A stretch of DNA of 64,000 nt from positions 62,001 through 126,000 of the forward strand of contig NZ_CM001368.1 in NCBI RefSeq assembly GCF_000177215.2, written 5' to 3'. The stretch's first letter is position 1. Every line of letters begins with the position of its first letter. Below are positions 1-64,000 of this stretch, piece after piece. A model generated the notes under the pieces. That model saw nothing but the letters and a program-made list of their open reading frames with translations. It searched no databases and was not told the DNA's origin. This DNA is from Solidesulfovibrio carbinoliphilus subsp. oakridgensis. GTDB taxonomy: Bacteria > Desulfobacterota > Desulfovibrionia > Desulfovibrionales > Desulfovibrionaceae. The position numbers were made by a program, and so were the translations under genes.

Positions 1-1
1 C

Positions 2-628
2 CAGACCGAAACCTGCCTGCAGATCGCCACCTTCCCCTGCATGACGCCCAAGCCCGGCTCCATCGGCCGGCCGACGCCGGGCTGGAACGTGGCCATCCTC
101 GACGAGGAGGGCAAGGTCTGCGCCCCGGGCGTGGAAGGCGAAATCTGCCTCAGGCTCGAGGACGGCAAGAACCTCGGGCTTTTTACCGGCTACCTGCTCG
201 AGCCGGAAAAGACCGCCAGCGTCATGGTGGACGGCTACTACCACACCGGGGACAAGGCCTGGATGGACGAGGACGGCTACTACTGGTTCCTCGGCCGCAC
301 CGACGATCTCATCAAGTCGAGCGGCTACCGCATCGGACCCTTTGAAGTGGAAAGCGCGCTCATCACCCACAAGGCCGTGGTCGAGGCGGCCGTGACCGGC
401 GTGCCCGATCCGGTGCGCGGCCAGGCCGTCAAGGCCACGGTCGTCCTGGCCCCGGGCTACGAAGCCTCGGAAGAGCTGGCCAAGGAACTGCAGAACCACG
501 TCAAGAAGGAAACCGCCCCCTACAAGTACCCGCGCATCATCGACTTCGTCCCCGAACTGCCGAAGACCATCAGCGGCAAGATCAAACGCGCCGAGATCCG
601 CGCCAAGGATGCGAACAGGGAGATATAA
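2..628 (+). CDS. AMP-forming acyl-CoA synthetase, C-terminal part
   Basis: This is the 3' part of an acyl-CoA synthetase of the ANL (AMP-binding) superfamily, which activates a carboxylate with ATP and CoA. The reading frame is open from base 2, so the start lies outside the window. Visible motifs are the QTET motif at the very start, [21 protein letters not shown] at the domain hinge, and [10 protein letters not shown] near the end with the catalytic lysine of the mobile C-terminal domain. The hinge and [10 protein letters not shown] pattern resemble medium-chain or acetyl-CoA synthetase-like (ACSM-type) enzymes. The substrate cannot be read from this fragment. The gene is followed closely by an inverted pair of palindromic repeats. 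Confidence 0.93.
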
Positions 629-634
629 GAGGGG

Positions 635-828
635 GATGCCTCCGGCGGCCGGGGGGGATCATCCCCCCCGGACCCCCTGGACGGGGGAGCGGGGGAAGCG
701 GGCGCGGCTGTCGTATCCCCTTGTTCGGGTGCTCGTCCGGTCGGGCCGGCTTTGCGGCCCGACCGGACGAGCACCCGGACAGGGAGGGTCCGGGAGGGGG
801 TTACCCCCTCCCGGCCGCCGGAGGCATC
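635..828. repeat. REPIN-like inverted repeat pair around a long hairpin
   Basis: The element begins with GATGCCTCCGGCGGCCGGG and ends with its exact reverse complement, giving 19-bp terminal inverted repeats. Each arm continues into a G/C-run palindrome (GGGGGGATCATCCCCCC on the left, GAGGGGGTTACCCCCTC on the right) and GGACCCCC or its complement. Between the arms lies a perfect 23-bp stem (726-748 with 755-777) with loop GCTTTG. Related single or paired units occur elsewhere in the window. No open frame in it looks like a gene. It fills the space between the acyl-CoA synthetase and the K+ channel gene and might also act as a terminator. Confidence 0.85.
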
Positions 829-840
829 TTAGAAAAAAGA

Positions 841-1656
841 ATGGAACGCACCCGCCTCTACATCTTTGCCGCCGTCTTTTTCGGCGTGGCCCTGGCCGGC
901 ACCCTGGGCTTCATGCACGTGGAGGGGCTCGGGGCCCTGGACGCCCTGTACTTTTCCGTCGTCACCATCACCACCGTCGGCTACGGCGACATCCATCCGG
1001 TCACGGCCACGGGAAAGCTTTTGGCCATGGCCCTTATTTTGTCCGGCGGCGGCACGTTTTTCGGCATCCTGGCCGCGGCCGTGGAGATGTTTCTCGGCCG
1101 CCGGGAGAAGCGGGTGCGCGGGCAAAAGCTCGACATGATCATCGGGCTTTTTTTCAGCCAGGTCGGCTCGACCCTTGTGCGCCGGCTGATCCGGGCCGAC
1201 GCCGGGGTGGCGTTTTTAAAGGAGAACCTCGACGTCTCGCTGCGCTGGGACAAGGAAAATTTCCGCAAGGCCCAGGCTATCCTGCGCGACTACGCCTATG
1301 ACGTGGACATGGCCGCCCTGGACCTGCCGGCCCTGGGCAAGCTCCTGTCCGACAACTCGGAATTTCTGGTCCGGCTCCTGGAAAACCCCAACATCCTGGA
1401 GCACGAGGCCTTCACGTCGCTTTTGCAGGCGGTCTTTCACCTGAAAGAGGAGCTGGCCCACCGGCGCGACCTGGAACACCTGCCCCGGGCCGACCTCGAA
1501 CACCTGCGCGTGGACGTGCGGCGCATCTATTCCCAGATCCTCATCCAGTGGCTCCATTACCTGGACCACATCAAGGAAAACTTTCCCTACTTTTTTTCCT
1601 TCCAGTGCCGGGTGACGCCGTTTCTGGCCGGGGAGGACGCCACCGTGCGGGAGTAG
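841..1656 (+). CDS. two-TM potassium channel family protein
   Basis: This is a predicted K+ channel of the KcsA-like two-transmembrane type (ion_trans_2). The first membrane helix is about residues 6-27. The selectivity filter TVGYGD is at residues 45-50, and a second helix follows with a glycine-rich hinge (LSGGGTFFG). The remaining ~180 residues are cytoplasmic and largely helical. They lack the GxGxxG nucleotide-binding fold of the usual RCK/TrkA-N regulatory domain, so the gating signal is unknown. I chose the ATG at 841 because the frame upstream of it is made only of repeat DNA. Length is 271 residues. Confidence 0.88.
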   Translation: MERTRLYIFAAVFFGVALAGTLGFMHVEGLGALDALYFSVVTITTVGYGDIHPVTATGKLLAMALILSGGGTFFGILAAAVEMFLGRREKRVRGQKLDMIIGLFFSQVGSTLVRRLIRADAGVAFLKENLDVSLRWDKENFRKAQAILRDYAYDVDMAALDLPALGKLLSDNSEFLVRLLENPNILEHEAFTSLLQAVFHLKEELAHRRDLEHLPRADLEHLRVDVRRIYSQILIQWLHYLDHIKENFPYFFSFQCRVTPFLAGEDATVRE

Positions 1657-1827
1657 GGGGGCCTTGCCCCAAAGGGGACGGCGGGCGAAAGGCCGGCCGA
1701 CCGCGCTGCCGGCGGGAAATTTCCCGGAAAAAACGCTGTCCCGGGCGGTTGCCACCGGCCCCGGCCCGGTCTATGAAAAGCCCGACCGGCGCGGGGGAGT
1801 CCCCGCCGCCTGTTCCCGCGAGGTTCC

Positions 1828-2181
1828 ATGCGCCAGGCCGAATCCCCCAAACTTTTCCCCCCCCTGGAAGCCGTGCGCCGCTATTGCCTGTTCGCCTGCA
1901 TGGGCGGCCAGCGGAGCCTGGTCGCCGGTTGTGTCGATGGCGACTGCCCGTTTCATCCCCTGCGCATGAAGGAGATCCCCGAAGGCTTCGGCCTGCGGGT
2001 GGTGCGGGTGGTCCGACGGTTTTGCCTGCGCTGCACCGTGGGCGACCGGATCGCCATCCGCCTGTGCACGGAAAACGAGACCTGCCCGGTCTGGGCCTAC
2101 CGTGTGGGCGTCTCCCCCAAAAAGCTCAAACGGCTCATCGCGGAAAAGCGCCGCCCCAAACAGCTCGGCCTGCCCCTCTAG
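1828..2181 (+). CDS. small cysteine-rich protein of unknown function
   Basis: A 117-residue basic protein that I do not recognise. It has eight cysteines, several in pairs (CLFAC, CVDGDC, CLRC), which suggests a metal- or cluster-binding fold, but no standard motif is complete. The C-terminus is Lys/Arg-rich. There is no signal peptide and no membrane helix. GAGG a few bases before the ATG can serve as ribosome binding site. A good intrinsic terminator follows at 2219, which supports a short transcription unit. Coding is supported by the ordered cysteines and the codon-position GC pattern. Confidence 0.65.
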   Translation: MRQAESPKLFPPLEAVRRYCLFACMGGQRSLVAGCVDGDCPFHPLRMKEIPEGFGLRVVRVVRRFCLRCTVGDRIAIRLCTENETCPVWAYRVGVSPKKLKRLIAEKRRPKQLGLPL

Positions 2182-2516
2182 CCGGCGGGCCGCTTCCATC
2201 CGTCCTTGCAATGCCGCTCCTCTGTCGCCGAGACAGAGGCCTTTTGGGGCATCGTTCCTGACGCTTCGAAGGCCGTTTCCCGGCCGCTTGTCCCGGTAAA
2301 CGGTCAAAGGCCGCCGGCAAACGGCGGCATCTCCTTTTCTCATCCCTTCCGCCCTCCATGGGACCGTTTCCGCCGTCCGCCGAAATCCGCGGGCGTTTTC
2401 CGTCGCGGGCCGCCAGAAAAGGCCCATCCCGGGCCGGAGCGTTCCTCCGCCGGGACGGGCGGCCACCGGCCGCCCCGGAAAAACCCCGGCTGCCCGCCGG
2501 CAACAAGGAGTGTCCC
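2182..2516. other. 335-bp intergenic region before the acetate permease operon
   Basis: It contains the terminator at 2219-2245 and a second hairpin (GCCGCCG at 2310-2316 pairing with CGGCGGC at 2322-2328, followed by a T-rich stretch). The frames open here are compositional. I see no convincing sigma-70 or sigma-54 promoter, so the promoter of the downstream operon is unidentified. AAGGAG at 2505-2510 is the ribosome binding site of the next gene. Confidence 0.5.
2219..2245 (+). terminator. intrinsic terminator
   Basis: CCTCTGTC pairs perfectly with GACAGAGG around the loop GCCGA and is followed by CCTTTT. It lies 38 bases after the stop of the small Cys-rich gene. Confidence 0.7.
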
Positions 2517-2828
2517 ATGGAAACCCAAGCGGCCGCCGATTTACAGGCCAGGCAGTTTTCGGCCCTGGTGCGCAAGCGTTGGACCGTCTCCCTGACGCTC
2601 ACCGCGCTCATGCTCACCATCTACTACGGTTTTATCAGTATCCTGGCCTTCCGGGCCGACCTCTTCGCCACCCGCGTCGGCGAGCACATGACGCTCGGCA
2701 TTCCGGTCGGCCTGGGCGTCATCCTCGTGTCCTGGCTCCTGACCGGCATCTATGTCCGCTGGGCCAACGCCGGCTACGACACGGCCGTCACCAACCTCAA
2801 ACACGCCATGCGGGAGGGGCAGGCATGA
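2517..2828 (+). CDS. DUF485 family membrane protein
   Basis: A 103-residue inner-membrane protein of the DUF485 family. This family is nearly always encoded directly upstream of the acetate symporter ActP, as E. coli yjcH is. Two hydrophobic helices are visible at about residues 30-48 and 60-82, and the ends are charged. The ATG at 2517 has a textbook AAGGAG six bases upstream. Its stop codon overlaps the actP start in ATGA, so the two are translationally coupled. The likely role is assembly or modulation of the permease, inferred from context. Confidence 0.88.
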   Translation: METQAAADLQARQFSALVRKRWTVSLTLTALMLTIYYGFISILAFRADLFATRVGEHMTLGIPVGLGVILVSWLLTGIYVRWANAGYDTAVTNLKHAMREGQA

Positions 2829-4372
2829 ACACGTTCACCACCACCATCGGCCAGCCAAACGCCACCTCCATCCTCTTTTTCTTCTTTTTCATCCTCGGCA
2901 CCCTGGCCATCACCTGGTTCGCGGCCAAAAAAAGCCGCAGCGCCTCCCAGTTCTACGCCGCCGGCCGTTCGGTCACGGGCTGGCAAAACGGCCTGGCCCT
3001 GGCCGGGGACTACATGTCCGCCGCCTCGTTTCTCGGCATCGCCGGCCTGGTCTCGCTCAAGGGCTACGACGGCCTCATCTATTCCATCGGCTTTCTGGTC
3101 GGCTGGCCCATCATCATGTTCCTGATCGCCGAGCCGCTGCGAAACCTCGGCAAGTACACCTTCGCCGACGTGGTGGCCTACCGCCTGTCGCAAAAGCCCA
3201 TCCGCATCGCCGCGTCCATCGGCTCGCTTCTGACCGTCTGCTTCTACCTCATCGCCCAGATGGTCGGCTCAGGGGCACTCATCAAGATGATGTTCGGCCT
3301 GCCTTACGAGACGGCCATCATTGCCGTCGGCGCGGTCATGATCGCCTACGTGCTTTTCGGCGGCATGCTGGCCACCACCTGGGTGCAGATCATAAAAGCC
3401 ATGCTGCTCCTGGCCGGGGCCACGGCCATGGTCGTCATGGCCCTTTCCCGCTTCGATTTCAGCGTGGCCTCGCTTTTTAACGCCGCCGCCGCCACCTACG
3501 GCGACAAGGTGCTGAACCCAGGCGGCCTGGTCGCCAATCCGTTGGACGCCCTGTCCCTTGGCATAGCCCTCATGTTCGGCACGGCCGGCCTGCCGCACAT
3601 CCTCATGCGCTTCTACACCGTGCCCGACGCCAAGACCGCCCGCAAATCCGTCTTCTACGCCACGGGACTCATCGGCTACTTCTACGTCCTCACCTTCATC
3701 ATCGGTTTTGCCGCCATGGTCCTGGTCGGCCGCGACGTGGTGGCCCGGGTGGATGCCGGCGGCAACATGGCGGCCCTGCTTCTGGCCGAAGTGACGGGCG
3801 GCACGGTCTTTCTCGGCTTCATCGCAGCCGTCGCCTTTGCCACCATCCTGGCCGTGGTGGCCGGCCTGACCCTGGCCGGAGCCACCACCCTGTCCCATGA
3901 CCTCTACGTCAACGTCTTCCGTTCCGGCCGGTCCTCCGAGGAGGACGAGGTGAAGGTGGCCAAGCGGGCGACCGTCGCCCTCGGCGTGGTGGCCGTGCTG
4001 CTCGGCCTGGCCTTCAAGGGCCAGAACGTGGCCTTCATGGTCGGCCTGGCCTTCGCCATCGCGGCCAGCGCCAATTTCCCGGCGCTCATCCTCTCCATCC
4101 TCTGGAAGGGTACCAGCACCTTCGGCGCGGCCGCGAGCATCGTCACCGGCACCGTCGCCGCCGTGGGCCTGATTCTCCTGTCCCCCACCGTCTGGGTGGA
4201 CGTTTTCGGCAACGCCGCCCCGATCTTCCCCTGGAAAAACCCGGCCCTCCTCTCCATGCCCGCCGCCTTTGTCGCCGGCTGGCTCGGCTCGGTCCTGGTG
4301 CCGGACGCCAAGGCCCGGTCCCTCTACGCCGCCCAGCAGATCCGCAACTACCTCGGCGTCGGCGCCGAGTAA
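2825..4372 (+). CDS. actP: cation/acetate symporter ActP
   Basis: A sodium:solute symporter family protein of 515 residues with about 13 hydrophobic segments. It matches the ActP subfamily: the stretches around FYAAGRSVTGWQNGLALAGD, MSAASFLGIAGL, GTAGLPHILMRFYTVPDA and FATILAVVAGLTLAGA are characteristic. It should import acetate and other short monocarboxylates across the inner membrane. The ATG at 2825 overlaps the upstream DUF485 stop. A perfect GC hairpin follows the stop at 4376-4400. Two DUF294 proteins and an exonuclease lie downstream, as in many bacteria where DUF294/cNMP/CBS proteins accompany acetate transport. Confidence 0.93.
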   Translation: MNTFTTTIGQPNATSILFFFFFILGTLAITWFAAKKSRSASQFYAAGRSVTGWQNGLALAGDYMSAASFLGIAGLVSLKGYDGLIYSIGFLVGWPIIMFLIAEPLRNLGKYTFADVVAYRLSQKPIRIAASIGSLLTVCFYLIAQMVGSGALIKMMFGLPYETAIIAVGAVMIAYVLFGGMLATTWVQIIKAMLLLAGATAMVVMALSRFDFSVASLFNAAAATYGDKVLNPGGLVANPLDALSLGIALMFGTAGLPHILMRFYTVPDAKTARKSVFYATGLIGYFYVLTFIIGFAAMVLVGRDVVARVDAGGNMAALLLAEVTGGTVFLGFIAAVAFATILAVVAGLTLAGATTLSHDLYVNVFRSGRSSEEDEVKVAKRATVALGVVAVLLGLAFKGQNVAFMVGLAFAIAASANFPALILSILWKGTSTFGAAASIVTGTVAAVGLILLSPTVWVDVFGNAAPIFPWKNPALLSMPAAFVAGWLGSVLVPDAKARSLYAAQQIRNYLGVGAE

Positions 4373-4375
4373 GAG

Positions 4376-4452
4376 TTGGGAGGGGCGTCGCCCCTCCCAA
4401 ACCCACCCCACCGGGGGGGATCATCCCCCCCGGACCCCCCGAAAGGGGGAAG
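4376..4452. repeat. palindromic intergenic repeat, possible terminator
   Basis: Two adjacent palindromes. TTGGGAGGGGC pairs with GCCCCTCCCAA (4376-4400). Then comes CCGGGGGGGATCATCCCC..., continuing into GGACCCCCCGAAAGGGGG, which matches the tail of the dispersed repeat family. It sits between actP and the first DUF294 gene and may end actP transcription, although no T-run follows. Confidence 0.7.
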
Positions 4453-4466
4453 GTCGGGAGGTCGAT

Positions 4467-5558
4467 ATGGCAGTGGATGTGGTGGAGAAGGATCGGGATG
4501 TGAGGGAGCTGGCTGAGGCCTTGGATGGGGCCCGGGACCCGGAAGACTTGGCCGGGCTCGTGGGGGCCATCCGCCGGCTGGTGGCCGGCTTGGCCGGAGC
4601 CGATGCAGACGGGGTGCGGGTCGGCCGGCTGGCGAGCCGGCTCTACGACGGGCTCCTGGCCCGGGCGGCCTGGCTGGCCCGGGATGGGCCGGAAGGGGAG
4701 GACGGGCTGCCGCCGGGCTGCACCCTGGCCGTGCTCGGCAGCCAGGGCCGGCGGGAGCAGTTTCTGGCCACGGACCAGGACAATGCGCTTATTCTGGAAA
4801 AGGAGGACGACGGAGCGGGGGAGGCGGGTCGGTACGCCCTGTTCGCCGCCAAGCTCTCCGCCATCCTCCAGGCGGCCGGCGTCCCCCTCTGTCCCAAGGG
4901 CATCATGGCCGCAACGCCTGCCTGGCGCAAATCGGTCGCCGCCTGGCGCGCGGCCATCGACATGGCCGCGGCCCGGCCCGATGCGGCGGCGGTCCTTTTC
5001 GTCTCGCTCCTGGCTGACCTGCGCCCCGTGGCCGGTGATCCGGCCCGAGTCGCGGCCGTGGCCAGGCACTTGTCCCTGCGCCTGGCCGAGGCGCCGCTCC
5101 TCGTCCGGGGCCTGGCCCGGGAAGCCTTGAACTTCGGGCCGCCCGCGTTTCTTTTCGGCCATCTGCCCGTGGAATGGTTCCGGTTCGGGGCCCCCATTGT
5201 GGACCTCAAGCGGGCGGCCGTCTTTCCCCTGACCATCGGGGTCAAGGCCCTGGCCCTGGACGCCGGTCTGGCCGCCACCGGCGTGACCGGCACCGACGAG
5301 CGTCTGGCCGGCCTGGCCGAGCGGGGGGTGCTTGGCGAAGGGCTGGCCGCCCGCCTGGGCGCGGCCCTCTCCCGCATCCAGTCCGTGCGCTTGCTGGCCC
5401 AGGCCGAGGCCTTTGCCCACGGCCGGCCGCCCGACAACCGCGTGGACCTCGGCCGCCTGGACACGGACACCATGCACGGCTTCCGCGAAGCCCTGCACGC
5501 CATCGACGAACTGCGGGCCATCCTCGAACACCACTTCGGCCTGCGCTACCTGACCTGA
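4467..5558 (+). CDS. DUF294 nucleotidyltransferase-like signalling protein
   Basis: A 363-residue cytosolic protein with the DUF294 putative nucleotidyltransferase domain (GlnD-like) and its helical C-terminal partner domain. The signature is intact: VLGSQGRREQ followed by TDQDNALIL at about residues 89-112. This is the GSxGRxEQ...TDQDNAL pattern seen in DUF294 proteins. It lacks the cNMP-binding and CBS domains that usually precede this module; those are in the next gene. GGGAGG at 4456-4461 precedes the ATG. The next start is 11 bases after the stop, so the two are probably co-transcribed. The substrate is unknown. Confidence 0.85.
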   Translation: MAVDVVEKDRDVRELAEALDGARDPEDLAGLVGAIRRLVAGLAGADADGVRVGRLASRLYDGLLARAAWLARDGPEGEDGLPPGCTLAVLGSQGRREQFLATDQDNALILEKEDDGAGEAGRYALFAAKLSAILQAAGVPLCPKGIMAATPAWRKSVAAWRAAIDMAAARPDAAAVLFVSLLADLRPVAGDPARVAAVARHLSLRLAEAPLLVRGLAREALNFGPPAFLFGHLPVEWFRFGAPIVDLKRAAVFPLTIGVKALALDAGLAATGVTGTDERLAGLAERGVLGEGLAARLGAALSRIQSVRLLAQAEAFAHGRPPDNRVDLGRLDTDTMHGFREALHAIDELRAILEHHFGLRYLT

Positions 5559-5569
5559 CGGAGACGCCC

Positions 5570-7576
5570 ATGCGAGCCTGCGATCCTGCCTGCCAGCCCG
5601 AGGCCGTGGAAGCCTTCCTGGCCACGGTGCCGCCCTTTGACCGGCTTCCCGCCGCCGATCTGGCCACCCTGGCCGCCGCCAGCCGGGTGGCCTTTTCCCT
5701 TTCCGGCGAAGTCGTGGAACCGGACGGTTGCGGCGGAACCGGCAGTGCCTGGATCTGCTGCGTTCAGCGCGGCGGCGTACGCCTCGGCCGGCCGGCCGGT
5801 GCGCTGGACGGTTCCGGGACGCCCGAGACCTTCGACGTGCGCGGCGAGGGCGAGTGCTTCGGTCTGCCTGCCGCGTCCGGGGACGAGGTCCGGGCCCTGG
5901 AGGACACCTTCCTGGTCCGCCTGCCAGGGACCCTGTGCGCCGCCTTGGCCCGGCGCCATCCCCCCATGGCCGCCTGGTTCGGGCAGGCCTTGGCCCTGCC
6001 CGGCGACACCGGCCCGGAGCCGGCGGCAGCGACCGGAGAATGCCCGGCCCGGGAGGCCGACGACGGAGACTACCTCTTCACCCGGCTGGCCGGGGAGGTG
6101 GCCTCCCGGACCCTGGCCGGGGTGACGCGCGGCATGGACCTGCGCCAGACGGCCCGGGTCATGGAGGACGGGCAGGTGGGCTCGGTGGTGGTCCGCGAGG
6201 CCTCGGGGCTGGTCATCGGCATCGTGACGGACCGGGACCTGCGCCGGGCCGTGGCCCGGGGGCTGGCCCTGTCCGCCCCGGTCGAGACCCTCATGTCCGC
6301 GCCCGTGGCCGACATCGACGCCGACACGCCCTGTTTCGAAGGGCTTATCCGCATGACCGGGGCCGGCATCCGCCACCTGCTCGTGACCCGGGACGGCGAG
6401 CCTTCCGGCATGGTCACCGTAAGCGACCTGCTCCTGGCCCACGGCCGTTCGCCCATGGCGCTTTTGCGCGCCATCCGCCGGGCCGGGGATTTTTCCGATC
6501 TGCGCGCCCTGTGCCAGAGGATCCATCCCCTGGCCGCGGCCCTGGCCGCGCGCGGGGCGGGCAGCGGCACGGTCGGCGGCATCGTGACCATGCTGGCCGA
6601 GCGGGTGCTGGGCCGGCTGCTGGAGCTTCTCGAAAAGGCTTTCGGCCCATGTCCGGCTCCGTGCGCGTGGTGGGTGCTCGGCGCGGCCGGCCGGCGGGAG
6701 ATGCTGCCGGGCATGGGCCTGTCCCTGGCCGTCGCGCCCCAGGACGGCAACGATCCCGTCGTCGGCCGGGCCGCGCGCACCTACCTGGCCGCGTTCCTGC
6801 CCCGGCTGGCCGAGGAGCTCGGCCGGCTGGGCCTTGGCGGCGCTGCCCTCTCCCTTGGCGACCCGCGCGTCCTGTTCGATCCGGCCGGTTGCGCCGCCGA
6901 CGACGATCCTCTGGCCCTGGAAGCCTCCCTCGAAGCCTTCGACGCCCGCCTTGTGGCCGGCTGCGACCGTGCGGGAGCGGAACACCACCACAGCCCCCCC
7001 TCCGGGGGGGCCGGGGGGCCAGGGTTTGATGGCGCCCCCCGGCCGCCGGAGGCCTCTTCCCTTCTTATAGAGACATCCTCCATTCCTCGAGAGACGTCTT
7101 CCATTCCCGTCCCTCCAACTCCAATCCTGGCCGGGCTGCTGCGGTCCCTGGCCGCCCGGCCGGTTCCCCTCGGCCTCTACCAGGGCCGGCTCATGGAGCG
7201 CGACGGCACGGCGTCGCCGGTCCTTCACATCGCCGGCCGGGGCTCGCGGCCCTTGCTGGCCCTGGTCCGGCTGGCCGCGCTCCTTGCCGGGGTGGGGGAG
7301 ACCGGCACGGCCGCGCGCCTGGGCCGGCTGGCCCGGGACGGGCATCTGCCCGGGGACGTGGCCCGGGCCGCCGTGGACGCCTTCGCCTTTTTCGAGGGCG
7401 AGCGGCTGCTTTTGCGCCTGGACGCGGCCGGCCGGACCGGGGAGGACGAGGCGCCGCTGCGGCCGGCCGGCCTGTCGCCGCGCCGCCGCCAGGGGTTCCG
7501 GGCCGCCTTTGCCGGGCTGGAGGCCCTGCGCCGGATCCTGGCCGATCGGGCCTGGACCGGGGAGGGCATCCCGTGA
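5570..7576 (+). CDS. cNMP-binding/CBS/DUF294 regulator with degenerate transferase site
   Basis: A 668-residue protein with an N-terminal cyclic-nucleotide-binding-like domain (about 15-140), a CBS pair (about 165-290, with MEDGQVGSVVV and IVTDRDLR), a DUF294 domain and its C-terminal domain. The transferase signature is eroded. Where the preceding gene has GSxGRREQ...TDQDNAL, this one reads GAAGRREMLPGMGLSLAV, so the acidic metal ligands are missing. A 60-bp palindromic repeat (6993-7056) is inserted in frame between the DUF294 domains and encodes a Gly/Pro linker. GGAG seven bases upstream supports the start. It is probably a sensor or pseudoenzyme partner of the DUF294 protein upstream. 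That pairing is inferred. Confidence 0.82.
   Translation: MRACDPACQPEAVEAFLATVPPFDRLPAADLATLAAASRVAFSLSGEVVEPDGCGGTGSAWICCVQRGGVRLGRPAGALDGSGTPETFDVRGEGECFGLPAASGDEVRALEDTFLVRLPGTLCAALARRHPPMAAWFGQALALPGDTGPEPAAATGECPAREADDGDYLFTRLAGEVASRTLAGVTRGMDLRQTARVMEDGQVGSVVVREASGLVIGIVTDRDLRRAVARGLALSAPVETLMSAPVADIDADTPCFEGLIRMTGAGIRHLLVTRDGEPSGMVTVSDLLLAHGRSPMALLRAIRRAGDFSDLRALCQRIHPLAAALAARGAGSGTVGGIVTMLAERVLGRLLELLEKAFGPCPAPCAWWVLGAAGRREMLPGMGLSLAVAPQDGNDPVVGRAARTYLAAFLPRLAEELGRLGLGGAALSLGDPRVLFDPAGCAADDDPLALEASLEAFDARLVAGCDRAGAEHHHSPPSGGAGGPGFDGAPRPPEASSLLIETSSIPRETSSIPVPPTPILAGLLRSLAARPVPLGLYQGRLMERDGTASPVLHIAGRGSRPLLALVRLAALLAGVGETGTAARLGRLARDGHLPGDVARAAVDAFAFFEGERLLLRLDAAGRTGEDEAPLRPAGLSPRRRQGFRAAFAGLEALRRILADRAWTGEGIP
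6993..7056. repeat. palindromic repeat inserted inside a coding gene
   Basis: CCGGGGGGC (7011-7019) pairs with GCCCCCCGG (7034-7042). The right side continues GGCCGCCGGAGGCCTCTT, the same head sequence as in the intergenic repeats, here in reverse orientation. It lies inside the cNMP/CBS/DUF294 gene and keeps the frame open. Two ATAGAGACATCCTCCATTCC-like copies follow immediately (7066-7105). Confidence 0.8.
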
Positions 7577-8322
7577 CCTGGCCCGCCCGGCTGGCCCGTC
7601 GGCTGCCCGGACGGTGGGCCGGGCTTTTCGCGGCCAACGACCCGGCCCCGGCCCTGGCCGCCCACCGGCGCGCCCAGGCCGGCCGCGATCCGGCCGCCGG
7701 GCTCGCCGACCTCGACTTCGTGGCCGTGGACACCGAGCTGACCGGCTTCGATCCCCGCCGCCACGCCCTGGTCTCCATCGGCGCGGTCCGCCTGCGCGGG
7801 CTTTCGATCCTGCCCGGGGAGGCCTTTTACACCCTGGTCCGCCCGCCGGCCGCGGTGCCGCGCGACGCCACCCTCATCCACCGCCTGACCGGGGCCGCCC
7901 TGGCTGACGCGCCGCCCGTGGCCGAGGCCCTGGCCGCGTTCCTGGACTTTCTCGGCCCGGCCGTGGTGGTCGGCCACCACGTGGACCTGGACATGGGCTT
8001 TTTAAACGCCGCGGCCAGACGCCACATGGGCGGCGAGCTGGCCGCGCCCTGCATCGACACCCTGCGCCTGGCCATGGCCCTGGAGGAGAAGCGGCTGGCC
8101 GTGGCGGGCGGGGCGGGGGGGCCGGACGGCTTCGAGCGGGTGGACTACCGGTTGCCGGCCCTGTGCCGCCGTTACGGCCTGCCCGGGTTCGCGGCCCACG
8201 ACGCCCGGGCCGACGCCCTGGCCACGGCCTACCTTTTCCTCTACCTCGCCCGCCATTGCGGCCGCGCCCGCCCCCTCACCCTGTCCGGCCTGTGGCGGGC
8301 CGGCCGCCTGTGGTGGCGGTGA
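7573..8322 (+). CDS. DEDDh 3'-5' exonuclease (DnaQ/PolC epsilon-like)
   Basis: A 249-residue exonuclease-domain protein. Motif ExoI reads VAVDTELTG (usual form DTETTG), ExoII is near VVGHHVDLDMGFLN, and ExoIII is HDARADALAT, which gives the DEDDh acidic residues and the catalytic histidine. It should trim DNA or RNA 3' ends with two metal ions. It is not a replicative epsilon subunit by context. Similar exonucleases are commonly encoded next to cNMP/CBS/DUF294 proteins. The GTG start at 7573 overlaps the preceding stop as GTGA, so it is translationally coupled. It is the last gene of the actP-associated group. Confidence 0.87.
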   Translation: MTWPARLARRLPGRWAGLFAANDPAPALAAHRRAQAGRDPAAGLADLDFVAVDTELTGFDPRRHALVSIGAVRLRGLSILPGEAFYTLVRPPAAVPRDATLIHRLTGAALADAPPVAEALAAFLDFLGPAVVVGHHVDLDMGFLNAAARRHMGGELAAPCIDTLRLAMALEEKRLAVAGGAGGPDGFERVDYRLPALCRRYGLPGFAAHDARADALATAYLFLYLARHCGRARPLTLSGLWRAGRLWWR

Positions 8323-8348
8323 GTTTTCGGCAAAAGCGAAAAAAAGGG

Positions 8349-8377
8349 TTGACGGGCCGGCCCGCCTTCTCTAGATA
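8349..8377 (+). promoter_or_regulatory. perR-rbr-rdl promoter
   Basis: TTGACG (8349-8354), a 17-bp spacer, then TAGATA (8372-8377). A direct repeat TAGGAAT occurs at 8376-8382 and 8393-8399, overlapping the start region and the ribosome binding site. It could be an operator for autoregulation by PerR. The repeat is visible; its role is inferred. Confidence 0.6.
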
Positions 8378-8406
8378 GGAATCAACAGCAACTAGGAATA
8401 AAACGT

Positions 8407-8871
8407 ATGTTGATCGCCACCCTCAAGGAACTCTTCGCCGAACACGGCCTGAAGTTCACCAACCAGCGCTACCTGGTCTACCGGACCATGGCCGCAGCCA
8501 GGGACCACCCCTCGGCCGAGACGGTCTGGCGGCGGGTGCGCGGCGAGGCGCCGGCCATTTCCCTGGACACGGTCTACCGGACCCTGGCCGCTTTCGAGAC
8601 CCGGGGGCTGGTGGCCCGGGTGCCGGGCGGCGGGGACGAGGGGCGCTTTGACGGCGACGCCACGCCGCACCACCACCTGGTGTGCCTGTCGTGCGGGGCC
8701 ATCGAGGATTTTTCCATGCCCGGCGCCGGGCTGGCCGATCTGCCGCCCGAGGTTTCGGCCTGGGGGCGGGTCAGGGATGCCCAGGTGTTGGTGCGAGGCG
8801 TATGTCGCCGCTGCCTTTGCCAAGTGGAAAACCAACAACCGGATGCGAATCAAAGGAGCGAATGTCGATGA
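8407..8871 (+). CDS. perR: peroxide-responsive Fur-family repressor PerR
   Basis: A 154-residue Fur-family metalloregulator. The N-terminal winged helix contains FTNQRYLVYRTM and the recognition-helix region LDTVYRTLAAFE. The dimerisation half has the HHHLVCLSCG metal motif and a second Cys pair CRRCLC near the C-terminus, giving the structural zinc site. In PerR, iron-catalysed histidine oxidation releases DNA under peroxide stress. The gene order perR-rbr-rdl is that of the known D. vulgaris operon, which supports PerR over Fur or Zur. Its stop overlaps the rubrerythrin start (ATGA). Confidence 0.9.
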   Translation: MLIATLKELFAEHGLKFTNQRYLVYRTMAAARDHPSAETVWRRVRGEAPAISLDTVYRTLAAFETRGLVARVPGGGDEGRFDGDATPHHHLVCLSCGAIEDFSMPGAGLADLPPEVSAWGRVRDAQVLVRGVCRRCLCQVENQQPDANQRSECR

Positions 8872-9362
8872 GCAAGACCATGGATAACCTCAAGGAAGCT
8901 TTTGCCGGCGAATCCCAGGCCAACCGCAAGTACCTCGCCTATGCCGCCCAGGCCGAAAAAGAGGGCCACGTCGGCGTGGCCAAGCTCTTCAAGGCCGCGG
9001 CCGCCGCCGAGACCGTCCACGCCCACGGCCACCTGCGCAACATGAAGGGCATCGGCGACACGGCCGCCAATTTGCAGGATGCCATCGCCGGGGAGACCCA
9101 TGAATTCAAGAGCATGTATCCCGGCATGATCGAGGACGCCAAGGCCGAGGGCGACAAGGCGGCCGAGCGCGGCTTCACCTTTGCCAACGCCGTGGAAGAG
9201 CTCCACGCCAACCTGTACGCCGAAGCGGCCAAGGACGTGGCCGGCTACCCGGCCAAGGACTGGTACGTCTGCTCGGTGTGCGGCTACACCGTGGCCGGCG
9301 GGGCCCCGGACAAGTGCCCGGTCTGCCAGGCCCTGGCCAAGTCCTTTTTCAAGGTCGACTAA
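8868..9362 (+). CDS. rbr: rubrerythrin
   Basis: A 164-residue non-haem iron protein that reduces hydrogen peroxide in anaerobes. The N-terminal four-helix domain carries the di-iron ligands in [13 protein letters not shown], the [13 protein letters not shown] region, AIAGETHEF and [13 protein letters not shown]. The C-terminal rubredoxin domain has CSVCGY and CPVCQA for the Fe(Cys)4 centre. Two in-frame ATGs exist. The one at 8868 is preferred because it forms ATGA with the perR stop and lies nine bases from GGAG, whereas the ATG at 8862 is only three bases away. Confidence 0.95.
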
Positions 9363-9405
9363 ACGGCGTCCGGGCCGCAAGGCCCCGGGACGACAAGGAG
9401 CGCCC

Positions 9406-9621
9406 ATGGCCGCCCCTGAGAACATGTGGCAATGCCAGACCACCAACTGTGGCTACATCTACGACCCGGACCGGGGCGACCGCAAAGGCAAGATCCCGGC
9501 CGGCACGTCCTTCGAGGACCTGCCCGAGGATTGGAAGTGCCCGATCTGCGGCGGCGGCAAGAAGTGCTTTCGCCCGCTGGCCGGCCCGGGCTCGACCAAA
9601 GAGGTCAAGTGTCCCGTCTGA
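9406..9621 (+). CDS. rdl: rubredoxin-like protein Rdl
   Basis: A 71-residue small iron protein, probably the electron donor to rubrerythrin. It has [12 protein letters not shown] at the N-terminus, so the first cysteine pair is spaced C-x4-C instead of the usual C-x2-C, and [10 protein letters not shown] further on. The x4 spacing is what is known for Rdl and rubredoxin-2 types in Desulfovibrio. AAGGAG precedes the ATG. It is the third gene of perR-rbr-rdl and is followed by a 13-bp hairpin. Confidence 0.9.
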
Positions 9622-9622
9622 C

Positions 9623-9652
9623 GGCCGGGCGGCCCGCAAGGGCCGCCCGGCC
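9623..9652 (+). terminator. hairpin after rdl
   Basis: GGCCGGGCGGCCC pairs perfectly with GGGCCGCCCGGCC around GCAA, directly after the rdl stop. No T-run follows, so it may stabilise the mRNA 3' end rather than terminate on its own. Confidence 0.6.
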
Positions 9653-9659
9653 AGTGCGG

Positions 9660-9820
9660 CCTTCGCTAGAAAATATGCTGATATTTTTTAGAAAAAAATA
9701 GCTGTTTCAACGTGTTGTTCTCGATATTCGTATGCGCGAATTTCGAGGACGCGACACTGGCCCAGGCTCTTCCTGGCACGGCCCCGCTCCGGCAACTCCG
9801 GAGCGGGGCCGTGTTTTTTC
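9660..9820 (+). ncRNA. candidate small RNA with its own terminator
   Basis: After rdl comes an unusually AT-rich stretch (9662-9710) containing TATGCTGATATTTTTTAG, then a hairpin CTCGATATTCG/CGAATTTCGAG (9720-9747, one mismatch, loop TATGCG), then a strong intrinsic terminator at 9778. No open frame fits. An AT-rich promoter-like segment about 70 bases before an isolated terminator is the layout of a small RNA gene. The alternative is a second terminator for the perR operon with a structured 3' UTR. Confidence 0.4.
9778..9819 (+). terminator. strong intrinsic terminator
   Basis: ACGGCCCCGCTCCGG pairs perfectly with CCGGAGCGGGGCCGT around CAACT and is followed by GTTTTTTC. The T-run is on the plus strand, so it ends plus-strand transcription ahead of the convergent permease gene. 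Confidence 0.88.
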
Positions 9821-9944
9821 CTGCGTCCGGGCCACCTCTTCCACCCGGCCGGGCGGAAAGGCGGACGCCGCTTCCTGGCGACGGCCGGCCCGGCGTTTGG
9901 CGGGGCGAGGGGGGAGTCGCAAGGACCGCCCGTTGGGGCGCGCG

Positions 9945-11159
9945 TCAACGGTCCTTGCCGTCTGGTGCCGCGGGCGATTGGATGAGCGGCGAGGCGGGCG
10001 ACTGGACCGGCGGCTCCGTGGAGGATTTGATCAGGGTCGGCGTGGCCAGCGGCGTCTCCAGGCCGGGACCGGGCGTGGTCACCAGGTTTCGTTCCTCCAG
10101 CACGTGGCGGTAGTCCTCGGCGTAGAGCGTCAGCATGACCATGGCGAAGCCGAGGATCAGCGGCCCGTAGAGGATGCCGAGGGCCCCGAAGAACTTGATG
10201 CCGCCGATGATGGCCAGAAAGACCCAGAAGGTCGACATCTTGGACCTGTTTTGCATCAAAAGCGGCCGGATGACGGAATCGATGCTGGAGATGACCACCG
10301 CCCCCCAGACGGCCAGGAAAAGTCCCCACTGCCAGTCGCCGGTCAGCATGAGGTAGATCGAGACCGGCAGCCAGATGATGGCCGTGCCGACCACCGGGAT
10401 GAGCGAGGCGAACCCCATCATGAAGCCCCAGAAAAAGGGGTTGATGCCCACGATGAAAAGCCCGATCCCCCCGGCCAGGCCCTGGGCCAGGGCGATGACG
10501 AAGGCGCCGAGGATCACGGACTTGGCCACGTCGTCGAGCTGGCGGAAGATCCTGTTCTCCTGGTCCGTGGACAGCGGCAGGAGGTAGCGGGCCTGGGCCA
10601 GCATGGCGTCGCCGTCGCGGATGAGGAAAAAGAGCACGAAGATGAGGATCACGAAGTTCATGGTCAGGACAAAGACGTTGCCGACGATCTTGGTGCCGCT
10701 GTCGAGCAGGAGCTGGCCGGCGTTTTTGGAGATGTCCAGCAGGTCGGCCTGGAAGGCCAGTTTCTTCACGTCCAGAAACGGCAGGTGCTCCTGGACCCAG
10801 CCCACGTAGGGGGCCAGGGCGTCGCGGCTTAAGAGCGTGTTGAAGTCCGTGACGGACAGTTGGTGCTGCAGGGCGTTGACCGACTGGACGCCCTGGGCCA
10901 GGAGCGAGCCCAGGAAAAAGAAGATGGGGATGATGAGGCACGTGAAGATAAGCCCCGTGGTCAGGAGGGCGGACAGGGTGGGGCGGTGGCCGCACAGGGG
11001 GTCGAGCCGGCGCTGGACGGGCTTGAAAAGGGCGGCCAGGACCACCCCGATGATAAGGATGTCCACGAAGGGGCGCAGCACGATATAGGCCATGACCAGG
11101 GCCACGGCCAGGATCAGAAGCAGGAAGATGGAATAGAAATGCTTGCGTTCTCGGTTCAT
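9945..11159 (-). CDS. AI-2E family (PerM-like) membrane transporter
   Basis: A 404-residue polytopic protein of the AI-2E/PerM family. It opens with a pair of helices (FYSIFLLLILAVALVMAYIV and the next), has a periplasmic or amphipathic middle region, then a cluster of helices with PFFWGFMMGFASLIPVVGTA, the family's typical GxxxxxPxxG signature. The C-terminal 50 residues are a Pro/Ser/Thr-rich tail without a domain. Family members export autoinducers or other small molecules, or act as Na+/H+ antiporters; the substrate here is unknown. The start is ATG at 11159. The upstream extension is low-complexity and divergent with the rhomboid gene. Confidence 0.87.
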   Translation of the reverse strand: MNRERKHFYSIFLLLILAVALVMAYIVLRPFVDILIIGVVLAALFKPVQRRLDPLCGHRPTLSALLTTGLIFTCLIIPIFFFLGSLLAQGVQSVNALQHQLSVTDFNTLLSRDALAPYVGWVQEHLPFLDVKKLAFQADLLDISKNAGQLLLDSGTKIVGNVFVLTMNFVILIFVLFFLIRDGDAMLAQARYLLPLSTDQENRIFRQLDDVAKSVILGAFVIALAQGLAGGIGLFIVGINPFFWGFMMGFASLIPVVGTAIIWLPVSIYLMLTGDWQWGLFLAVWGAVVISSIDSVIRPLLMQNRSKMSTFWVFLAIIGGIKFFGALGILYGPLILGFAMVMLTLYAEDYRHVLEERNLVTTPGPGLETPLATPTLIKSSTEPPVQSPASPLIQSPAAPDGKDR

Positions 11160-11301
11160 GCCCCCGGCTCTATCAAAATGGCGGGCCCGGCCGCAAGGGA
11201 AATGGAGCCGGCGCGACGTTGCGCCTTCTCGCCCCTCTGTCGTATACCGTGGCCCGTATGACGTTTGCACGCACTGTCGTCTCCGGGCCGGGGAGGGCGC
11301 C

Positions 11302-12378
11302 ATGACCGGCGATTCCCGGTCGGGCCCTCCCGACGCTCCCGATGCTCCCGACGCGCCCGAAACGCCGGCCCGGCCGTCGAGGCCCGGCCCGCCGTCCGTG
11401 CCCGGGCGCCGTCCCTCCCTGTGGCCGCGCCCCGGCCAGCGCGACCTGACCCCGGCGCTCCTCGGCGACGGCCGCGTCTCGGCCACGGAAATACGGGCCC
11501 GGGAATGGGCCTATGTGCTGGCCGCGCGCGGCATTCCCCACGTGCTGCGCCGGGAGGGGAGCGGCTGGCGGCTTTACGTGCCGCGCCGCCGGGCCGAGGA
11601 GGGGCTGGCCGAAATCCGGGCCTATGCCGCCGAGCGGTCCGATGTGGTCCTCTACGATCCCGAAGCCGGGCCAGACCGGCCCCCGGTGGGGCTGGCGGTC
11701 CTGGCCTGGATGGGCGTGGTGACCGGATTCTGGGGATTTCTCCTCGGCGGGGCGCCTTTTTTCGGCCGTCACGTCCGGTGGCGGGACATCGGGGCCGGCG
11801 ATTCGGCGGCCATGCTGGCCGGCCAGTGGTGGCGGGCGGTCACTTCCCTGTGCCTGCACGCCGATCCGGCGCATCTTTTCGGCAACGCGGCCTGCGGCAC
11901 GCTCTTTCTGGTGCTTCTGTGCCGGGAAACCGGGGTCGGCCTCGGCTTTGCCCTGGCCCTTGGCGCCGGGGTGGCGGGCAATGTGGCCAAGGTGCTCATC
12001 CAGGGCCCGGGCCTCCATTTCCTCGGCGCGTCCACCGCGGTCTTCGGGGCCTTGGGCGTCCTTGGCGGGGTGCGGCTCGTCAGCCGCCTAAATCCCCTTT
12101 CGGCCAAACGGGCGGCCACGGCCGGGGCGGCGCTGATGCTCCTGGCCATGCTCGGGGCCGGGCCGGGAGAGGACGGGGGCCCGGGAGCCGGCGGGGCCGT
12201 GGACCTGGCCGGCCACCTGTTCGGCTTCCTGTCCGGGGCCTTGCTCGGGCTTGGGGCCGGCTGGCTGGTGGATCGGCGGGGCCGGCCGGGCGGCGCGGCC
12301 CAGGCCCTTTTCGGGGCCCTGGCCGCCGCTGTCGCGCTGGGAGCCCTGGGGCTGGCCCTGGCCTTCGGGCAGGGCTGA
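11302..12378 (+). CDS. rhomboid family intramembrane serine protease
   Basis: A 358-residue protein with a ~130-residue soluble N-terminal part (Pro-rich start, then a small alpha/beta region) and a six-helix rhomboid core. Catalytic elements are present. LHADPAHLFGN (His186, His191, Asn195) forms the oxyanion helix, FLGASTAVFG carries the nucleophile Ser244, and DLAGHLFGFLSG carries His305. It should cleave transmembrane segments of membrane proteins. The substrate is unknown. GGGGAGGG lies upstream of the ATG. It is divergent from the AI-2E permease, with 142 bp between. Confidence 0.88.
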   Translation: MTGDSRSGPPDAPDAPDAPETPARPSRPGPPSVPGRRPSLWPRPGQRDLTPALLGDGRVSATEIRAREWAYVLAARGIPHVLRREGSGWRLYVPRRRAEEGLAEIRAYAAERSDVVLYDPEAGPDRPPVGLAVLAWMGVVTGFWGFLLGGAPFFGRHVRWRDIGAGDSAAMLAGQWWRAVTSLCLHADPAHLFGNAACGTLFLVLLCRETGVGLGFALALGAGVAGNVAKVLIQGPGLHFLGASTAVFGALGVLGGVRLVSRLNPLSAKRAATAGAALMLLAMLGAGPGEDGGPGAGGAVDLAGHLFGFLSGALLGLGAGWLVDRRGRPGGAAQALFGALAAAVALGALGLALAFGQG

Positions 12379-12516
12379 GCCCCGGCGCCGGCCCGGAGGC
12401 CGGGACCGAGGAAGCCTTTGCCTTGGACGGCGATTTCGGATAAGCCCCCGGATTGCCGCCGCCTTGCGCCCACGGGCCGGGCGGGGGTTTCAACGTCGTT
12501 TGGGGGTGGGAGCGCC

Positions 12517-13020
12517 ATGAGCCTTACGGGCCTCGTTTTCGAGGGAGAGGACATCCGGTACAGGACCGGCAAGCACTGGGTGGTGCTGGCCAAGGCGGTG
12601 ATCCTCTTCGCCCTGGCCGTGGCCGTGTGGTCGAGCGAACCGGCCCTGCTCAAGCTCGCCCAGTTCAAGGCCCCGGAAGAACTTGAAAAATTCCTGCCGA
12701 AGATCATCGCCGCCGCCATCTGGGTCTTCCGCTACGTCTTTTTCCTCTTGCTGACGCTTCTGGCCCTGGTCCGGCTCTTTTCCTTTTTCACCCTGCGGAT
12801 CGGGGTCACGGACAAGCGCCTTTTGTGCGACGACGCGCTTTTCGGCACCTTCTCCCTGGACATCGGCAAGATCGAGTCCGTCAAGTGCGAGCCCGGGGTT
12901 TTCGGCGGTCTTCTCGGCTACGGCAAGATGGTCTTGACGGCGTCGAGCAGCCAGCGGCTGGTGCTGACCAACATCCGCCGCCCCCACGCCCTGGAACAGG
13001 AACTCTTCGCGGCCAAATAG
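12517..13020 (+). CDS. membrane protein with bacterial PH-like domain
   Basis: A 167-residue protein with two membrane helices (about 25-42 and 65-92) followed by a ~75-residue domain. The pattern TLRIGVTDKRLLC...FSLDIGKIESVKCEPGV...GKMVLT matches the bacterial PH domain (bPH_2) fold found in YdbS/YdbT-like membrane proteins. The molecular function is unknown. GGGAG precedes the ATG. It lies upstream of a histidine kinase with 66 bp between and may be co-transcribed. Confidence 0.75.
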   Translation: MSLTGLVFEGEDIRYRTGKHWVVLAKAVILFALAVAVWSSEPALLKLAQFKAPEELEKFLPKIIAAAIWVFRYVFFLLLTLLALVRLFSFFTLRIGVTDKRLLCDDALFGTFSLDIGKIESVKCEPGVFGGLLGYGKMVLTASSSQRLVLTNIRRPHALEQELFAAK

Positions 13021-13086
13021 CTTTGGAGCGGCGGGGCGTCCGGCCCTTCCGGCCAGGCCCTCCCTTCCCGCCGAGAACCGCCGACC

Positions 13087-14541
13087 ATGTATCTGTACCG
13101 AAAACCCATCAAGCACTACGGCATCCTTTTCAAGATGCTCGTGGTCTATATCGGCATCATGGTGGTGGCCTACTTCACCACCTCGACGCTTTTGATCTAC
13201 ATCAAGGAATCGGTCAACATCTCCCGGGACATCGTCAAGGTCCGCTTCGAGGTCCTGTCCATCTCCCAGCGGCTGGTGGACAGCTTGCTGGCCATGGAGG
13301 AGAACCAGAAGAAGTTCGAGATCCTCCATTCCGACGAGTACCGCAAAAACTTCCTGGCGGCCCTGAACGAATACAAAAATGCCATCTGGAGCATCCTGTG
13401 GTTCCGCTACGAGGGGTTTTCCGCCTGGGAAGAGCTGCATGCCGAGTTCCGCCAGGTCTTTCCCGACCTGGCCCAGGGCCGGGACCTGGCCCGGGAACCG
13501 TGGATCGACCAGGAAAAGTTGAACCAGTGGATGCGCATCGTGGTCAGCGCCCGGCAGGACAACGAACGGGTCCTGGAATCGGGCATGCGGGAGCTTTTCC
13601 GCATCAGCGAGGTGGCGGTCAGCCGGGGCGTGTCGGGCCTGGCCATTTCCATCGGCGTGGGGCTTTTGGGCATCCTTTTTCTCACCTATTCGCTCAGCCG
13701 TCCGCTTCGGGAGCTTCGAAAGGGCATCCGGGCCTACACCCGCGACGGCCGGCTGGAGCCGATCCGGGTCCTGTCCCAGGACGAGCTCGGCGAGCTTGGC
13801 GCGGCCTTCAACGACATGACGGTGCGGCTCAAGGAAGAGGAGCGGATGCGCACGGACTTCATCGACATGGTCAGCCACGAGATCCGCACGCCGCTGACCT
13901 CCATCCGCGAGTCGGTCAACCTCATGCGCGAGCGGGTGCTCGGCGAGGTCAACGAGCGCCAGAAGCGGTTCCTGGACATCGCCAGCGACGAGTTGCAGCG
14001 GATTTCCACCATGCTGACGAGCCTGCTCAAGGTCTCGAGCATGGCCTCCCAGATCGTGGACCTGTCGCCGACCACGTTCAACCCCGAGGAGCTCCTGCGC
14101 GAGACCCTGGAAAAGGCCGGCCCGGCGGCCGAGGCCAAGGACCTGCGCTTGACGCCGCGCGTCGGTCGCGACATCGTGTCCGTCATGGGGGACCGGGAGC
14201 TTCTCGGCCAGGCGCTCTACAATCTGATCGGCAATGCCGTGAAGTTCTCCCCGGTCGAACGGTCGGTGCTGGTCGGCCTGGAAATGGCCGACGGCGGCCA
14301 GAAACTCCTTTTCAGCATCACCGACGAAGGTCCCGGCATTCCGGAGGAAGAGCAGTCCCACGTCTTCAGCAAGTACTACCGGGGGGCGCGCACCAAGCGG
14401 ACGACCGACGGCATCGGCCTTGGCCTTTCCATCGCCAGGACCATCGTCGAGGCCCACGGCGGCAACATCTGGCTGTCGAGCCTTCCCGGCAAGGGATGTA
14501 CGTTTTACTTTACCATTCCAGTGGATGGGGCAAGAATCTGA
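13087..14541 (+). CDS. sensor histidine kinase, GlrK/QseE-like
   Basis: A 484-residue membrane kinase. TM1 is about 17-38, a helical extracytoplasmic sensor of ~140 residues follows, TM2 is about 181-205, and a HAMP linker leads to the kinase core. The phosphoacceptor is His264 in DMVSHEIRTPLTSI, and the HATPase domain has N (LYNLIGNAVKF), G1 (DEGPGIP) and G2 (GIGLGLSIA) boxes. The next gene is a lipoprotein and the one after a sigma-54 response regulator, the same order as E. coli glrK-qseG-glrR. I therefore read it as the sensor of that type of system. The lipoprotein start is one base after its stop. Confidence 0.88.
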   Translation: MYLYRKPIKHYGILFKMLVVYIGIMVVAYFTTSTLLIYIKESVNISRDIVKVRFEVLSISQRLVDSLLAMEENQKKFEILHSDEYRKNFLAALNEYKNAIWSILWFRYEGFSAWEELHAEFRQVFPDLAQGRDLAREPWIDQEKLNQWMRIVVSARQDNERVLESGMRELFRISEVAVSRGVSGLAISIGVGLLGILFLTYSLSRPLRELRKGIRAYTRDGRLEPIRVLSQDELGELGAAFNDMTVRLKEEERMRTDFIDMVSHEIRTPLTSIRESVNLMRERVLGEVNERQKRFLDIASDELQRISTMLTSLLKVSSMASQIVDLSPTTFNPEELLRETLEKAGPAAEAKDLRLTPRVGRDIVSVMGDRELLGQALYNLIGNAVKFSPVERSVLVGLEMADGGQKLLFSITDEGPGIPEEEQSHVFSKYYRGARTKRTTDGIGLGLSIARTIVEAHGGNIWLSSLPGKGCTFYFTIPVDGARI

Positions 14542-14542
14542 C

Positions 14543-15169
14543 ATGGCCCACGAAGTGTCGCATCTCTACGGCAAGAAAGTGATCCAGGGCGTTTGCGGCC
14601 TGGCCCTGGCCGCCTGCCTCGGCTGCGCCCGGCACGAACCGGCTCCGGTGGCCCCGCTGCCCGAGCCGGCGGTCCCGGCGGCGGCTCCCGCGGTCGCGCC
14701 CGAGGCCCCGGCCCGGGCGGACCGGCGGCTGACGTCCTACGATCTCGGCGTGCGGGCCTATGACGCCGGCGAGCTCAAGCGCGCCGCAACCCTTTGGCGG
14801 GAAGCCGCGACCAATAATCCGGATCCGGCCGTGCGCCGCCGGGCCATGTTCGCCCTGGCCGCGGTCAAGTTGACCCAGGCCGGCAGCGAGTCCGAACTGT
14901 CGACTGCCCAGGACCTGCTCGACGCCTGGGCCAAATCCTCGCCGCCGGGCGGCAGCGGCGAGGACCCGCGCTTTCTTTTGCCCGCCTTTCGGACCTTCAA
15001 GCCGGCCTTTGCCGTCAAGGAGATGCGGACCACCCTGGAGCGCGACTGCGGCAAGAAGCTCGCCGAACGCGAGGAGCAGGTGAAAAAAAGCCTGCAGCAG
15101 CAGGTCAAGGCCCTGGAAACCATCCACCAGCAGATCCAGGAAAAGAAAAAGGGCCTGACCAATTACTAG
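14543..15169 (+). CDS. lipoprotein between kinase and regulator (QseG-like position)
   Basis: A 208-residue predicted lipoprotein. The signal ends in LALAAC with the lipidated Cys at residue 25. A Pro/Ala-rich linker follows, then a TPR-like helical region (YDLGVRAYDAGELKRAATLW) and a C-terminal coiled coil rich in Lys/Gln/Glu. It lies between a histidine kinase and a sigma-54 regulator, the position of QseG (YfhG) in E. coli. QseG is also a small lipoprotein that influences its kinase. Sequence similarity to QseG is not evident by eye; the analogy rests on position and topology. It may sense envelope state and signal to the kinase. Confidence 0.78.
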   Translation: MAHEVSHLYGKKVIQGVCGLALAACLGCARHEPAPVAPLPEPAVPAAAPAVAPEAPARADRRLTSYDLGVRAYDAGELKRAATLWREAATNNPDPAVRRRAMFALAAVKLTQAGSESELSTAQDLLDAWAKSSPPGGSGEDPRFLLPAFRTFKPAFAVKEMRTTLERDCGKKLAEREEQVKKSLQQQVKALETIHQQIQEKKKGLTNY

Positions 15170-15199
15170 CAACCAGCCCCAAGCGATCCCGGGACGCCC

Positions 15200-16561
<1,362 letters not shown>

Positions 16562-16602
16562 GCCCCGGCTTTCCGGCCCGCCCCGGCCGAGGTCTTGCGC
16601 CT

Positions 16603-16618
16603 TGGCAAGGGGCGTGCT
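16603..16618 (+). promoter_or_regulatory. predicted sigma-54 promoter
   Basis: TGGCAAGGGGCGTGCT has the invariant GG (16604-16605) and GC (16616-16617) with exactly 10 bp between, close to TGGCACG-N4-TTGCT. It gives a leader of about 75 nt before the permease ATG. It sits directly after the gene of a sigma-54 response regulator. Confidence 0.65.
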
Positions 16619-16703
16619 TTCTGTCAGACACGCAAGGAAGCCCTCTTCCCCTGCCGGGGAGAGGGGAGGCACCGGCGCGGGAGCCGGAAACGGGTTTTGT
16701 CAC

Positions 16704-17495
16704 ATGCCGCACGCAAACGGGGCCAAGAAAGCCGCTTCGGGTCTTCCCACCCCGGGCCCATCGTCTTCCGGGCCTCCGTTGCCCGGCCCCCCGGCTTCCG
16801 CGAAAAAGGCCAGGATCGCCCGGCAGGTGGTCCTGCCCTTTCGCATGTCCTTGGAGATAAGCCTCAAAAGCATCCGGGTCCGGTTTTTCCGCTCCATGGT
16901 CACGGTGGCCAGCCTCGTTTTGGCCGTGGCCTTTCTGAGCTTCATCCTGTCCGGGTCCGAGGTGGCGGCCGGGCTTTTGCGTTCCGGCGACCCGGCCCTT
17001 CGCGCGGCGCTCATCGAAGCCGGGTTCGACCTGCCGGCCATGGCGCCGCCGGCCGGGCAGGCCGCTGCCGAGGCCGCCCGGCTCGGGGCCGGGCCCAAGG
17101 AGCGCTGGATCGTCATCCTGTCGCTTCTGGTCTGCACGGTCGGCATCGTGAACGCCCAGCTCATGGCCGTGACCGAGCGGTTCCGGGAGATCGGCACCAT
17201 GAAGTGCCTGGGCGCCCTGGACCGGTTCATCCTGCGCCTTTTTCTGCTTGAAGCCGGGGTGCAGGGGCTGGCCGGGTCCCTGGTCGGGGCCGTGGCCGGC
17301 ATTGGCGTCGGCCTGCTTGCGGGCCTTGTCCGGTACGGCACCGCGGCCGTGGCCCAGGTGTCCGTGGCCGGCCTCGGCCGGGTCATGCTGGTTTCCATGG
17401 CCGTGGGCGCGGGGTTGAGCCTTTTGGGCGTGGTCTACCCGGCGGTGGTGGCCGCCAGGATGCGGCCCGTGGAGGCCATGCGGGCCCAGGAGTGA
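16704..17495 (+). CDS. FtsX-like ABC transporter permease, small
   Basis: A 263-residue permease with a Pro/Ala-rich N-terminus and FtsX-type membrane helices at about 65-87, 130-152, 177-210 and 215-245. The cytoplasmic coupling region ERFREIGTMKCLGA is typical of MacB/LolC permeases. The periplasmic loop is very short (~40 residues) compared with MacB. The protein pairs with the ATPase encoded 53 bp downstream. ATG 16704 is preferred; ATG 16845, just before the first coupling segment MSLEISLKSIRVRF, is an alternative. It is the first gene after the predicted sigma-54 promoter. The transported substrate is unknown. Confidence 0.85.
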   Translation: MPHANGAKKAASGLPTPGPSSSGPPLPGPPASAKKARIARQVVLPFRMSLEISLKSIRVRFFRSMVTVASLVLAVAFLSFILSGSEVAAGLLRSGDPALRAALIEAGFDLPAMAPPAGQAAAEAARLGAGPKERWIVILSLLVCTVGIVNAQLMAVTERFREIGTMKCLGALDRFILRLFLLEAGVQGLAGSLVGAVAGIGVGLLAGLVRYGTAAVAQVSVAGLGRVMLVSMAVGAGLSLLGVVYPAVVAARMRPVEAMRAQE

Positions 17496-17548
17496 CGGAA
17501 CCGGCCATTTGGGCGGCATAAGCGACCAAACGAGGGGGATGGCGGGAC

Positions 17549-18289
17549 ATGGCCGAGGCGCACAACATTGTCCGGGTATCCGGCGTGGCCAAGACCTTCA
17601 CCATGGGCAGCCAGGTGGTGACGGCCCTTCGCGGCGTGGACCTGACCATCAGGGCCGGGGAATACCTGTCCATCATGGGGCCGTCGGGGTCTGGCAAGTC
17701 CACGCTTTTTAACATGATCGGCGGCCTCGACAAGCCCTCTTCGGGCAAGGTCTTCATCGACGAGGTGGACATCGCCCAGCTCGACGCCTACGAGCTGGCC
17801 TGGCTGCGAAACCGCAAGATCGGCTACATCTTCCAGACGTTCAACCTGATCCAGGTCATGACGGCGCTCGAAAACGTCACCCTGCCCATGACCTTCGCCG
17901 GCGTGTCCCAGGACGAGGCCGCCGAAAAGGGGCTCGGGCTCCTGGCCCTGGTCGGGTTGCGCGAGCGGCACGCCCACAAGCCCCAGGAGCTTTCCGGCGG
18001 CCAGCAGCAGCGGGTGGCCATCGCCCGGTCGCTCGCCAACACGCCGGCCATCATCCTGGCCGACGAGCCGACCGGCAACCTCGACCTCACGACCGGCGAG
18101 GAGATCATCACGCTCCTTAAGCGCCTGAGCAGCGAGCGCGGGGTCACGGTCATCTCGGCCACCCACGATTACAAAATGCTCAACGTCTCCGACCGCGTGG
18201 TCTGGATCCGGGACGGCCGCATCGACAAGATCGAGGAACGCGACCAGCTCAACATTTCCGTCGGAACCATCGGGACCAAAGAGGAATAG
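17549..18289 (+). CDS. LolD/MacB-type ABC transporter ATPase
   Basis: A 246-residue ATPase of the LolD/MacB subfamily. It has Walker A GPSGSGKST, a Q-loop in YIFQTFNLI, signature LSGGQQQRVAIARS, Walker B IILADEPTGNLD and the H-loop ATHD. Such ATPases drive mechanotransmission permeases that extract lipoproteins, toxins or peptides from the membrane rather than pumping solutes through it. It should serve the small permease before it and the giant permease after it (6 bp downstream), which both carry FtsX-type coupling sequences. Confidence 0.93.
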   Translation: MAEAHNIVRVSGVAKTFTMGSQVVTALRGVDLTIRAGEYLSIMGPSGSGKSTLFNMIGGLDKPSSGKVFIDEVDIAQLDAYELAWLRNRKIGYIFQTFNLIQVMTALENVTLPMTFAGVSQDEAAEKGLGLLALVGLRERHAHKPQELSGGQQQRVAIARSLANTPAIILADEPTGNLDLTTGEEIITLLKRLSSERGVTVISATHDYKMLNVSDRVVWIRDGRIDKIEERDQLNISVGTIGTKEE

Positions 18290-18295
18290 GCCGGC

Positions 18296-21200
18296 ATGCA
18301 GGACGCCAGCACTCCCTTCGTCCGAAACGCCCGCCTCGCGCGCCTGGGGGCCTTTTTTCTGGCCTTGGCCGCCTGTGCCGTCCTGGTCCTGTGGGCCGGG
18401 CCGGCCGTGGCCAAGCGGACCAGGGCCGGCGCCGCCGAGGCGGCTGGGACGGCGGACCCGGCCGGGGCGGCCCTGGCTGCGGCCTGGCTGGCTGCCCCGG
18501 ACGGCGAGGGGGCCTTCGAGCGCACGGTCGCGACCGGACTGGCCGGCCTGGGCGGCCGGCTGACGGGCACGGCCGGCTGCCGCACGGCGGCGGACGCGGT
18601 GGAGGGCTTTTTCCGGGGGCTCGGGGCGGGCGAAGTGGGGCGGCTGTACTACCAGGTGCCGGTCATGGCCCACGGTCCGGCCGCCCTGGCCGTGTCCGGT
18701 GGCGCCCCAGCGGCCGTGGCCGGTGGTGGCCAAGCGGCCGTGGCCGCTGATGGACAACCGGCCGTGGCCGCTGATGGGCAGTCGGCCGTGGCCGTTGATG
18801 GACAGTCGGCCGTGGCCGCCGGTGGTCAGTCGGCCCTCGCCCCGCTGGCCTTAAACGCCCTGACCCCCGGGGCCGTGCCCCCGGCCGGCCTGACCGGACC
18901 GCTCGTCTGGGCCGGCGGCGGCGAGTACCGCGATTTCAACGGCAAACTCCCGGACGGATCCATCGTGCTCATGGACCTGGCTTCGGGACGCAACTGGCAG
19001 GCCGCGGCCGAACTCGGGGCCAAGGCCCTCGTCTACATCGATGCGGGCGGCCCGGACCAGCCGGCCGACGCCGGCCGGTTCCGGGACAAGTTCGAACTGA
19101 CCCCGGTCCGGTTCCCGAGGTTTCTGATGACGGCCGCGGCGGCCCGGTCGCTGCTCGGCGACTACGCCTCCCTCTCCGGCGATCCCGGCGGACCCGTGGC
19201 AACGCTCACGGCCCGGGCCGCCTGGGAGCCGGCCGTGGCCAGCAACGTGCACCTCCTTTTCCCCGGCACCGACCCGGCCCTGGCCGGCGAGCTGCTCGTC
19301 ATCGAGGCTCCCTACGACGCCACGGCTTATGCCCCGGGCCACGCCCCCGGCGCCGACGAGGCCGCCTCGGTGGCGACGCTTTTGCACCTGGCCCGCCGGC
19401 TGGCCGCCACGCCGCCGGCCCGGCCGACGCTCCTGGTCGCCACCTCCGGCCATGCCCAGTCCCTGGCCGGGCTGCGCGAATTCTACGCCGCCCTTCGGGC
19501 CAAGGGCAAGGACCTGCGCGGCCAGGCCCGGGAACTCAAAGACGACATCCAAAAGATCGACGACACCCTGGCCGGCCTCGGCCGCCTGGGTGCGGCCGGC
19601 GTCTCCGGGCTCCGCGGCCAGGCTCCGTCGTCGGACCAGGGGGCAGGGCCGGCGCCCCTCGACGCACCCGGCGTCCGGGCCGCCCTGGTCGAGAGCCTCA
19701 AGGACGAAGTGGACGGCGTCACCACCCGGCTCATGCGCCTGCGCCTGGCCCCGGGCGAAAAGGACGCGGCCGCCATCGAGGCCCTGGCCGCGCGCCAGGC
19801 CGGGCTGCGGCGGCTCATGTGGCGCGAGGACCTTGCCGCCATCGCCCCGGGCGAGGCCGCCGAACTGCTGGCCCTCATCCCCTCGGCCACGGCCCGGCTC
19901 CGGGCGGCCAGGGCCTCGGCCGAGGCCGAGGAGCGGTGCGTAGGCAGCGCCCGGGACCTGCGCAAGCTCGTCGGCGACCGGGACATCGTGGCCCAGGCCT
20001 CGCTGTTCCTTTCCAGCCACGGCGACGGGGTGGGAAGCTTTTCGGAGGGCTTCGCCTTTGATGTCAAACCCGACGTCAAGCCGGGCCAGGCCTACGGCCG
20101 CATCAACCGGTCCCTGGCCCGCGCGGCCGAAGAGGCGGCAAGCGCCGGCGGCCTGCCGGCCGGCTACTACCGCGACGGCATGCGCGAGGACCGCCAGCAC
20201 CCGTGGCAGGGGCTTTTGCCCGACCGGCCGCCCCTTGGCGGCGAGATCGGCAACATCGCCGGCGTCCTTGGTCTGACGCTCGCGACCACGGGCGATGCCC
20301 GGCTTCTCTGGGGCACGCCGGCCGACACCCCGGACCGGGTGGATTTCGCCGCTCTCGGCCGCCAGGCCCGGTTCGTCTCGGACGTCGCGGCCGCCATGGC
20401 CTCGCCCGGGTTCGAAGTCGGGGAGAAGCGGCCGCGAAACGTCTTTTCGACGCTCACCGGCCGGGTCAACTTCATTCGCCAGGGTGAGCTTTTCCCCGAG
20501 CGCCCGGCCCCGGGCACCGTCCTTTGCGTCTACCAGGGCAAGACCCGGTTCTACGCCGTGACCGACGCCAAGGGGGGCTTTCGGGTCCAGGGGCTGGCCA
20601 ACAAGAAGTATGTGCTCGACAAGGCCGTGATCGAGGGCTTCCGTTTCGACCCGGACACCGGTGCGGCCGTGTGGGCCATCGACAAGAAGCAGACCGGCAA
20701 GGACGCGTATCGGGTCAAGATGAACCGCAACGCCATGGAAACCGACCTGATCATGTTCGGCTGCGAGCAGACCTCGCTTTTCTCCGCCTTCGACCCCCGG
20801 ACCTTCCGCTACTTCACCCGCATCGACCTGCTCGACGCCCGGCGCGAGGCTCCGCCCATGCGGTCCTGGTTCAGCCGCCTGGACACGCTCGATTCCACCA
20901 TCGTGTCGCTTTTCCTCGAACCCGGCACGCCGTTCAAGGCCATCCTGTCCGATACCGTCCTGGCCCGAAAGCTTATCCTGCTCAATGCCACGCCCAGGGA
21001 CCCGGCCGGCACCGGCTATCTCATCGACGCCTGGCCCGTGCTGCCGGTGACCGAACTCCTCGGCGCCAGGGACATGTGGGAGCTGTTGCGGCCGCGCGTC
21101 AAGAACCTGGAGGACCACGGCATCGTCAGCCACCGCATCCGCGACATCGAGGAGCGCGGCCGGGCCCTCTACGCCAAGGCCGTGGCCGACGGCGAGGCCC

Positions 21201-23473
21201 GGCGCTACGACGCCATGGTCGCTTCCGCCCGGTCGAGCTGGGGGCTGGCCGTGCGGGTCTACAACGACGTGGAAAAGACCCAGCGCGACGTGCTCCTGGG
21301 CGTCCTTTTCTACATCGCCCTTTTCATTCCCTTCGCCTACTGCGTGGAGCGGGTGGTCTTCAACTTCGCGGACATCCACAAGCGCATCGCGGCCTTTCTC
21401 GGCATCCTGGCCGCGGTCATCGCCGTGGTCTACGAGGTCCACCCGGCCTTCAAACTGACCTACAGCCCGCTGGTGGTCATCCTGGCCTTTTTCATCCTCG
21501 GCCTGTCGGTCATGGTGGCGCTCATCATCTTCATGCGCTTCGAGCGGGAGATGACGGCGCTCCAGCGGCGGGCCTCCCACGTCAAATCGTCCGAAATCGG
21601 CGGCATGCGCGCCTTTGCCGCCGCCTTCGTCATCGGGGTCAGCAACCTGCGCCGCAGAAAGGTCCGCACCGCGCTCACCTGCCTGACGCTCATCATCCTG
21701 ACCTTTACCATCATGAGTTTCACGAGCGTCAAATCGAGCCGCGAGGAGGGCGCGGCCAAGTTCGCCGACGTGGCGCCCTACCGGGGCGTGCTCCTTAAAA
21801 ACGTGGGCTGGCGTACCCTGCCGCCCGAGGCCCTGTCCGTGGTCCGCGACGCCTACGCCGGCAGCGGCGACGTGGTGGCCCCCCTGGCCTGGCTGGAGTT
21901 GCCGGAAAAGACGCTTTCCCCGGCCACCAGCATCCGGGCCGGCGGGAAGGCCGAAACCGTGCAGAGCTTTCTGGGCCTTTCGTCCGAGGAACAGCAGATC
22001 GGCCGGCTGCGCGGGCTTTTGACCGCCGGCCGCTGGTTCGCCCCGGGCGAGCGCGACGCGGTCCTGCTTCCGGGTCCCATGGCCGAGCGCCTGGGGGTCG
22101 GGCCCGGCGACACGGTCATCTTTTTCGGCCGGCCCTTCACCGTGGCCGGGCTTTTCCGCAAAAACGCCCTGGATGAGCGGGTGGACCTGGACGGCGAATC
22201 CGTGACCCCGGTGGTCTATCCGTCGGAAGCCTCGGTCGAGGTCTCGGAAGCCGAAAAGGAGGCCGCGGACACGGGCGAGGACATCAAGACCACCCAGAGC
22301 CGCTACCAGCACATCGACGACGACCTGACCGTGGTCGTGCCCTACGAGACCCTGGTCGGCCTCGGCGGCCAACTCAAGTCCGTGGTCGTTGCCCCGCCGG
22401 CCGACCGGCTGGCCATGGGCAAGGTGCAGGCCGACGACGGCTCGGCCATGGCCGGGGCCCTGGCCGACCGGTTCGGCCTGGCCGTCTTTTCCGGACAGCC
22501 GGGCGGGGTCTTCGTCTACCATTCCGGCGACGCCCTGGGCTATGCCGGGGTGCCCAACATCCTGGTGCCCCTGGTCATCTCGGTCCTCATCGTCCTTAAC
22601 ACCATGATCGGCGCGGTCTACGAACGAAAGCGCGAGATCGGCGTCTATACCGCCGTGGGGCTGGCCCCGTCCCACGTCTCGTTTCTCTTCATCGCCGAGG
22701 CGCTGGCCTTTGCCGTCATCAGCGTCGTCCTTGGCTATCTGTTGGCCCAGATCTCGGCCGGACTTCTTTCCGGCACCAGCCTCTGGGCCGGCATGACGGC
22801 CAACTATTCCTCCATGGCCGGGGTGGCGGCCATGCTCTTGGTCATCGGCGTGGTGCTCCTCTCGGTCCTCTACCCGTCCCGGGTGGCCAGCCAGATCGCC
22901 ATCCCGGACGTCAACCGGTCCTGGTCCCTGCCCGATCCCGTGGACGGGACCATCAAGACCCGGCTGCCGTTTCTGGTCCGGGTCCGGGAACAGGAGTGCG
23001 CCGGCGGGTTTCTTTTCGACTACTACCGGACCCACCAGGACGTGTCCCACGGCCTCTTTGCCACGGCCGACGTGGACTACGTGTTCGAGTGCCCCTGGGA
23101 CGGGCCGGGCGCGAACCCGCATCCCAAGGAACGCCATCCGGAGTTCTGCGACCTCAAAGCCTGCATGCGGCTTTCGGCCACGGTCTGGCTGGCGCCCTTT
23201 GATTTCGGCATCAAGCAGGCCGTGACCATCTATTTTATTCCGGCCGAGGAGACGCCCGGCTACATGGAAATCGATGTGGAACTGACGCGCCAGGCCGGCG
23301 AGGCCGGCATGTGGAAGCGGCTCAACAAGGGCTTTTTAAACGACCTGCGCAAGCAGCTTTTGATCTGGCGGTCCCTTGAGGAATCCGTGCGCACGGCCTA
23401 CGAGGACAAGGTGGTCAACGACTACAACGCCAGGCTCCACGACGGCCGGCCGGCGGGGGAGGAGCGGGCATGA
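18296..23473 (+). CDS. giant FtsX permease with PA/M28-like pseudo-peptidase ectodomain
   Basis: A 1725-residue protein I cannot assign to a known system. Order: N-terminal helix (17-38); a region with a PA-like segment and a 24-bp tandem repeat; an M28-like fold (about 330-395) whose metal sites are lost (VIEAPYDAT, GADEAAS and TSGHAQS stand where H-x-D, GADDNAS and GEE are expected); a long helical and beta region including a carboxypeptidase-regulatory-like segment (VTDAKGGFRVQGL); three helices (1000-1082); an FtsX/MacB module with a periplasmic domain (1150-1415); three helices (1421-1530); and a C-terminal soluble domain of ~180 residues. Similar fusions of an M28-type domain to ABC permease helices are known in outline. 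The upstream ATPase probably powers it. Confidence 0.85.
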   Translation: MQDASTPFVRNARLARLGAFFLALAACAVLVLWAGPAVAKRTRAGAAEAAGTADPAGAALAAAWLAAPDGEGAFERTVATGLAGLGGRLTGTAGCRTAADAVEGFFRGLGAGEVGRLYYQVPVMAHGPAALAVSGGAPAAVAGGGQAAVAADGQPAVAADGQSAVAVDGQSAVAAGGQSALAPLALNALTPGAVPPAGLTGPLVWAGGGEYRDFNGKLPDGSIVLMDLASGRNWQAAAELGAKALVYIDAGGPDQPADAGRFRDKFELTPVRFPRFLMTAAAARSLLGDYASLSGDPGGPVATLTARAAWEPAVASNVHLLFPGTDPALAGELLVIEAPYDATAYAPGHAPGADEAASVATLLHLARRLAATPPARPTLLVATSGHAQSLAGLREFYAALRAKGKDLRGQARELKDDIQKIDDTLAGLGRLGAAGVSGLRGQAPSSDQGAGPAPLDAPGVRAALVESLKDEVDGVTTRLMRLRLAPGEKDAAAIEALAARQAGLRRLMWREDLAAIAPGEAAELLALIPSATARLRAARASAEAEERCVGSARDLRKLVGDRDIVAQASLFLSSHGDGVGSFSEGFAFDVKPDVKPGQAYGRINRSLARAAEEAASAGGLPAGYYRDGMREDRQHPWQGLLPDRPPLGGEIGNIAGVLGLTLATTGDARLLWGTPADTPDRVDFAALGRQARFVSDVAAAMASPGFEVGEKRPRNVFSTLTGRVNFIRQGELFPERPAPGTVLCVYQGKTRFYAVTDAKGGFRVQGLANKKYVLDKAVIEGFRFDPDTGAAVWAIDKKQTGKDAYRVKMNRNAMETDLIMFGCEQTSLFSAFDPRTFRYFTRIDLLDARREAPPMRSWFSRLDTLDSTIVSLFLEPGTPFKAILSDTVLARKLILLNATPRDPAGTGYLIDAWPVLPVTELLGARDMWELLRPRVKNLEDHGIVSHRIRDIEERGRALYAKAVADGEARRYDAMVASARSSWGLAVRVYNDVEKTQRDVLLGVLFYIALFIPFAYCVERVVFNFADIHKRIAAFLGILAAVIAVVYEVHPAFKLTYSPLVVILAFFILGLSVMVALIIFMRFEREMTALQRRASHVKSSEIGGMRAFAAAFVIGVSNLRRRKVRTALTCLTLIILTFTIMSFTSVKSSREEGAAKFADVAPYRGVLLKNVGWRTLPPEALSVVRDAYAGSGDVVAPLAWLELPEKTLSPATSIRAGGKAETVQSFLGLSSEEQQIGRLRGLLTAGRWFAPGERDAVLLPGPMAERLGVGPGDTVIFFGRPFTVAGLFRKNALDERVDLDGESVTPVVYPSEASVEVSEAEKEAADTGEDIKTTQSRYQHIDDDLTVVVPYETLVGLGGQLKSVVVAPPADRLAMGKVQADDGSAMAGALADRFGLAVFSGQPGGVFVYHSGDALGYAGVPNILVPLVISVLIVLNTMIGAVYERKREIGVYTAVGLAPSHVSFLFIAEALAFAVISVVLGYLLAQISAGLLSGTSLWAGMTANYSSMAGVAAMLLVIGVVLLSVLYPSRVASQIAIPDVNRSWSLPDPVDGTIKTRLPFLVRVREQECAGGFLFDYYRTHQDVSHGLFATADVDYVFECPWDGPGANPHPKERHPEFCDLKACMRLSATVWLAPFDFGIKQAVTIYFIPAEETPGYMEIDVELTRQAGEAGMWKRLNKGFLNDLRKQLLIWRSLEESVRTAYEDKVVNDYNARLHDGRPAGEERA
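18710..18829 (+). repeat. 24-bp tandem repeat (VNTR), five copies in frame
   Basis: Five in-frame copies of a 24-bp unit near GCCGTGGCCGCTGATGGACA encode an eight-residue repeat of type (A/P/S)AVAADGQ in the giant permease, at residues 139-178. Copy-number change would lengthen or shorten the linker without a frameshift. Confidence 0.9.
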
Positions 23474-25536
23474 CGGCTCCCCACATGCCATCCGAGACGG
23501 CATCCCAGGCGGCTTCCCAAACGGCTCCCGGGGCGCCTTCCCGCCCGGCCTCCCGGCCGGTTCCCCGGCGGATCCGCAAGCGGGCCGTGGGCCTTGGCCT
23601 CGTCCTTGGCCTGGCTGTCTGCGCCGTCACGCCGCTCAACAACCTCTACTACGGCGCGACCCCCCTTGGCGGCGGCCATTTTCCCCTGGCCCCGTTTTTC
23701 CTGCTGGCCTGGCTGACCCTGCTGGCCGCCGGCCTCGGCCGTCTGGCGCGCGGCCGGGCCGTCCTGTCCGGCACGGACCTGCTCGTGTGCTGGATGCTCA
23801 TGGTCGTGGTCTCGGGCGTGGCCCACACGGGGCTGGCCCGGACCTTTTTCATCAACCTGACCGCGCCGCTGCATTTCGCCAGCGAAGGCAACCAGTGGAA
23901 CGCCGTGCTGGCGCCGCTTCTGCCCAAGGGCTGGTATCCGACCGATCCCGAGGCCGTGGAGACGCTTTATAGCGGCCTTGCCGGCGGCTACACCATGGGC
24001 TGGGGCCAGGTGCTGGCCGCCATTCCCTGGGCGGCCTGGGCCGGTCCCCTGGCCGTGTGGGGCGTTTTCATCGGGCTTTGCTATTTCGTGCTCCTGTGCC
24101 TGACCAATCTTTTCGCTCGGCAGTGGATCTCCAACGAGCGCATGAATTTTCCGCTCCTGCGCCTGCCGGAGATGCTGACCGACGCCGTGGACCAGGGCGG
24201 GCTGGCCGCTTTCCTGACCGACCGGTTCCTGCTGTCGGGCCTGCTTGTAAGCGTGCTCCTCCACACCATAAACGGCATTGGTTTCTACGACCCGTCGGTG
24301 CCCCAGATTCCGACGCTGATCCTGGCCGGGCCGTATTTTCCGAAAACCGGGCTTTTTTCCGGGTTCACCAAGCTCAAGATCTACTTCTATCCGGCCTTTG
24401 TCGGCTTCGCCTATCTGACGGCCCGGCAGATTTCCTTGAGCTTCTGGGTGTTTTTCCTGGGGGGCGGCCTTTTTTACGGGTTCTTGGAACTGATCGGCCA
24501 GCAGGTGCCGTCTTCGGCCCTGGGCGTCACCTTCGGCCCGACCCTGACCACACCCGAGGAAACCCAGATGCTCGGGGCCTACGGCGTCTTTTTCCTGTTC
24601 CTCCTGTGGCTGGCCCGCCACCATCTATGGGAAACGGCCCGGGATGCGGCCCGGTTCCGGCTGCGGCCGGCCGACGAGGCCGAGTGGGTGGGGGCCCCCA
24701 CCTCCCTGTGGGGGCTTTTCCTCGGCGGCGCGGCGCTGACCGCCTGGAGCGTCTCCTTTGGCATGCCGCTCTTCCAGGCCGTGCTCCTTTTGGGCACTTT
24801 TTTCATGGTCATGCTGGTGGCCAGCCGCATCATCTGCCAGGGCGGCATCGCCTATTTCACCCTGACCGCCGCCCCGACCGACGGGTTGCTGGCCTTTCTC
24901 GGGTCCGGGTTTTTGAGCCGCATGGCGCTCCTTATGGCCGCGGTCATGCAGAAGATGCTTTTCGTCGACCTTCGCGAATCGCTTTTGCCGTCGCTTTTCC
25001 ACGCGGCCAAGGTGGGGGAGGGCAGGCGCCCCAAGCCCCTCTATCTGGCCGCCATCCTCGTCGCCCTGGGGCTGGCCGTGGTCGTGTCGTTTGCGGCCAT
25101 GCTGGCCGTGTGCCACAAGTACGGGCTTCGCGACCTGCAAGTGGACTGGGAGACCCAGACGGTGAGCTCCACCTACGAGAACGTCCAGCGCCTGATCGAG
25201 GCGCCGGCCGGGGCCAACAAGGTCATCATCGGCTACACCATCCTCGGCGCGGCCGTCATGTTCGCCCTGGTCGTGGCCTACCAGCGGTTCTACTGGTGGC
25301 CGATCCACCCCATCGGCTACCTGACCATGTATTCCTCGGCCATGCGCATCATGTGGTTCTCCTTTTTCCTGGGGTGGCTCTGCAACCACCTGACCCTGCG
25401 CTACGGCGGCATCGTGCTCATGAAGCGGGTGCGGCTCCTTTTCGTGGGCCTTATTCTTGGGGATTTCCTGATGGGCGGGGTGTTCGCGCTCATTGGCCTG
25501 TGGACCGGGCAGAGCTATCTCGTGCTGCCCAACTGA
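23470..25536 (+). CDS. DUF6785-type polytopic membrane protein (OPT-superfamily-like)
   Basis: A 688-residue integral membrane protein with about 14-16 hydrophobic segments and a Ser/Pro/Ala-rich N-terminus. It resembles uncharacterised DUF6785/DUF6784 proteins that are distantly related to oligopeptide (OPT) transporters. Conserved-looking features are PLNNLYYGATPLGGGHFPLA, FARQWISNERMNFPLLRLPEM and YQRFYWWPIHPIGY. The ATG overlaps the stop of the giant permease (ATGA). The next gene encodes a second transporter-like protein of similar size and style (NERMNFP here and SDVEKLPFPMAP there), so the two may form a heteromeric transporter. The substrate is unknown. Confidence 0.75.
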   Translation: MTAPHMPSETASQAASQTAPGAPSRPASRPVPRRIRKRAVGLGLVLGLAVCAVTPLNNLYYGATPLGGGHFPLAPFFLLAWLTLLAAGLGRLARGRAVLSGTDLLVCWMLMVVVSGVAHTGLARTFFINLTAPLHFASEGNQWNAVLAPLLPKGWYPTDPEAVETLYSGLAGGYTMGWGQVLAAIPWAAWAGPLAVWGVFIGLCYFVLLCLTNLFARQWISNERMNFPLLRLPEMLTDAVDQGGLAAFLTDRFLLSGLLVSVLLHTINGIGFYDPSVPQIPTLILAGPYFPKTGLFSGFTKLKIYFYPAFVGFAYLTARQISLSFWVFFLGGGLFYGFLELIGQQVPSSALGVTFGPTLTTPEETQMLGAYGVFFLFLLWLARHHLWETARDAARFRLRPADEAEWVGAPTSLWGLFLGGAALTAWSVSFGMPLFQAVLLLGTFFMVMLVASRIICQGGIAYFTLTAAPTDGLLAFLGSGFLSRMALLMAAVMQKMLFVDLRESLLPSLFHAAKVGEGRRPKPLYLAAILVALGLAVVVSFAAMLAVCHKYGLRDLQVDWETQTVSSTYENVQRLIEAPAGANKVIIGYTILGAAVMFALVVAYQRFYWWPIHPIGYLTMYSSAMRIMWFSFFLGWLCNHLTLRYGGIVLMKRVRLLFVGLILGDFLMGGVFALIGLWTGQSYLVLPN

Positions 25537-25563
25537 GCACGAGGCGCCGACAGGACGGGGGGA

Positions 25564-25609
25564 CCGGGGGGAATGATTCCCCCCGGCGGGGTCCGGGGCG
25601 GAGCCCCGG
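25564..25609. repeat. palindromic repeat between two membrane-protein genes
   Basis: CCGGGGGGAATGATTCCCCCCGG (in two halves, 25564-25586), then CGGGGTCC and a hairpin CCGGGGC-GGA-GCCCCGG (25593-25609). It belongs to the dispersed repeat family by its GGGTCC and G-run palindrome. It lies inside an apparent operon, so it may cause partial termination or set mRNA stability. Confidence 0.7.
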
Positions 25610-25644
25610 TTTCCTGCACACGAACACGACACCAGGACGGGCCG

Positions 25645-27603
25645 ATGTACGACGACAAAGAGTTGGCCGAATACCGGGACCTGCTCCCGGCCCCCACCCA
25701 CTTCGAAGAGGGCTTCGACTGGAAGACCATCGTCGGCGCGGTCTTCATCGGCTTTCTCATGATGCCGGGCAGCATGTACCTGCAACTGGTCATCGGCACG
25801 GGCATCGGCCCGGCCGCCCGGTGGGTCACCATCATCCTCTTCGCCGAGATCGCCAAGCGGGCCTACACCGAGCTCAAGCAGCAGGAGATCTTCCTCCTCT
25901 ATTACATGGCCGGCGCGGCCATGGCCTCGCCGTTTCACGGCCTGCTCTGGAGCCAGTACCTGGTCCAGTCCGACGCGGCCAAGATGCTGGGCCTGACCGA
26001 CCTCATCCCGACCTGGATCGCGCCTGGGCCCGAATCCGAATCCCTGGTGGCGCGCACCTTTTTCCACCGGGACTGGCTGGTGCCGATCCTGCTCCTGGTC
26101 GGCTCCCAGATCGTGCAGCGCATCGACCACTTCGGGCTTGGCTACGCCCTCTACCGCATCACCTCCGACGTGGAGAAGCTGCCCTTTCCCATGGCCCCGG
26201 TCGGGGCCCTCGGCACCATGGCCCTGGCCGAATCCACCGAGGACAGAAAGACCGGCTGGAAGTGGCGGGTCTTTTCCATCGGCGGCATGATAGGCCTGGC
26301 CTTCGGGGCCGTCTACGTGCTTTTCCCCGTGGTCTCGGGTCTGGTCTTCACCGAGCCGGTCAGGCTCCTGCCCATTCCCTGGGCCGATTTCACCCGCAAC
26401 ACCGAACAGTGGCTGCCGGCCGTGGCCACGGGCATCCAGCTCGACCTGGGCCTGGTCTTCACCGGCATGGTCCTGCCCTTCTGGGCCGTCATCGGCGGCC
26501 TGGCCGGCCTTGCCATCACGTTCGTCGCCAACCCCATGCTCTACCAGCACGGCATCCTCCACCGCTGGCGCCAGGGCATGGGCACGGTGGAGACGGTCTT
26601 TGCCAACAACTTCGACTTCTACATGTCCTTTGGCATCGGCCTTGGCCTGGCCATCGGCGTCATCGGCGTGTGGCAGGTGGCCAAGTCGCTTCGAAAGGGC
26701 GGGGTGGGGGGCTCGGCCTACAAGGCCCTTTTCACCACCAACAAGGTGCGCGGGGACATCAACTTCTGGGTTTCCATCGCCATCTACGTCTTTTCCACCC
26801 TGTCCTACGTCGGCATGTGCCTCTTTCTCGTGCCCCAGTTCCCCTGGCTCTTTTTCGTGCTCTACGGCTTCCTCTACACCCCGGTCATCTCCTACATCAC
26901 GGCCCGGATGGAGGGCATCGCCGGCCAGTTCGTGAGCCTCCCCCTGGTGCGCGAGGCCAGCTTCATCGCCGGGGCCCGGTTTTTCGGCTACCAGGGCATC
27001 GAGATCTGGTACGCCCCCATCCCCATCCACAACTACGGCAAGGCGACGGTCGATTTCCGCGAGATCGAGCTGACCGGCACCAGCCTTCGCGGCATCATCA
27101 AGGCCGAGATCGTGGTCTTCCCGGTGGTCATGGTGGCAAGCCTGCTTTTCTCCCAGTTCATCTGGCAGCTGGCCCCCATCCCCTCGGCCAGCTACCCCTA
27201 CGCCCAGGAGCTGTGGCACCTGCAGGCCCTCAATACGCTGCTCATGCAGACCTCGACCCTGGAGGGCAATTCGCTCTTTTTTCAGGCCCTAAACGGCTGG
27301 TACGTGACCGCAGGCATCGGCCTTGGCCTGGTCACCTACATCTTCCTTATGATCTTCGGCCTGCCCGTGCTCCTGGTCTACGGCATCGTGCGCGGGCTCG
27401 GGCAGAGCGTGCCCCATGGGCTCATTCTCGAAGTCGTGGGCGCGCTCCTTGGCCGCTACTATTTCCTCAAGCGCTACGGGAAGCGGTGGCGGCAGTACGC
27501 GCCGGTTCTCCTGGCCGGGTTTTCCTGCGGCATGGGCCTTATGGGCATGTTCGCCATGGGCGCGACCTTGATCCTCAAATCGCTTGGCAAGTTGGCCTAT
27601 TAG
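25645..27603 (+). CDS. OPT-like peptide transporter family protein
   Basis: A 652-residue protein with about 14-16 membrane segments. Its spacing and motifs (FIGFLMMPGSMYLQLVIGTG, SDVEKLPFPMAPVGALGTMA, YGFLYTPVISYITARMEGIAGQ) are like OPT-superfamily transporters and their uncharacterised bacterial relatives. It is a partner in size and topology of the DUF6785-like protein upstream. The ATG at 25645 is chosen because the frame before it is repeat DNA. The stop is 12 bp before the phosphatase gene. Import or export of peptides or metal chelates is possible but not shown. Confidence 0.78.
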   Translation: MYDDKELAEYRDLLPAPTHFEEGFDWKTIVGAVFIGFLMMPGSMYLQLVIGTGIGPAARWVTIILFAEIAKRAYTELKQQEIFLLYYMAGAAMASPFHGLLWSQYLVQSDAAKMLGLTDLIPTWIAPGPESESLVARTFFHRDWLVPILLLVGSQIVQRIDHFGLGYALYRITSDVEKLPFPMAPVGALGTMALAESTEDRKTGWKWRVFSIGGMIGLAFGAVYVLFPVVSGLVFTEPVRLLPIPWADFTRNTEQWLPAVATGIQLDLGLVFTGMVLPFWAVIGGLAGLAITFVANPMLYQHGILHRWRQGMGTVETVFANNFDFYMSFGIGLGLAIGVIGVWQVAKSLRKGGVGGSAYKALFTTNKVRGDINFWVSIAIYVFSTLSYVGMCLFLVPQFPWLFFVLYGFLYTPVISYITARMEGIAGQFVSLPLVREASFIAGARFFGYQGIEIWYAPIPIHNYGKATVDFREIELTGTSLRGIIKAEIVVFPVVMVASLLFSQFIWQLAPIPSASYPYAQELWHLQALNTLLMQTSTLEGNSLFFQALNGWYVTAGIGLGLVTYIFLMIFGLPVLLVYGIVRGLGQSVPHGLILEVVGALLGRYYFLKRYGKRWRQYAPVLLAGFSCGMGLMGMFAMGATLILKSLGKLAY

Positions 27604-27615
27604 CCGGGGGCTGCC

Positions 27616-29016
27616 GTGGAAGACGACCTGTCGATCCTCATAAGCCTGCTCCAGAGCGTGTGCGTGGTCATGGTCCTGGCCTACGTGCTGGCCCGGACGC
27701 GGCTTTTCGCCCAACTCCTCGACGGCCGGCGCACGCCCGGGAATCTGGCCGCGGTGATCGTCCTCTTCGGGCTTTTTTCCATCTACGGCACCCTTTCCGG
27801 CATCCCGCTCCTCGGGTCGGTGATCAACATCCGCGACCTCGGCCCGGCCCTGGCCGGCCTGCTGGCCGGTCCCCTGGCCGGGCTCGGGGCCGGCCTGATC
27901 GGTGGAGCCCACCGCTACACCCTGGGCGGCCCGACCTGCCACGGCTGCGTGCTCTCGACCGTGGTGGCGGGCCTGGCCGGCGGGCTGGTCAACACCCGGC
28001 TTCACGGCCGGCTGCCGTCCACGGGCCAGGCCGCGGCCCTGGCCCTCGCCATCGAGGCCTTCCACATGCTGGCCGGCCTGGCCCTGGGCCAGCCCTTTGA
28101 CACGGCCCTGGCCGTGGTCCGGGCCGCCGTGGTGCCCATGCTCGTGTCCAACGCCGCCGGCATGGCGGTCTTCGTCTGCATCATGCGAAACGTCATCGAG
28201 GCCCGGGACACGCGGCGGGCCAAGGAGGCCATCGAAGGGGAACTCCGTGTCGCCCGGGACATTCAGATGGGCATCGTGCCCCGGATCTTCCCGGCCTTCC
28301 CGGACCGGCCGGAAGTCGAACTCTTCGCCGTCCTCGACTCGGCCAAGGAAGTGGGCGGCGATTTCTACGACTACTACGCCCTGGACGCGGACCGGATCTT
28401 CCTGGTCATCGGCGACGTCTCGGGCAAGGGCGTGCCGGCGTCGCTGGTCATGGCCGTCACGATGACGCTTTTCAAGGCCTATGCCCGGGCCAACCGGAGC
28501 CCGGCCGAAGTGGCGGCCCGGGTCAACGCCAAGCTGGCCGAGGGCAACGACACCGGCCTTTTCGTCACCGCCTTTTGCGCCGTGCTCGACGTGCGCACCG
28601 GCTCCCTGCGCTACGCCAACGCCGGCCACAATCCGCCGGTGGTGCTGCGGGCCTCGGGCGAGTCGGGATTCTTGCCGCGCCAGGGCGGGCTGGTCCTCGG
28701 AGCCATGCCCGAGTACGCCTACCGCACCGGCAGCCTGACCCTGGACCCGGGCGACACCCTGGTCCTTTATACCGACGGCGTGACCGAAGCCATGGACGCG
28801 TCGGACACGCTTTTCGGCGAAGCCCGGCTGCTTGCGGCCTGCCTGCCCGAGCGCCGTCGGGCCCCGAAAATCGTGGTCGAGGCCGTGATCGCGGCGGTGC
28901 GGGCCTTTGCCGGGACCGCTCCCCAGTCCGACGACATCACCCTGCTGGCCGTCCGCTACCAGGGAGGAGGCGCCCCCACCTTGCCCCTTGACGCAGTCGC
29001 GGGTCTTGGAATATAA
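27616..29016 (+). CDS. 5TM sensor-PP2C (SpoIIE/RsbU-type) phosphatase
   Basis: A 466-residue protein. The N-terminal ~190 residues form five to six membrane helices of the 5TMR-LYT sensor type (NIRDLGPALAGLLAGPLAGLGA, GGAHRYTLGG). A short linker ELRVARDIQMGIVPRIFP leads to a PP2C phosphatase domain with metal-binding acids in KEVGGDFYDYY, GDVSGKGVPASLVMA and QSDDITLL. Such enzymes dephosphorylate anti-sigma-factor antagonists, but no STAS or anti-sigma gene is adjacent. The GTG start at 27616 is 12 bp after the OPT-like gene. It is the last gene of the cluster that starts at 16704, so it may report ligand state. Confidence 0.88.
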   Translation: MEDDLSILISLLQSVCVVMVLAYVLARTRLFAQLLDGRRTPGNLAAVIVLFGLFSIYGTLSGIPLLGSVINIRDLGPALAGLLAGPLAGLGAGLIGGAHRYTLGGPTCHGCVLSTVVAGLAGGLVNTRLHGRLPSTGQAAALALAIEAFHMLAGLALGQPFDTALAVVRAAVVPMLVSNAAGMAVFVCIMRNVIEARDTRRAKEAIEGELRVARDIQMGIVPRIFPAFPDRPEVELFAVLDSAKEVGGDFYDYYALDADRIFLVIGDVSGKGVPASLVMAVTMTLFKAYARANRSPAEVAARVNAKLAEGNDTGLFVTAFCAVLDVRTGSLRYANAGHNPPVVLRASGESGFLPRQGGLVLGAMPEYAYRTGSLTLDPGDTLVLYTDGVTEAMDASDTLFGEARLLAACLPERRRAPKIVVEAVIAAVRAFAGTAPQSDDITLLAVRYQGGGAPTLPLDAVAGLGI

Positions 29017-29076
29017 ACTTCGGTTTCGCGTTGGGTCGTAGCGGCCCGGTCGTGTCCGGCGCCATGGGGTCTGCCC

Positions 29077-29104
29077 TTGACTCCGGAAAAAAACGTCTTA
29101 CCAG
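29077..29104 (+). promoter_or_regulatory. possible sigma-70 promoter of rpoZ operon
   Basis: TTGACT (29077-29082), a 16-bp spacer containing an A-run, then TACCAG (29099-29104). The -10 match is modest. It lies about 50 bp before rpoZ. Confidence 0.4.
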
Positions 29105-29161
29105 GGTGGCGAACTCCAATCTGGTCGGCGCCGCACCCTTCCAACGCGCAAGGAGAAACGC

Positions 29162-29386
29162 ATGGCGCGCATTACCGTCGAAGACTGCCTGGAAAAAATC
29201 AACAACCGTTTCCTCATCGTGCAGATGGCCATCAAGCGTGTGCACCAGTACCGCGAAGGCTACGAGCCCCTGGTCGAGTGCAAAAACAAGGAAGTGGTCA
29301 CCGCCCTTCGCGAGATCGCCGCCGGTGAAGTGTTGCCGAGCGAGCCCATCGTCGAAGCGGGCGTGCTGCTGCCCGAAAACGAATAG
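29162..29386 (+). CDS. rpoZ: RNA polymerase omega subunit
   Basis: A 74-residue omega subunit. [20 protein letters not shown] matches the conserved N-terminus (usual form [20 protein letters not shown]), and [14 protein letters not shown] is the second conserved helix. It stabilises the beta' subunit during assembly of RNA polymerase. AAGGAGAAACGC precedes the ATG. dnaJ starts nine bases after its stop, so they form an operon. Confidence 0.95.
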
Positions 29387-29395
29387 CTGGACACA

Positions 29396-30505
29396 ATGCC
29401 CCGGGATTACTACGAAGTTCTCGGCGTTGAGCGGGACGCCGACGATGAGGCCATCAAGAAGGCCTACCGCCAGCTGGCCTTCAAGTTCCACCCCGACCGC
29501 AACCCCGACGATCCCGAGTCCGAATCCAAGTTCAAGGAAGCGGCCGAGGCCTACGAGGTGCTGCGAAACCCCGAGACCCGGGCCCGGTACGACCGGTTCG
29601 GCCAGGAGGGGCTTGGCGGCAACGGCTTTGGCGGATTCAACTCCACCGACGACGTTTTCAGCGCCTTTTCCGACATCTTCGGGGAGTTTTTCGGCTTCGC
29701 CGGCCGGACCTCGCGCGGTCCGCGCCCCCAGTCCGGAAACGACCTGCGCTATGACCTGACCGTCTCCTTCCGCGACGCCGCCAAGGGGACCGAGGTCACG
29801 CTCAAGATCCCGAAAAACGTGCAGTGCCACGTCTGCGACGGCTCCGGAGCCGAGCCCGGCACCGCGCCCGAGACCTGCAAGCAGTGCGGCGGCTCGGGCC
29901 AGGTGGTCCAGAGCCAGGGCTTTTTCCGCATCGCCGTGACCTGTCCCGTCTGCCGGGGCGAGGGCCGGGTGGTCACGTCGCCGTGCAAGGAATGCCGGGG
30001 ACGGGGCGTCACCCGCCAAGTCCGGGAGCTCAAGGTCCGGGTGCCGGCCGGCGTGGACGACGGCAGCCGGCTGCGGCTTCGCGGCGAGGGCGAGCCCGGG
30101 CTCCACGGCGGGCCGCCGGGCGACCTGTACGTCATCCTGCGGGTCGAGCCGGACAAGGTCTTCGAGCGCCAGGGCCAGAACCTGGTCCTTCGGGCCGACA
30201 TCAGCTTCGTGCAGGCGGCCCTTGGTCACAAGATCGAGGTGCCGACCCTGGACGGGCACGAGATGATGGACATCCCCAAGGGCACGCAAAGCGGCGAGGT
30301 CTTCTCGCTTCGCGGCCTGGGGCTGCCCGTGCCGGGATCGAGCCGCAGCGGCGACCTCTTGGTCGAGGTGACGGTGCTCACCCCCAAAAACCTGACCAAG
30401 AAGCAGGAAGAGCTTTTGCAGGAATTCGAGAAGCTCGACGAGCAAAAGCCCATGAAGAAGGTCAAGGATTTCTTCCGTAAAGCCAAGGAAGTCATGGGGA
30501 ACTGA
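29396..30505 (+). CDS. dnaJ: molecular chaperone DnaJ
   Basis: A 369-residue type I Hsp40. The J-domain (1-70) has the HPD triad in [11 protein letters not shown] Gly/Phe-rich stretch follows ([11 protein letters not shown]). Four CxxCxGxG zinc repeats follow: [24 protein letters not shown] and CKECRGRG. Then come the two beta-barrel client-binding domains. It stimulates DnaK ATPase and delivers unfolded clients. The following gene starts one base after its stop. No dnaK or grpE lies nearby. Confidence 0.96.
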
Positions 30506-30506
30506 G

Positions 30507-30923
30507 ATGGGAACACTTTTGCGCTTCGCGCCTCTGGCGCTGGCCCTGACCCTGGCCCTGCCGGCCCTGGCCCTGGCCGATCCGACGCTCGACTACCGGG
30601 ACGGCGTGGCCGCCGCCACCAAGGGCGACATGGACACGGCCATCGCGGCCTTCACGCGCATCATCGACGCCGGCGCGGGCATCGACCCGAAAAACCTGGC
30701 CAGCGCCTACAACCTGCGCGGCATGTGCCACGACGCCAAGAATGAGACCGAAGCGGCCATCGCCGACTACACCAAGGCCGTGGAGACCGATTCCAAGCTG
30801 GCCGAGGCCTTCGGCAACCGGGCCATGGCCTACATGAAGCTCGGGCAGGTGGACAAGGCCAAGGCGGACGCCACGTCGGCCAAGCGCATCGACCGCAAGG
30901 TCAAAGTCCCGACCTTCGAGTAG
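30507..30923 (+). CDS. secreted small TPR protein
   Basis: A 138-residue protein with a clear signal peptide (hydrophobic core 8-22, probable cleavage after ALA-LA at about residue 24) and about three TPR units. Examples are GDMDTAIAAFTRIIDAG, ASAYNLRGMCHDAKNE and AEAFGNRAMAYMKLGQ. It is probably periplasmic and mediates protein contacts. It is coupled to dnaJ (1 bp) and followed by moaC after 6 bp. No specific function can be assigned. Confidence 0.8.
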   Translation: MGTLLRFAPLALALTLALPALALADPTLDYRDGVAAATKGDMDTAIAAFTRIIDAGAGIDPKNLASAYNLRGMCHDAKNETEAAIADYTKAVETDSKLAEAFGNRAMAYMKLGQVDKAKADATSAKRIDRKVKVPTFE

Positions 30924-30929
30924 GCCGCC

Positions 30930-31439
30930 ATGAGCGAAACCTTCACCCATATCGACGCCGACGGCCGCACCCGCATGGTCGATGTCGGGGCCAAGTCCAA
31001 GACGCGCCGCCTGGCCATTGCCGGCGGCGAAGTCCGGCTTGCGCCCAAAACCATGCAGCTTTTGGCCACCGCCGCCCTGCCCAAGGGTGACGCTCTGGCC
31101 ACGGCCAAGATTGCCGGAATCCTCGCCGCCAAGCGCACGGCCGACCTGATTCCCCTGTGCCATCCGCTGCCCCTGGCCTTTGCCGACGTCCGGTTCTTCG
31201 TGGACGAGGCCGCGGCCATCGTCCGCATCGAGGCCGAAGCCTCGACCACGGCCGAGACCGGCGTGGAGATGGAGGCCCTGACCGCCGCCTCGGTGGCCGC
31301 GCTCACCATTTACGACATGTGCAAGGCCGTGCAGAAGGACATCGTCCTCGGCGAGATCCGGCTCCTCTTCAAGTCCGGCGGCAAGTCCGGCACCTACGTC
31401 GCCCCCGAATGGCCCACGGACCGCCCGTTGCCGGCGTGA
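30930..31439 (+). CDS. moaC: cyclic pyranopterin monophosphate synthase MoaC
   Basis: A 169-residue enzyme of molybdenum cofactor synthesis. With MoaA it converts GTP to cyclic pyranopterin monophosphate. The family motifs are present: [14 protein letters not shown] near the N-terminus, [11 protein letters not shown], and [20 protein letters not shown] followed by KAV and KD with the active-site acids and lysine. It is the last gene of the rpoZ-dnaJ-TPR-moaC run. No other moa gene is nearby. A strong bidirectional terminator follows. Confidence 0.95.
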
Positions 31440-31449
31440 TGAAGATTAA

Positions 31450-31676
31450 GATGCCTCCGGCGGCCGGGGGGCACACCCCCCCGGACCCCCTGAATGGGCA
31501 AGGTGATTTTTCCGGTGGCGCATGGGCTGGGAAGAGCAGCGGGAATAGAAAAGCCCGGAAGCAATTGCTTCCGGGCTTTCATATTTACTGAGACGGACGA
31601 CGTCCCGCAGCTTTACCCCCTTTGAACCATCGGGGGGGTCCGGGGGGAATCATTCCCCCCGGCCGCCGGAGGCATC
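31450..31676. repeat. REPIN-like inverted repeat pair between moaC and hisF
   Basis: It starts GATGCCTCCGGCGGCCGGGG (31450) and ends CCCCGGCCGCCGGAGGCATC (31676). The arms carry G-run palindromes (GGGGGGCACACCCCCCC left, GGGGGGAATCATTCCCCCC right). The bidirectional terminator lies between the arms. The layout matches the pair at 635-828. It occupies nearly all of the 263-bp gap between convergent genes. Confidence 0.85.
31550..31579. terminator. bidirectional intrinsic terminator
   Basis: AAAGCCCGGAAGC pairs perfectly with GCTTCCGGGCTTT around AATT. The stem ends in A on the left and T on the right, so it works for both moaC (+) and hisF (-). Confidence 0.85.
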
Positions 31677-31702
31677 TTTTCTTATCTTATCTTATCTTCT
31701 TC

Positions 31703-32482
31703 CTACCACACGCTGCGTACTTTGACGCCGCGGGCGGCCATGTGGTCTTTGCACTGCTTGATGGTGTACTCGCCGTAGTGGACGATGGAGGCGATGAGTG
31801 CGGCCGAGGCTTTGCCGGTGGTCACGGCGTCGGCCATGTGGTCGGGGTTGCCGGCACCGCCGGAGGCGATGACCGGGATGGTCACGGCTTCGCAGATAAG
31901 GCGCGTCAGCGTCAGTTCGTAGCCCGTCTTGGCCCCGTCGGCGTCGATGGAGTTGCAGCAGATTTCCCCGGCCCCGAGCGCCTCCACGGTCTTGGCCCAG
32001 TCGATGGCGTCGAGGCCCATGGCCTTGCGGCCGCCGTGGATGACGATTTCGTAGCCGGACGGGATCTCTTTGGACACGGGCACCTTTTTGACGTCCATGC
32101 CGACCACCACGCACTGGGAGCCGAAGGCGGCCGCGCCCTGGCTGATGATGTCCGGGTTTTTGACGGCCGCGGAATTGACCGAGATCTTTTCCGCGCCGGC
32201 CAAGAGCACCGCCCGCATGTCCTCGACCGTGGAGATGCCGCCGCCGACCGAGAAGGGGATAAATATCTCCCTCGCCACCTTGTCGACCACATCGAGCATG
32301 ATGCCCCGGCCTTCGCTCGAAGCCGTGATGTCGTAAAAGACCAGCTCGTCGGCCCCGGCCTCGTAGTAGAGGCGGGCGGTCTCGACCGGGTCGCCGATGT
32401 CCACGTTGCCCTTGAACTTGATGCCCTTGGTGAGCTTGCCGTCGCGGACGTCCAGGCAGGGAATGACGCGTTTGGAGAGCAT
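31703..32482 (-). CDS. hisF: imidazole glycerol phosphate synthase, cyclase subunit HisF
   Basis: A 259-residue TIM-barrel cyclase of histidine synthesis. It uses ammonia from HisH to form imidazole glycerol phosphate and AICAR. Catalytic Asp11 lies in IPCLDVRDG, and the second catalytic Asp in [13 protein letters not shown]. Phosphate-binding loops FSVGGGIS and IASGGAGN are present. It is three bases downstream of hisH, so the two subunits are co-translated. The remaining his genes are not in the window. Confidence 0.96.
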
Positions 32483-32485
32483 GGA

Positions 32486-33115
32486 TCAGGCCTCCTGGCA
32501 GTAGGCGGCGAAATTGCGCAGCAGGGACAGGCCCGGCCGGCCGCTTTTTTCCGGGTGAAACTGGACCGCCCAAAGCCCCTTGCGGCCGTGCACCGAACAG
32601 AACGGCAGGCCGTAGACCGTGGTGCCAAGGACGTATTCGTCGGCCGGCACCGGGTAGTAGCTGTGGACGAAATAGAATTCCGCTTCGGGCGCGATGCCGT
32701 CGAAGAGTTCGCACGGCGCCTTGAGGGCCACCTGGTTCCAGCCCATGTGCGGGATGCGGATGGGGATGCCGTCCTCGTCGGTCAGGGCCGGGGTGAACAT
32801 GGCGCACTGGCCGGGCACGATGCCAAGGGCCGTGGTGTCGTTCTCGGCGCTGTAGTCGAGGAGGATCTGGCAGCCGACGCAGATGCCGAGCAGGGGCTTT
32901 CCGGCCGCGACCTGCCCGGTCAAGACGGCGTCGAGCCCGGTGGAGGTCAGCTCCAGCATGGCCTGGCCGGCCGCGCCCACGCCCGGAAAGATGATGCCCG
33001 AGGCGTCGGCGAGGATCGACGGATCGGCCGTGATGCGGCACGGGATGCCGAGGTGGGTCAGGGCCCGTAAAACGCTCGTCTGGTTCCCGGCCTTGTAGTC
33101 CAAAATGGCAAGCAT
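32486..33115 (-). CDS. hisH: imidazole glycerol phosphate synthase, glutaminase subunit HisH
   Basis: A 209-residue class I glutamine amidotransferase that supplies ammonia to HisF. The nucleophile Cys is in [11 protein letters not shown], and the His-Glu pair is in FHPEKSG. The oxyanion strand GVGA and the HSYYPVP loop also match. The ATG at 33115 follows a GGAGAAAG ribosome binding site. Palindromic repeats lie just upstream, so the promoter is not clear. Confidence 0.95.
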
Positions 33116-33138
33116 GGCGTCTTTCTCCTTGGCCCCTT

Positions 33139-33218
33139 GCCTCCGGCGGCCAGGAGAGGCGCTGCCTCTCCTGGACCTCTCCGCCGGGGGGGATCATCCC
33201 CCCCGGACCCCCTGAAAG
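33139..33218. repeat. palindromic repeat unit upstream of hisH
   Basis: GCCTCCGGCGGCC, then palindrome AGGAGAGGC-GCT-GCCTCTCCT, then GGACC. A second unit GGGGGGGATCATCCCCCCC with GGACCCCCTGAAAGG follows. The head and tail match the other copies, while the palindrome centre differs on both arms together, so pairing is kept. Confidence 0.8.
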
Positions 33219-33354
33219 GTGAGGGGGGAATGGCGTCATAAATGGTTCATGGATGCGACGGTCGAGAAGGCGTCGCATTTGGCGAAAGCCGGTTGTGAAC
33301 ATTTTGGGGAATTTTGGCAAGGGACGTCGCCAGGGCGGTCTAGGCGGGGAGGCC

Positions 33355-35322
33355 CTATTTCCGGCGCTTGAACATCTTCTCCATTTCGCGCGGCCCGAAG
33401 CGGACCGTTACCGGCCGGCCGTGGGGGCAGTAGTCCCGGTCCGGCGCCTTGGCCCACTGGGCCAAGAGCGCCACGGCCTCGTCGTCGGCAAGCGGGGTGC
33501 CGGCCTTGACGGCCGTCTTGCAGCTCATGAGAATCCACAGGTCGCGCAGGGTCTTGGACTGCCCGGCCAGGGCGGCGGACAGGTACTCCCGGGCCTGGCC
33601 CACGGACAGCGCCGGCGGCGCGCCGGTCATGGCCACCAGGCCGGGCCGGGGCGTTTCGAGCACAAAGCCCATGGCCCGAAGCTCGGGGAAAAGCTCCCGC
33701 AGCCGGGCCGCTTCCGAGGCATGGAGCGGCACCTCGACCGGGATGCCGACCGGCCGGCTGTGGCCCCGGTGGCCGGACGCCTCCATGGCCGCGAACAGGA
33801 TGCGCTCGTGGGCCGCGTGCTGGTCAACGAGGACCAGTTCCCGGCCGAGGTCCACGATGAGGTAGGTGTCCGCGAACTGGCCCAGGTAGCGGACCCCGGG
33901 CGGCAGGGCCGGCTCCAGCTCCTCCACGGTCCGGGCACGGAGGATTTCCGGCGCCGGTCCGGCAGCCTCTTCGCCGCGCTCGTGGCGGACCACGGCCGGC
34001 GGATCGGGATGGCGCAGGGGGGCCTGCCGGACCGGGGGCGCGCCTTCGGCGACGTGCGGCCCGGAGGCCTCGGCCGGCCCTGATGACGGACCGCCCGAAC
34101 TGCCTGGACCGCCCGGGCGGGCCGGAGGGGCCGGCGCGTCGGACCAGGGCCGGAGGGAGTCCTCCCGGCCGGAGCCGGCCATGGGCGTGGTTTCCTTCGG
34201 GCTCGGAGCGTCGGCCCGGGCCAGTTCGCCGAGGAAATCCAGGCGCGAGGCAAACTTCGGCCCTTCGGCGTCCTGCCGGACCCACGGCTCGGGCGCGGGC
34301 ACGGTGCGAAGGACGAGGTTTTTGTCCAGGGCCTGGCCGACCGCCCGGCGGAGGTTTACAAACACGGCCTGCTCGTCGCGAAACCGGACCTCGGTCTTGG
34401 CCGGATGGACGTTCACGTCCAGGTCCTCGGGCGGGATCTCCAGGAAAAGGACGGCTTGCGGGTATTCGCGGGAGAGCAGCCGGCCCTTGTAGGCCTCGCG
34501 CACGGCGGCCAGGAGCACCCGGTCGAGGACGGCCCGGCCGTTGACGTAGAAAAGCATCCGGTCGGCCTTGGCCTGGGCCTTGAGCGGCTTGCCGAGGATG
34601 CCATGGACCCGGATCGGGCCCAGGGCGTAGTCCACCTCGAAGAGGTCGTCGGTGACGGCCGGCGGCCAGATGCCGGACAGGCGGGCGAGAAGCGTCTGGC
34701 CGGCCGGAAAGCGCAGGCTGGTTTTGCCGCCGACCGAAAGTTTCATGGCCACGTCCAGCCGGGCCAGGGCGGTGCGGCAAAAGACGTCCGTGGCCCGCTT
34801 GGTCTCGGTGGGCTCGGATTTCAGGAATTTGAGCCGGGCCGGCACGGCGGCGAAGAGGTCCCGGACCTCGATGCGCGTGCCCTTGGCCAGGGCGGCCGGG
34901 CCGCGCTCGACGATGCGGCCGCTTTCGACCTTGATGATCGCCCCCTCGTCAAAGGCCTCGTGGCGGGAGGTGAGGGTAAAGGTCGAGACCGAGGCGATGC
35001 TCGGCAGGGCCTCGCCGCGAAAGCCGAAGCTCGCGATGCTGGCCAGTTCGGCCATGGAGGCGATCTTGCTCGTGGCGTGGCGCGTGACGGCCAGCGGCAG
35101 TTCCTCGGGCGTCATGCCCCAGCCGTCGTCGGCCACGGAGAGGAGCGTGCGGCCGCCGCCCTCGATGGCCACGTCGATGCGCGCGGCTCCGGCGTCGAGG
35201 CTGTTTTCCACCAGTTCCTTGAGCACGCTGGCCGGCCGCTCCACCACCTCGCCGGCGGCGATCTGGTTTTGCAGTTCCGGCGGCAGGACGCGGATGGTGC
35301 GGTGTTTGACGGCGTTTGGCAT
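33355..35322 (-). CDS. mutL: DNA mismatch repair protein MutL
   Basis: A 655-residue MutL. The N-terminal GHKL ATPase has ENSLDAGA, DDGWGM and GFRGEAL. A Pro-rich linker of ~100 residues (about 370-470) leads to the dimerisation and endonuclease domain. The metal motif of nuclease-type MutL, DQHA-x2-E-x4-E, reads DQHAAHERILFA here (about residue 497), so its last Glu is Ala. SCKTAVKAG, CPHGRP and FGPRE are kept. It couples MutS recognition to strand incision. The start at 35322 is supported by the conserved LPPELQNQIAAGEVVERPAS just after it. The adjacent alr is divergent. Confidence 0.95.
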   Translation of the reverse strand: MPNAVKHRTIRVLPPELQNQIAAGEVVERPASVLKELVENSLDAGAARIDVAIEGGGRTLLSVADDGWGMTPEELPLAVTRHATSKIASMAELASIASFGFRGEALPSIASVSTFTLTSRHEAFDEGAIIKVESGRIVERGPAALAKGTRIEVRDLFAAVPARLKFLKSEPTETKRATDVFCRTALARLDVAMKLSVGGKTSLRFPAGQTLLARLSGIWPPAVTDDLFEVDYALGPIRVHGILGKPLKAQAKADRMLFYVNGRAVLDRVLLAAVREAYKGRLLSREYPQAVLFLEIPPEDLDVNVHPAKTEVRFRDEQAVFVNLRRAVGQALDKNLVLRTVPAPEPWVRQDAEGPKFASRLDFLGELARADAPSPKETTPMAGSGREDSLRPWSDAPAPPARPGGPGSSGGPSSGPAEASGPHVAEGAPPVRQAPLRHPDPPAVVRHERGEEAAGPAPEILRARTVEELEPALPPGVRYLGQFADTYLIVDLGRELVLVDQHAAHERILFAAMEASGHRGHSRPVGIPVEVPLHASEAARLRELFPELRAMGFVLETPRPGLVAMTGAPPALSVGQAREYLSAALAGQSKTLRDLWILMSCKTAVKAGTPLADDEAVALLAQWAKAPDRDYCPHGRPVTVRFGPREMEKMFKRRK

Positions 35323-35433
35323 GGCCCGACCCTACGCCAACTCGGCCGCCAGGCAAAGCCGGCCGGCCGGGCTGGAAAACCCGGGGCAATGGGGGTAGAC
35401 CCGGGCCGGGCCGCTCGCCCAAGGAGATTTCCC

Positions 35434-36555
35434 ATGCCCATTGCCCACAACTACCTGCGCACCCGGGTGCGCCTGGACCATATCGCCGCCAACTACAAAC
35501 GCCTGGCCGGGCTTGGCGGCCGGGTCCTGGCCGTCATCAAGGCCGACGCCTACGGCCACGGACTGCTCGAAACGGCCCGGGTGCTGACCGGGGCCGGGTG
35601 CGACGGCTTTGCCGTGGGTTCGGTGGCCGAGGGCGCGGCCCTGCGGGCCGCCATTCCCCGGGCCGCCATCGTGTCGCTTCTGGGGCCGGTCCTGCCCGAG
35701 GACGACGCCATGATCCTCGGCCACAGCATCATCCCCTTCATCCACGACTTCGGGCAGCTCGAACGGCTGGCCGGGCGCGCGGCCAGGAAACGGGTCAAGG
35801 CCCGGGTGGCCCTCAAGTTCGACACCGGCATGGCCCGGCTCGGCTTTGTCGAGGCCGACGTGCCGGAGCTTCTAAAACGCCTGGAGGACATGCCGGCCAT
35901 CGAGGTGGCCATGGTCGGCTCACACCTGGCCACGGCCGACGATCCGGCGGCGTTTGCGTTCGTGGCCGAGCAGGGCGAGGGGTTCGGCCGGATCTGCGCG
36001 GCCCTGCGCCGGGCGGGCCTCGCCTTCGAGGGGTCGCTGTGCAATTCCGCCGGCATCATGGCCCACGCCGACCGGTTCGGCTTCGAGACCCGCCGGGCCG
36101 GCATCGCGCTGTACGGCGTCAATCCGTTTCTCGGAACCGACCGGGAGACGCTCGGCCAGGGGCTGGTCGCGGCCATGGAGACGGTGACGCGCATCGTCTC
36201 GGTCCACGACGTGGCCGCCGGCCGGTCGGTCAGCTACGGCCGGACGTTCACGGCCGAGCGCGACATGCGGGTGGCGGTGGTGGCCGCCGGCTATGCCGAC
36301 GCCTACAGCCGGGGGCTGTCCAACGCCGGGGCCATGTGCCTGGCCGGCAAGCGGGTGCCGATCGTCGGACGGGTCTGCATGCAGTTGACAGCCGTGGACG
36401 TGACGGGCATCGCCTGCGCGCCCGGCGACGTCATCCATCTGCTCGGCGGCCAGGGGCCGGAAGCGGTCACGGCCAACGACGTGGCCGGCTGGTGGGGGAC
36501 CATTCCCTACGAAGTCCTATGCCTCTTTGGCCTGAACCCCCGGGAATACGTCTAA
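35434..36555 (+). CDS. alr: alanine racemase
   Basis: A 373-residue PLP enzyme that makes D-alanine for peptidoglycan. The PLP lysine is in VLAVIKADAYGHG, the substrate-side tyrosine in SVSYGRTF, and further marks are KFDTGMARLG, HLATAD, NSAG and RVCMQLTAVDVT. AAGGAG seven bases before the ATG fixes the start. It is divergent from mutL with about 110 bp between, and is followed by a palindromic repeat. Confidence 0.95.
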   Translation: MPIAHNYLRTRVRLDHIAANYKRLAGLGGRVLAVIKADAYGHGLLETARVLTGAGCDGFAVGSVAEGAALRAAIPRAAIVSLLGPVLPEDDAMILGHSIIPFIHDFGQLERLAGRAARKRVKARVALKFDTGMARLGFVEADVPELLKRLEDMPAIEVAMVGSHLATADDPAAFAFVAEQGEGFGRICAALRRAGLAFEGSLCNSAGIMAHADRFGFETRRAGIALYGVNPFLGTDRETLGQGLVAAMETVTRIVSVHDVAAGRSVSYGRTFTAERDMRVAVVAAGYADAYSRGLSNAGAMCLAGKRVPIVGRVCMQLTAVDVTGIACAPGDVIHLLGGQGPEAVTANDVAGWWGTIPYEVLCLFGLNPREYV

Positions 36556-36569
36556 CACCCACCATCCCA

Positions 36570-36634
36570 GGGGGCGCGCCCCCATCGAGGAGGGTCCGGG
36601 AGGGGATCATCCCCTCCCGGCCGCCGGAGGCATC
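36570..36634. repeat. palindromic repeat, reverse orientation
   Basis: GGGGGCGCGCCCCC, then GAGGGTCC, palindrome GGGAGGGGATCATCCCCTCCC, and GGCCGCCGGAGGCATC. It matches the dispersed family read on the minus strand and lies between the convergent alr and regulator genes. Confidence 0.8.
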
Positions 36635-36685
36635 TTCTCCGTCCGGCCCGCGTCCTGTCCTTGAACGCAAAAAATCCATTTCTAT

Positions 36686-36711
36686 CTTAAAAATACGGAC
36701 GTATTTTTAAG
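36686..36711. other. perfect AT-rich palindrome at a convergent gene end
   Basis: CTTAAAAATACG and its exact reverse complement are separated by GA. It is strikingly AT-rich against the surrounding GC-rich DNA. It lies 9 bp from the end of the minus-strand regulator gene. It could be a bidirectional terminator or a protein-binding site. Neither side has a clean T-run beyond the stem. Confidence 0.6.
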
Positions 36712-36720
36712 GGTGCAACA

Positions 36721-38139
36721 TTAGGCCCTGGTCGGGATGCCGTGGATACGCAGGTAGCGGTAGAGGCTTTGCTTGCCGAGCTGGGACAGGTCGCAGGCCT
36801 TGTGGATGTCGCCGCCGGTCGCCTGCATGAGCGTCTTGAAATACCGGTGCTCGGTTTCCTTCTTGTAGTCGTCAAAGGGCGTGAGCACGAGTTCCGGCTG
36901 GGCCGGGGCCGGTTCGATGGGCGGCAGGAGCTCCATTTCCTGGCCGTTGGCGGCCTCCTGCCGTTTGCCGCTCATGATGCGGATGCGGACTTCCGGCGGC
37001 AGGTGCTTGGGGTAGAGGGTCGGCTCGAACTGGGCCCGCACGATGATGTTTTCCATGAGGTTGACCAGCTCGCGCACGTTGCCCGGCCAGTCGTAGGCCT
37101 GGAGGGTGTCGAGGAATTCCGGGGAAAAGCCCTTGAGCGGCACCTTGTACTTGAGGCAAAAGGCGTTCATGTAGTGGATGGTCAGCTCCCGGATGTCCGC
37201 GTCGCGCTGGCGCAGGGCCGGGATGTGGATGTGCATGGTGCGCAGGCGAAAGAGCAGGTCGTTTCGAAACGTGCCCGAGGCGACCAGGGCTTCGAGGTCC
37301 CTGTTGGTGGCGGCGACGAGCCTGAAATCGCTGGTCTCCTCCTCCTTGGCCCCGACCGGCCGGAAGCGGCGCTCCTGGAGCACGCGCAAAAAGGCCTTTT
37401 GCTGGGAAAAGGGCAGCTCGCCCACCTCGTCGAGGAAGAGCGTTCCCTTGTCGGCCTGCTTGATCAGCCCTTCCTGCTTTTTCTCCGCGCCCGTGAAAGC
37501 CCCCTTGGCGTGGCCGAAGAGCACGGATTCGATCAGCGTCTCGGTCAGGCTCGAACAGTCGACCACCACGAACGGCCCCTCGGCCCGGTCGCTGTTGTCG
37601 TGGATGGCCCGGGCGAAGAGTTCCTTGCCCGTGCCGGTCTCGCCGGTAATGAGCGTGTTGGCGTCGGAGTTGGCGGCCTGGGCCACGAGATCGAGGCAGC
37701 TTGCCACGCGCGGGCTGTTGCCGATGATGCCTTCGCGCTTCAGGGCCACGGTGGGCGGTCGGTGGGCGAATTTCTCCTTGCGGTACTGCAGGGCGCGAAT
37801 GAGCGGCAGGGTCATGGATTCGGCGGTGGCCGGTTTTTCGATGTAGTCCCAGGCGCCGTTTTTGATGGCCAGTTCCGCGCCGTTGGGGTAGCTCGCGCCG
37901 GTGAAGATGATGACTTCCGGGGCCCGCTCCCGCTCGGTGATCCTCGGGATGGAGAGAAGCCCGTTGCCGTCCGGCAGGTCCACGTCCAGGTAGACCACGT
38001 CAAAGGCGTCTTTATCCAGGGCTTCGAGGCCCTTGGTCAGATTCGGCCGGGTTTCGACCTCGTGGTCCATGCCCTCGATGACCAGCCGGCAGACCTCGCG
38101 GATATGGGTGTCGTCGTCGATGACCAGAATTTTCGCCAT
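36721..38139 (-). CDS. sigma-54-dependent response regulator
   Basis: A 472-residue NtrC-type regulator. The receiver domain has phospho-Asp52 in VVYLDVDLPDG. The AAA+ domain has GETGTGKE, an intact GAFTGA loop and Walker B TLFLDEVG. A C-terminal helix-turn-helix (about 430-468, KACDLSQLGKQSLYRYLR) binds DNA. The ATG at 38139 follows AGGGAGGTGG. No kinase gene is adjacent, so it is an orphan regulator. The sensor and targets are unknown. A divergent small membrane-protein gene is the nearest possible target, although that gene has a sigma-70-like promoter. Confidence 0.9.
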   Translation of the reverse strand: MAKILVIDDDTHIREVCRLVIEGMDHEVETRPNLTKGLEALDKDAFDVVYLDVDLPDGNGLLSIPRITERERAPEVIIFTGASYPNGAELAIKNGAWDYIEKPATAESMTLPLIRALQYRKEKFAHRPPTVALKREGIIGNSPRVASCLDLVAQAANSDANTLITGETGTGKELFARAIHDNSDRAEGPFVVVDCSSLTETLIESVLFGHAKGAFTGAEKKQEGLIKQADKGTLFLDEVGELPFSQQKAFLRVLQERRFRPVGAKEEETSDFRLVAATNRDLEALVASGTFRNDLLFRLRTMHIHIPALRQRDADIRELTIHYMNAFCLKYKVPLKGFSPEFLDTLQAYDWPGNVRELVNLMENIIVRAQFEPTLYPKHLPPEVRIRIMSGKRQEAANGQEMELLPPIEPAPAQPELVLTPFDDYKKETEHRYFKTLMQATGGDIHKACDLSQLGKQSLYRYLRIHGIPTRA

Positions 38140-38170
38140 GCCACCTCCCTGGTGTCCCCTGACGGACATT

Positions 38171-38199
38171 TGTGTAAGGCGAACAGGCCATTTTGTCGA
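38171..38199 (-). promoter_or_regulatory. possible sigma-70 promoter of the regulator gene
   Basis: On the minus strand TCGACA (38199-38194), 17 bp, then TACACA (38176-38171). It would give a leader of about 25 nt before the regulator ATG. Confidence 0.4.
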
Positions 38200-38219
38200 G
38201 ACGGGGCGGGCGGGAGCGT

Positions 38220-38248
38220 TTGACGCCCGATGCCCGGCCCCGTAAAGT
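38220..38248 (+). promoter_or_regulatory. sigma-70 promoter of the small membrane-protein gene
   Basis: TTGACG (38220-38225), a 17-bp spacer, then TAAAGT (38243-38248). The start site would be about 38255, just ahead of AAGGAGG and the ATG at 38271. Confidence 0.6.
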
Positions 38249-38270
38249 GGCCGCAGCCAAGGAGGCGGTC

Positions 38271-38705
38271 ATGACCGAGGAAAACGCAGCCAAGCCCAAA
38301 CGCCCGATCCTGGTCTGGGTCATCTTTCTTTTTTACCTGGTCAGCTCGGTCCAGGTGATCGTGGGGCTTTTCTTCGTGACCGCCGGCGGGGTGGAGATGA
38401 CGCCCGAGGGCCAGGCCTATCTGGCCAAATTCACCGTCATGGACCGGGTGATCGGCTACGTGAATGCCGCCGTGACCCTGGTCGGGGTGACGCTCCTTTT
38501 CGCTCAGCGCCGGCAGGCGGTGAACGTATTGGCCCTGGCCTTTGCCCTGAACCTCTTTTCCACGGCCGTGGTCTGGGTGAAGACCGATCCTGCCTCCGTC
38601 ATCGCGCCGACCGGGCTCCTGGCCCAGGCGGTCGGCATCGCGCTCTTCGGCGCGGTGGTTTACTACTCCTGGCGGCTTTTGAAGCGGGGCGTGCTCTACC
38701 GGTGA
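38271..38705 (+). CDS. small four-helix membrane protein of unknown function
   Basis: A 144-residue protein with four predicted membrane helices at about 13-35, 54-76, 80-97 and 110-132, and short charged ends (MTEENAAKPKRP, KRGVLYR). No family motif is recognised. It has a strong AAGGAGG ribosome binding site six bases upstream and a good promoter. Its stop is directly next to the stop of the convergent bioC gene, with no intergenic space. Confidence 0.75.
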   Translation: MTEENAAKPKRPILVWVIFLFYLVSSVQVIVGLFFVTAGGVEMTPEGQAYLAKFTVMDRVIGYVNAAVTLVGVTLLFAQRRQAVNVLALAFALNLFSTAVVWVKTDPASVIAPTGLLAQAVGIALFGAVVYYSWRLLKRGVLYR

Positions 38706-39464
38706 TCAGCCCGCGCCGCCGGTGCGGCGGCCGCAGCAGTAGAGCACGGCGTAGCTGGCCGGCATGCCTTCCACCGTGCCGAACCGTTCGGCGTAATACT
38801 TCCGAAATTCCCGATACCTGGCCGGGCTGCCCGCCCGCCGGCCTTCCGTGTGGGTCACGCCCGCACCCTTGAGGCTGCGAAGAAGGGTGGGCACGCTCTC
38901 GTGCGTCACCACCTGGCGCGCCTCCTCCATGCTCCACTCGATGCCCGGTATTGCGGCGAAAAGCTCCCGGTAAAAGGCCGCCGGCCGCATGGGATAGACC
39001 GAGCCGAAGCCCGTGGCCGCCGCGGCCTCGGCCAGCTCCGCAAGCGTCCCTTCCACATAGAGGGCGATGGCGAAGCCGCCGCCCGGCCGCACGAGCCGCA
39101 GGTCGGCCGGGATGGACGCGGCCGGATCGGCGTACCAGTGCATGGCCGAGGCCGAGGCCAGGAAGGCGAAGGCGCCGTCCCGGAAGGGCGGCCGTTCGCC
39201 GTCGGCCGCGACCTTGCGGGCGCCGGGCATGGCGGCCCGGGCCAACATGCCCGGCGCCAGGTCGAGGGCCAGGTACGGGCCCCGGGTCCGGGGCAAAAGC
39301 GCGCGCGTGAGCAGGCCGCTGCCCGCGCCGATTTCGAGGACGGGAGCGCCGAGGGTGGCCGGACACAGGGCGGCCAACCGGGCGGCCACCAGCCGCTGGA
39401 CCTGGGCCGCGGCCTCGTAGGTGGCGGCGGCCTGTTCGAAGCGGCGTTGGAGGGGACGTTTCAT
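38706..39464 (-). CDS. bioC: malonyl-ACP O-methyltransferase BioC
   Basis: A 252-residue SAM-dependent methyltransferase. It begins with a BioC-like QRRFEQAAATYEAAAQVQ segment and has VLEIGAGSGLLTRAL for SAM binding, then SASAMHWYADP. BioC methylates malonyl-ACP so that fatty-acid synthesis can build the pimeloyl chain of biotin. The ATG overlaps the stop of the upstream esterase gene (ATGA), so esterase and BioC are coupled. These are the two enzymes that add and later remove the methyl group. It is the last gene of the bioF-esterase-bioC arm. Confidence 0.9.
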   Translation of the reverse strand: MKRPLQRRFEQAAATYEAAAQVQRLVAARLAALCPATLGAPVLEIGAGSGLLTRALLPRTRGPYLALDLAPGMLARAAMPGARKVAADGERPPFRDGAFAFLASASAMHWYADPAASIPADLRLVRPGGGFAIALYVEGTLAELAEAAAATGFGSVYPMRPAAFYRELFAAIPGIEWSMEEARQVVTHESVPTLLRSLKGAGVTHTEGRRAGSPARYREFRKYYAERFGTVEGMPASYAVLYCCGRRTGGAG

Positions 39465-40075
39465 GGGAAAAGGTGTTCTCCGAGAAGGGTGGGATCGGGC
39501 CAGTGGCCGCCGTGGTGCCCCACGACCGCCGCGCCGTCAAGGACGGAGAGGACCGCCTCCACGGCCGCGGGCCGCACGATGCGGTCGGCCGCGCCGTGGA
39601 CGACGGTGACGTTTCCGGCCGGCACGGGCCTGTCCGGGGCGGCCGAGGCCAGGAGATAGGCCAGGCCCTCGGAGAGCCGGCCGGCCCAGGCCGGGTCAAA
39701 GTCCAGGGCCTGGACGGCCGCCTCGGACAGGCCGCAGTTTTTCCAGAAGCCCCGTGTGACGGCCTCGGCGTCCGTGGCCAGGCCGGCCGCCATGGCCCGG
39801 GTGATCCGGGCGGGCAGGCTGTCGGCAAAGCGCAGGAACGGCGCGAAAAGGACCACCCGCTCGAACCGGGGGAAAAGCCCGGCCGCGTGCCTGACGAGCA
39901 TGTGCGCGCCCGTGGACCAGCCGCCAAGAATCCGGGCCGGGCTGGCCTCGATACGGGCGAGCAGGGCGGCCTCGTCCCCGTCCAGAAAGGGCGCGGCAAA
40001 CGTCCACCGGCCCGAAAACCCGGGGAAGAGCGTTTCGGGACCGGCCCAGCCGGACAGGAAGAAAACGTCGGTCAT
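39461..40075 (-). CDS. alpha/beta-hydrolase, probable pimeloyl-ACP methyl ester esterase
   Basis: A 204-residue alpha/beta-hydrolase. The nucleophile is Ser54 in GGWSTGAHM, with a probable acid in GAADRIVRP and a His in GHHGGHWP. It is shorter than BioH and begins VFFLSGWAGPETLFP, rather like BioG. It lies between bioF and bioC with ATGA overlaps on both sides, so the natural reading is the esterase that frees pimeloyl-ACP from its methyl ester. Whether it belongs to BioG, BioH or another of the several unrelated esterase types needs a profile search, so no symbol is given. Confidence 0.8.
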   Translation of the reverse strand: MTDVFFLSGWAGPETLFPGFSGRWTFAAPFLDGDEAALLARIEASPARILGGWSTGAHMLVRHAAGLFPRFERVVLFAPFLRFADSLPARITRAMAAGLATDAEAVTRGFWKNCGLSEAAVQALDFDPAWAGRLSEGLAYLLASAAPDRPVPAGNVTVVHGAADRIVRPAAVEAVLSVLDGAAVVGHHGGHWPDPTLLGEHLFP

Positions 40076-41250
40076 GGGAAAAAGGAGACCCGCAGCCTCG
40101 AGAACCCGAGCCGCACCCGGCGCAGGTCGTCTTCGGTCAGATCGGCCCGCAGGGACAGGCGCAGCCGGGCCGTGCCCTGGGGCACGGTGGGGGGCCGGAC
40201 GGCGGCGACAAGGAGGCCCTCGGCCCGAAGGAGGGCCTGGGCGTGGAGCGCCACTCGGTTGCGGCCGCAGGCCACGGGGATGATCTGGGTGGTCGAGCCC
40301 ATGGTGTCGAAGCCGAGGCCGCTTAAATGGTCGCGGATGGCCTTGGCCATGCGCATGAGCCGGGCCCCCTCGCCGGGATTGGCCTTCAGGTGGCGCAGGG
40401 CAGCCAGCGACGCGCCCAGCACGGCCGGCGGCAGGGCGGTGGAAAAGACGAACGACCGGCCCCGGTTGCGCAAGAGCTCGATGGTTTCGAGCCGGCCGGC
40501 CACGTAGCCGCCCTGGGACCCGAGGGCCTTGCTCAGGGTCCCCACGTGGACGTCCACGTCCTCGGACAGCCCGAGCGCGGCGGCAAGGCCGCGTCCCCGG
40601 CCGAGGATGCCCGTGGCGTGGGCCTCGTCGACCACGGTGAGCGCGCCGTGGGCTTTGCCAAGCTCGACCAATCGCGCTAAGGGAGCCACGTCGCCGTCCA
40701 TGCTGAAAACCGTGTCCGTGACGATGATCTTTTTCGCGACCTGCCGCTCCCGCCCAAGCAGCTGTTCCAGATGCTCCATGTCCAGGTGGCGGTAGCGCAC
40801 GAGCCTGGCCCCGGACAGGGCAATGCCGTCCAGGATGCTGGCATGGTTCAGGCGGTCGGAGAAAACGACGGTGTGGCGGTCGGCCAGGGCGGAAAACACG
40901 GCCAGGTTGGCGGCGTAGCCGCTGCCGGTGACGAGCGCCGCCTCCTGGTATTTGAAGGTGGCCAGTTCCGCTTCCAGGGTCTCGGCCAGGGCGAAGTTGC
41001 CGGTGACGAGCCGGGAGGCCCCGGACGAGCAGCCGTGGCGGGAAAGCGCCTTGGCCGAGGCCTCGATCAGGTCCGGGTGGGCGGAGAGGCCGAGGTAGTT
41101 GTTGGAGGCCAGGTTCAAAAGCCGTGTGCCGCCATAGAGGATTTCCCGGGCCGCGCCGTCGTCGATGGGCGGGATGGTCCGATAGCTGTCCGTGTTTCGA
41201 AGCGCTGCCGCTTCGGGCACGATGTATTTGCCGAAAAAGGATGTGCTCAT
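40072..41250 (-). CDS. bioF: 8-amino-7-oxononanoate synthase BioF
   Basis: A 392-residue alpha-oxoamine synthase that joins pimeloyl-ACP and alanine in biotin synthesis. The PLP lysine is in GTLSKALGSQGGYV, with VVDEAHATGILG and NYLGLSAHP also typical. Kbl (glycine acetyltransferase) is related, but the neighbours are all bio genes. The ATG at 41250 shares its bases with a plus-strand ATG (CATG). The bioA start is only 25 bp away on the other strand. It is coupled to the esterase gene by ATGA. Confidence 0.92.
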   Translation of the reverse strand: MSTSFFGKYIVPEAAALRNTDSYRTIPPIDDGAAREILYGGTRLLNLASNNYLGLSAHPDLIEASAKALSRHGCSSGASRLVTGNFALAETLEAELATFKYQEAALVTGSGYAANLAVFSALADRHTVVFSDRLNHASILDGIALSGARLVRYRHLDMEHLEQLLGRERQVAKKIIVTDTVFSMDGDVAPLARLVELGKAHGALTVVDEAHATGILGRGRGLAAALGLSEDVDVHVGTLSKALGSQGGYVAGRLETIELLRNRGRSFVFSTALPPAVLGASLAALRHLKANPGEGARLMRMAKAIRDHLSGLGFDTMGSTTQIIPVACGRNRVALHAQALLRAEGLLVAAVRPPTVPQGTARLRLSLRADLTEDDLRRVRLGFSRLRVSFFP

Positions 41251-41275
41251 GTCGCAGCGTTCCGGAAGGGAGGCC

Positions 41276-42592
41276 ATGCGTATCTGGCATCCCTGCACCC
41301 AGATGAAGGACCACGAAACGTATCCTCCCGTCTTTATGGAGCGCGGTCAAGGGATTTACCTCTTCGACCGCCAGGGCAAGGCCTACATCGACGCCATTTC
41401 CTCGTGGTGGGTGAACCTTTTCGGCCACGCCAATCCCCGCATCGCCCGGGCCGTGACCGACCAGCTTTCGCGCCTGGAACACGTTATTTTCGCCGGCTGC
41501 ACCCACGCCCCGGCCGAGGAACTGGCCGAGCGGCTGCTGGCCGTGGCCCTGCCGGGGCTGACGAAAATATTTTTCGCGGACAACGGCTCCTGCGCCGTGG
41601 AAGCAGCCCTCAAAATGAGCCACGCCTTCTGGCGCAACCACGGCCGGCCGGAAAAATGCCGCTTCCTCTACCTGGCCAACGGCTACCACGGCGAGACGGC
41701 CGGGGCCCTGGGCGTGTGCGGCGACAGGCTCTACGCCGCGCCCTTTGTGCCCCTTTTCGTGCCCCAGATCGAGGTTGCGGGGCCGGACTGCCAGCGCTGC
41801 CCCCACGGCCAGGCCCGGGAGACTTGCGACGCGGCCTGCTTCGCGTCCATGCAGGCGGCCATCGACACCCACAAGGATGTCCTCGCCGGGGTCATTGTCG
41901 AGCCGCTGGTCCAGTGCGCCGGCAACTTCCGCATGTACCCGCCAGTGTATCTGGCCAAGCTGCGCCGGGCCACCCTTGAGGCCGGCATCCACTGCATCGC
42001 CGACGAGATCGCGGTCGGGTTCGGCCGCACGGGCACCATGTTCGCCTGCGAACAGGCCGGCGTGTCCCCGGATTTCATGTGCCTGTCCAAGGGAATCACC
42101 AGCGGCACCTTGCCGCTTTCCTGCGTGCTGACCACGGACGCGGTCTTCGACGCCTTTTACCACGACTACGCCGACGACAAGGCTTTTCTCCACTCCCACA
42201 GCTACACCGGAAATCCGCTGGCCTGTGCCGCGGCCGTGGAGACGTTGCGCATTTTCGAGGACGACGACGTCATAAACGCCAACCGGCCGAAGATCGCCCA
42301 CCTGCAAGCCGCCGTGCGGGAACGGTTCGCCGGCTACAAGCACGTGGCGGACATCCGCTCCACGGGCTGGATCACGGCCGTGGAGCTTTACGCCGACCCG
42401 GAGCGGGGGACGCCTTTCGACTGGCGGGACCGGACCGGGTTTCGCATCTTCCAGGAGGCGGTCAAACGGGGCGCGTGGCTGCGAAACCTCGGCGACACCC
42501 TCTACTTCATGCCGCCCTATGTGATCACCACGGATGAGATCGACAAACTGACGGACATCGCCCTGGAGGCGACCAAGGCGGTGCTCGGATGA
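41276..42592 (+). CDS. bioA: adenosylmethionine-8-amino-7-oxononanoate aminotransferase BioA
   Basis: A 438-residue class III aminotransferase that makes 7,8-diaminopelargonic acid with SAM as amino donor. It begins IWHPCTQMKDHE, which is diagnostic of BioA, and has SSWWVNLFGHANP, FADNGSCAVEAALKM and the PLP lysine 272 in CLSKGITSG. ATG 41276 is chosen because GGAAGGGAGG precedes it; ATG 41249 lies inside the CATG shared with bioF and lacks one. bioD overlaps its stop (ATGA). Confidence 0.95.
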   Translation: MRIWHPCTQMKDHETYPPVFMERGQGIYLFDRQGKAYIDAISSWWVNLFGHANPRIARAVTDQLSRLEHVIFAGCTHAPAEELAERLLAVALPGLTKIFFADNGSCAVEAALKMSHAFWRNHGRPEKCRFLYLANGYHGETAGALGVCGDRLYAAPFVPLFVPQIEVAGPDCQRCPHGQARETCDAACFASMQAAIDTHKDVLAGVIVEPLVQCAGNFRMYPPVYLAKLRRATLEAGIHCIADEIAVGFGRTGTMFACEQAGVSPDFMCLSKGITSGTLPLSCVLTTDAVFDAFYHDYADDKAFLHSHSYTGNPLACAAAVETLRIFEDDDVINANRPKIAHLQAAVRERFAGYKHVADIRSTGWITAVELYADPERGTPFDWRDRTGFRIFQEAVKRGAWLRNLGDTLYFMPPYVITTDEIDKLTDIALEATKAVLG

Positions 42593-43206
42593 CAGGCTAT
42601 TTCATCACCGGCACGGGCACGGGCATCGGCAAATCCTGGTTTTCGGCTTTTTTCGCGGCCAGGCTCAAGGCCGAGGGCAAGACCGTCCGGTACGTCAAGC
42701 CCGTGGCCACGGGCTATCCCGAGGACGACGACGCGGCCTTCGTGGCCGGCCGGGCCGGGCTGGCTCCCGAGGACGCGGTCACGCTCTACACGGCGGCCGA
42801 GCCGGCTTCCCCGTGCTTCGTGTTCGACCCCTTTCCGTTTGCGGAGTGCGTCTCGCGCATCGAGGCCCTCGGGACCGACCGCGACGTCCTTCTCGTCGAA
42901 AGCGCCGGCGGCCTGGCCGTGCCGCTCGGCGGGCGGCGCTACAACTACCACTTCGCCCTGGCCCTTGGCCTCCAAACCATCCTGGTCGTGCCCAACAGGC
43001 TCGGCTGCCTGTCCGACGCCCTCGTCTACGGCCACTTTGCCCTGCGCCACAAGCTGCCGCTGGCCGCCATCGCCCTAAACGACCACTTTGCCGAATCGCC
43101 GCGCCACGCCGACCGCAACGCAGGCGTGCTCGAAGGGGAGTTCCCGGGCAAGGTGGCCTGGCGGTATGACGCCGAGACATTGAGAGCCTGGGGGGAACCG
43201 CTTTGA
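42589..43206 (+). CDS. bioD: dethiobiotin synthetase BioD
   Basis: A 205-residue ATP-dependent enzyme that closes the ureido ring of dethiobiotin. The P-loop is FITGTGTGIGKSW, with YVKPVATGY and LLVESAGGLAVPL. It overlaps bioA by ATGA. The last codons (WGEPL and the stop) lie within a 17-bp stem hairpin that resembles the dispersed repeat, so the C-terminus may have been shaped by repeat insertion. No bioB is in the window. Confidence 0.94.
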   Translation: MTGYFITGTGTGIGKSWFSAFFAARLKAEGKTVRYVKPVATGYPEDDDAAFVAGRAGLAPEDAVTLYTAAEPASPCFVFDPFPFAECVSRIEALGTDRDVLLVESAGGLAVPLGGRRYNYHFALALGLQTILVVPNRLGCLSDALVYGHFALRHKLPLAAIALNDHFAESPRHADRNAGVLEGEFPGKVAWRYDAETLRAWGEPL

Positions 43207-43222
43207 AAGCGGTTCCCCCCAG
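43188..43222. terminator. long hairpin over the bioD stop codon
   Basis: CTGGGGGGAACCGCTTT and AAAGCGGTTCCCCCCAG form a 17-bp perfect inverted repeat centred on the TGA of bioD, followed by ACCCCCTTCCC. It may end bioAD transcription. The AGACCCCCT tail is like that of the repeat family. Confidence 0.65.
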
Positions 43223-43274
43223 ACCCCCTTCCCAACATCCGCGTCGCAGCGCCTGAGCGCGTCATACCATATCC

Positions 43275-43325
43275 CCTTTCGGGGGGTCCGGGGGGGATGA
43301 TCCCCCCGGCCGCCGGAGGCCTCTT
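43275..43325. repeat. palindromic repeat, reverse orientation
   Basis: CCTTTCGGGGGGTCC, palindrome GGGGGGGATGATCCCCCC, then GGCCGCCGGAGGCCTCTT. It is a member of the dispersed family on the minus strand and lies in the gap between convergent bioD and the aldolase gene. Confidence 0.8.
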
Positions 43326-43341
43326 TTTCCCCGTCCCCCGC

Positions 43342-44142
43342 TTATTCCCGTCCCAGCATTTTCATGGCCGCGTCCACACTCGCGTTTTCGTGCACGATGG
43401 CCGTCACGGCCTGCAAGAGCCTGGCCGGGTCCGGGTCCTGGAAGATGTTGCGGCCGACCGAGAGGCCGGTGCCGCCGGCCATGACGCTGTCCGCGATCAT
43501 GGTCAGAAAGCCGCGCGTGGAGTCGGTCTTGGGGCCGCCGGCGATGACGACCGGCACGCAGCAGCCGGCCACGACCCGGGCGAAGCTGTCCGGATCGCCG
43601 GTGTAGGGCACCTTCACCATGTCCGCGCCGAGCTCGTTGCCCACCCGGGCGCAGTGGGCCACCACGTCCGCGTCGAACTCGTTTCGGACCTTCGGTCCCC
43701 GGGCGTAGACCATGGCCAGGACCGGCACGCTCCACGAGGCCGCCGCCTCGGTCACCATCCCCAAGTCGTCGAGCATCCGGGCCTCGGTCTCGTCGCCGAG
43801 GTTCACGTGCACGGACACGGCGTCGGCCCCGAGCCGGATGGCCTCTTCCACGGTGCAGACAAGCGTCTTGGCGTTGGGGTAGGGCGACAGGTTGGTCGAG
43901 GCGGACAGGTGGATGATGAGCCCCACGTCCCGGCCCCGGGCCCGGTGGCCGCACCGCACCACCCCCTTGTGCATGAGCACGGCGTTGGCGCCGCCGGCCA
44001 CGATGTTGGTGACCGCCTCGCGCATGTCCGCAATGCCCTCGATGGGGCCGACGGAAACGCCGTGGTCGAGGGGCACGATGATGGTGCGGCCGGTGTCGCG
44101 GTTGAGGATGCGTTCGAGGCGGATGGATTTGCCGATGGTCAT
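43342..44142 (-). CDS. archaeal-type AroA' aldolase (ADH synthase family)
   Basis: A 266-residue DeoC/class I aldolase. It matches 2-amino-3,7-dideoxy-D-threo-hept-6-ulosonate synthase (the MJ0400 type), the first enzyme of the alternative route to dehydroquinate in archaea and some sulfate reducers. Marks are [15 protein letters not shown], the Schiff-base lysine in [11 protein letters not shown], the Tyr in MVYARGPK, and phosphate loops IAGGPKT and [10 protein letters not shown] plain fructose-bisphosphate aldolase is the alternative. A leader peptide with four Tyr codons and a terminator upstream support an aromatic role. AroB' is not adjacent. Confidence 0.88.
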
Positions 44143-44198
44143 GGTGCTTCTCCTTGGCTTTTTGCGCGAAGGAGCCGGGACCCCGGCGGCGACTCATG

Positions 44199-44231
44199 AA
44201 AAAGGGCCGCCGGGCATTGCGCCCGCGGCCC
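44199..44231 (-). terminator. attenuator terminator before the aldolase gene
   Basis: On the minus strand GGGCCGCGGGC pairs with GCCCGGCGGCCC (one bulged base) around GCAAT, followed directly by TTTTT. It lies 27 bp after the leader-peptide stop and about 56 bp before the aldolase ATG, as expected for transcription attenuation. Confidence 0.82.
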
Positions 44232-44257
44232 TTGGCGGCGGTGTTGTGGGATGCGGC

Positions 44258-44353
44258 CTATCCGGCCGCGCCCTCCGCCTGGCCGCGAGCGCGATACCCG
44301 TAATAATACGAGCTGGAAAAAAGGGGGCGCTTGGCGGTCATGCGGCGTGTCAT
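44258..44353 (-). CDS. putative tyrosine-rich leader peptide
   Basis: A 31-codon open frame (27 codons from a second ATG at 44341). It contains FSSSYYYGYRARGQ: four Tyr codons in a five-codon run (44294-44308). It ends in TAG ahead of an intrinsic terminator and the first gene of aromatic synthesis. This is the layout of an attenuation leader in which scarce Tyr-tRNA stalls the ribosome. GCGGCC near its 3' end (44264-44269) can pair with GGCCGC of the terminator arm, giving a possible antiterminator. No good ribosome binding site precedes either ATG. Confidence 0.6.
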   Translation of the reverse strand: MTRRMTAKRPLFSSSYYYGYRARGQAEGAAG

Positions 44354-44359
44354 GGCGAT

Positions 44360-44389
44360 ACGCTACCAAAGGCCCGGCCGGCCCGTCAA
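44360..44389 (-). promoter_or_regulatory. possible promoter of the leader-aldolase transcript
   Basis: On the minus strand TTGACG (44389-44384), 18 bp, then TAGCGT (44365-44360). The -10 match is weak. Transcription would begin about 44353, at or next to the first leader ATG, so the leader might be translated leaderless. Confidence 0.4.
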
Positions 44390-44562
44390 GAGCCGTCCGG
44401 CAATGTGCCCGGCAATGCGTCCATGGCCTTGCGCCGGCCGTGTCCCGGTGCCGGAATATTTTTCACAGTCAGGCCATGTTCGTCTTGTAGGGCGAAAGAA
44501 ATGGTGTAAGGTGAACCAGAGTCGCGTGTAGTGCCAAAAGACATGAAAGAGGATTTTTTGTA

Positions 44563-45228
44563 GTGGCCAATCTATCTGTCGCCATGAATATGATCAGTCT
44601 CATCATCGTCGATGATCATGAAATCGTTCGGGAAGGCACGCGGTATTTCCTGAGCGGCATTCCCACGGTCCGGGTCGTTGGCATGGCCGCCACCCCCGGC
44701 GAAGCCCTGCAACTCGTGGCCAGGTATTATCCGGACGTGGCCCTGGTGGACCTCGGCCTGCCGTCTCTGGAGATCGGCCGGGGCCTGATCGAGGACATCA
44801 AAGCCCACCATCCCCGGGTCAAGATACTGGCTTTCACCGCGCACGAGGATGCCTTGGCCATCCACAGTTCCCTGGCCGCCGGGGCGGATGGCTATCTCCT
44901 CAAAACCGCATCCACCGACGAACTGGCCACCGCCATCATGGCCGTGGCCACAGGCAAGAAGTACCTGAGTCCGGACGTGTCGGCCAATGTGGTGGACGGG
45001 TTTGTCAACCCTGACGGCGGATCGCATGGCAGCAAAGTCAATTTGTCGCGCCGGGAACGGGAAGTGCTGCGGTTTGTCATGGAAAGCAGAGGCAACAAGG
45101 AAATCGGGGAGCTGCTTTTCATCAGTCATCGGACCGTGGAAAAGCACAAGGCCAGCCTGAAAAAGAAACTTCTGTGCGATACGGATGTGGAACTGGCCAT
45201 CTACTGCATGAAAAACGATATTCTGTAA
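44563..45228 (+). CDS. NarL/FixJ-type response regulator
   Basis: A 221-residue regulator. The receiver domain has IIVDDHEIV, phospho-Asp63 in DVALVDLGLPS and the conserved Lys in GYLLKTAS. The C-terminal LuxR-type helix-turn-helix reads LSRREREVLRFVMESRGNKE with HRTVEKHKASLKKKL. GTG 44563 is preferred because AGAGGA lies nine bases upstream; ATG 44584 has no such site. No kinase gene is adjacent. It stands at the edge of the exopolysaccharide locus and may be one of its regulators. Confidence 0.88.
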   Translation: MANLSVAMNMISLIIVDDHEIVREGTRYFLSGIPTVRVVGMAATPGEALQLVARYYPDVALVDLGLPSLEIGRGLIEDIKAHHPRVKILAFTAHEDALAIHSSLAAGADGYLLKTASTDELATAIMAVATGKKYLSPDVSANVVDGFVNPDGGSHGSKVNLSRREREVLRFVMESRGNKEIGELLFISHRTVEKHKASLKKKLLCDTDVELAIYCMKNDIL

Positions 45229-45270
45229 GCCGCTCTCGCATTGAAACGGGCAGGGCTTCTCCCGGGCCTG

Positions 45271-45366
45271 CCCGTCCGTTCCCGTCCGTTCCCGCCGAGC
45301 CCGTCCGTTCCCGCCGAGCCCGTCCTTTCCCGCCGAGCCCGTCCGTTCCCGCCGAGCCCGGTCGCC
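45271..45366. repeat. 19-bp tandem repeat
   Basis: CCCGTCCGTT occurs twice (45271-45290). Then the unit CCCGCCGAGCCCGTCCGTT is repeated at 45291, 45310 and 45329, with a partial fourth copy at 45348. Copies differ at single bases. The region is intergenic. Confidence 0.85.
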
Positions 45367-45580
45367 GGGACAGGGTCCCTCGCCTCCCCCGGGAGCCTCG
45401 GTTCCCCTTGCTTCCGTTCGCTTTTCCCGCCGCCATCCACCGCCCCCGGTTCCGTGTCGGGCCAGGCGGCTTTTTCCGTTCCGGGGACGGCCGGCCGGAC
45501 CGCCGGTGACGGCCCGTGGCCGGGGCCTTGGCTGCCCGCCTGGGGCGAAACGCCGGCCAAAGCGCCTTTGCGCCGCCATT

Positions 45581-45596
45581 TGGCACGGTTGGGGCA
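45581..45596 (+). promoter_or_regulatory. predicted sigma-54 promoter of the exosortase genes
   Basis: TGGCACGGTTGGGGCA has a perfect -24 block (TGGCACG) and GC at 45594-45595, with 10 bp between GG and GC. The sigma-54 regulator PrsR is encoded downstream in the same locus. Confidence 0.7.
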
Positions 45597-45626
45597 AAGG
45601 GTCGGCGACATGGGCGATCCACCTAT

Positions 45627-45652
45627 GGCAAATGGGGGATCGCCCCCATTCC
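45627..45652. promoter_or_regulatory. palindromic motif shared by two exopolysaccharide upstream regions
   Basis: GGCAAATGGGGGATCGCCCC continuing to CATTCC. The core AATGGGGG/CCCCCATT is a perfect 8-bp stem. A sequence identical at about 21 of 26 positions occurs at 51932-51957 before prsT. It lies about 20-45 bases after the predicted sigma-54 start, so it could be an operator or an mRNA hairpin. Confidence 0.6.
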
Positions 45653-45895
45653 GCTCGGTCGCAAACCGCAGCAAAGAGTAAAATATCAAAAAATAAGAGG
45701 CCGTGTGCCGCAAGCGGGGGACGGGGCAACGACAGAAGAGGGCGGAAAGGGAAGGAAGCCTGGGCCGCGGTGGAAGCTTCAAGCGGGCGCCCTGGGCGAA
45801 AGCGCCCGGTGCGGGCGCACGCGAGGCAGGAAAGTGCCAGCCAAGCGTTGGAGCTTCCCTCCGGAACAGCAACGCAGGCAACAAAGGGGATACAC

Positions 45896-46810
45896 ATGAA
45901 GGACACGGGGCCGATGCCGCCATCACGGGAACCTTTCTTCCCGCCGACCGCTCCGGGAGCCGGGCAGGCCGCCGTACTGCCGCTGGGGGAGGCCTTGACG
46001 GCCTTCCGGCTTCCCCTCCTCCTGGGGCTCGTGGCCCTGGCCGTGGCCTACCATCAGGTCGTCGCGGCCATGGTCCATGACTGGTATGTGGACGACAATG
46101 CCTCCCACGGCTTTCTCATTCCGCTCATTGCCGGCTACCTCGTCTGGACGCGCCGGGAGGAGCTGGCCGCCGTGCCGACCGGTTCGAGTCCGGCCGGGCT
46201 CGGCGTGGCCGTGGCCGCGGCCCTCATGCTCGTGGCCGGCTGGCTGGCCACGGAATTTTTCACCATGCGCCTGTCGCTCCTCGTGGCCCTGGCCGGGTGC
46301 GTGCTCTACTGGCTGGGCCGGGAAGTCTTCTCGAAGCTGCTGACGCCCTTGCTCTTCCTGGTGTTCATGATTCCCATTCCGGCCGTGGTCTACGATGCCG
46401 CCGCCTTTCCGCTCAAGCTCTTCGTGAGCTGGTTTTCGGTCGGCGTGCTCAAGCTCATGGGCCTCATGGTGGTTCGCGAGGGCAACGTCATCCTGTTCCC
46501 CAACGTCACCCTGGAGGTGGTGGAGGCCTGCAGCGGCCTGCGTTCCCTGACCTCGCTCCTGGCCTTGGCCACGGCCTACGCCCTGGTCCTCGTGCGGTCG
46601 CCCTGGCAGCGCCTGATCCTGATCGCCGCCGCCGTCCCCATCGCCGTTTTCGCCAATGTCCTGCGGGTGGTGGTCACGGGCGTGCTGGCCCGCCACATCG
46701 GGGCCGCGGCGGCGGAGGGCTTTTTCCACGAATTCGCCGGATTGGCGACATTCGCCTTGGCGCTTGTCGCCCTGGCCGGCCTGCACCAGGTCCTGCGGAG
46801 GTTCCGGTGA
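45896..46810 (+). CDS. exosortase
   Basis: A 304-residue polytopic transpeptidase-like protein with about eight helices. The three catalytic residues of the exosortase family are visible: Cys212 in VVEACSGLRSL, Arg257 in FANVLRVVVTG and His278 in FFHEFAGLA. In Gram-negative bacteria exosortases process proteins with a PEP-CTERM sorting tail and lie in exopolysaccharide loci. The neighbours (EpsI, PrsK, PrsR, PrsT, ExeA-type ATPase, deacetylase) are those of XrtA-type systems. AGGGGA precedes the ATG. The stop overlaps the EpsI start (GTGA). Confidence 0.92.
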   Translation: MKDTGPMPPSREPFFPPTAPGAGQAAVLPLGEALTAFRLPLLLGLVALAVAYHQVVAAMVHDWYVDDNASHGFLIPLIAGYLVWTRREELAAVPTGSSPAGLGVAVAAALMLVAGWLATEFFTMRLSLLVALAGCVLYWLGREVFSKLLTPLLFLVFMIPIPAVVYDAAAFPLKLFVSWFSVGVLKLMGLMVVREGNVILFPNVTLEVVEACSGLRSLTSLLALATAYALVLVRSPWQRLILIAAAVPIAVFANVLRVVVTGVLARHIGAAAAEGFFHEFAGLATFALALVALAGLHQVLRRFR

Positions 46811-47442
46811 AGACACCCTGGTATCGGTATCTGGCAATCTATTGCCTCTTCCTGGCCACGGCCGGCTACATCGCCCTGCACCGGGAGACGGCCGAGCCCC
46901 TGGCCCGGCCCCTGGCGGACTTTCCCGCCCGGGTCGGAGCCTGGCGCACGGTCCACCAGGAGCAGTTCAGCCGGGAGCTCCTGGAGGTGCTGCGGCCAAG
47001 CGACTACCTGTCGCGGCGCTATCTGGGACCTGACGGGAAAACCGTCAACCTCTACATCGGCTACCACGACGGGGCCCAAGGGTCCGGGCCCATCCATTCC
47101 CCCAAGAACTGCCTGCCGGGCAGCGGCTGGTTCGAGGTCGTGTCGCGGCCGGTCGAATTCGACGTCGGCGGGGAACGCGTTCGCCTGACCCAGGCCATCT
47201 ACCGCCAGGGCGAGCGCCAGGAATTGTTCGTGTACTGGTTCATGGTCCGGGGGGAGGTCCTGTCCACCGAAATCGGTCTCAAGCTGGCGGAGATCGCCAA
47301 CTCGGTGCAACACGGCCAGCGGGGCGCAAGCTTCGTGCGCCTGAACCTTGGCACGCAAAACGATCCGGCCGAGGCCGCGTCCGTCGCCGAAGCCTTCATC
47401 AAGCAAGCCTATCCGGTCATCCACTTCTTTCTGGCGCCCTAA
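46807..47442 (+). CDS. epsI: EpsI family exosortase-associated protein
   Basis: A 211-residue protein with one N-terminal membrane helix (about 7-23) and a periplasmic EpsI domain. Family marks are the PSDYLSRRYLGPDGKTVNLY stretch and GPIHSPKNCLPGSGW with a conserved Cys. In many genomes this domain is fused to the exosortase C-terminus; here it is a separate gene that overlaps the exosortase by GTGA. GTG at 46807 is the start. The biochemical role is unknown. It is expected to work with the exosortase at the membrane. Confidence 0.9.
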   Translation: MKTPWYRYLAIYCLFLATAGYIALHRETAEPLARPLADFPARVGAWRTVHQEQFSRELLEVLRPSDYLSRRYLGPDGKTVNLYIGYHDGAQGSGPIHSPKNCLPGSGWFEVVSRPVEFDVGGERVRLTQAIYRQGERQELFVYWFMVRGEVLSTEIGLKLAEIANSVQHGQRGASFVRLNLGTQNDPAEAASVAEAFIKQAYPVIHFFLAP

Positions 47443-47459
47443 GCGGGGAAGGCATTGCC

Positions 47460-49493
47460 ATGCACACCATTCTCGTCGCCGCGTCCCTCACCCTTGGGCT
47501 GGCGCTTTGCATCATGATCCTGTTTCGCAGCCAGTTCGTGCCGAGCGACGGCCTGCTCCTGATCGGCCTGCTCGGGCTGTCGGCCGCCGAACTGCTCAAC
47601 GCCCAGGCGCTGGCCTCCTCGGCCGACGTCCTGGCCTTCGAACGGTGGAGCCTGGCGGCCCACGGCCTGGCTTTCTGGGCCCTGGCCGGTTTCAGCCTGG
47701 TCTATGCCAGAATCCTGCAGCCGCACTCCCTCTCGAGGTTCCAGCTCCTTCTCCTCACGGCCTGCGCGGCCCTGCCCACCCTGCCCCTCGTCCTGCCGGC
47801 GCCGAGCCTGTTTTTCGCCCCGGCCCTCCACGCCCCCTGGGTCATTCCGCTGACCCGGCTCGGGTTCTACCATCAGCTGGGCCTCCTTCTGGCCGTGCTC
47901 TTTTCCCTCTACAACCTGGAGGGGACCCTGACGAGCGCCACCCATGTCAAACGGTGGCGCATCAAGTTCTTCGTGCTCGGCCTCATGGCCATGCTGGCCT
48001 CCCAGCTCCTGGTCATCAGCGAAGTGCTCCTTTACCGCGAGCTCGACCTGACCCTCAGTCCCACCCGGCAGATCGGCTTTCTGCTCGGCGTCCTCTTGAT
48101 GGGCTATTCCCTGGCCACCCGGGGCGGGGAGGAGAAGATCGTCTTCTCGCGGCGGCTGGCCTACAAGTCCCTGGTGCTCTTCGCCGTCGGCGTCTACCTC
48201 GTCAGCATCGGGCTCCTCGGCCAGGCCATGCGCCAGTTCGACGACTTGAACAAGTCCACGGTCATCATGTCCCTGTCCCTTCTCGGCGGGGTCGGCGTGC
48301 TCACGCTCTTTTTGTCCGAGACCGTCCGCCGCAAGGTCAAGACGGACATGTGCAAGTATTTCTACAAGGACAAGTACGACTACCGGCTCCAGTGGCTGGA
48401 TTTCATCCGCCGCCTGGTCGACGTCGGCGATCTGAAGGACCTCTACCAGGCCGTGCTCCTCGGGTTTTGCGAAAACCTGGGCATGGGCCAGGCGGCCCTC
48501 TACCTGCGCGACGCCCGGACCGGGAGTTTCGAACCGATCCACCAATGGGAGATGGGCGCGGCCAACACCCCCCTGCCGCCCGACCATCCCTGGTGCCAGC
48601 CGCCGTCGTTCGCCGGCGAGGTCAGCGACCTGCGCCATGTGCCCCCGCCCCCGCCGGCCCCGGCGGCCAGTTTTCTGGTGCCCCTCATGCACGGGCCCCT
48701 TTTCGAGGGATTCATCCTCCTCGACCATCCGTTCAATTCCCGGGAAGCCTACGACGAGGAGGACTTCGAGCTCATGGAGGCCCTGGCCCACCAGGCGACC
48801 TCGGCCATCCTGCTCATGCGCCTGGCCGACGAACTGTCCGCGGCCCGGGAAATGGAGGCCATGGGCAAGGTCTCGGCCTTTGTGCTCCACGACCTCAAAA
48901 ACCTGGTCCACACCCTGTCGCTCATTGTGGAAAACGCCAAGAACTACATCCAGATGCCGGAATTTCAGCAGGACATGCTCGAGGCCCTCGACAACTCCAT
49001 GTCCAAGATGATGGCCCTTATCCATCGGCTGCGGGGGGTGCCGAGCAGCGAGGCCCTGCGCTGCGAGGACACGGACCTGCTGGAGCTGGCCCGGGAATCC
49101 TCCAAGTCCGTGCCGGACGGCGTCCTTTCGGTCCACGGCGATTCCGTGCCCGCCACCGTGGACCGGGCCGAAATGTCCAAGGTGCTGGTCAACCTGTTTC
49201 GCAACGCCATGGAGGCGAGCCAGGGGAATCGTCCCGTGGAGGTGGAGGTCGGACGCGAGGGCCAGCCCTACGTCAAGGTCAGCGATTCCGGGTGCGGCAT
49301 GGACGAGGAGTTCATCCGCAAGCGGCTTTTCGTCCCCTTTGCCACCACCAAGGACAAGGGGCACGGCATGGGGATCGGCCTCTACCAGAGCAAGCAGATC
49401 GTCGAGGCCCATGGCGGCCGGCTCATGGTGGAAAGCCAGCCCGGCCGGGGCTCGACCTTCACCGTCCTTTTGCCCGACGCCCAACCCTCATAA
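47460..49493 (+). CDS. prsK: PEP-CTERM system histidine kinase PrsK
   Basis: A 677-residue membrane kinase. About eight helices in the first 300 residues are followed by a GAF-like domain (about 320-455) and a kinase core. The phosphoacceptor is His477 in FVLHDLKNLVH, and the HATPase has NLFRNAMEA, DSGCGMD and GHGMGIGLY. The architecture and the position next to a sigma-54 regulator match PrsK, the sensor of the PrsK-PrsR pair that controls PEP-CTERM/exosortase loci. Its regulator is encoded 17 bp downstream. The stimulus is unknown. Confidence 0.9.
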   Translation: MHTILVAASLTLGLALCIMILFRSQFVPSDGLLLIGLLGLSAAELLNAQALASSADVLAFERWSLAAHGLAFWALAGFSLVYARILQPHSLSRFQLLLLTACAALPTLPLVLPAPSLFFAPALHAPWVIPLTRLGFYHQLGLLLAVLFSLYNLEGTLTSATHVKRWRIKFFVLGLMAMLASQLLVISEVLLYRELDLTLSPTRQIGFLLGVLLMGYSLATRGGEEKIVFSRRLAYKSLVLFAVGVYLVSIGLLGQAMRQFDDLNKSTVIMSLSLLGGVGVLTLFLSETVRRKVKTDMCKYFYKDKYDYRLQWLDFIRRLVDVGDLKDLYQAVLLGFCENLGMGQAALYLRDARTGSFEPIHQWEMGAANTPLPPDHPWCQPPSFAGEVSDLRHVPPPPPAPAASFLVPLMHGPLFEGFILLDHPFNSREAYDEEDFELMEALAHQATSAILLMRLADELSAAREMEAMGKVSAFVLHDLKNLVHTLSLIVENAKNYIQMPEFQQDMLEALDNSMSKMMALIHRLRGVPSSEALRCEDTDLLELARESSKSVPDGVLSVHGDSVPATVDRAEMSKVLVNLFRNAMEASQGNRPVEVEVGREGQPYVKVSDSGCGMDEEFIRKRLFVPFATTKDKGHGMGIGLYQSKQIVEAHGGRLMVESQPGRGSTFTVLLPDAQPS

Positions 49494-49510
49494 CCACCAG
49501 GGCAAGTTCC

Positions 49511-50896
49511 ATGACAGACCTCCTTATCGTCGACGACAACGGGGACATCCGCCGGCAACTCAAATGGGGCCTGTCCAAGGCTCCCTATGCCCTGCATTTC
49601 GCCACCCACGTGGAGGAGGCCTTGCAGGTCTTCCAGGCGGTCACGCCCGGGGTGGTCACCCTCGACCTCGGCCTCCCGCCCCATCCCGAGGACGCGTCCC
49701 AGGGCCTGGCCTGCCTGGAACAGATGATCGCGGCCAGGCCTTCCACCAAGGTCATCGTCATCACCGGCTTTGACGGCCAGGAGAACGCCCGGCGGGCCGT
49801 GGAACTGGGAGCCTATGATTTTTTTCGAAAACCGCTTGATCTCGGCGAGCTCAAGGTCATGATCAACAGGGCCTTCCATCTGCTTGAAATCGAACGCGTG
49901 GCCCCGGCCGAAACCCCGAAGAAGCCGGCCGCCCCCAGGCTGCGGCACGGCATTGTCGGCGACTGTCCGGCCATGCGCGACGTGTACGCCATGATCGACA
50001 AGGTGGCCGCGTCGGACGCGCCCGTGCTCGTGCACGGCGAATCCGGCACCGGCAAGGAGCTTGTGGCCATGGCCATCCACCAGGCGAGCCCCCGGCGGCA
50101 GCAGCCGCTCGTGTCCATCAACTGCGGGGCCATTCCGGAAAATCTCCTGGAATCGGAATTTTTCGGCCACGAGCGCGGGGCCTTCACCGGGGCCACCAAC
50201 ACGGTCAAGGGCAAGGTGGAATACGCGGAAAACGGCACGCTTTTCCTCGACGAAATCGGCGAGCTGCCGGTCAACCTCCAGGTGAAGCTCCTGCGCTTCC
50301 TGCAGGACATGCGGTTCCAGCGGGTCGGCGGGAGAAAGACCCTGGAAGTCAATGTCCGGGTGCTGGCCGCGACCAACGTGAACATCCAGGAGGCCATGCG
50401 CCTGGGGCAGTTCCGCGAGGACCTCTACTACCGCATCGGCGTGGTCGGCATCCACCTGCCGCCGCTTCGGGACCGGGGCGAGGACGTGGTGCTTCTGGCC
50501 AACCACTTCCTGGAGATCCACGGCAAACAGCTGCCGAAAAAGATCCAGGGCTTTTCCCCGGAGGCCATGGAGGCCATCCGCAACTACCCCTGGCCGGGCA
50601 ATGTCCGGGAGCTCGAAAACAAGGTCCGCCGCGCCATCATCCTGGTGGAGGGTTCGCGCATCACCCCGCAGTCCCTGGGACTGGCCGGGGAGGCGTCGTC
50701 TCCCGGGCCGGCCAGGGCGGAGACGACCCTGCGCGAGGCCCGCACCCAGCTCGAACGCCAGATGATGCTGCAGGCCCTGCGGCGCTTTGAAGGCAACATC
50801 GTCAAGGCCTCCGAAGCCCTGGGCGTCAGCCGCCCGACCTTCTACGACTTGCTCCGCAAGCACGAGATCGACCCCAAGGCCCTGAGTGCCGGGTAG
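49511..50896 (+). CDS. prsR: PEP-CTERM sigma-54 response regulator PrsR
   Basis: A 461-residue NtrC-type regulator. The receiver domain has phospho-Asp52 in VVTLDLGLPPHP and KP in FFRKPLD. The AAA+ domain has Walker A GESGTGKE at residue 176 and an intact GAFTGA loop (223-228). A Fis-type helix-turn-helix ends the protein (VSRPTFYDLLRKHEID). It should activate sigma-54 promoters of the locus, and predicted ones lie at 45581 and 56294. A methyltransferase gene converges on it. Confidence 0.93.
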   Translation: MTDLLIVDDNGDIRRQLKWGLSKAPYALHFATHVEEALQVFQAVTPGVVTLDLGLPPHPEDASQGLACLEQMIAARPSTKVIVITGFDGQENARRAVELGAYDFFRKPLDLGELKVMINRAFHLLEIERVAPAETPKKPAAPRLRHGIVGDCPAMRDVYAMIDKVAASDAPVLVHGESGTGKELVAMAIHQASPRRQQPLVSINCGAIPENLLESEFFGHERGAFTGATNTVKGKVEYAENGTLFLDEIGELPVNLQVKLLRFLQDMRFQRVGGRKTLEVNVRVLAATNVNIQEAMRLGQFREDLYYRIGVVGIHLPPLRDRGEDVVLLANHFLEIHGKQLPKKIQGFSPEAMEAIRNYPWPGNVRELENKVRRAIILVEGSRITPQSLGLAGEASSPGPARAETTLREARTQLERQMMLQALRRFEGNIVKASEALGVSRPTFYDLLRKHEIDPKALSAG

Positions 50897-50953
50897 GGCG
50901 GCCGCCCTGTGTGGGGGCCTTCGTGGAGCGGGACTCCCCCTTCCTTTCTGTCG

Positions 50954-51757
50954 CTATTTTCGTGCCCGGTAGTAGAGCCAGGGCGTTTCGGCGCAGTCCG
51001 TGACGGGACGGCCCTGTCCGTCGATGGCCGGCCCGAGGTCGCGGAATCCCGCTTCGAGCAGTTGCCGCCGCTGCCGGTCGGGGTGGATGTAGTAGGTCAG
51101 CAGCGAGTAGTCGTGGCCGGGATCGTTGACAATGGCGTACTCCCCGGTCCGTTCTTCCCGGGGGTTGTTTCGCAGGCGGTTGGCGAGCTTGCGGACTTCG
51201 GGATTGGAGGGTCGCGGCGAAGCCAGGATCCGTATCAGGCTGTCCCGGGCGGACCGCAGTTTTTCTCCGATGGGCCTGGCTTTTTCCGCTCGCGCCCGGG
51301 CCTCGTAGGGGGTCCGGCTGTGGCTCGAGAAGACGAAGGAGCCGCCCGGTTCGAGCACCCGGTGGATTTCCTTGAGGATGCGCAGCCTGTCGGCGTGATT
51401 GACCGTGTCGATGCCGTTGAAGGAAAAGAGCACGAACCGAAACCGGCCGGTTTCGAAACAGGCCATGTCCCTGGCGTCGCCCAGCCGGATGTCGATGTCC
51501 GGATACTTGGCCCGGCAAAAGTCCACCATGCCCTGGGAGTAATCGACCCCCACGTAGTCGCGGCTTATCGCGGTGAGCTCCGGCACCGTCCTGCCCGCGC
51601 CGATGCCGAGGTCGAGGAGGGGCTTGTCGCGGATCTCGGGCACAAGGGGTTCAAGGACCGCCCGCTCCTGCGGCGTCAGGCCGGACAGCCTGGTGTAGTA
51701 CCGGATGACGATGGCATCGTTGTACGCCTTGGCGTTGGCCGGATCGTAGTTGCTCAT
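50954..51757 (-). CDS. class I SAM-dependent methyltransferase
   Basis: A 267-residue methyltransferase. The SAM-binding motif I is LLDLGIGAGRTVPEL, with YVGVDYSQGMVDF and a post-motif FVLFSFNGIDTV. It is the only minus-strand gene in the exopolysaccharide locus. It lies between prsR and prsT, so it may be an insertion into the locus or may modify a sugar or lipid precursor. The substrate cannot be predicted. The ATG at 51757 follows GGGAGG. The 311-bp gap upstream is shared with prsT. Confidence 0.85.
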   Translation of the reverse strand: MSNYDPANAKAYNDAIVIRYYTRLSGLTPQERAVLEPLVPEIRDKPLLDLGIGAGRTVPELTAISRDYVGVDYSQGMVDFCRAKYPDIDIRLGDARDMACFETGRFRFVLFSFNGIDTVNHADRLRILKEIHRVLEPGGSFVFSSHSRTPYEARARAEKARPIGEKLRSARDSLIRILASPRPSNPEVRKLANRLRNNPREERTGEYAIVNDPGHDYSLLTYYIHPDRQRRQLLEAGFRDLGPAIDGQGRPVTDCAETPWLYYRARK

Positions 51758-52068
51758 GGGGCCTCCCGGGACGGGACATGCCGGGCGCCGGTGGACGGCC
51801 GCGGTTCTGATCCCGGACGATCCTACGCCAAAAAACGGGCCTGCGGCAACCGGGAAGCGCATTTTTCCGCCAAAAGATCACGGACGCCTTCAGGGCCGGA
51901 CCGGCGTCCCGACAGGTAGGGAACCCCCCAAGGGAAATGGGGCGTTCCCCCCATTCCTTCCCGTCTGCGAGCCCCTTAAACGAGGACCATGGCGTATTTC
52001 TCGGACGACAGACGCCGCAACCGCAACAATCGATCGGACACGCCCACGGTCCGCAAGGGGAGGGGAAG
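51758..52068. other. 311-bp divergent region between methyltransferase and prsT
   Basis: No gene is visible. It contains the 26-bp palindromic motif at 51932-51957 and the GGGGAGGGGAAG ribosome binding site of prsT. A very weak sigma-54-like site (GG at 51845-51846, GC at 51857-51858) is present. No convincing sigma-70 promoter was found on either strand. Confidence 0.5.
51932..51957. promoter_or_regulatory. second copy of the palindromic exopolysaccharide motif
   Basis: GGGAAATGGGGCGTTCCCCC continuing to CATTCC. It matches 45627-45652 at about 21 of 26 positions and keeps AATGGGG...CCCCATT. It lies 112 bp before the prsT ATG. Confidence 0.6.
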
Positions 52069-54666
52069 ATGCAGCCTGTGACCAGGGAAAAGGGCAAGAC
52101 AATGCCTCGGCTTTCCACGGGAATGATGGTCGTGACGATGGCGCTTCTCCTGGCCCTGGCCTCCTGCCGGGAGCAGTCGCGGACCGACTCCATGGCCGAA
52201 GCGGCCAAGCTTGTCGCCGAAGGCAACGCCAAGGGCGCGGTGGTCATCTATAAAAGCCTTCTGGAACGCGACTCCGAGGACAAGGAAGCCCGCGTCGAGT
52301 TGGCCAAGGCCTATTTCGTGCTCGGCAAACCCGACCAGTCCGCCCGGGAAGCCGAGCAGCTGGCCGCGCTGGCCGATCCGCCGGCCGGGATCCACCTCCT
52401 GCTCGGCAAGGCGCTGGTGGCCCAGGCCAAGACCGAGGAGGCCTTGCAGGAGCTTTCGGCCCACCTGGCGATCGATCCGGATTCGGCCGAGGCCTGGGAA
52501 TATGTGGGCCACGCCCATGCCCGGACCAAGGATCTGGACGAGGCGGCCGAGGCCTACGCCCACTCCCTGGCCCTCGACCGGAAGCGGGTCGGCGTCTGGA
52601 TCGAGCTTGTGGCCACGCGGGTCCTGCAGAACCAGATTCCCGAGGCCCAGGCCCAGGTCGAGGCCCTCCTGGCCGCCAATCCCGACAACCAGGGCGGACT
52701 GCATCTCCTGGCCCAGATCCAGACCATGAACAATGACATGGATGCGGCCCTGGCCACCTACAGGACCCTGAACGCCAAATACCCCACGGACATCAAGTCC
52801 CGCTACAACGAGGCCTTCATCCTCCTGGTCACCCAGGGAGCGTCCGAGCAAGTCGCCCAGACCGCCAAAAGCCTGGCCGCCGACTATCCCAACCTGCCCG
52901 AAGGCTACAAACTGCTCGGCCTCATGGACCTGACCCGGGGAACGACGGCCCAGGCCGTCACCAACTTCGAGCGGGCCCTGCGCCTGCGGCCGGAATCGGA
53001 AACCCACTTCTTCCTGGCCCAGGCCTATGAGCGCAACGGCAACCTGGAATTGGCCATAAGCGAACTGCGCCAAGTGCTCGACGCCAGTCCCCGCCACCTC
53101 AAGGCCCGGCAGATGCTGGCCAACATGAACCTGAAGATGGATCGGACCGACGAGGCCATCGACGAGCTCCAGCGGGTCCTCACCTACCATCCGGACAGTT
53201 ACGAGGACAAACTCCTGCTCGGCGACCTGTACCTGTCCCGCAAGGATTTCGCCAAGAGCCTCGCCTTTTACGAAGCCATCCCCGACGGGGTGGAGCAGTC
53301 CGCGACCGCGCACCTCAAAAAGGGGCTCATCTTCGGCGACACGGGCAAACCGGAGCAGGCCGAGGCGGAACTGCGCCAAACGATCGGCCAGTCGCCGGAA
53401 TTTCTGGAGGCGCGGATAGCGCTGGTCGCCCTGTACAAGCAGCAGCAGCGCCTGGACGAGGCGGCGTCGGTCCTGGAGGCGCCGGGGCTCAGCCAGCCGG
53501 ACGTCGCCCAGGCCCATACCATCCGGGCCGCCATCTTCCTGCAGCAGGGCCGGACCGACGAGGCCGTGGCCCTGCTCGAGAAGGCCAAGACGCTCAATCC
53601 CAAGCTGGCCACGCCCTATTACACCCTGGCCAAGTTCTATTCCCAGCGGATGGAGCCGGAAAAGGCCATGGACCAGTACCGGCAGCTGCTTATCCAGCAG
53701 CCCCAGTCCCCGTCCGCCCACACGGCCCTGGCCGCGGCGCTCGAAGCCAGGGGAAATTTCGACGAAGCGCAGCAGCACCTGGAGCAGGCCGCCGCCTCCA
53801 AGCAGGCCGACGCCTACCTTCGCCTGGCCGGATTCCTGGCCCGCCGCAACAAGATCGACCTGGCCGAGCAGACCCTTGGCCAGTGCCTGAAGGAGAACAG
53901 CAAATCCATCCCTGCCCTGGTCACCCTGTCCAGGCTGCAGCTGGCCGCCGGGGACGAGACGAAAAGCCTGGCCACCCTCCGGGATGTCGCGGCCATCGAC
54001 CAGAAGGCGGCCATCGCCGAGAGGCTGCGCCGGGAAACGGCCGCCAAACGCTGGGACCAGGCCGAGGCGGAGGCCACCAAATTCATCGAGCTCGCTCCCG
54101 CAGCGGCCGGCGGCTACATCACCCTGGCCTCGGTCAAGCTGCAGCGGGAGGATGTGCCCGGGGCGGAACGCCTGCTGCGCCAGGCCCTGGAAGTGGAGCC
54201 GGCAAGCATCGGGGCCCGGCTGGACCTGGGGGCCCTCCTCATGCGCGCCGGCCAGGTCGAGGAAGCGAACCGCTATTTCGCCGAGGCCATCGCCAAATCC
54301 CCGAAGCCGGCCGAGGCCTACGCCGCCCGGGGAATGGCCTGGCAGGCCGCCGGCCAGACCGACGCCGCGGTCAGGGACTACGAGGCGGCGATTGGCCTGC
54401 AGAGAAATCTGCCCGTGGTGCTCAACAACCTCTCCATGATCTATGCCGAAAAGCCGGCCCTGGCCGGCAAGGGCCTGGAGTACGCCATGGCCGCCAATGC
54501 CCTGGTGGAAAACAATCCCTTCATCCTTGATACGCTCGGGTACGCCTTGCTGAAAAACGGGCGCCGCAACGACGCCGCCGCCGTGCTCAAACGGGCCGCC
54601 GCTCTGGCGCCGCAAAGCAAGGACATCGCCAAGCACCTTGAGATGGCCAGTTCCGACTCGAAGTAG
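52069..54666 (+). CDS. prsT: PEP-CTERM system TPR lipoprotein PrsT
   Basis: An 865-residue TPR protein with a lipoprotein signal (MALLLALASC with the lipidated Cys) and about 20 TPR units filling the rest. Repeats of the type A-x2-YxxAL and A-x2-LxxLGxLY are visible throughout. This length and domain content match PrsT, found beside PrsK and PrsR, and probably a periplasmic scaffold for polysaccharide assembly or export. ATG 52069 has AGGGGA upstream; ATG 52102 would give a more standard short signal peptide and is a fair alternative. Confidence 0.88.
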   Translation: MQPVTREKGKTMPRLSTGMMVVTMALLLALASCREQSRTDSMAEAAKLVAEGNAKGAVVIYKSLLERDSEDKEARVELAKAYFVLGKPDQSAREAEQLAALADPPAGIHLLLGKALVAQAKTEEALQELSAHLAIDPDSAEAWEYVGHAHARTKDLDEAAEAYAHSLALDRKRVGVWIELVATRVLQNQIPEAQAQVEALLAANPDNQGGLHLLAQIQTMNNDMDAALATYRTLNAKYPTDIKSRYNEAFILLVTQGASEQVAQTAKSLAADYPNLPEGYKLLGLMDLTRGTTAQAVTNFERALRLRPESETHFFLAQAYERNGNLELAISELRQVLDASPRHLKARQMLANMNLKMDRTDEAIDELQRVLTYHPDSYEDKLLLGDLYLSRKDFAKSLAFYEAIPDGVEQSATAHLKKGLIFGDTGKPEQAEAELRQTIGQSPEFLEARIALVALYKQQQRLDEAASVLEAPGLSQPDVAQAHTIRAAIFLQQGRTDEAVALLEKAKTLNPKLATPYYTLAKFYSQRMEPEKAMDQYRQLLIQQPQSPSAHTALAAALEARGNFDEAQQHLEQAAASKQADAYLRLAGFLARRNKIDLAEQTLGQCLKENSKSIPALVTLSRLQLAAGDETKSLATLRDVAAIDQKAAIAERLRRETAAKRWDQAEAEATKFIELAPAAAGGYITLASVKLQREDVPGAERLLRQALEVEPASIGARLDLGALLMRAGQVEEANRYFAEAIAKSPKPAEAYAARGMAWQAAGQTDAAVRDYEAAIGLQRNLPVVLNNLSMIYAEKPALAGKGLEYAMAANALVENNPFILDTLGYALLKNGRRNDAAAVLKRAAALAPQSKDIAKHLEMASSDSK

Positions 54667-54702
54667 GTACCAACCGTTGGCAGGGAGTCAAGGGGGTGCG
54701 AG

Positions 54703-56079
54703 ATGACTTCAAGTTGCATGAAAACGCCGGAGTACGAATCCTTTTCCAGATGGTTCGGGTCCTATCTGCTGTTCGCCGCCCTGGCGACCTCCGGCGGCGT
54801 GATGGCGGAGTCCTTCATCCAGAAAGGATTCGAGGGGGCCCTGCATTATGACAGGATGGGGAGCTATGTCACCACCATCGCCCTGCCCTATATCCTGGTC
54901 AATCTTCTCTACTCGCTGACCCAGTTCAGAATGAATCTGACCAACATCCTGCTCAAGGTGTCGGTCTCCTGCGGCCTGTCCCTGACGCTTGTGGCCCTGA
55001 CAAGCGACGTCAAGCCGCTCTTCCGGGAGGACCTGGACGTGGTCCTGTATTCCCTCGGCGCCTTCACCTGCATCATGCTGGCCCGGGATATCGTCAGGAA
55101 CATCCCGCTGGCCCTGCCGGGCCTGGTCAACCGGGTGCTGGTGGTCGGCAACGACGGGTTCATGAAGGAGATGGAAAACCTGATCGGCGGGTCCAACCGG
55201 CATTTCCAGGTGGCCGGGACGTATCCGTTCCCCGGTCCCCGGCCGGAACCGGCGGCCAGCCAGGTCGAGGACATCTTCGCCACGGCCAAGGCGTTGCGGG
55301 CCGACAAGGTCGTCATTTCCCTGGCCGAGCGGCGGGGGGTGTTTCCCCTCCAGGACATGCTCAACTGCAAGCTTTCCGGCATCGAGGTCCTGGACGCGCC
55401 GGGCATCTACGAGCGGATCACGGGCAAGCTGCTGCTTGAAAACATCAACCCGAGCTGGTTCATCTTCTGCAGCGGCTTTAAGATCACCTTCGTCCTGCGG
55501 GCCGTCAAACGGCTGGTGGACATCGTCTGTTCCGTCCTCGGGCTGCTTCTCAGCCTGCCCTTTGCGCCCTTCGTGCTCCTGGCCATCCGGCTGGATTCCC
55601 CGGGTCCGGTCTTTTTCCGGCAGGAGCGGGTGGGCCAGGGGGACAAGCCCTTTGTGCTCTACAAGCTGCGCACCATGCGCCAGGACGCGGAGCAGGGAAC
55701 CGGCGCGGTCTGGGCCTCCCAGTCCGACCCCCGGGTGACGCGGCTGGGGCAGTTTTTGCGAAAGAGCCGGATCGACGAGATCCCCCAGCTCATAAACGTG
55801 CTTCGGGGCGAGATGAGCCTGGTCGGGCCCCGGCCGGAACGTCCCGAGTTCGTGCAAAAGCTCAAGGAGATCATCCCGTATTATTCGGAGCGCCACTTCG
55901 TGAAGCCCGGGGTCACCGGCTGGGCCCAGGTCCGCTACCCCTACGGCGCGTCGGTGGAGGACGCTCTCGAAAAGCTTCGCTACGACCTCTATTACATCAA
56001 GAACATCTCCATGTTCCTTGATCTTAGCATCATTTTGCGGACCGTCGCCGTGGTGCTTCTGCGAAAGGGCGCGCGATGA
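54703..56079 (+). CDS. polyprenyl-phosphate sugar-1-phosphate transferase (exosortase-locus priming enzyme)
   Basis: A 458-residue membrane glycosyltransferase that starts repeat-unit assembly on undecaprenyl phosphate. The N-terminus has four helices, followed by a NAD-fold-like middle (VLVVGNDGFMKEM), a membrane hairpin (VDIVCSVLGLLLSLPF), and the catalytic PHPT-type domain with FRQERVGQGDKPF, KLRTMRQDAE, DEIPQLINVLRGEMSLVGPR and the PGVTGWAQVRYPYG motif. The architecture fits the exosortase-associated group. The sugar specificity is not clear. It starts 36 bp after prsT and is probably co-transcribed. Confidence 0.9.
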   Translation: MTSSCMKTPEYESFSRWFGSYLLFAALATSGGVMAESFIQKGFEGALHYDRMGSYVTTIALPYILVNLLYSLTQFRMNLTNILLKVSVSCGLSLTLVALTSDVKPLFREDLDVVLYSLGAFTCIMLARDIVRNIPLALPGLVNRVLVVGNDGFMKEMENLIGGSNRHFQVAGTYPFPGPRPEPAASQVEDIFATAKALRADKVVISLAERRGVFPLQDMLNCKLSGIEVLDAPGIYERITGKLLLENINPSWFIFCSGFKITFVLRAVKRLVDIVCSVLGLLLSLPFAPFVLLAIRLDSPGPVFFRQERVGQGDKPFVLYKLRTMRQDAEQGTGAVWASQSDPRVTRLGQFLRKSRIDEIPQLINVLRGEMSLVGPRPERPEFVQKLKEIIPYYSERHFVKPGVTGWAQVRYPYGASVEDALEKLRYDLYYIKNISMFLDLSIILRTVAVVLLRKGAR

Positions 56080-56225
56080 ACTTTTTTTCCGGCCACGGCA
56101 ACGGGGATTCGGTCTGCCCGACCACTTTCCTGCGTTGGTTGAAATCCTGGAAGACTCCGATTGAAAGTCATAAACAGGCGGCATGTTCCGGCTCTTTCCC
56201 GTCCTGCGGCAAAGGGCCGCTTGCC

Positions 56226-56257
56226 GGCGCACCGGCGCATCCCGGCGCCGGTGCGCC
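56226..56257. other. perfect inverted repeat upstream of a sigma-54 promoter
   Basis: GGCGCACCGGCGC (56226-56238) and GCGCCGGTGCGCC (56245-56257) form a 13-bp perfect repeat around ATCCCG. It lies 37 bp before the -24 element at 56294. The position suits an activator site, although a terminator for the transferase gene is possible. No T-run follows. Confidence 0.5.
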
Positions 56258-56293
56258 CGCCGGGCGGTGGGCGGAGCCGGGCCAGGGAAATCC

Positions 56294-56310
56294 TGGCATG
56301 GTTTGTGCTT
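56294..56310 (+). promoter_or_regulatory. predicted sigma-54 promoter of the export genes
   Basis: TGGCATGGTTTGTGCTT has GG (56295-56296) and GC (56307-56308) with 10 bp between, near TGGCACG-N4-TTGCT. It lies in the 353-bp gap (56080-56432) and would give a leader of about 110 nt before the export protein. The rest of the gap holds only the inverted repeat at 56226 and a short CGACCG/CGGTCG hairpin at 56316-56332. Confidence 0.75.
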
Positions 56311-56432
56311 TTTATCGACCGATCAACGGTCGGCTCGCACAGACGGATGCCGCAGGGTCTGGTTCAATCGGAAGTGTCCCCCGTGTTCACCAGTCGTTTG
56401 GCACAGACCTTCAGCCCCGGATGGAGAAAGCG

Positions 56433-57233
56433 ATGCTCAAAACCATGCTGCTGCTCGTGTTGGCTGTCTTTTTGCCTTTTGCGGCCCAGGCCAAGGAATA
56501 CACCGTGGCGCCGGGCGACAAGATCCATATCGGCGTGGCCGACGAACCCGACTACTCGGCCGATGTCATGGTCCGCCCCGACGGCAAGGTCACCGTCCCC
56601 AACAGCGGGGAGGTGCAGGCCGTGGGGCTGACCACGGACCAGCTCAAGGAGGCGATCACCGCCCGGCTCAAGGAGTACATCCGCAATCCCACGGTCACGG
56701 TCACGGTGCTCGGCGGCAACAGCAAGGTGTTCGTCATGGGCGGGGGCGTCAAGCCGACCGTGATCGACGCGACGCAGCACGCGACCCTGCTCAACGTGCT
56801 GACGAGCCTTGGCGACATCAGCGGTGCCGACCTCAGGAACGCCACCGTCGTGCGCGACGGCAAGGAAATCAAGAAGGACTTCCACGACCTGATCGTCGGC
56901 AGCGACACGTCCCAGGACATCCCCCTTCTCGGCGGCGACACCATCCTCCTGCCGCCAACCGCCTCCAACCGCGGCATCTACGTGGTCGGCGCGGTCAACA
57001 GCCCGCGCCTGGTCGTCTACCGCGAGGGCATGACGCTCCTTGAGGCCGTGCTCGAGGCCGGCGGCTTCTCCAAGTTCGCAAGCCCCAACGACACCCGGAT
57101 CGTCCGCCAGCTCGACGGCCAGGAGCAGGTCATCAAGGTCAAGGCCAAAAAGCTGATCCGCGACGGCGATCTGAAGCAGAACGTGGTCCTGCAGGGCGGC
57201 GACCTCATTATCGTGGAAGAAAGCTTCTTCTAG
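56433..57233 (+). CDS. polysaccharide export protein (Wza-like)
   Basis: A 266-residue outer-membrane or periplasmic polysaccharide export protein. It has a signal peptide (MLKTMLLLVLAVFLPFAAQA), the Poly_export domain (EYTVAPGDKIHIGVAD...VRPDGKVTVPNSGEVQAVG) and SLBB-type domains (YVVGAVNSPRLVVY, LQGGDLIIV). There is no lipobox, unlike Wza. The ATG at 56433 is preferred because GGAG lies six bases upstream; ATG 56421 overlaps that site. It is the first gene after the predicted sigma-54 promoter and is followed 17 bp later by the chain-length gene. Confidence 0.92.
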   Translation: MLKTMLLLVLAVFLPFAAQAKEYTVAPGDKIHIGVADEPDYSADVMVRPDGKVTVPNSGEVQAVGLTTDQLKEAITARLKEYIRNPTVTVTVLGGNSKVFVMGGGVKPTVIDATQHATLLNVLTSLGDISGADLRNATVVRDGKEIKKDFHDLIVGSDTSQDIPLLGGDTILLPPTASNRGIYVVGAVNSPRLVVYREGMTLLEAVLEAGGFSKFASPNDTRIVRQLDGQEQVIKVKAKKLIRDGDLKQNVVLQGGDLIIVEESFF

Positions 57234-57250
57234 GCCCAAGGAGGGTGTCC

Positions 57251-58753
57251 ATGTCTGCCTTCTTGAAAGAATTCCACCATTACAAGCAGCTCATCTATCT
57301 TTATAAGGAGCTGTTTCTGGCCGTATCGCTCCTGATCATGACCGGGGCCATCGCCGTGGGCTACCTGTCGCCCAAGAAATACGAGGCCAAGTCCACCATA
57401 TTCATCGAGCAGAACGTCATCACCGACCTGGTCAAGGGCATCGCCATCTCGCCCTCCATGCAGCAGAAGATCCAGAACCTGGCCGTCAGTCTGACCAGCC
57501 GCAACCTCCTGCTCCCGGTCATCAAGCAGCTGGACAAGGACATCACGCTGAAGACCGCCTATGACCAGGAAGTCTATATCAAGGACCTGCAGCGCCGCAT
57601 CATGGTCAATCTGAATGAACGGCAGGGCCTGATCGTCCTCAACTTTTCGGACAAGGATCCGCGTTTCGCCCGGGATTTCATCAACACCATGGCTCGCGTC
57701 TATATCGAGCGCAATACCTCGACCAAGCGCGAGGAATCCACGGAAGCGACCAAGTTTCTGGCCGAGCAGATCGAGACGTTCAAGAAGCGGGTGGACGCGG
57801 CTGACGAGGCCATCAATGCCTTCAGGAGCGAAAGGGGCATGCTCCTTAGCAGCGACGGCGCGTTTATCCGCAGCGAAATAAAGGCGGCGGAGCAAAAGCT
57901 CGAAGAACTGTCCCTGCGCCGGGCCCAACTGGAAGCCCAGCGCAAGATGCTGGCTTCGGGCAAGGGGCCGGCCAAGGCCAGCCGCGCCTCGTCGGGCGGC
58001 AATCCGCGGGAAGCCGAGCTGCGGCGGCTTCTGGCCGTGTACACCGAAAAAAATCCCAAGGTCATAAAGGCCCGGGCCGCCGCCAAGGCATGGCGTCCGA
58101 GCGGTGGCGGCGGCGGGGAGTCGGCCGGCGAAGGCGTGGCCGAGGGCACCCGCAATGCCCAGATCCTCCAGTACCAGCTCGATTCCATCAAGGCCATGGA
58201 AGACTATCAGAACAAGATCATCGGGGAAAACAAGGGGGCGCTGCGGGACCTGCCCCGGGTGAAGGCCACCCTGGCCGAGCTGGTCAACAAGAAGGATCAG
58301 GAGGCGGCCATCTACAACCAGCTCGTCAACCGTTACGGCCAGTCCGAGATCTCCAAGGAGATGGAGCTCAAGGACAAGTCCGTCATGTTTCGCATCGTGG
58401 ATCCGGCCGTGATCCCCGAAGTGCCGGTCAGTCCCAACCGCCCGGTCATCATCCTGATCGGCATCGTGCTCGGCCTTGGCGCCGGCGCCGGCGCCACCTA
58501 CCTGGCCGACCGTTTCAACCACTCGATCCGGTCCCTCCATGAACTGCGCACGCTCGGCCTTCCGGTCTTCGCGGTCATTCCCCGCATCTCGAGCGAAAAG
58601 GAGATCCGGCGGCAGGCCCGGCGGGACCACCTCGTCATGGCCGTGGCCGGCGGGTATTTCGCCCTGGTCGTCGGGGTGTTGGTGCTCGAGACGTTGCGGG
58701 CCCAGGGCGTGGGCACAGCCTGGCTGCAAAAAATCGCGCACTCCATTTTGTAG
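57251..58753 (+). CDS. polysaccharide chain-length determinant (Wzz/GumC family)
   Basis: A 500-residue inner-membrane co-polymerase. TM1 is about 28-48. A large coiled-coil periplasmic domain follows (with QIETFKKRVDAADEAINAFR and an LEELSLRRAQLEAQ helix). A C-terminal helix follows the family's Pro motif (VSPNRPVIILIG, about 395). A third hydrophobic segment near the end (MAVAGGYFALVVGVLVLE) is as in exosortase-locus members. It sets chain length and couples polymerisation to export. The ATG at 57251 follows AAGGAGGG; the GTG at 57245 overlaps that site. Confidence 0.9.
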   Translation: MSAFLKEFHHYKQLIYLYKELFLAVSLLIMTGAIAVGYLSPKKYEAKSTIFIEQNVITDLVKGIAISPSMQQKIQNLAVSLTSRNLLLPVIKQLDKDITLKTAYDQEVYIKDLQRRIMVNLNERQGLIVLNFSDKDPRFARDFINTMARVYIERNTSTKREESTEATKFLAEQIETFKKRVDAADEAINAFRSERGMLLSSDGAFIRSEIKAAEQKLEELSLRRAQLEAQRKMLASGKGPAKASRASSGGNPREAELRRLLAVYTEKNPKVIKARAAAKAWRPSGGGGGESAGEGVAEGTRNAQILQYQLDSIKAMEDYQNKIIGENKGALRDLPRVKATLAELVNKKDQEAAIYNQLVNRYGQSEISKEMELKDKSVMFRIVDPAVIPEVPVSPNRPVIILIGIVLGLGAGAGATYLADRFNHSIRSLHELRTLGLPVFAVIPRISSEKEIRRQARRDHLVMAVAGGYFALVVGVLVLETLRAQGVGTAWLQKIAHSIL

Positions 58754-58852
58754 CGTGGGCTTGGCGGACCGCCCGAGGGTGCCGGCCGTCCGGCCGCAGA
58801 CGATCCCGAACCTGTGTAACGCGCCAGAGGGGCCAGAGAGGTTGATCGCATC

Positions 58853-59674
58853 ATGAGCAGAATCGAAGAAGCCCTGGGCAAGGCCGCCGAACGGCAGGCC
58901 GGCATGCCCCGGCCCGAGGCCCGCCTCTTTTTCCGCCAGGAAGCCACGTTGCCGCCGCCGTCGCAGGCCATCGATCCGGCGCGGCTGTCCGAGGAAAAGC
59001 TGGTCGTGCTCAAATCGCCCGCCTCGCCCGAGGCGGAGGAGTTCCGCAAGCTCAAGGAGGCGCTGGTCAAGGCGATCCGCGACCCCGACAACTTTAATAA
59101 TATCATCCTGGTCACCAGCGCCCACCACGGCGAGGGCAAGTCCCTGCTCGTCGTCAACCTGGCCATCAGCCTGGCCCAGGAATTCGACCACACCGTGCTG
59201 GTCGTGGACGCGGACCTGCGGGCCCCGACCTGCCACCGCTACCTGGAGGTGGCGCCGGAGCGGGGACTGTCCGACTGCCTCCTCGATGGCCTCGACGTGG
59301 GCCAGGCGCTCATCAATACCGGCATCGGCAAACTCGTGCTCCTGCCGGCGGGAAAGGCGGTCAAAAACCCCATGGAGTTGTTGTCCTCCAATTCCATGCG
59401 GCGGCTCATGACGGAGATCAAACAGCGCTACCGCGACCGGATCATCCTGGTCGACACGCCGCCGGTGCTGCTTTTCGCGGAAACCCGGTCCCTGGCCGAC
59501 GTGGCCGACGGCGCGGTCCTGGTGGTCCGGGAGGGCAAGACCTCCCTTGAGGACGTCCAGGAAAGCCTGACCCTTCTCAACAACAAAGTCCTTGGCCTCG
59601 TGTACAATGCCACGGATTACGTCAAGCCCTGCAGCAGCTATTACAGCAGTTATTACGCCGCCTGTAACGACTGA
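58853..59674 (+). CDS. exosortase-locus tyrosine autokinase (CpsD/BY-kinase)
   Basis: A 273-residue bacterial tyrosine kinase. Walker A is TSAHHGEGKSLLVVNLA, Walker A' VLVVDADLRAP, and Walker B IILVDTPPVLL. The C-terminus carries a Tyr cluster (SSYYSSYYAAC) for autophosphorylation. The P-loop has Leu where GEGKS is usually followed by Thr. It works with the chain-length protein encoded 99 bp upstream, whose cytoplasmic tail should activate it. Cycles of phosphorylation control polymer length. GAGAGG precedes the ATG at 58853. Confidence 0.92.
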   Translation: MSRIEEALGKAAERQAGMPRPEARLFFRQEATLPPPSQAIDPARLSEEKLVVLKSPASPEAEEFRKLKEALVKAIRDPDNFNNIILVTSAHHGEGKSLLVVNLAISLAQEFDHTVLVVDADLRAPTCHRYLEVAPERGLSDCLLDGLDVGQALINTGIGKLVLLPAGKAVKNPMELLSSNSMRRLMTEIKQRYRDRIILVDTPPVLLFAETRSLADVADGAVLVVREGKTSLEDVQESLTLLNNKVLGLVYNATDYVKPCSSYYSSYYAACND

Positions 59675-59691
59675 GAAACAGAGGACAGGAC

Positions 59692-60915
59692 GTGTACGAA
59701 GCCTTTTTCAATCTGCGGCGAAAGCCCTTCGAGCTGTTGCCGAATCCCGAGTTCCTGTACCCGAGCCGGTCGCACAAAAAAGTTCTGGCCTACCTCGACT
59801 ACGGCATCCGGGAGCACTCGGGCTTCATCCTCTTGACCGGCGAAGTCGGCACCGGCAAGACCACCCTCATCCGCCAATTGATCCAGAAGCACCTGCGCGA
59901 CGTCCTTTTGGCCCGGGTCTTCCACACCAAGGTGGATTCCCTCCACCTGCTGGCCATGATCAACGCCGACCTGGGCCTTGAAACCGAGGACAAGGACAAG
60001 CCCACGCTCCTGCGCGACCTCCAGGATTTCCTCATCGCCCAGTACGCCAAGGGCCGGCCGGTGGTGCTCATCATCGACGAGGCCCAGAACCTTTCCCCGG
60101 ACGTGCTGGAAGAGGTCCGGATGCTCTCGAACCTCGAAACCGAAAACAACAAGCTGCTCCATATCATCCTGGTCGGCCAGCCCGAACTGCGCCGGGTCCT
60201 GGCCTCGCCGGAGCTCTTGCAATTTCGCCAGCGCATCCAGATCGTCTGCAACATCGAGCCCCTGTCCGAGGACGAGGTCGAGCACTACATCCAGTACCGC
60301 CTGGAGGCTGCCGGCAACAGGAACGCCATCGAACTCGCGCCGGAGTGCTTTTCCATCATCCACGGCTACAGCCGGGGCATCCCGAGGCTCATCAATATCC
60401 TGTGCGACTACATTCTCCTCGATGCCTTCGCCAACGAGACTCGGACGGTCACCGCGGCCGCCATCCAGGAAATCGCCCAGGACCTGAGTTTCAACAGCCA
60501 GTACTGGGAAAGCCTGCCCCCGGATTTGCCCGGGATCGAGGAGAAGGCGTCGCGACGGGACCGCGGCCGGCAAAGCCCCGGCAAGCTCCACGGCGTGTTG
60601 CTCAATTTCAACACCCGGCTGCAGAACCTGGAAATAGCCACGGCCAGCCGTCCCCCGGACCACAGCGGCGAGCTGCGCGCCCTCCTTGGCGCCATAAGCC
60701 AGCGGATGGACGACATGGGCCAGACGCTCGACGCCCTCAGCGAGATTGTCCGGGCCGCCCCCCAGCCGGAAGTGGCCTATGCCGATATGAGAAACGTGCC
60801 CGTGATCGAGCTGGAAGAATCCGAATCGGACCCGGACAAGGAAGCGCTTCCAGTGCCGCAGCCGGACGGCAAGCACGAGTCATGGCTCAAACGCCTTTTT
60901 TTCGGACACTGTTGA
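59692..60915 (+). CDS. exosortase-locus ExeA-type AAA ATPase
   Basis: A 407-residue ATPase of the ExeA/GspA type found in PEP-CTERM loci. It starts MYEAFFNLRRKPFELLPNP, which is typical of the group, and has Walker A TGEVGTGKTTLIR and Walker B PVVLIIDEAQNLS. About 140 C-terminal residues form a charged, coiled-coil-rich tail. The GTG start at 59692 has AGGA nearby and lies 17 bp after the kinase gene. The role in polysaccharide secretion is inferred from locus conservation. Confidence 0.9.
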   Translation: MYEAFFNLRRKPFELLPNPEFLYPSRSHKKVLAYLDYGIREHSGFILLTGEVGTGKTTLIRQLIQKHLRDVLLARVFHTKVDSLHLLAMINADLGLETEDKDKPTLLRDLQDFLIAQYAKGRPVVLIIDEAQNLSPDVLEEVRMLSNLETENNKLLHIILVGQPELRRVLASPELLQFRQRIQIVCNIEPLSEDEVEHYIQYRLEAAGNRNAIELAPECFSIIHGYSRGIPRLINILCDYILLDAFANETRTVTAAAIQEIAQDLSFNSQYWESLPPDLPGIEEKASRRDRGRQSPGKLHGVLLNFNTRLQNLEIATASRPPDHSGELRALLGAISQRMDDMGQTLDALSEIVRAAPQPEVAYADMRNVPVIELEESESDPDKEALPVPQPDGKHESWLKRLFFGHC

Positions 60916-60994
60916 GTATATCCTGGGGCCACGCGTTGGCAACCGACGGTCATGGACATCAGGCAACCAGAACAAACCTTACGGAAAGGCTCCC

Positions 60995-62212
60995 ATGCGA
61001 CAGCGCTTCCTCCTCATCCCCGTCCTCGCCTTTTCCCTTTTGTCGTCCGTGCCCTGCCGGGCGGAATTCGAGTACCGGGCCTCGGTCTCGGCCGGCCAGG
61101 AATACAACAGCAACGTCAATGAAAGTTCCAATCCGAAAGCCGATTTCATCACCATCATGAGCACTTCGGTCCAGGCGCTCTATGCCGGTCCCCGGCTCAA
61201 CACCTCCGTGGACTACCAGGGCGACCTGCGCCTGTACGATACCGGCCAGCGGCAGGATGAGCTCTTAAACAGCCTGGAGGCCAAGGCCTCCTTCCAGGTC
61301 ATAAAGGAACTGCTGCTCCTTGAGGTGGCGGACAGCAACCACATGGTCTACTACAATGCCGCCAAGGGGGACACCCATTCGGCCGATTCGACCGAGGACC
61401 AGGTCAACCAGAACATCCTGTCCGGCGGACTGATCCTCACGCCCCGCATCAACGACCGGACCACGACCAGCCTCGGCTATCGGGTCAGCAGCTCCCTCTA
61501 CGACAGCAACGACGCGGTCAACAAGATGACGCAGACCGCCTATGCCGAGGTCCTCCATGCCCTGACGCCGCGCATGGATATCGGCGGCACCCTCCAGTAC
61601 CAGTACCAGAACACCTCCGAGGGCGATGTCTCGCGGTACATGGCTTCGGGCGTGGCGCGCTACACCTACGGGGATGGCTGCTACGTCTTCGGCCGGGTCG
61701 GGGCGGTGCAATCGGTCTACAACGTCGGCAGCAGCACGCTTTTGCCCGTGGCCTCGGCCGGCCTCACCCACACCCTCGGCCGGACCACCTTCCTGCTCCA
61801 GGCCCAGGCGGACTATGTGGACAACCCGTCCTCGGTCTACAACTCCTACAAGACCCTCTATTCCGCCACCGTCACCCGGACCTTCGAACGGGGCACCGTG
61901 TCGGCCTATGCCGGCTACTCCAATTATTCCGGCCAGGACACGAACCAGACCAACGACCTGACCACCACCCTCCAGGGCACCTACGAACTGACGCCCCGCC
62001 TGGGATCGACCCTTTCCCTCAGCCGCATCGGTTCCGTGGCCAGCGGCGACAGCGCCGACCGGTATTACCTGACCGCGGAAATGCGCTACCAGCTGCCGAA
62101 GGACGCCTCGGTCAAGCTCTACTACCAGTACAAACGCAACGAGGCCGCAAGCAGCGGGGAATCCTCCTACAACGTGAACATCATCGGCCTGGCCCTCAGC
62201 AAGTCGTTTTGA
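60995..62212 (+). CDS. outer-membrane beta-barrel protein of the exopolysaccharide locus
   Basis: A 405-residue protein with a signal peptide (about 1-22) and many amphipathic strands with alternating aromatic residues (LNTSVDYQGDLRLYDTG, YGDGCYVFGRVGAVQSVY, GTVSAYAGYSNYSG), ending in a C-terminal Phe (LALSKSF), the outer-membrane insertion signal. Exosortase loci often contain an EpsL-like or PEP-CTERM-associated barrel at this place. It may be the outer-membrane port or a structural partner of the export protein. AAGG precedes the ATG. Confidence 0.85.
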   Translation: MRQRFLLIPVLAFSLLSSVPCRAEFEYRASVSAGQEYNSNVNESSNPKADFITIMSTSVQALYAGPRLNTSVDYQGDLRLYDTGQRQDELLNSLEAKASFQVIKELLLLEVADSNHMVYYNAAKGDTHSADSTEDQVNQNILSGGLILTPRINDRTTTSLGYRVSSSLYDSNDAVNKMTQTAYAEVLHALTPRMDIGGTLQYQYQNTSEGDVSRYMASGVARYTYGDGCYVFGRVGAVQSVYNVGSSTLLPVASAGLTHTLGRTTFLLQAQADYVDNPSSVYNSYKTLYSATVTRTFERGTVSAYAGYSNYSGQDTNQTNDLTTTLQGTYELTPRLGSTLSLSRIGSVASGDSADRYYLTAEMRYQLPKDASVKLYYQYKRNEAASSGESSYNVNIIGLALSKSF

Positions 62213-62219
62213 GGCCGCC

Positions 62220-63131
62220 ATGCCGCAAGAGAGCCGCAATGCCCTGACCGTGGACGTGGAAGACTACTTCCACGTCAGCGCCTTCGAAGGCGTCATCCGG
62301 CCGGGGCAGTGGGGCGGGTTCGATTGCCGGGTGGCGGCCAATACCCGCCGCATCCTCGCTCTCTTTGACGAATACGATCTTACGGCCACGTTTTTCGTCC
62401 TCGGCTGGGTGGCCAGGCGCCATCCGGACCTGGTACGGGACATCGCGGCCGCCGGCCACGAGATCGCCTGTCATGGGTTCGGCCACAAGCGCATCCGCTT
62501 CCAGACGCCCAAGGCCTTTCGCCGCGACGTGGCCGCGTCCAAGGCCCTGCTGGAAGACATCGCCGGCCGGCCGGTCCTCGGCTACCGGGCACCGAGCTAT
62601 TCCATCACGCCCGAGACCGCCTGGGCCCTGGACGTCCTGATCGAGGAAGGATTCGCCTACGATTCGAGCATCTTTCCCATCGTCCACGATCTGTACGGCT
62701 TTCCCGGGGCCTCGCCGCATCCCCACCGCATCCGGCGTCCGGCCGGGGAGATCCTGGAATTTCCTCCCACCACCCTGCGCCTGCGCCTCCTTGGCCGGTC
62801 GCTGGCCCTGCCCATTTCCGGCGGCGGCTATCTGCGCCTTTTCCCGGCCTGTTTTTTGCGGTGGGGCCTGGCCCGCGTCAACCGCCGCGAAGGCCAGCCG
62901 TGCGTCCTTTACTTCCACCCCTGGGAGATCGATCCCGGCCAGCCCCGGATACCCGCCTGCCTGAAATCCCGGTTTCGCCACTACCTCAACCTGGACAAGA
63001 CGGAAGACCGGCTGCGCACCCTGTTCGAGGGACTTTCTTTCGGGCCCATGGGCCTCCTGCTGGCCGGCCTCGGTCCGCTGCCGGCCATTTCCCTGGACCA
63101 ATCCCCAACACCCGCCCGCATGGAGCGGTGA
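62220..63131 (+). CDS. exosortase-locus polysaccharide deacetylase
   Basis: A 303-residue NodB-type deacetylase with the DUF3473 C-terminal extension of PEP-CTERM loci. Metal and catalytic motifs are present: LTVDVEDYFH, ATFFVLGW, HEIACHGFGHKRI (His pair), GYRAPSYSIT, and LYFHPWEID near the C-terminus. It should remove acetyl groups from N-acetylated sugars of the polymer or its precursor. There is no signal peptide, so it is probably cytosolic. It begins seven bases after the barrel gene. Confidence 0.92.
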   Translation: MPQESRNALTVDVEDYFHVSAFEGVIRPGQWGGFDCRVAANTRRILALFDEYDLTATFFVLGWVARRHPDLVRDIAAAGHEIACHGFGHKRIRFQTPKAFRRDVAASKALLEDIAGRPVLGYRAPSYSITPETAWALDVLIEEGFAYDSSIFPIVHDLYGFPGASPHPHRIRRPAGEILEFPPTTLRLRLLGRSLALPISGGGYLRLFPACFLRWGLARVNRREGQPCVLYFHPWEIDPGQPRIPACLKSRFRHYLNLDKTEDRLRTLFEGLSFGPMGLLLAGLGPLPAISLDQSPTPARMER

Positions 63132-63168
63132 ACCGCATCCCTGCGTGGAGGCGGCCAGGACGGAGCTC

Positions 63169-64000
63169 ATGGGCATCAATACGCTGCTTGGAATTTTCGG
63201 CTACGCCACCTTCAGCCAGCCCTGGATCATGACCCTGCTGTTCGTGGCCTTCTACCTGGTGCTCGGCCTGCTCGCCCTGACACGGCCCGTGGCCGCCATG
63301 GTCCTTTATTTCGGCACCTCCATCATGAACCCCCAGGCGAGCTACCCCTTTCTCATGAATATCCCCCTGGCCAAGATCGCGGCCGGGGTGGGGCTTCTGG
63401 CCTGTCTGATCAATTTCAACAAGATCTCCGTGCGGGTGCCGCTGGCGCTTTTCCCCATGGTCGCCTTCCTGGTCACGGTTGTGGTCAGCGCCTCCTCGGC
63501 CCTGCGGCCGGAACTGGCGGACCAGCGTTTCGAGGAATTCCTCAAGGTGGGGCTGATGACGTTCCTGACGGTCTGGGCCGTCACCACCCGCCGGGACTAC
63601 ACCTTCTTTTTCTGGGGCATCCTCGGCAGCGTGTCCTACGATGTCCTCAAAAACCTGGTGGAGACCCAGACCAAGGAGGCCTGGGTTTCCGTCAGCGGCG
63701 TGGCCGGCTGGATCAGCGATTCCAATGACTGGGCCCTGGCCCTGGCCATGGGCATGCCGCTTTTCTACACCGCCCTGGCCCTCAACTGGGACCGGGGATG
63801 GAAGGCCCGGACCGTGTTCGGCCTGGCCGCCATCGGCGCGCTGTTGACCCTGACCCTGACCTCGTCCCGGGGCGGTTTTCTGGCCGCGGTCGTCTCCGGC
63901 GGGGTATTCCTGCTCATGGACCGCAAGCCCTGGCGGTCCGTGCTGGTCGGGGGCCTGATCGCGGTGGTGGTCTCCTTTTACATGCCCACATCCTACGTCG
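63169..64000 (+). CDS. O-antigen ligase-like protein of the exosortase locus (truncated by window end)
   Basis: The first 277 residues of a polytopic protein with about eight helices so far. The frame is open to the end of the window, so the C-terminus is missing. LTSSRGGFLAAV matches the Wzy_C/O-antigen ligase signature, and the segment around ISDSNDWALALAMGMPLF matches O-glycosylation ligases associated with exosortase A systems. It probably polymerises or transfers the polysaccharide at the periplasmic face. CGGAG lies just upstream of the ATG, 37 bp after the deacetylase stop. Confidence 0.85.
   Translation, partial: MGINTLLGIFGYATFSQPWIMTLLFVAFYLVLGLLALTRPVAAMVLYFGTSIMNPQASYPFLMNIPLAKIAAGVGLLACLINFNKISVRVPLALFPMVAFLVTVVVSASSALRPELADQRFEEFLKVGLMTFLTVWAVTTRRDYTFFFWGILGSVSYDVLKNLVETQTKEAWVSVSGVAGWISDSNDWALALAMGMPLFYTALALNWDRGWKARTVFGLAAIGALLTLTLTSSRGGFLAAVVSGGVFLLMDRKPWRSVLVGGLIAVVVSFYMPTSYV

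Follow-up and report, generated by a model that had tools for sequence, protein, structure and literature searches.

The window, by which we mean the whole 64,000-nt stretch of DNA that was analysed, carries on its minus strand a gene for an AroA'-type aldolase, and between a predicted promoter and this gene lie a short Tyr-rich frame and the parts of a putative RNA switch. The features are as follows.

43342-44142, minus strand: AroA'-type aldolase (2-amino-3,7-dideoxy-D-threo-hept-6-ulosonate synthase; TIGR01949), the gene proposed to be controlled
44196-44320, minus strand: the whole element, as delimited by its match to covariance model R1 (71.8 bits, with this copy among the training sequences)
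44199-44232, minus strand: intrinsic terminator, composed of a hairpin (44232-44203) and a T tract (44203-44199)
44220-44230, minus strand: segment 3, common to the antiterminator and the 5' arm of the terminator
44234-44279, minus strand: apical part of the antiterminator in the predicted fold, GGCGG (44279-44275) with CCGCC (44238-44234)
44258-44353, minus strand: leader peptide frame of 31 codons with YYYGY; Tyr-rich leaders are found in 14 rows of the orthologous clade
44281-44291, minus strand: segment 2, the 5' strand of the antiterminator, lying in codons 21-24 of the leader immediately behind the Tyr run
44360-44389, minus strand: predicted sigma-70-like promoter, TTGACG (44389-44384), 18-nt spacer, TAGCGT (44365-44360)

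The aldolase scored 380.6 bits against TIGR01949, the cut-off of which is 299.45, and its closest solved relative is MJ0400 (2qjg, E 5e-97). Judging from its family and from the presence of AroB' in a paralogous operon, the enzyme would open the alternative aromatic route by catalyzing its first step, and no homologue of AroB', PheA, EPSPS, TyrA, or TrpE was found within 7 kb downstream of its gene. The leader frame (44353-44258) translates to MTRRMTAKRPLFSSSYYYGYRARGQAEGAAG, in which the Tyr codons 16, 17, 18, and 20 occupy 44308-44300 and 44296-44294; four Tyr in five codons were found in just one of the 411 short ORFs (8-70 codons) of the window. An intrinsic terminator is present between the frame and the AroA' gene, and its hairpin is absent from the listing of a generic terminator scan. 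The initial annotation had described the 31-codon YYYGY frame, the GC hairpin with TTTTT, and the AroA'-type aldolase as the next gene, all of which were confirmed in place, but the gap between the leader stop codon and the hairpin is 25 nt, not 27 nt as it had claimed. A further 56 nt separate the end of the T tract from the start of the AroA' gene (44142). Elsewhere in the window, at 45250-45400, there is a short GC-rich tandem repeat with units around gggctcggcgggaacggac, which sits between the response-regulator gene and an ORF of exosortase-like appearance.

The predicted promoter would place the leader inside the transcript, because its -35-like box (5 of 6 positions) lies 36 nt before the leader ATG; a transcript beginning downstream of the leader, which had been named as an objection to attenuation, does not agree with this arrangement. 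Transcription would be expected to start on the leader ATG itself, both the -10 assignment and the start site being predicted. The same spacing recurs in the relatives: a 5-of-6 match to TTGACA was found 23-60 nt before the leader ATG in 130 of 138 distinct leaders, against 18% in shuffles, and when distances of up to 75 nt were accepted and the start was set at the first in-frame ATG lying no fewer than 27 nt further downstream, the box was found in 134 of the 138. It lies at most 40 nt from the ATG in 112 of these 134 leaders, 107 of them at 35-40 nt, a distance from which the transcription start is expected on or next to the leader ATG. A Shine-Dalgarno-like site accompanies only 11 of the 112 leaders with a near box but 20 of the 22 with a box at least 44 nt away (Fisher 5e-14, with kinship ignored), which suggests that the leader frame is translated leaderless. 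In seven leaders, six from one genus (L178, L183, L184, L186, L200, and L203) and L193, the -35 box stands 54-58 nt from the ATG and is followed by a Shine-Dalgarno-like site; the attenuator family looks as though it had moved between leaderless and led translation starts.

The two helices expected of an attenuator were examined in alignment A1, which comprises 51 sequences after the removal of nine loci with doubtful frames and of near-copies (over 0.9 alike). In the antiterminator helix, 97.4% of the cells are paired and 5 of the 10 pairs have changed on both sides; none of 500 shuffles was as high on any measure, and slid versions of the helix were paired in 36-44% of cells. In the terminator helix, 98.6% of the cells are paired with both-side changes in 7 of the 11 pairs, and the observed values were unreached by 500 shuffles, except by one shuffle on one measure. 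The two helices are mutually exclusive, and both carry compensatory changes. When the aligned sequences, that of the window among them, were folded without constraint, a long antiterminator hairpin resulted, whose apical part, standing outside the covariation count, encloses a hairpin over the leader stop codon in the predicted fold. The partner of the terminator arm had initially been sought in a GCGGCC segment at the end of the leader (44269-44264), but this segment closes a small apical hairpin in the fold instead, and the true segment is found further upstream, at 44291-44281 in codons 21-24. In the family, segment 2 lies 3-28 nt past the aromatic run, which is variable (YYYY, FYFWYWF, QYWYYWF, and FFFFSFF) and is followed by constant RNA. 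The recurring tail of the peptide (ACGLG or ARGRG) is the coding image of the RNA strand that pairs with the 5' arm of the terminator.

In 84 of 93 cases, the pairing energy of segments 2 and 3 ranks among the top 5 of 100 shuffles; into this test the leader of the own-genome paralogue L003 was entered by hand because the detector had fused it with a longer frame. The pairing in the window is unexceptional for a GC-rich sequence, being equalled by 13 of 100 shuffles (z -1.0), and five other Tyr copies do no better, each equalled by 21-47 of 100. When a stalled ribosome was modelled in the window, the antiterminator and the terminator had the same energy, -57.0 kcal/mol each, and the antiterminator would be complete (-54.0) before the 3' arm of the terminator is transcribed; given this tie and this order, the order of synthesis, that is, kinetics, should decide between the two structures. 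With the usual ribosome footprint, a ribosome whose A site is stalled at Tyr 16 or 17 leaves segment 2 open, and one stalled at Tyr 20 largely covers it. Because segment 2 ends 20 nt before the leader stop codon, a ribosome waiting at the stop would cover it incompletely. When the whole leader was folded, no clear pause hairpin between segments 1 and 2 was seen.

A DNA search of the same genome revealed a second place with 74% identity from the terminator into the gene. This paralogue (L003, L254) heads an aro-trp supraoperon in the order AroA'-AroB'-PheA-EPSPS-TyrA-TrpE-TrpG-TrpD-TrpC-TrpF-TrpB-TrpA, in which AroA', AroB', PheA, EPSPS, and TrpD exceed their NCBIfam cut-offs, TrpE is matched best by anthranilate synthase models at scores below cut-off, and TyrA has no NCBIfam match at 1e-30; the names TyrA, TrpG, TrpC, TrpF, TrpB, and TrpA are those we presume from sequence and position. 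Its leader, MQSLTNLTSGFYFWFWFSHARGQGGVRSN, holds FYFWFWF and is followed by the same kind of terminator. R1 has two matches above 70 bits in this genome, each before an AroA' gene, and the next one reaches 30.4 bits; three of the further matches (L167, L168, and L171, of 26-30 bits) have no aromatic-rich leader and were taken as chance terminators. A third homologue in the genome, of the DhnA type (195 bits, below the cut-off of 299.45), has neither an aromatic leader upstream nor an R1 match.

Relatives were collected by a profile search of genome contigs, from which the best 80 of 162 loci were used, and were supplemented with further TIGR01949 loci, the window, and L003. An aromatic-rich frame with a terminator precedes 92 of 116 AroA' genes, and by the stricter measure of at least four aromatic residues in seven plus a terminator, the count is 89 of 116, compared with 2 of 428 for other ORFs of these loci that served as controls; near-copies were kept in either set, some of the 116 coming from the same organism, and L003 is missed in the 89. 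The detector also overlooked L012, L216, and L220, whose leaders were read by eye as FFTYWYYW, FFFFFFF, and FFSFSFFFFF and which all match R1, so the classes without a leader in these counts and in those below are upper bounds, apart from the tally of 30 genomes, which was corrected. R1 was trained on A1, so that scores are high by construction for the window, for L003, and for several of the genomes drawn from the order, and its training excluded the symporter loci, the trpE locus, and the matches outside the order that are described below. In Desulfovibrionales, 115 of 120 genomes, some of which supplied training sequences, gave a match at E <= 1e-3 and 114 at E <= 2e-7; in a draw from the phylum, 23 of 297 genomes did so at 1e-7, and 11 of these belong to the family of the window. 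Judged by sequence, the window element belongs to a family of homologues found in front of AroA' genes across the whole of Desulfovibrionales. Six solitary copies from another genus (L053, L056, L059, L062, L063, and L065) showed no detected leader and no R1 match; L061, from the same group, does match R1. In the tandem AroA' duplicates L020, L005, L089, and L106, the second copy showed no detected leader immediately in front of it.

The codons of the leader agree with the content of the operon behind it. The comparison covered 101 distinct genes with at least 2.2 kb of downstream sequence, nine shorter ones having been dropped and identical proteins counted once. Where AroB' follows downstream, Trp occurs in the 10-residue core of 58 of 60 leaders, with 7 more genes lacking a detected leader; where it does not follow, Trp occurs in 2 of 26, with 8 more lacking one. 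Among the 60 loci with at least 6 kb, Trp is found in the leaders of 27 of 27 TrpE operons (none detected in 3 more) and of 2 of 22 TrpE-less operons (none detected in 8). The association of Trp codons with the operon has a Fisher P of 8e-17, which ignores kinship and so overstates independence, and the two to four independent context pairs on the tree, which agree in nearly all pairings, are too few for significance.

In the 59 genomes of the family that were summarised, 29 had one AroA' copy examined and 30 had two or more. The 29 comprise 26 with an F+Y+W leader and three with an F/Y leader; 22 of them (19 F+Y+W, three F/Y) have a single TIGR01949 match at 1e-50, and the other seven (five of one genus, G085, and G098) have a second, weaker match outside the leader count. 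Exactly one F+Y+W leader was found in each of the 30 genomes with at least two copies examined, and in 24 of them it is paired with a Trp-less leader, which is of the Tyr type in nine, the Phe type in 12, and Phe/Tyr in three, one of the Phe-type pairings (G062) being doubtful; in the other six (G005, G084, G110, G093, G076, and G106) the second copy has no clear leader. Here the Tyr type means at least three Y and at most two F in the core and the Phe type at least four F and at most one Y, so that "type" does not always mean "only". The AroA' proteins with Tyr leaders fall on one side of a branch, which holds 14 rows with a local SH-like support of 97 in a FastTree tree and 12 rows with an SH-aLRT of 94 in a quick IQ-TREE tree; L102, whose leader is typed as Tyr in an aro operon elsewhere in the tree, was set apart from this clade. 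The members of the clade are drawn from more than two genera, and in all of them (14 of 14) the 10-residue core contains 3-5 Tyr but lacks Trp. Comparison of the upstream regions of orthologous genes, which the initial annotation had proposed as a check, showed Tyr-rich frames and terminators retained in 14 of 14 rows of the clade of the window gene, including 6 of 6 genomes of the same genus and 3 of 3 of another genus, and this conservation supports the tyrosine attenuator that it had suggested. The tree requires that leaders of the Phe type arose several times. Probably ancestral is the F+Y+W leader that precedes the aro-trp supraoperon, and the Tyr type, which belongs to one clade of duplicated AroA', would give the isozyme its own end-product signal.

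The element is also found before other genes. In 13 loci from several genera (L152-L164; e.g., L152:3873-5480, minus strand), it precedes a sodium:solute symporter gene, whose protein matches PF00474 in L152, and the leaders are mostly Phe-rich (e.g., FFFFFGFRFF), that of L162 being F/Y. None of the five among the 13 symporter proteins that were compared with NCBIfam was assigned to a substrate over cut-off, but regulation makes the symporter a candidate phenylalanine transporter. In one locus (L169) the element stands before trpE. The gene for a TRAP solute-binding protein at L166:543-1603 (plus strand) lies behind a WNLNWWWRFW frame and a similar terminator and is likewise a candidate for a tryptophan-controlled transporter. 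Outside the order, R1 matched L276 and L281 before ordinary DAHP synthase I genes (PF00793) with F/Y leaders, which means that the arrangement is not bound to AroA'. L274, also from outside the order, resembles L276 in its F/Y leader and related terminator, and at L277:440-1432 (minus strand), again outside the order, a gene of the metallo-beta-lactamase fold (PF00753) lies behind a frame with six consecutive Tyr codons (RAYLYYYYYY) and a terminator.

These observations make it very likely that the window element is a ribosome-mediated transcription attenuator that senses charged tRNA-Tyr and controls the solitary second AroA' gene. The transcript would start on the leader ATG or right beside it, and translation of the short frame would follow without delay. 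When charged tRNA-Tyr is scarce, the ribosome would halt on the Tyr run and leave segment 2 (44291-44281) free to pair with segment 3 (44230-44220), by which the terminator would be blocked and AroA' would be made. When tyrosine is plentiful, the ribosome would overrun segment 2, segment 3 would pair with the 3' arm of the terminator, and transcription would stop. That the terminator is an ordinary one with a chance frame in front, and that there is no regulation, deserves next to no credence: hairpins do form easily in GC-rich sequence, and the pairing in the window taken alone is no better than in shuffles, but such a coincidence is countered by the conservation across the order, the paired changes in both exclusive helices, the low count among control ORFs (2 in 428), and the rarity of the Tyr run in the window (1 in 411). 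Direct reading of tRNA-Tyr by a T-box or another ligand-binding RNA is just as hard to believe. In other species, tyrosine genes are said to be under the control of T-box RNAs (PMC1262725), but the conserved Tyr-rich frame would be superfluous for a T-box, and the identity of the element with a T-box or other Rfam RNA was rejected on the basis of scans of the window and 12 loci, which gave no match over the gathering score at the element and, among nine sub-threshold matches, all far below that score, no T-box.

The remaining alternatives accept the attenuator and concern what else it does or what it senses. The leader transcript or peptide might also act in trans, like rnTrpL and peTrpL of Sinorhizobium meliloti, and so have a second role beside attenuation, and the predicted leaderless start is the arrangement reported for rnTrpL (PMC7298713); this seems improbable because, apart from the aromatic run and the ACGLG/ARGxG motif that the RNA imposes, the peptide varies widely. 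Somewhat less improbable, though still unlikely, is an attenuator that is not tyrosine-specific and senses the general aromatic supply or the speed of translation, the Tyr run being the decayed remnant of an F+Y+W run. Some Tyr-type leaders do retain one or two Phe codons close to the run (L034, IAFFGPYYYY; L052, LPGFFYCYSY), and the leader AroR of Corynebacterium glutamicum, which has a Tyr codon, is reported to answer only to Phe (PMC11802643). The Tyr of AroR is, however, flanked by Phe codons on both sides, whereas the Tyr run of the window is without Phe, and the uniform composition of the Tyr clade across genera also speaks against a decayed remnant.

We somewhat favor the idea that the leader-peptide attenuators of this family were re-coded repeatedly after duplication of the first gene of the route, each isozyme copy reporting its own end product, with F+Y+W leaders in the aro-trp supraoperon, Tyr leaders in one clade, and Phe leaders arising several times. 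Such a system, mostly leaderless, would be an RNA counterpart of the AroF/AroG/AroH division in E. coli, and its occurrence before trpE and the sodium:solute symporter gene, whose product would then be a phenylalanine carrier, would belong to the same picture. Regulatory specificity would in that case have been shifted by codon swaps in a peptide of about 30 residues with the surrounding RNA switch unchanged, so that the evolution of isozyme control could be read from sequence alone. It would also mean that a leader-peptide attenuator can be driven by tyrosine alone, that regulation can assign a likely substrate in sulfate reducers, as for the predicted phenylalanine symporter, and that a ready tyrosine sensor is on offer.

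When set against the classical leader-peptide attenuators trpL and pheL of E. coli (PMC11802643), the window element differs in that its segment 2 forms part of the frame, follows the regulatory codons at once, and dictates a peptide motif, in that these codons are Tyr, and in that the start is probably leaderless. The common ground is a short frame with regulatory codons and an exclusive antiterminator and terminator, which trpL and pheL have likewise. A leaderless start has been reported for the Trp leader of trpE(G) in S. meliloti, where the trpL transcript begins at the leader ATG (PMC7298713), while that of the window leader is only predicted. The literature searched yielded no leader-peptide attenuator that answers to tyrosine alone.

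The initial annotation knew of no described tyrosine leader for this enzyme in a sulfate reducer; a putative attenuator from the Merino database, though not one for a solitary tyrosine copy, was already listed in 2005 before aroA'>aroB'>aroQ-pheA>aroF>tyrA>[trp operon] of Desulfovibrio vulgaris (PMC1173090, Table 7). That attenuator resembles the F+Y+W paralogue of the present genome in gene type and operon; the main text of that paper never uses the term "leader peptide", and the passages concerned give no amino-acid specificity and no second, solitary aroA' (PMC1173090). Attenuators for aroA-tyrA of Vibrio are listed there as well. In D. hydrothermalis, ten mainly aromatic genes are reported to change together with pressure, and the cluster holds an aldolase, 3-dehydroquinate synthase, pheA, aroA, and tyrA, which is consistent with one operon (PMC4162548). 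The leader AroR of C. glutamicum aroF is comparable to the window leader in that a leader peptide attenuates the gene for a first aromatic step, for AroR with Phe and Tyr codons and on experimental evidence, but it precedes an ordinary DAHP synthase, reads Phe-Tyr-Phe, and answers to limitation of Phe and not of Tyr (Neshat 2014, via PMC11802643). AroR is the one tested leader with Tyr codons that the literature searched yielded, and its indifference to tyrosine counsels caution about the proposed response of the window leader. Finally, the division of the first step among separate isozymes tied to Tyr, Phe, and Trp is shared with AroF, AroG, and AroH of E. coli, but these enzymes are regulated through TyrR/TrpR and feedback inhibition, in contrast with the RNA leaders and the AroA' route considered here (PMC5343134).
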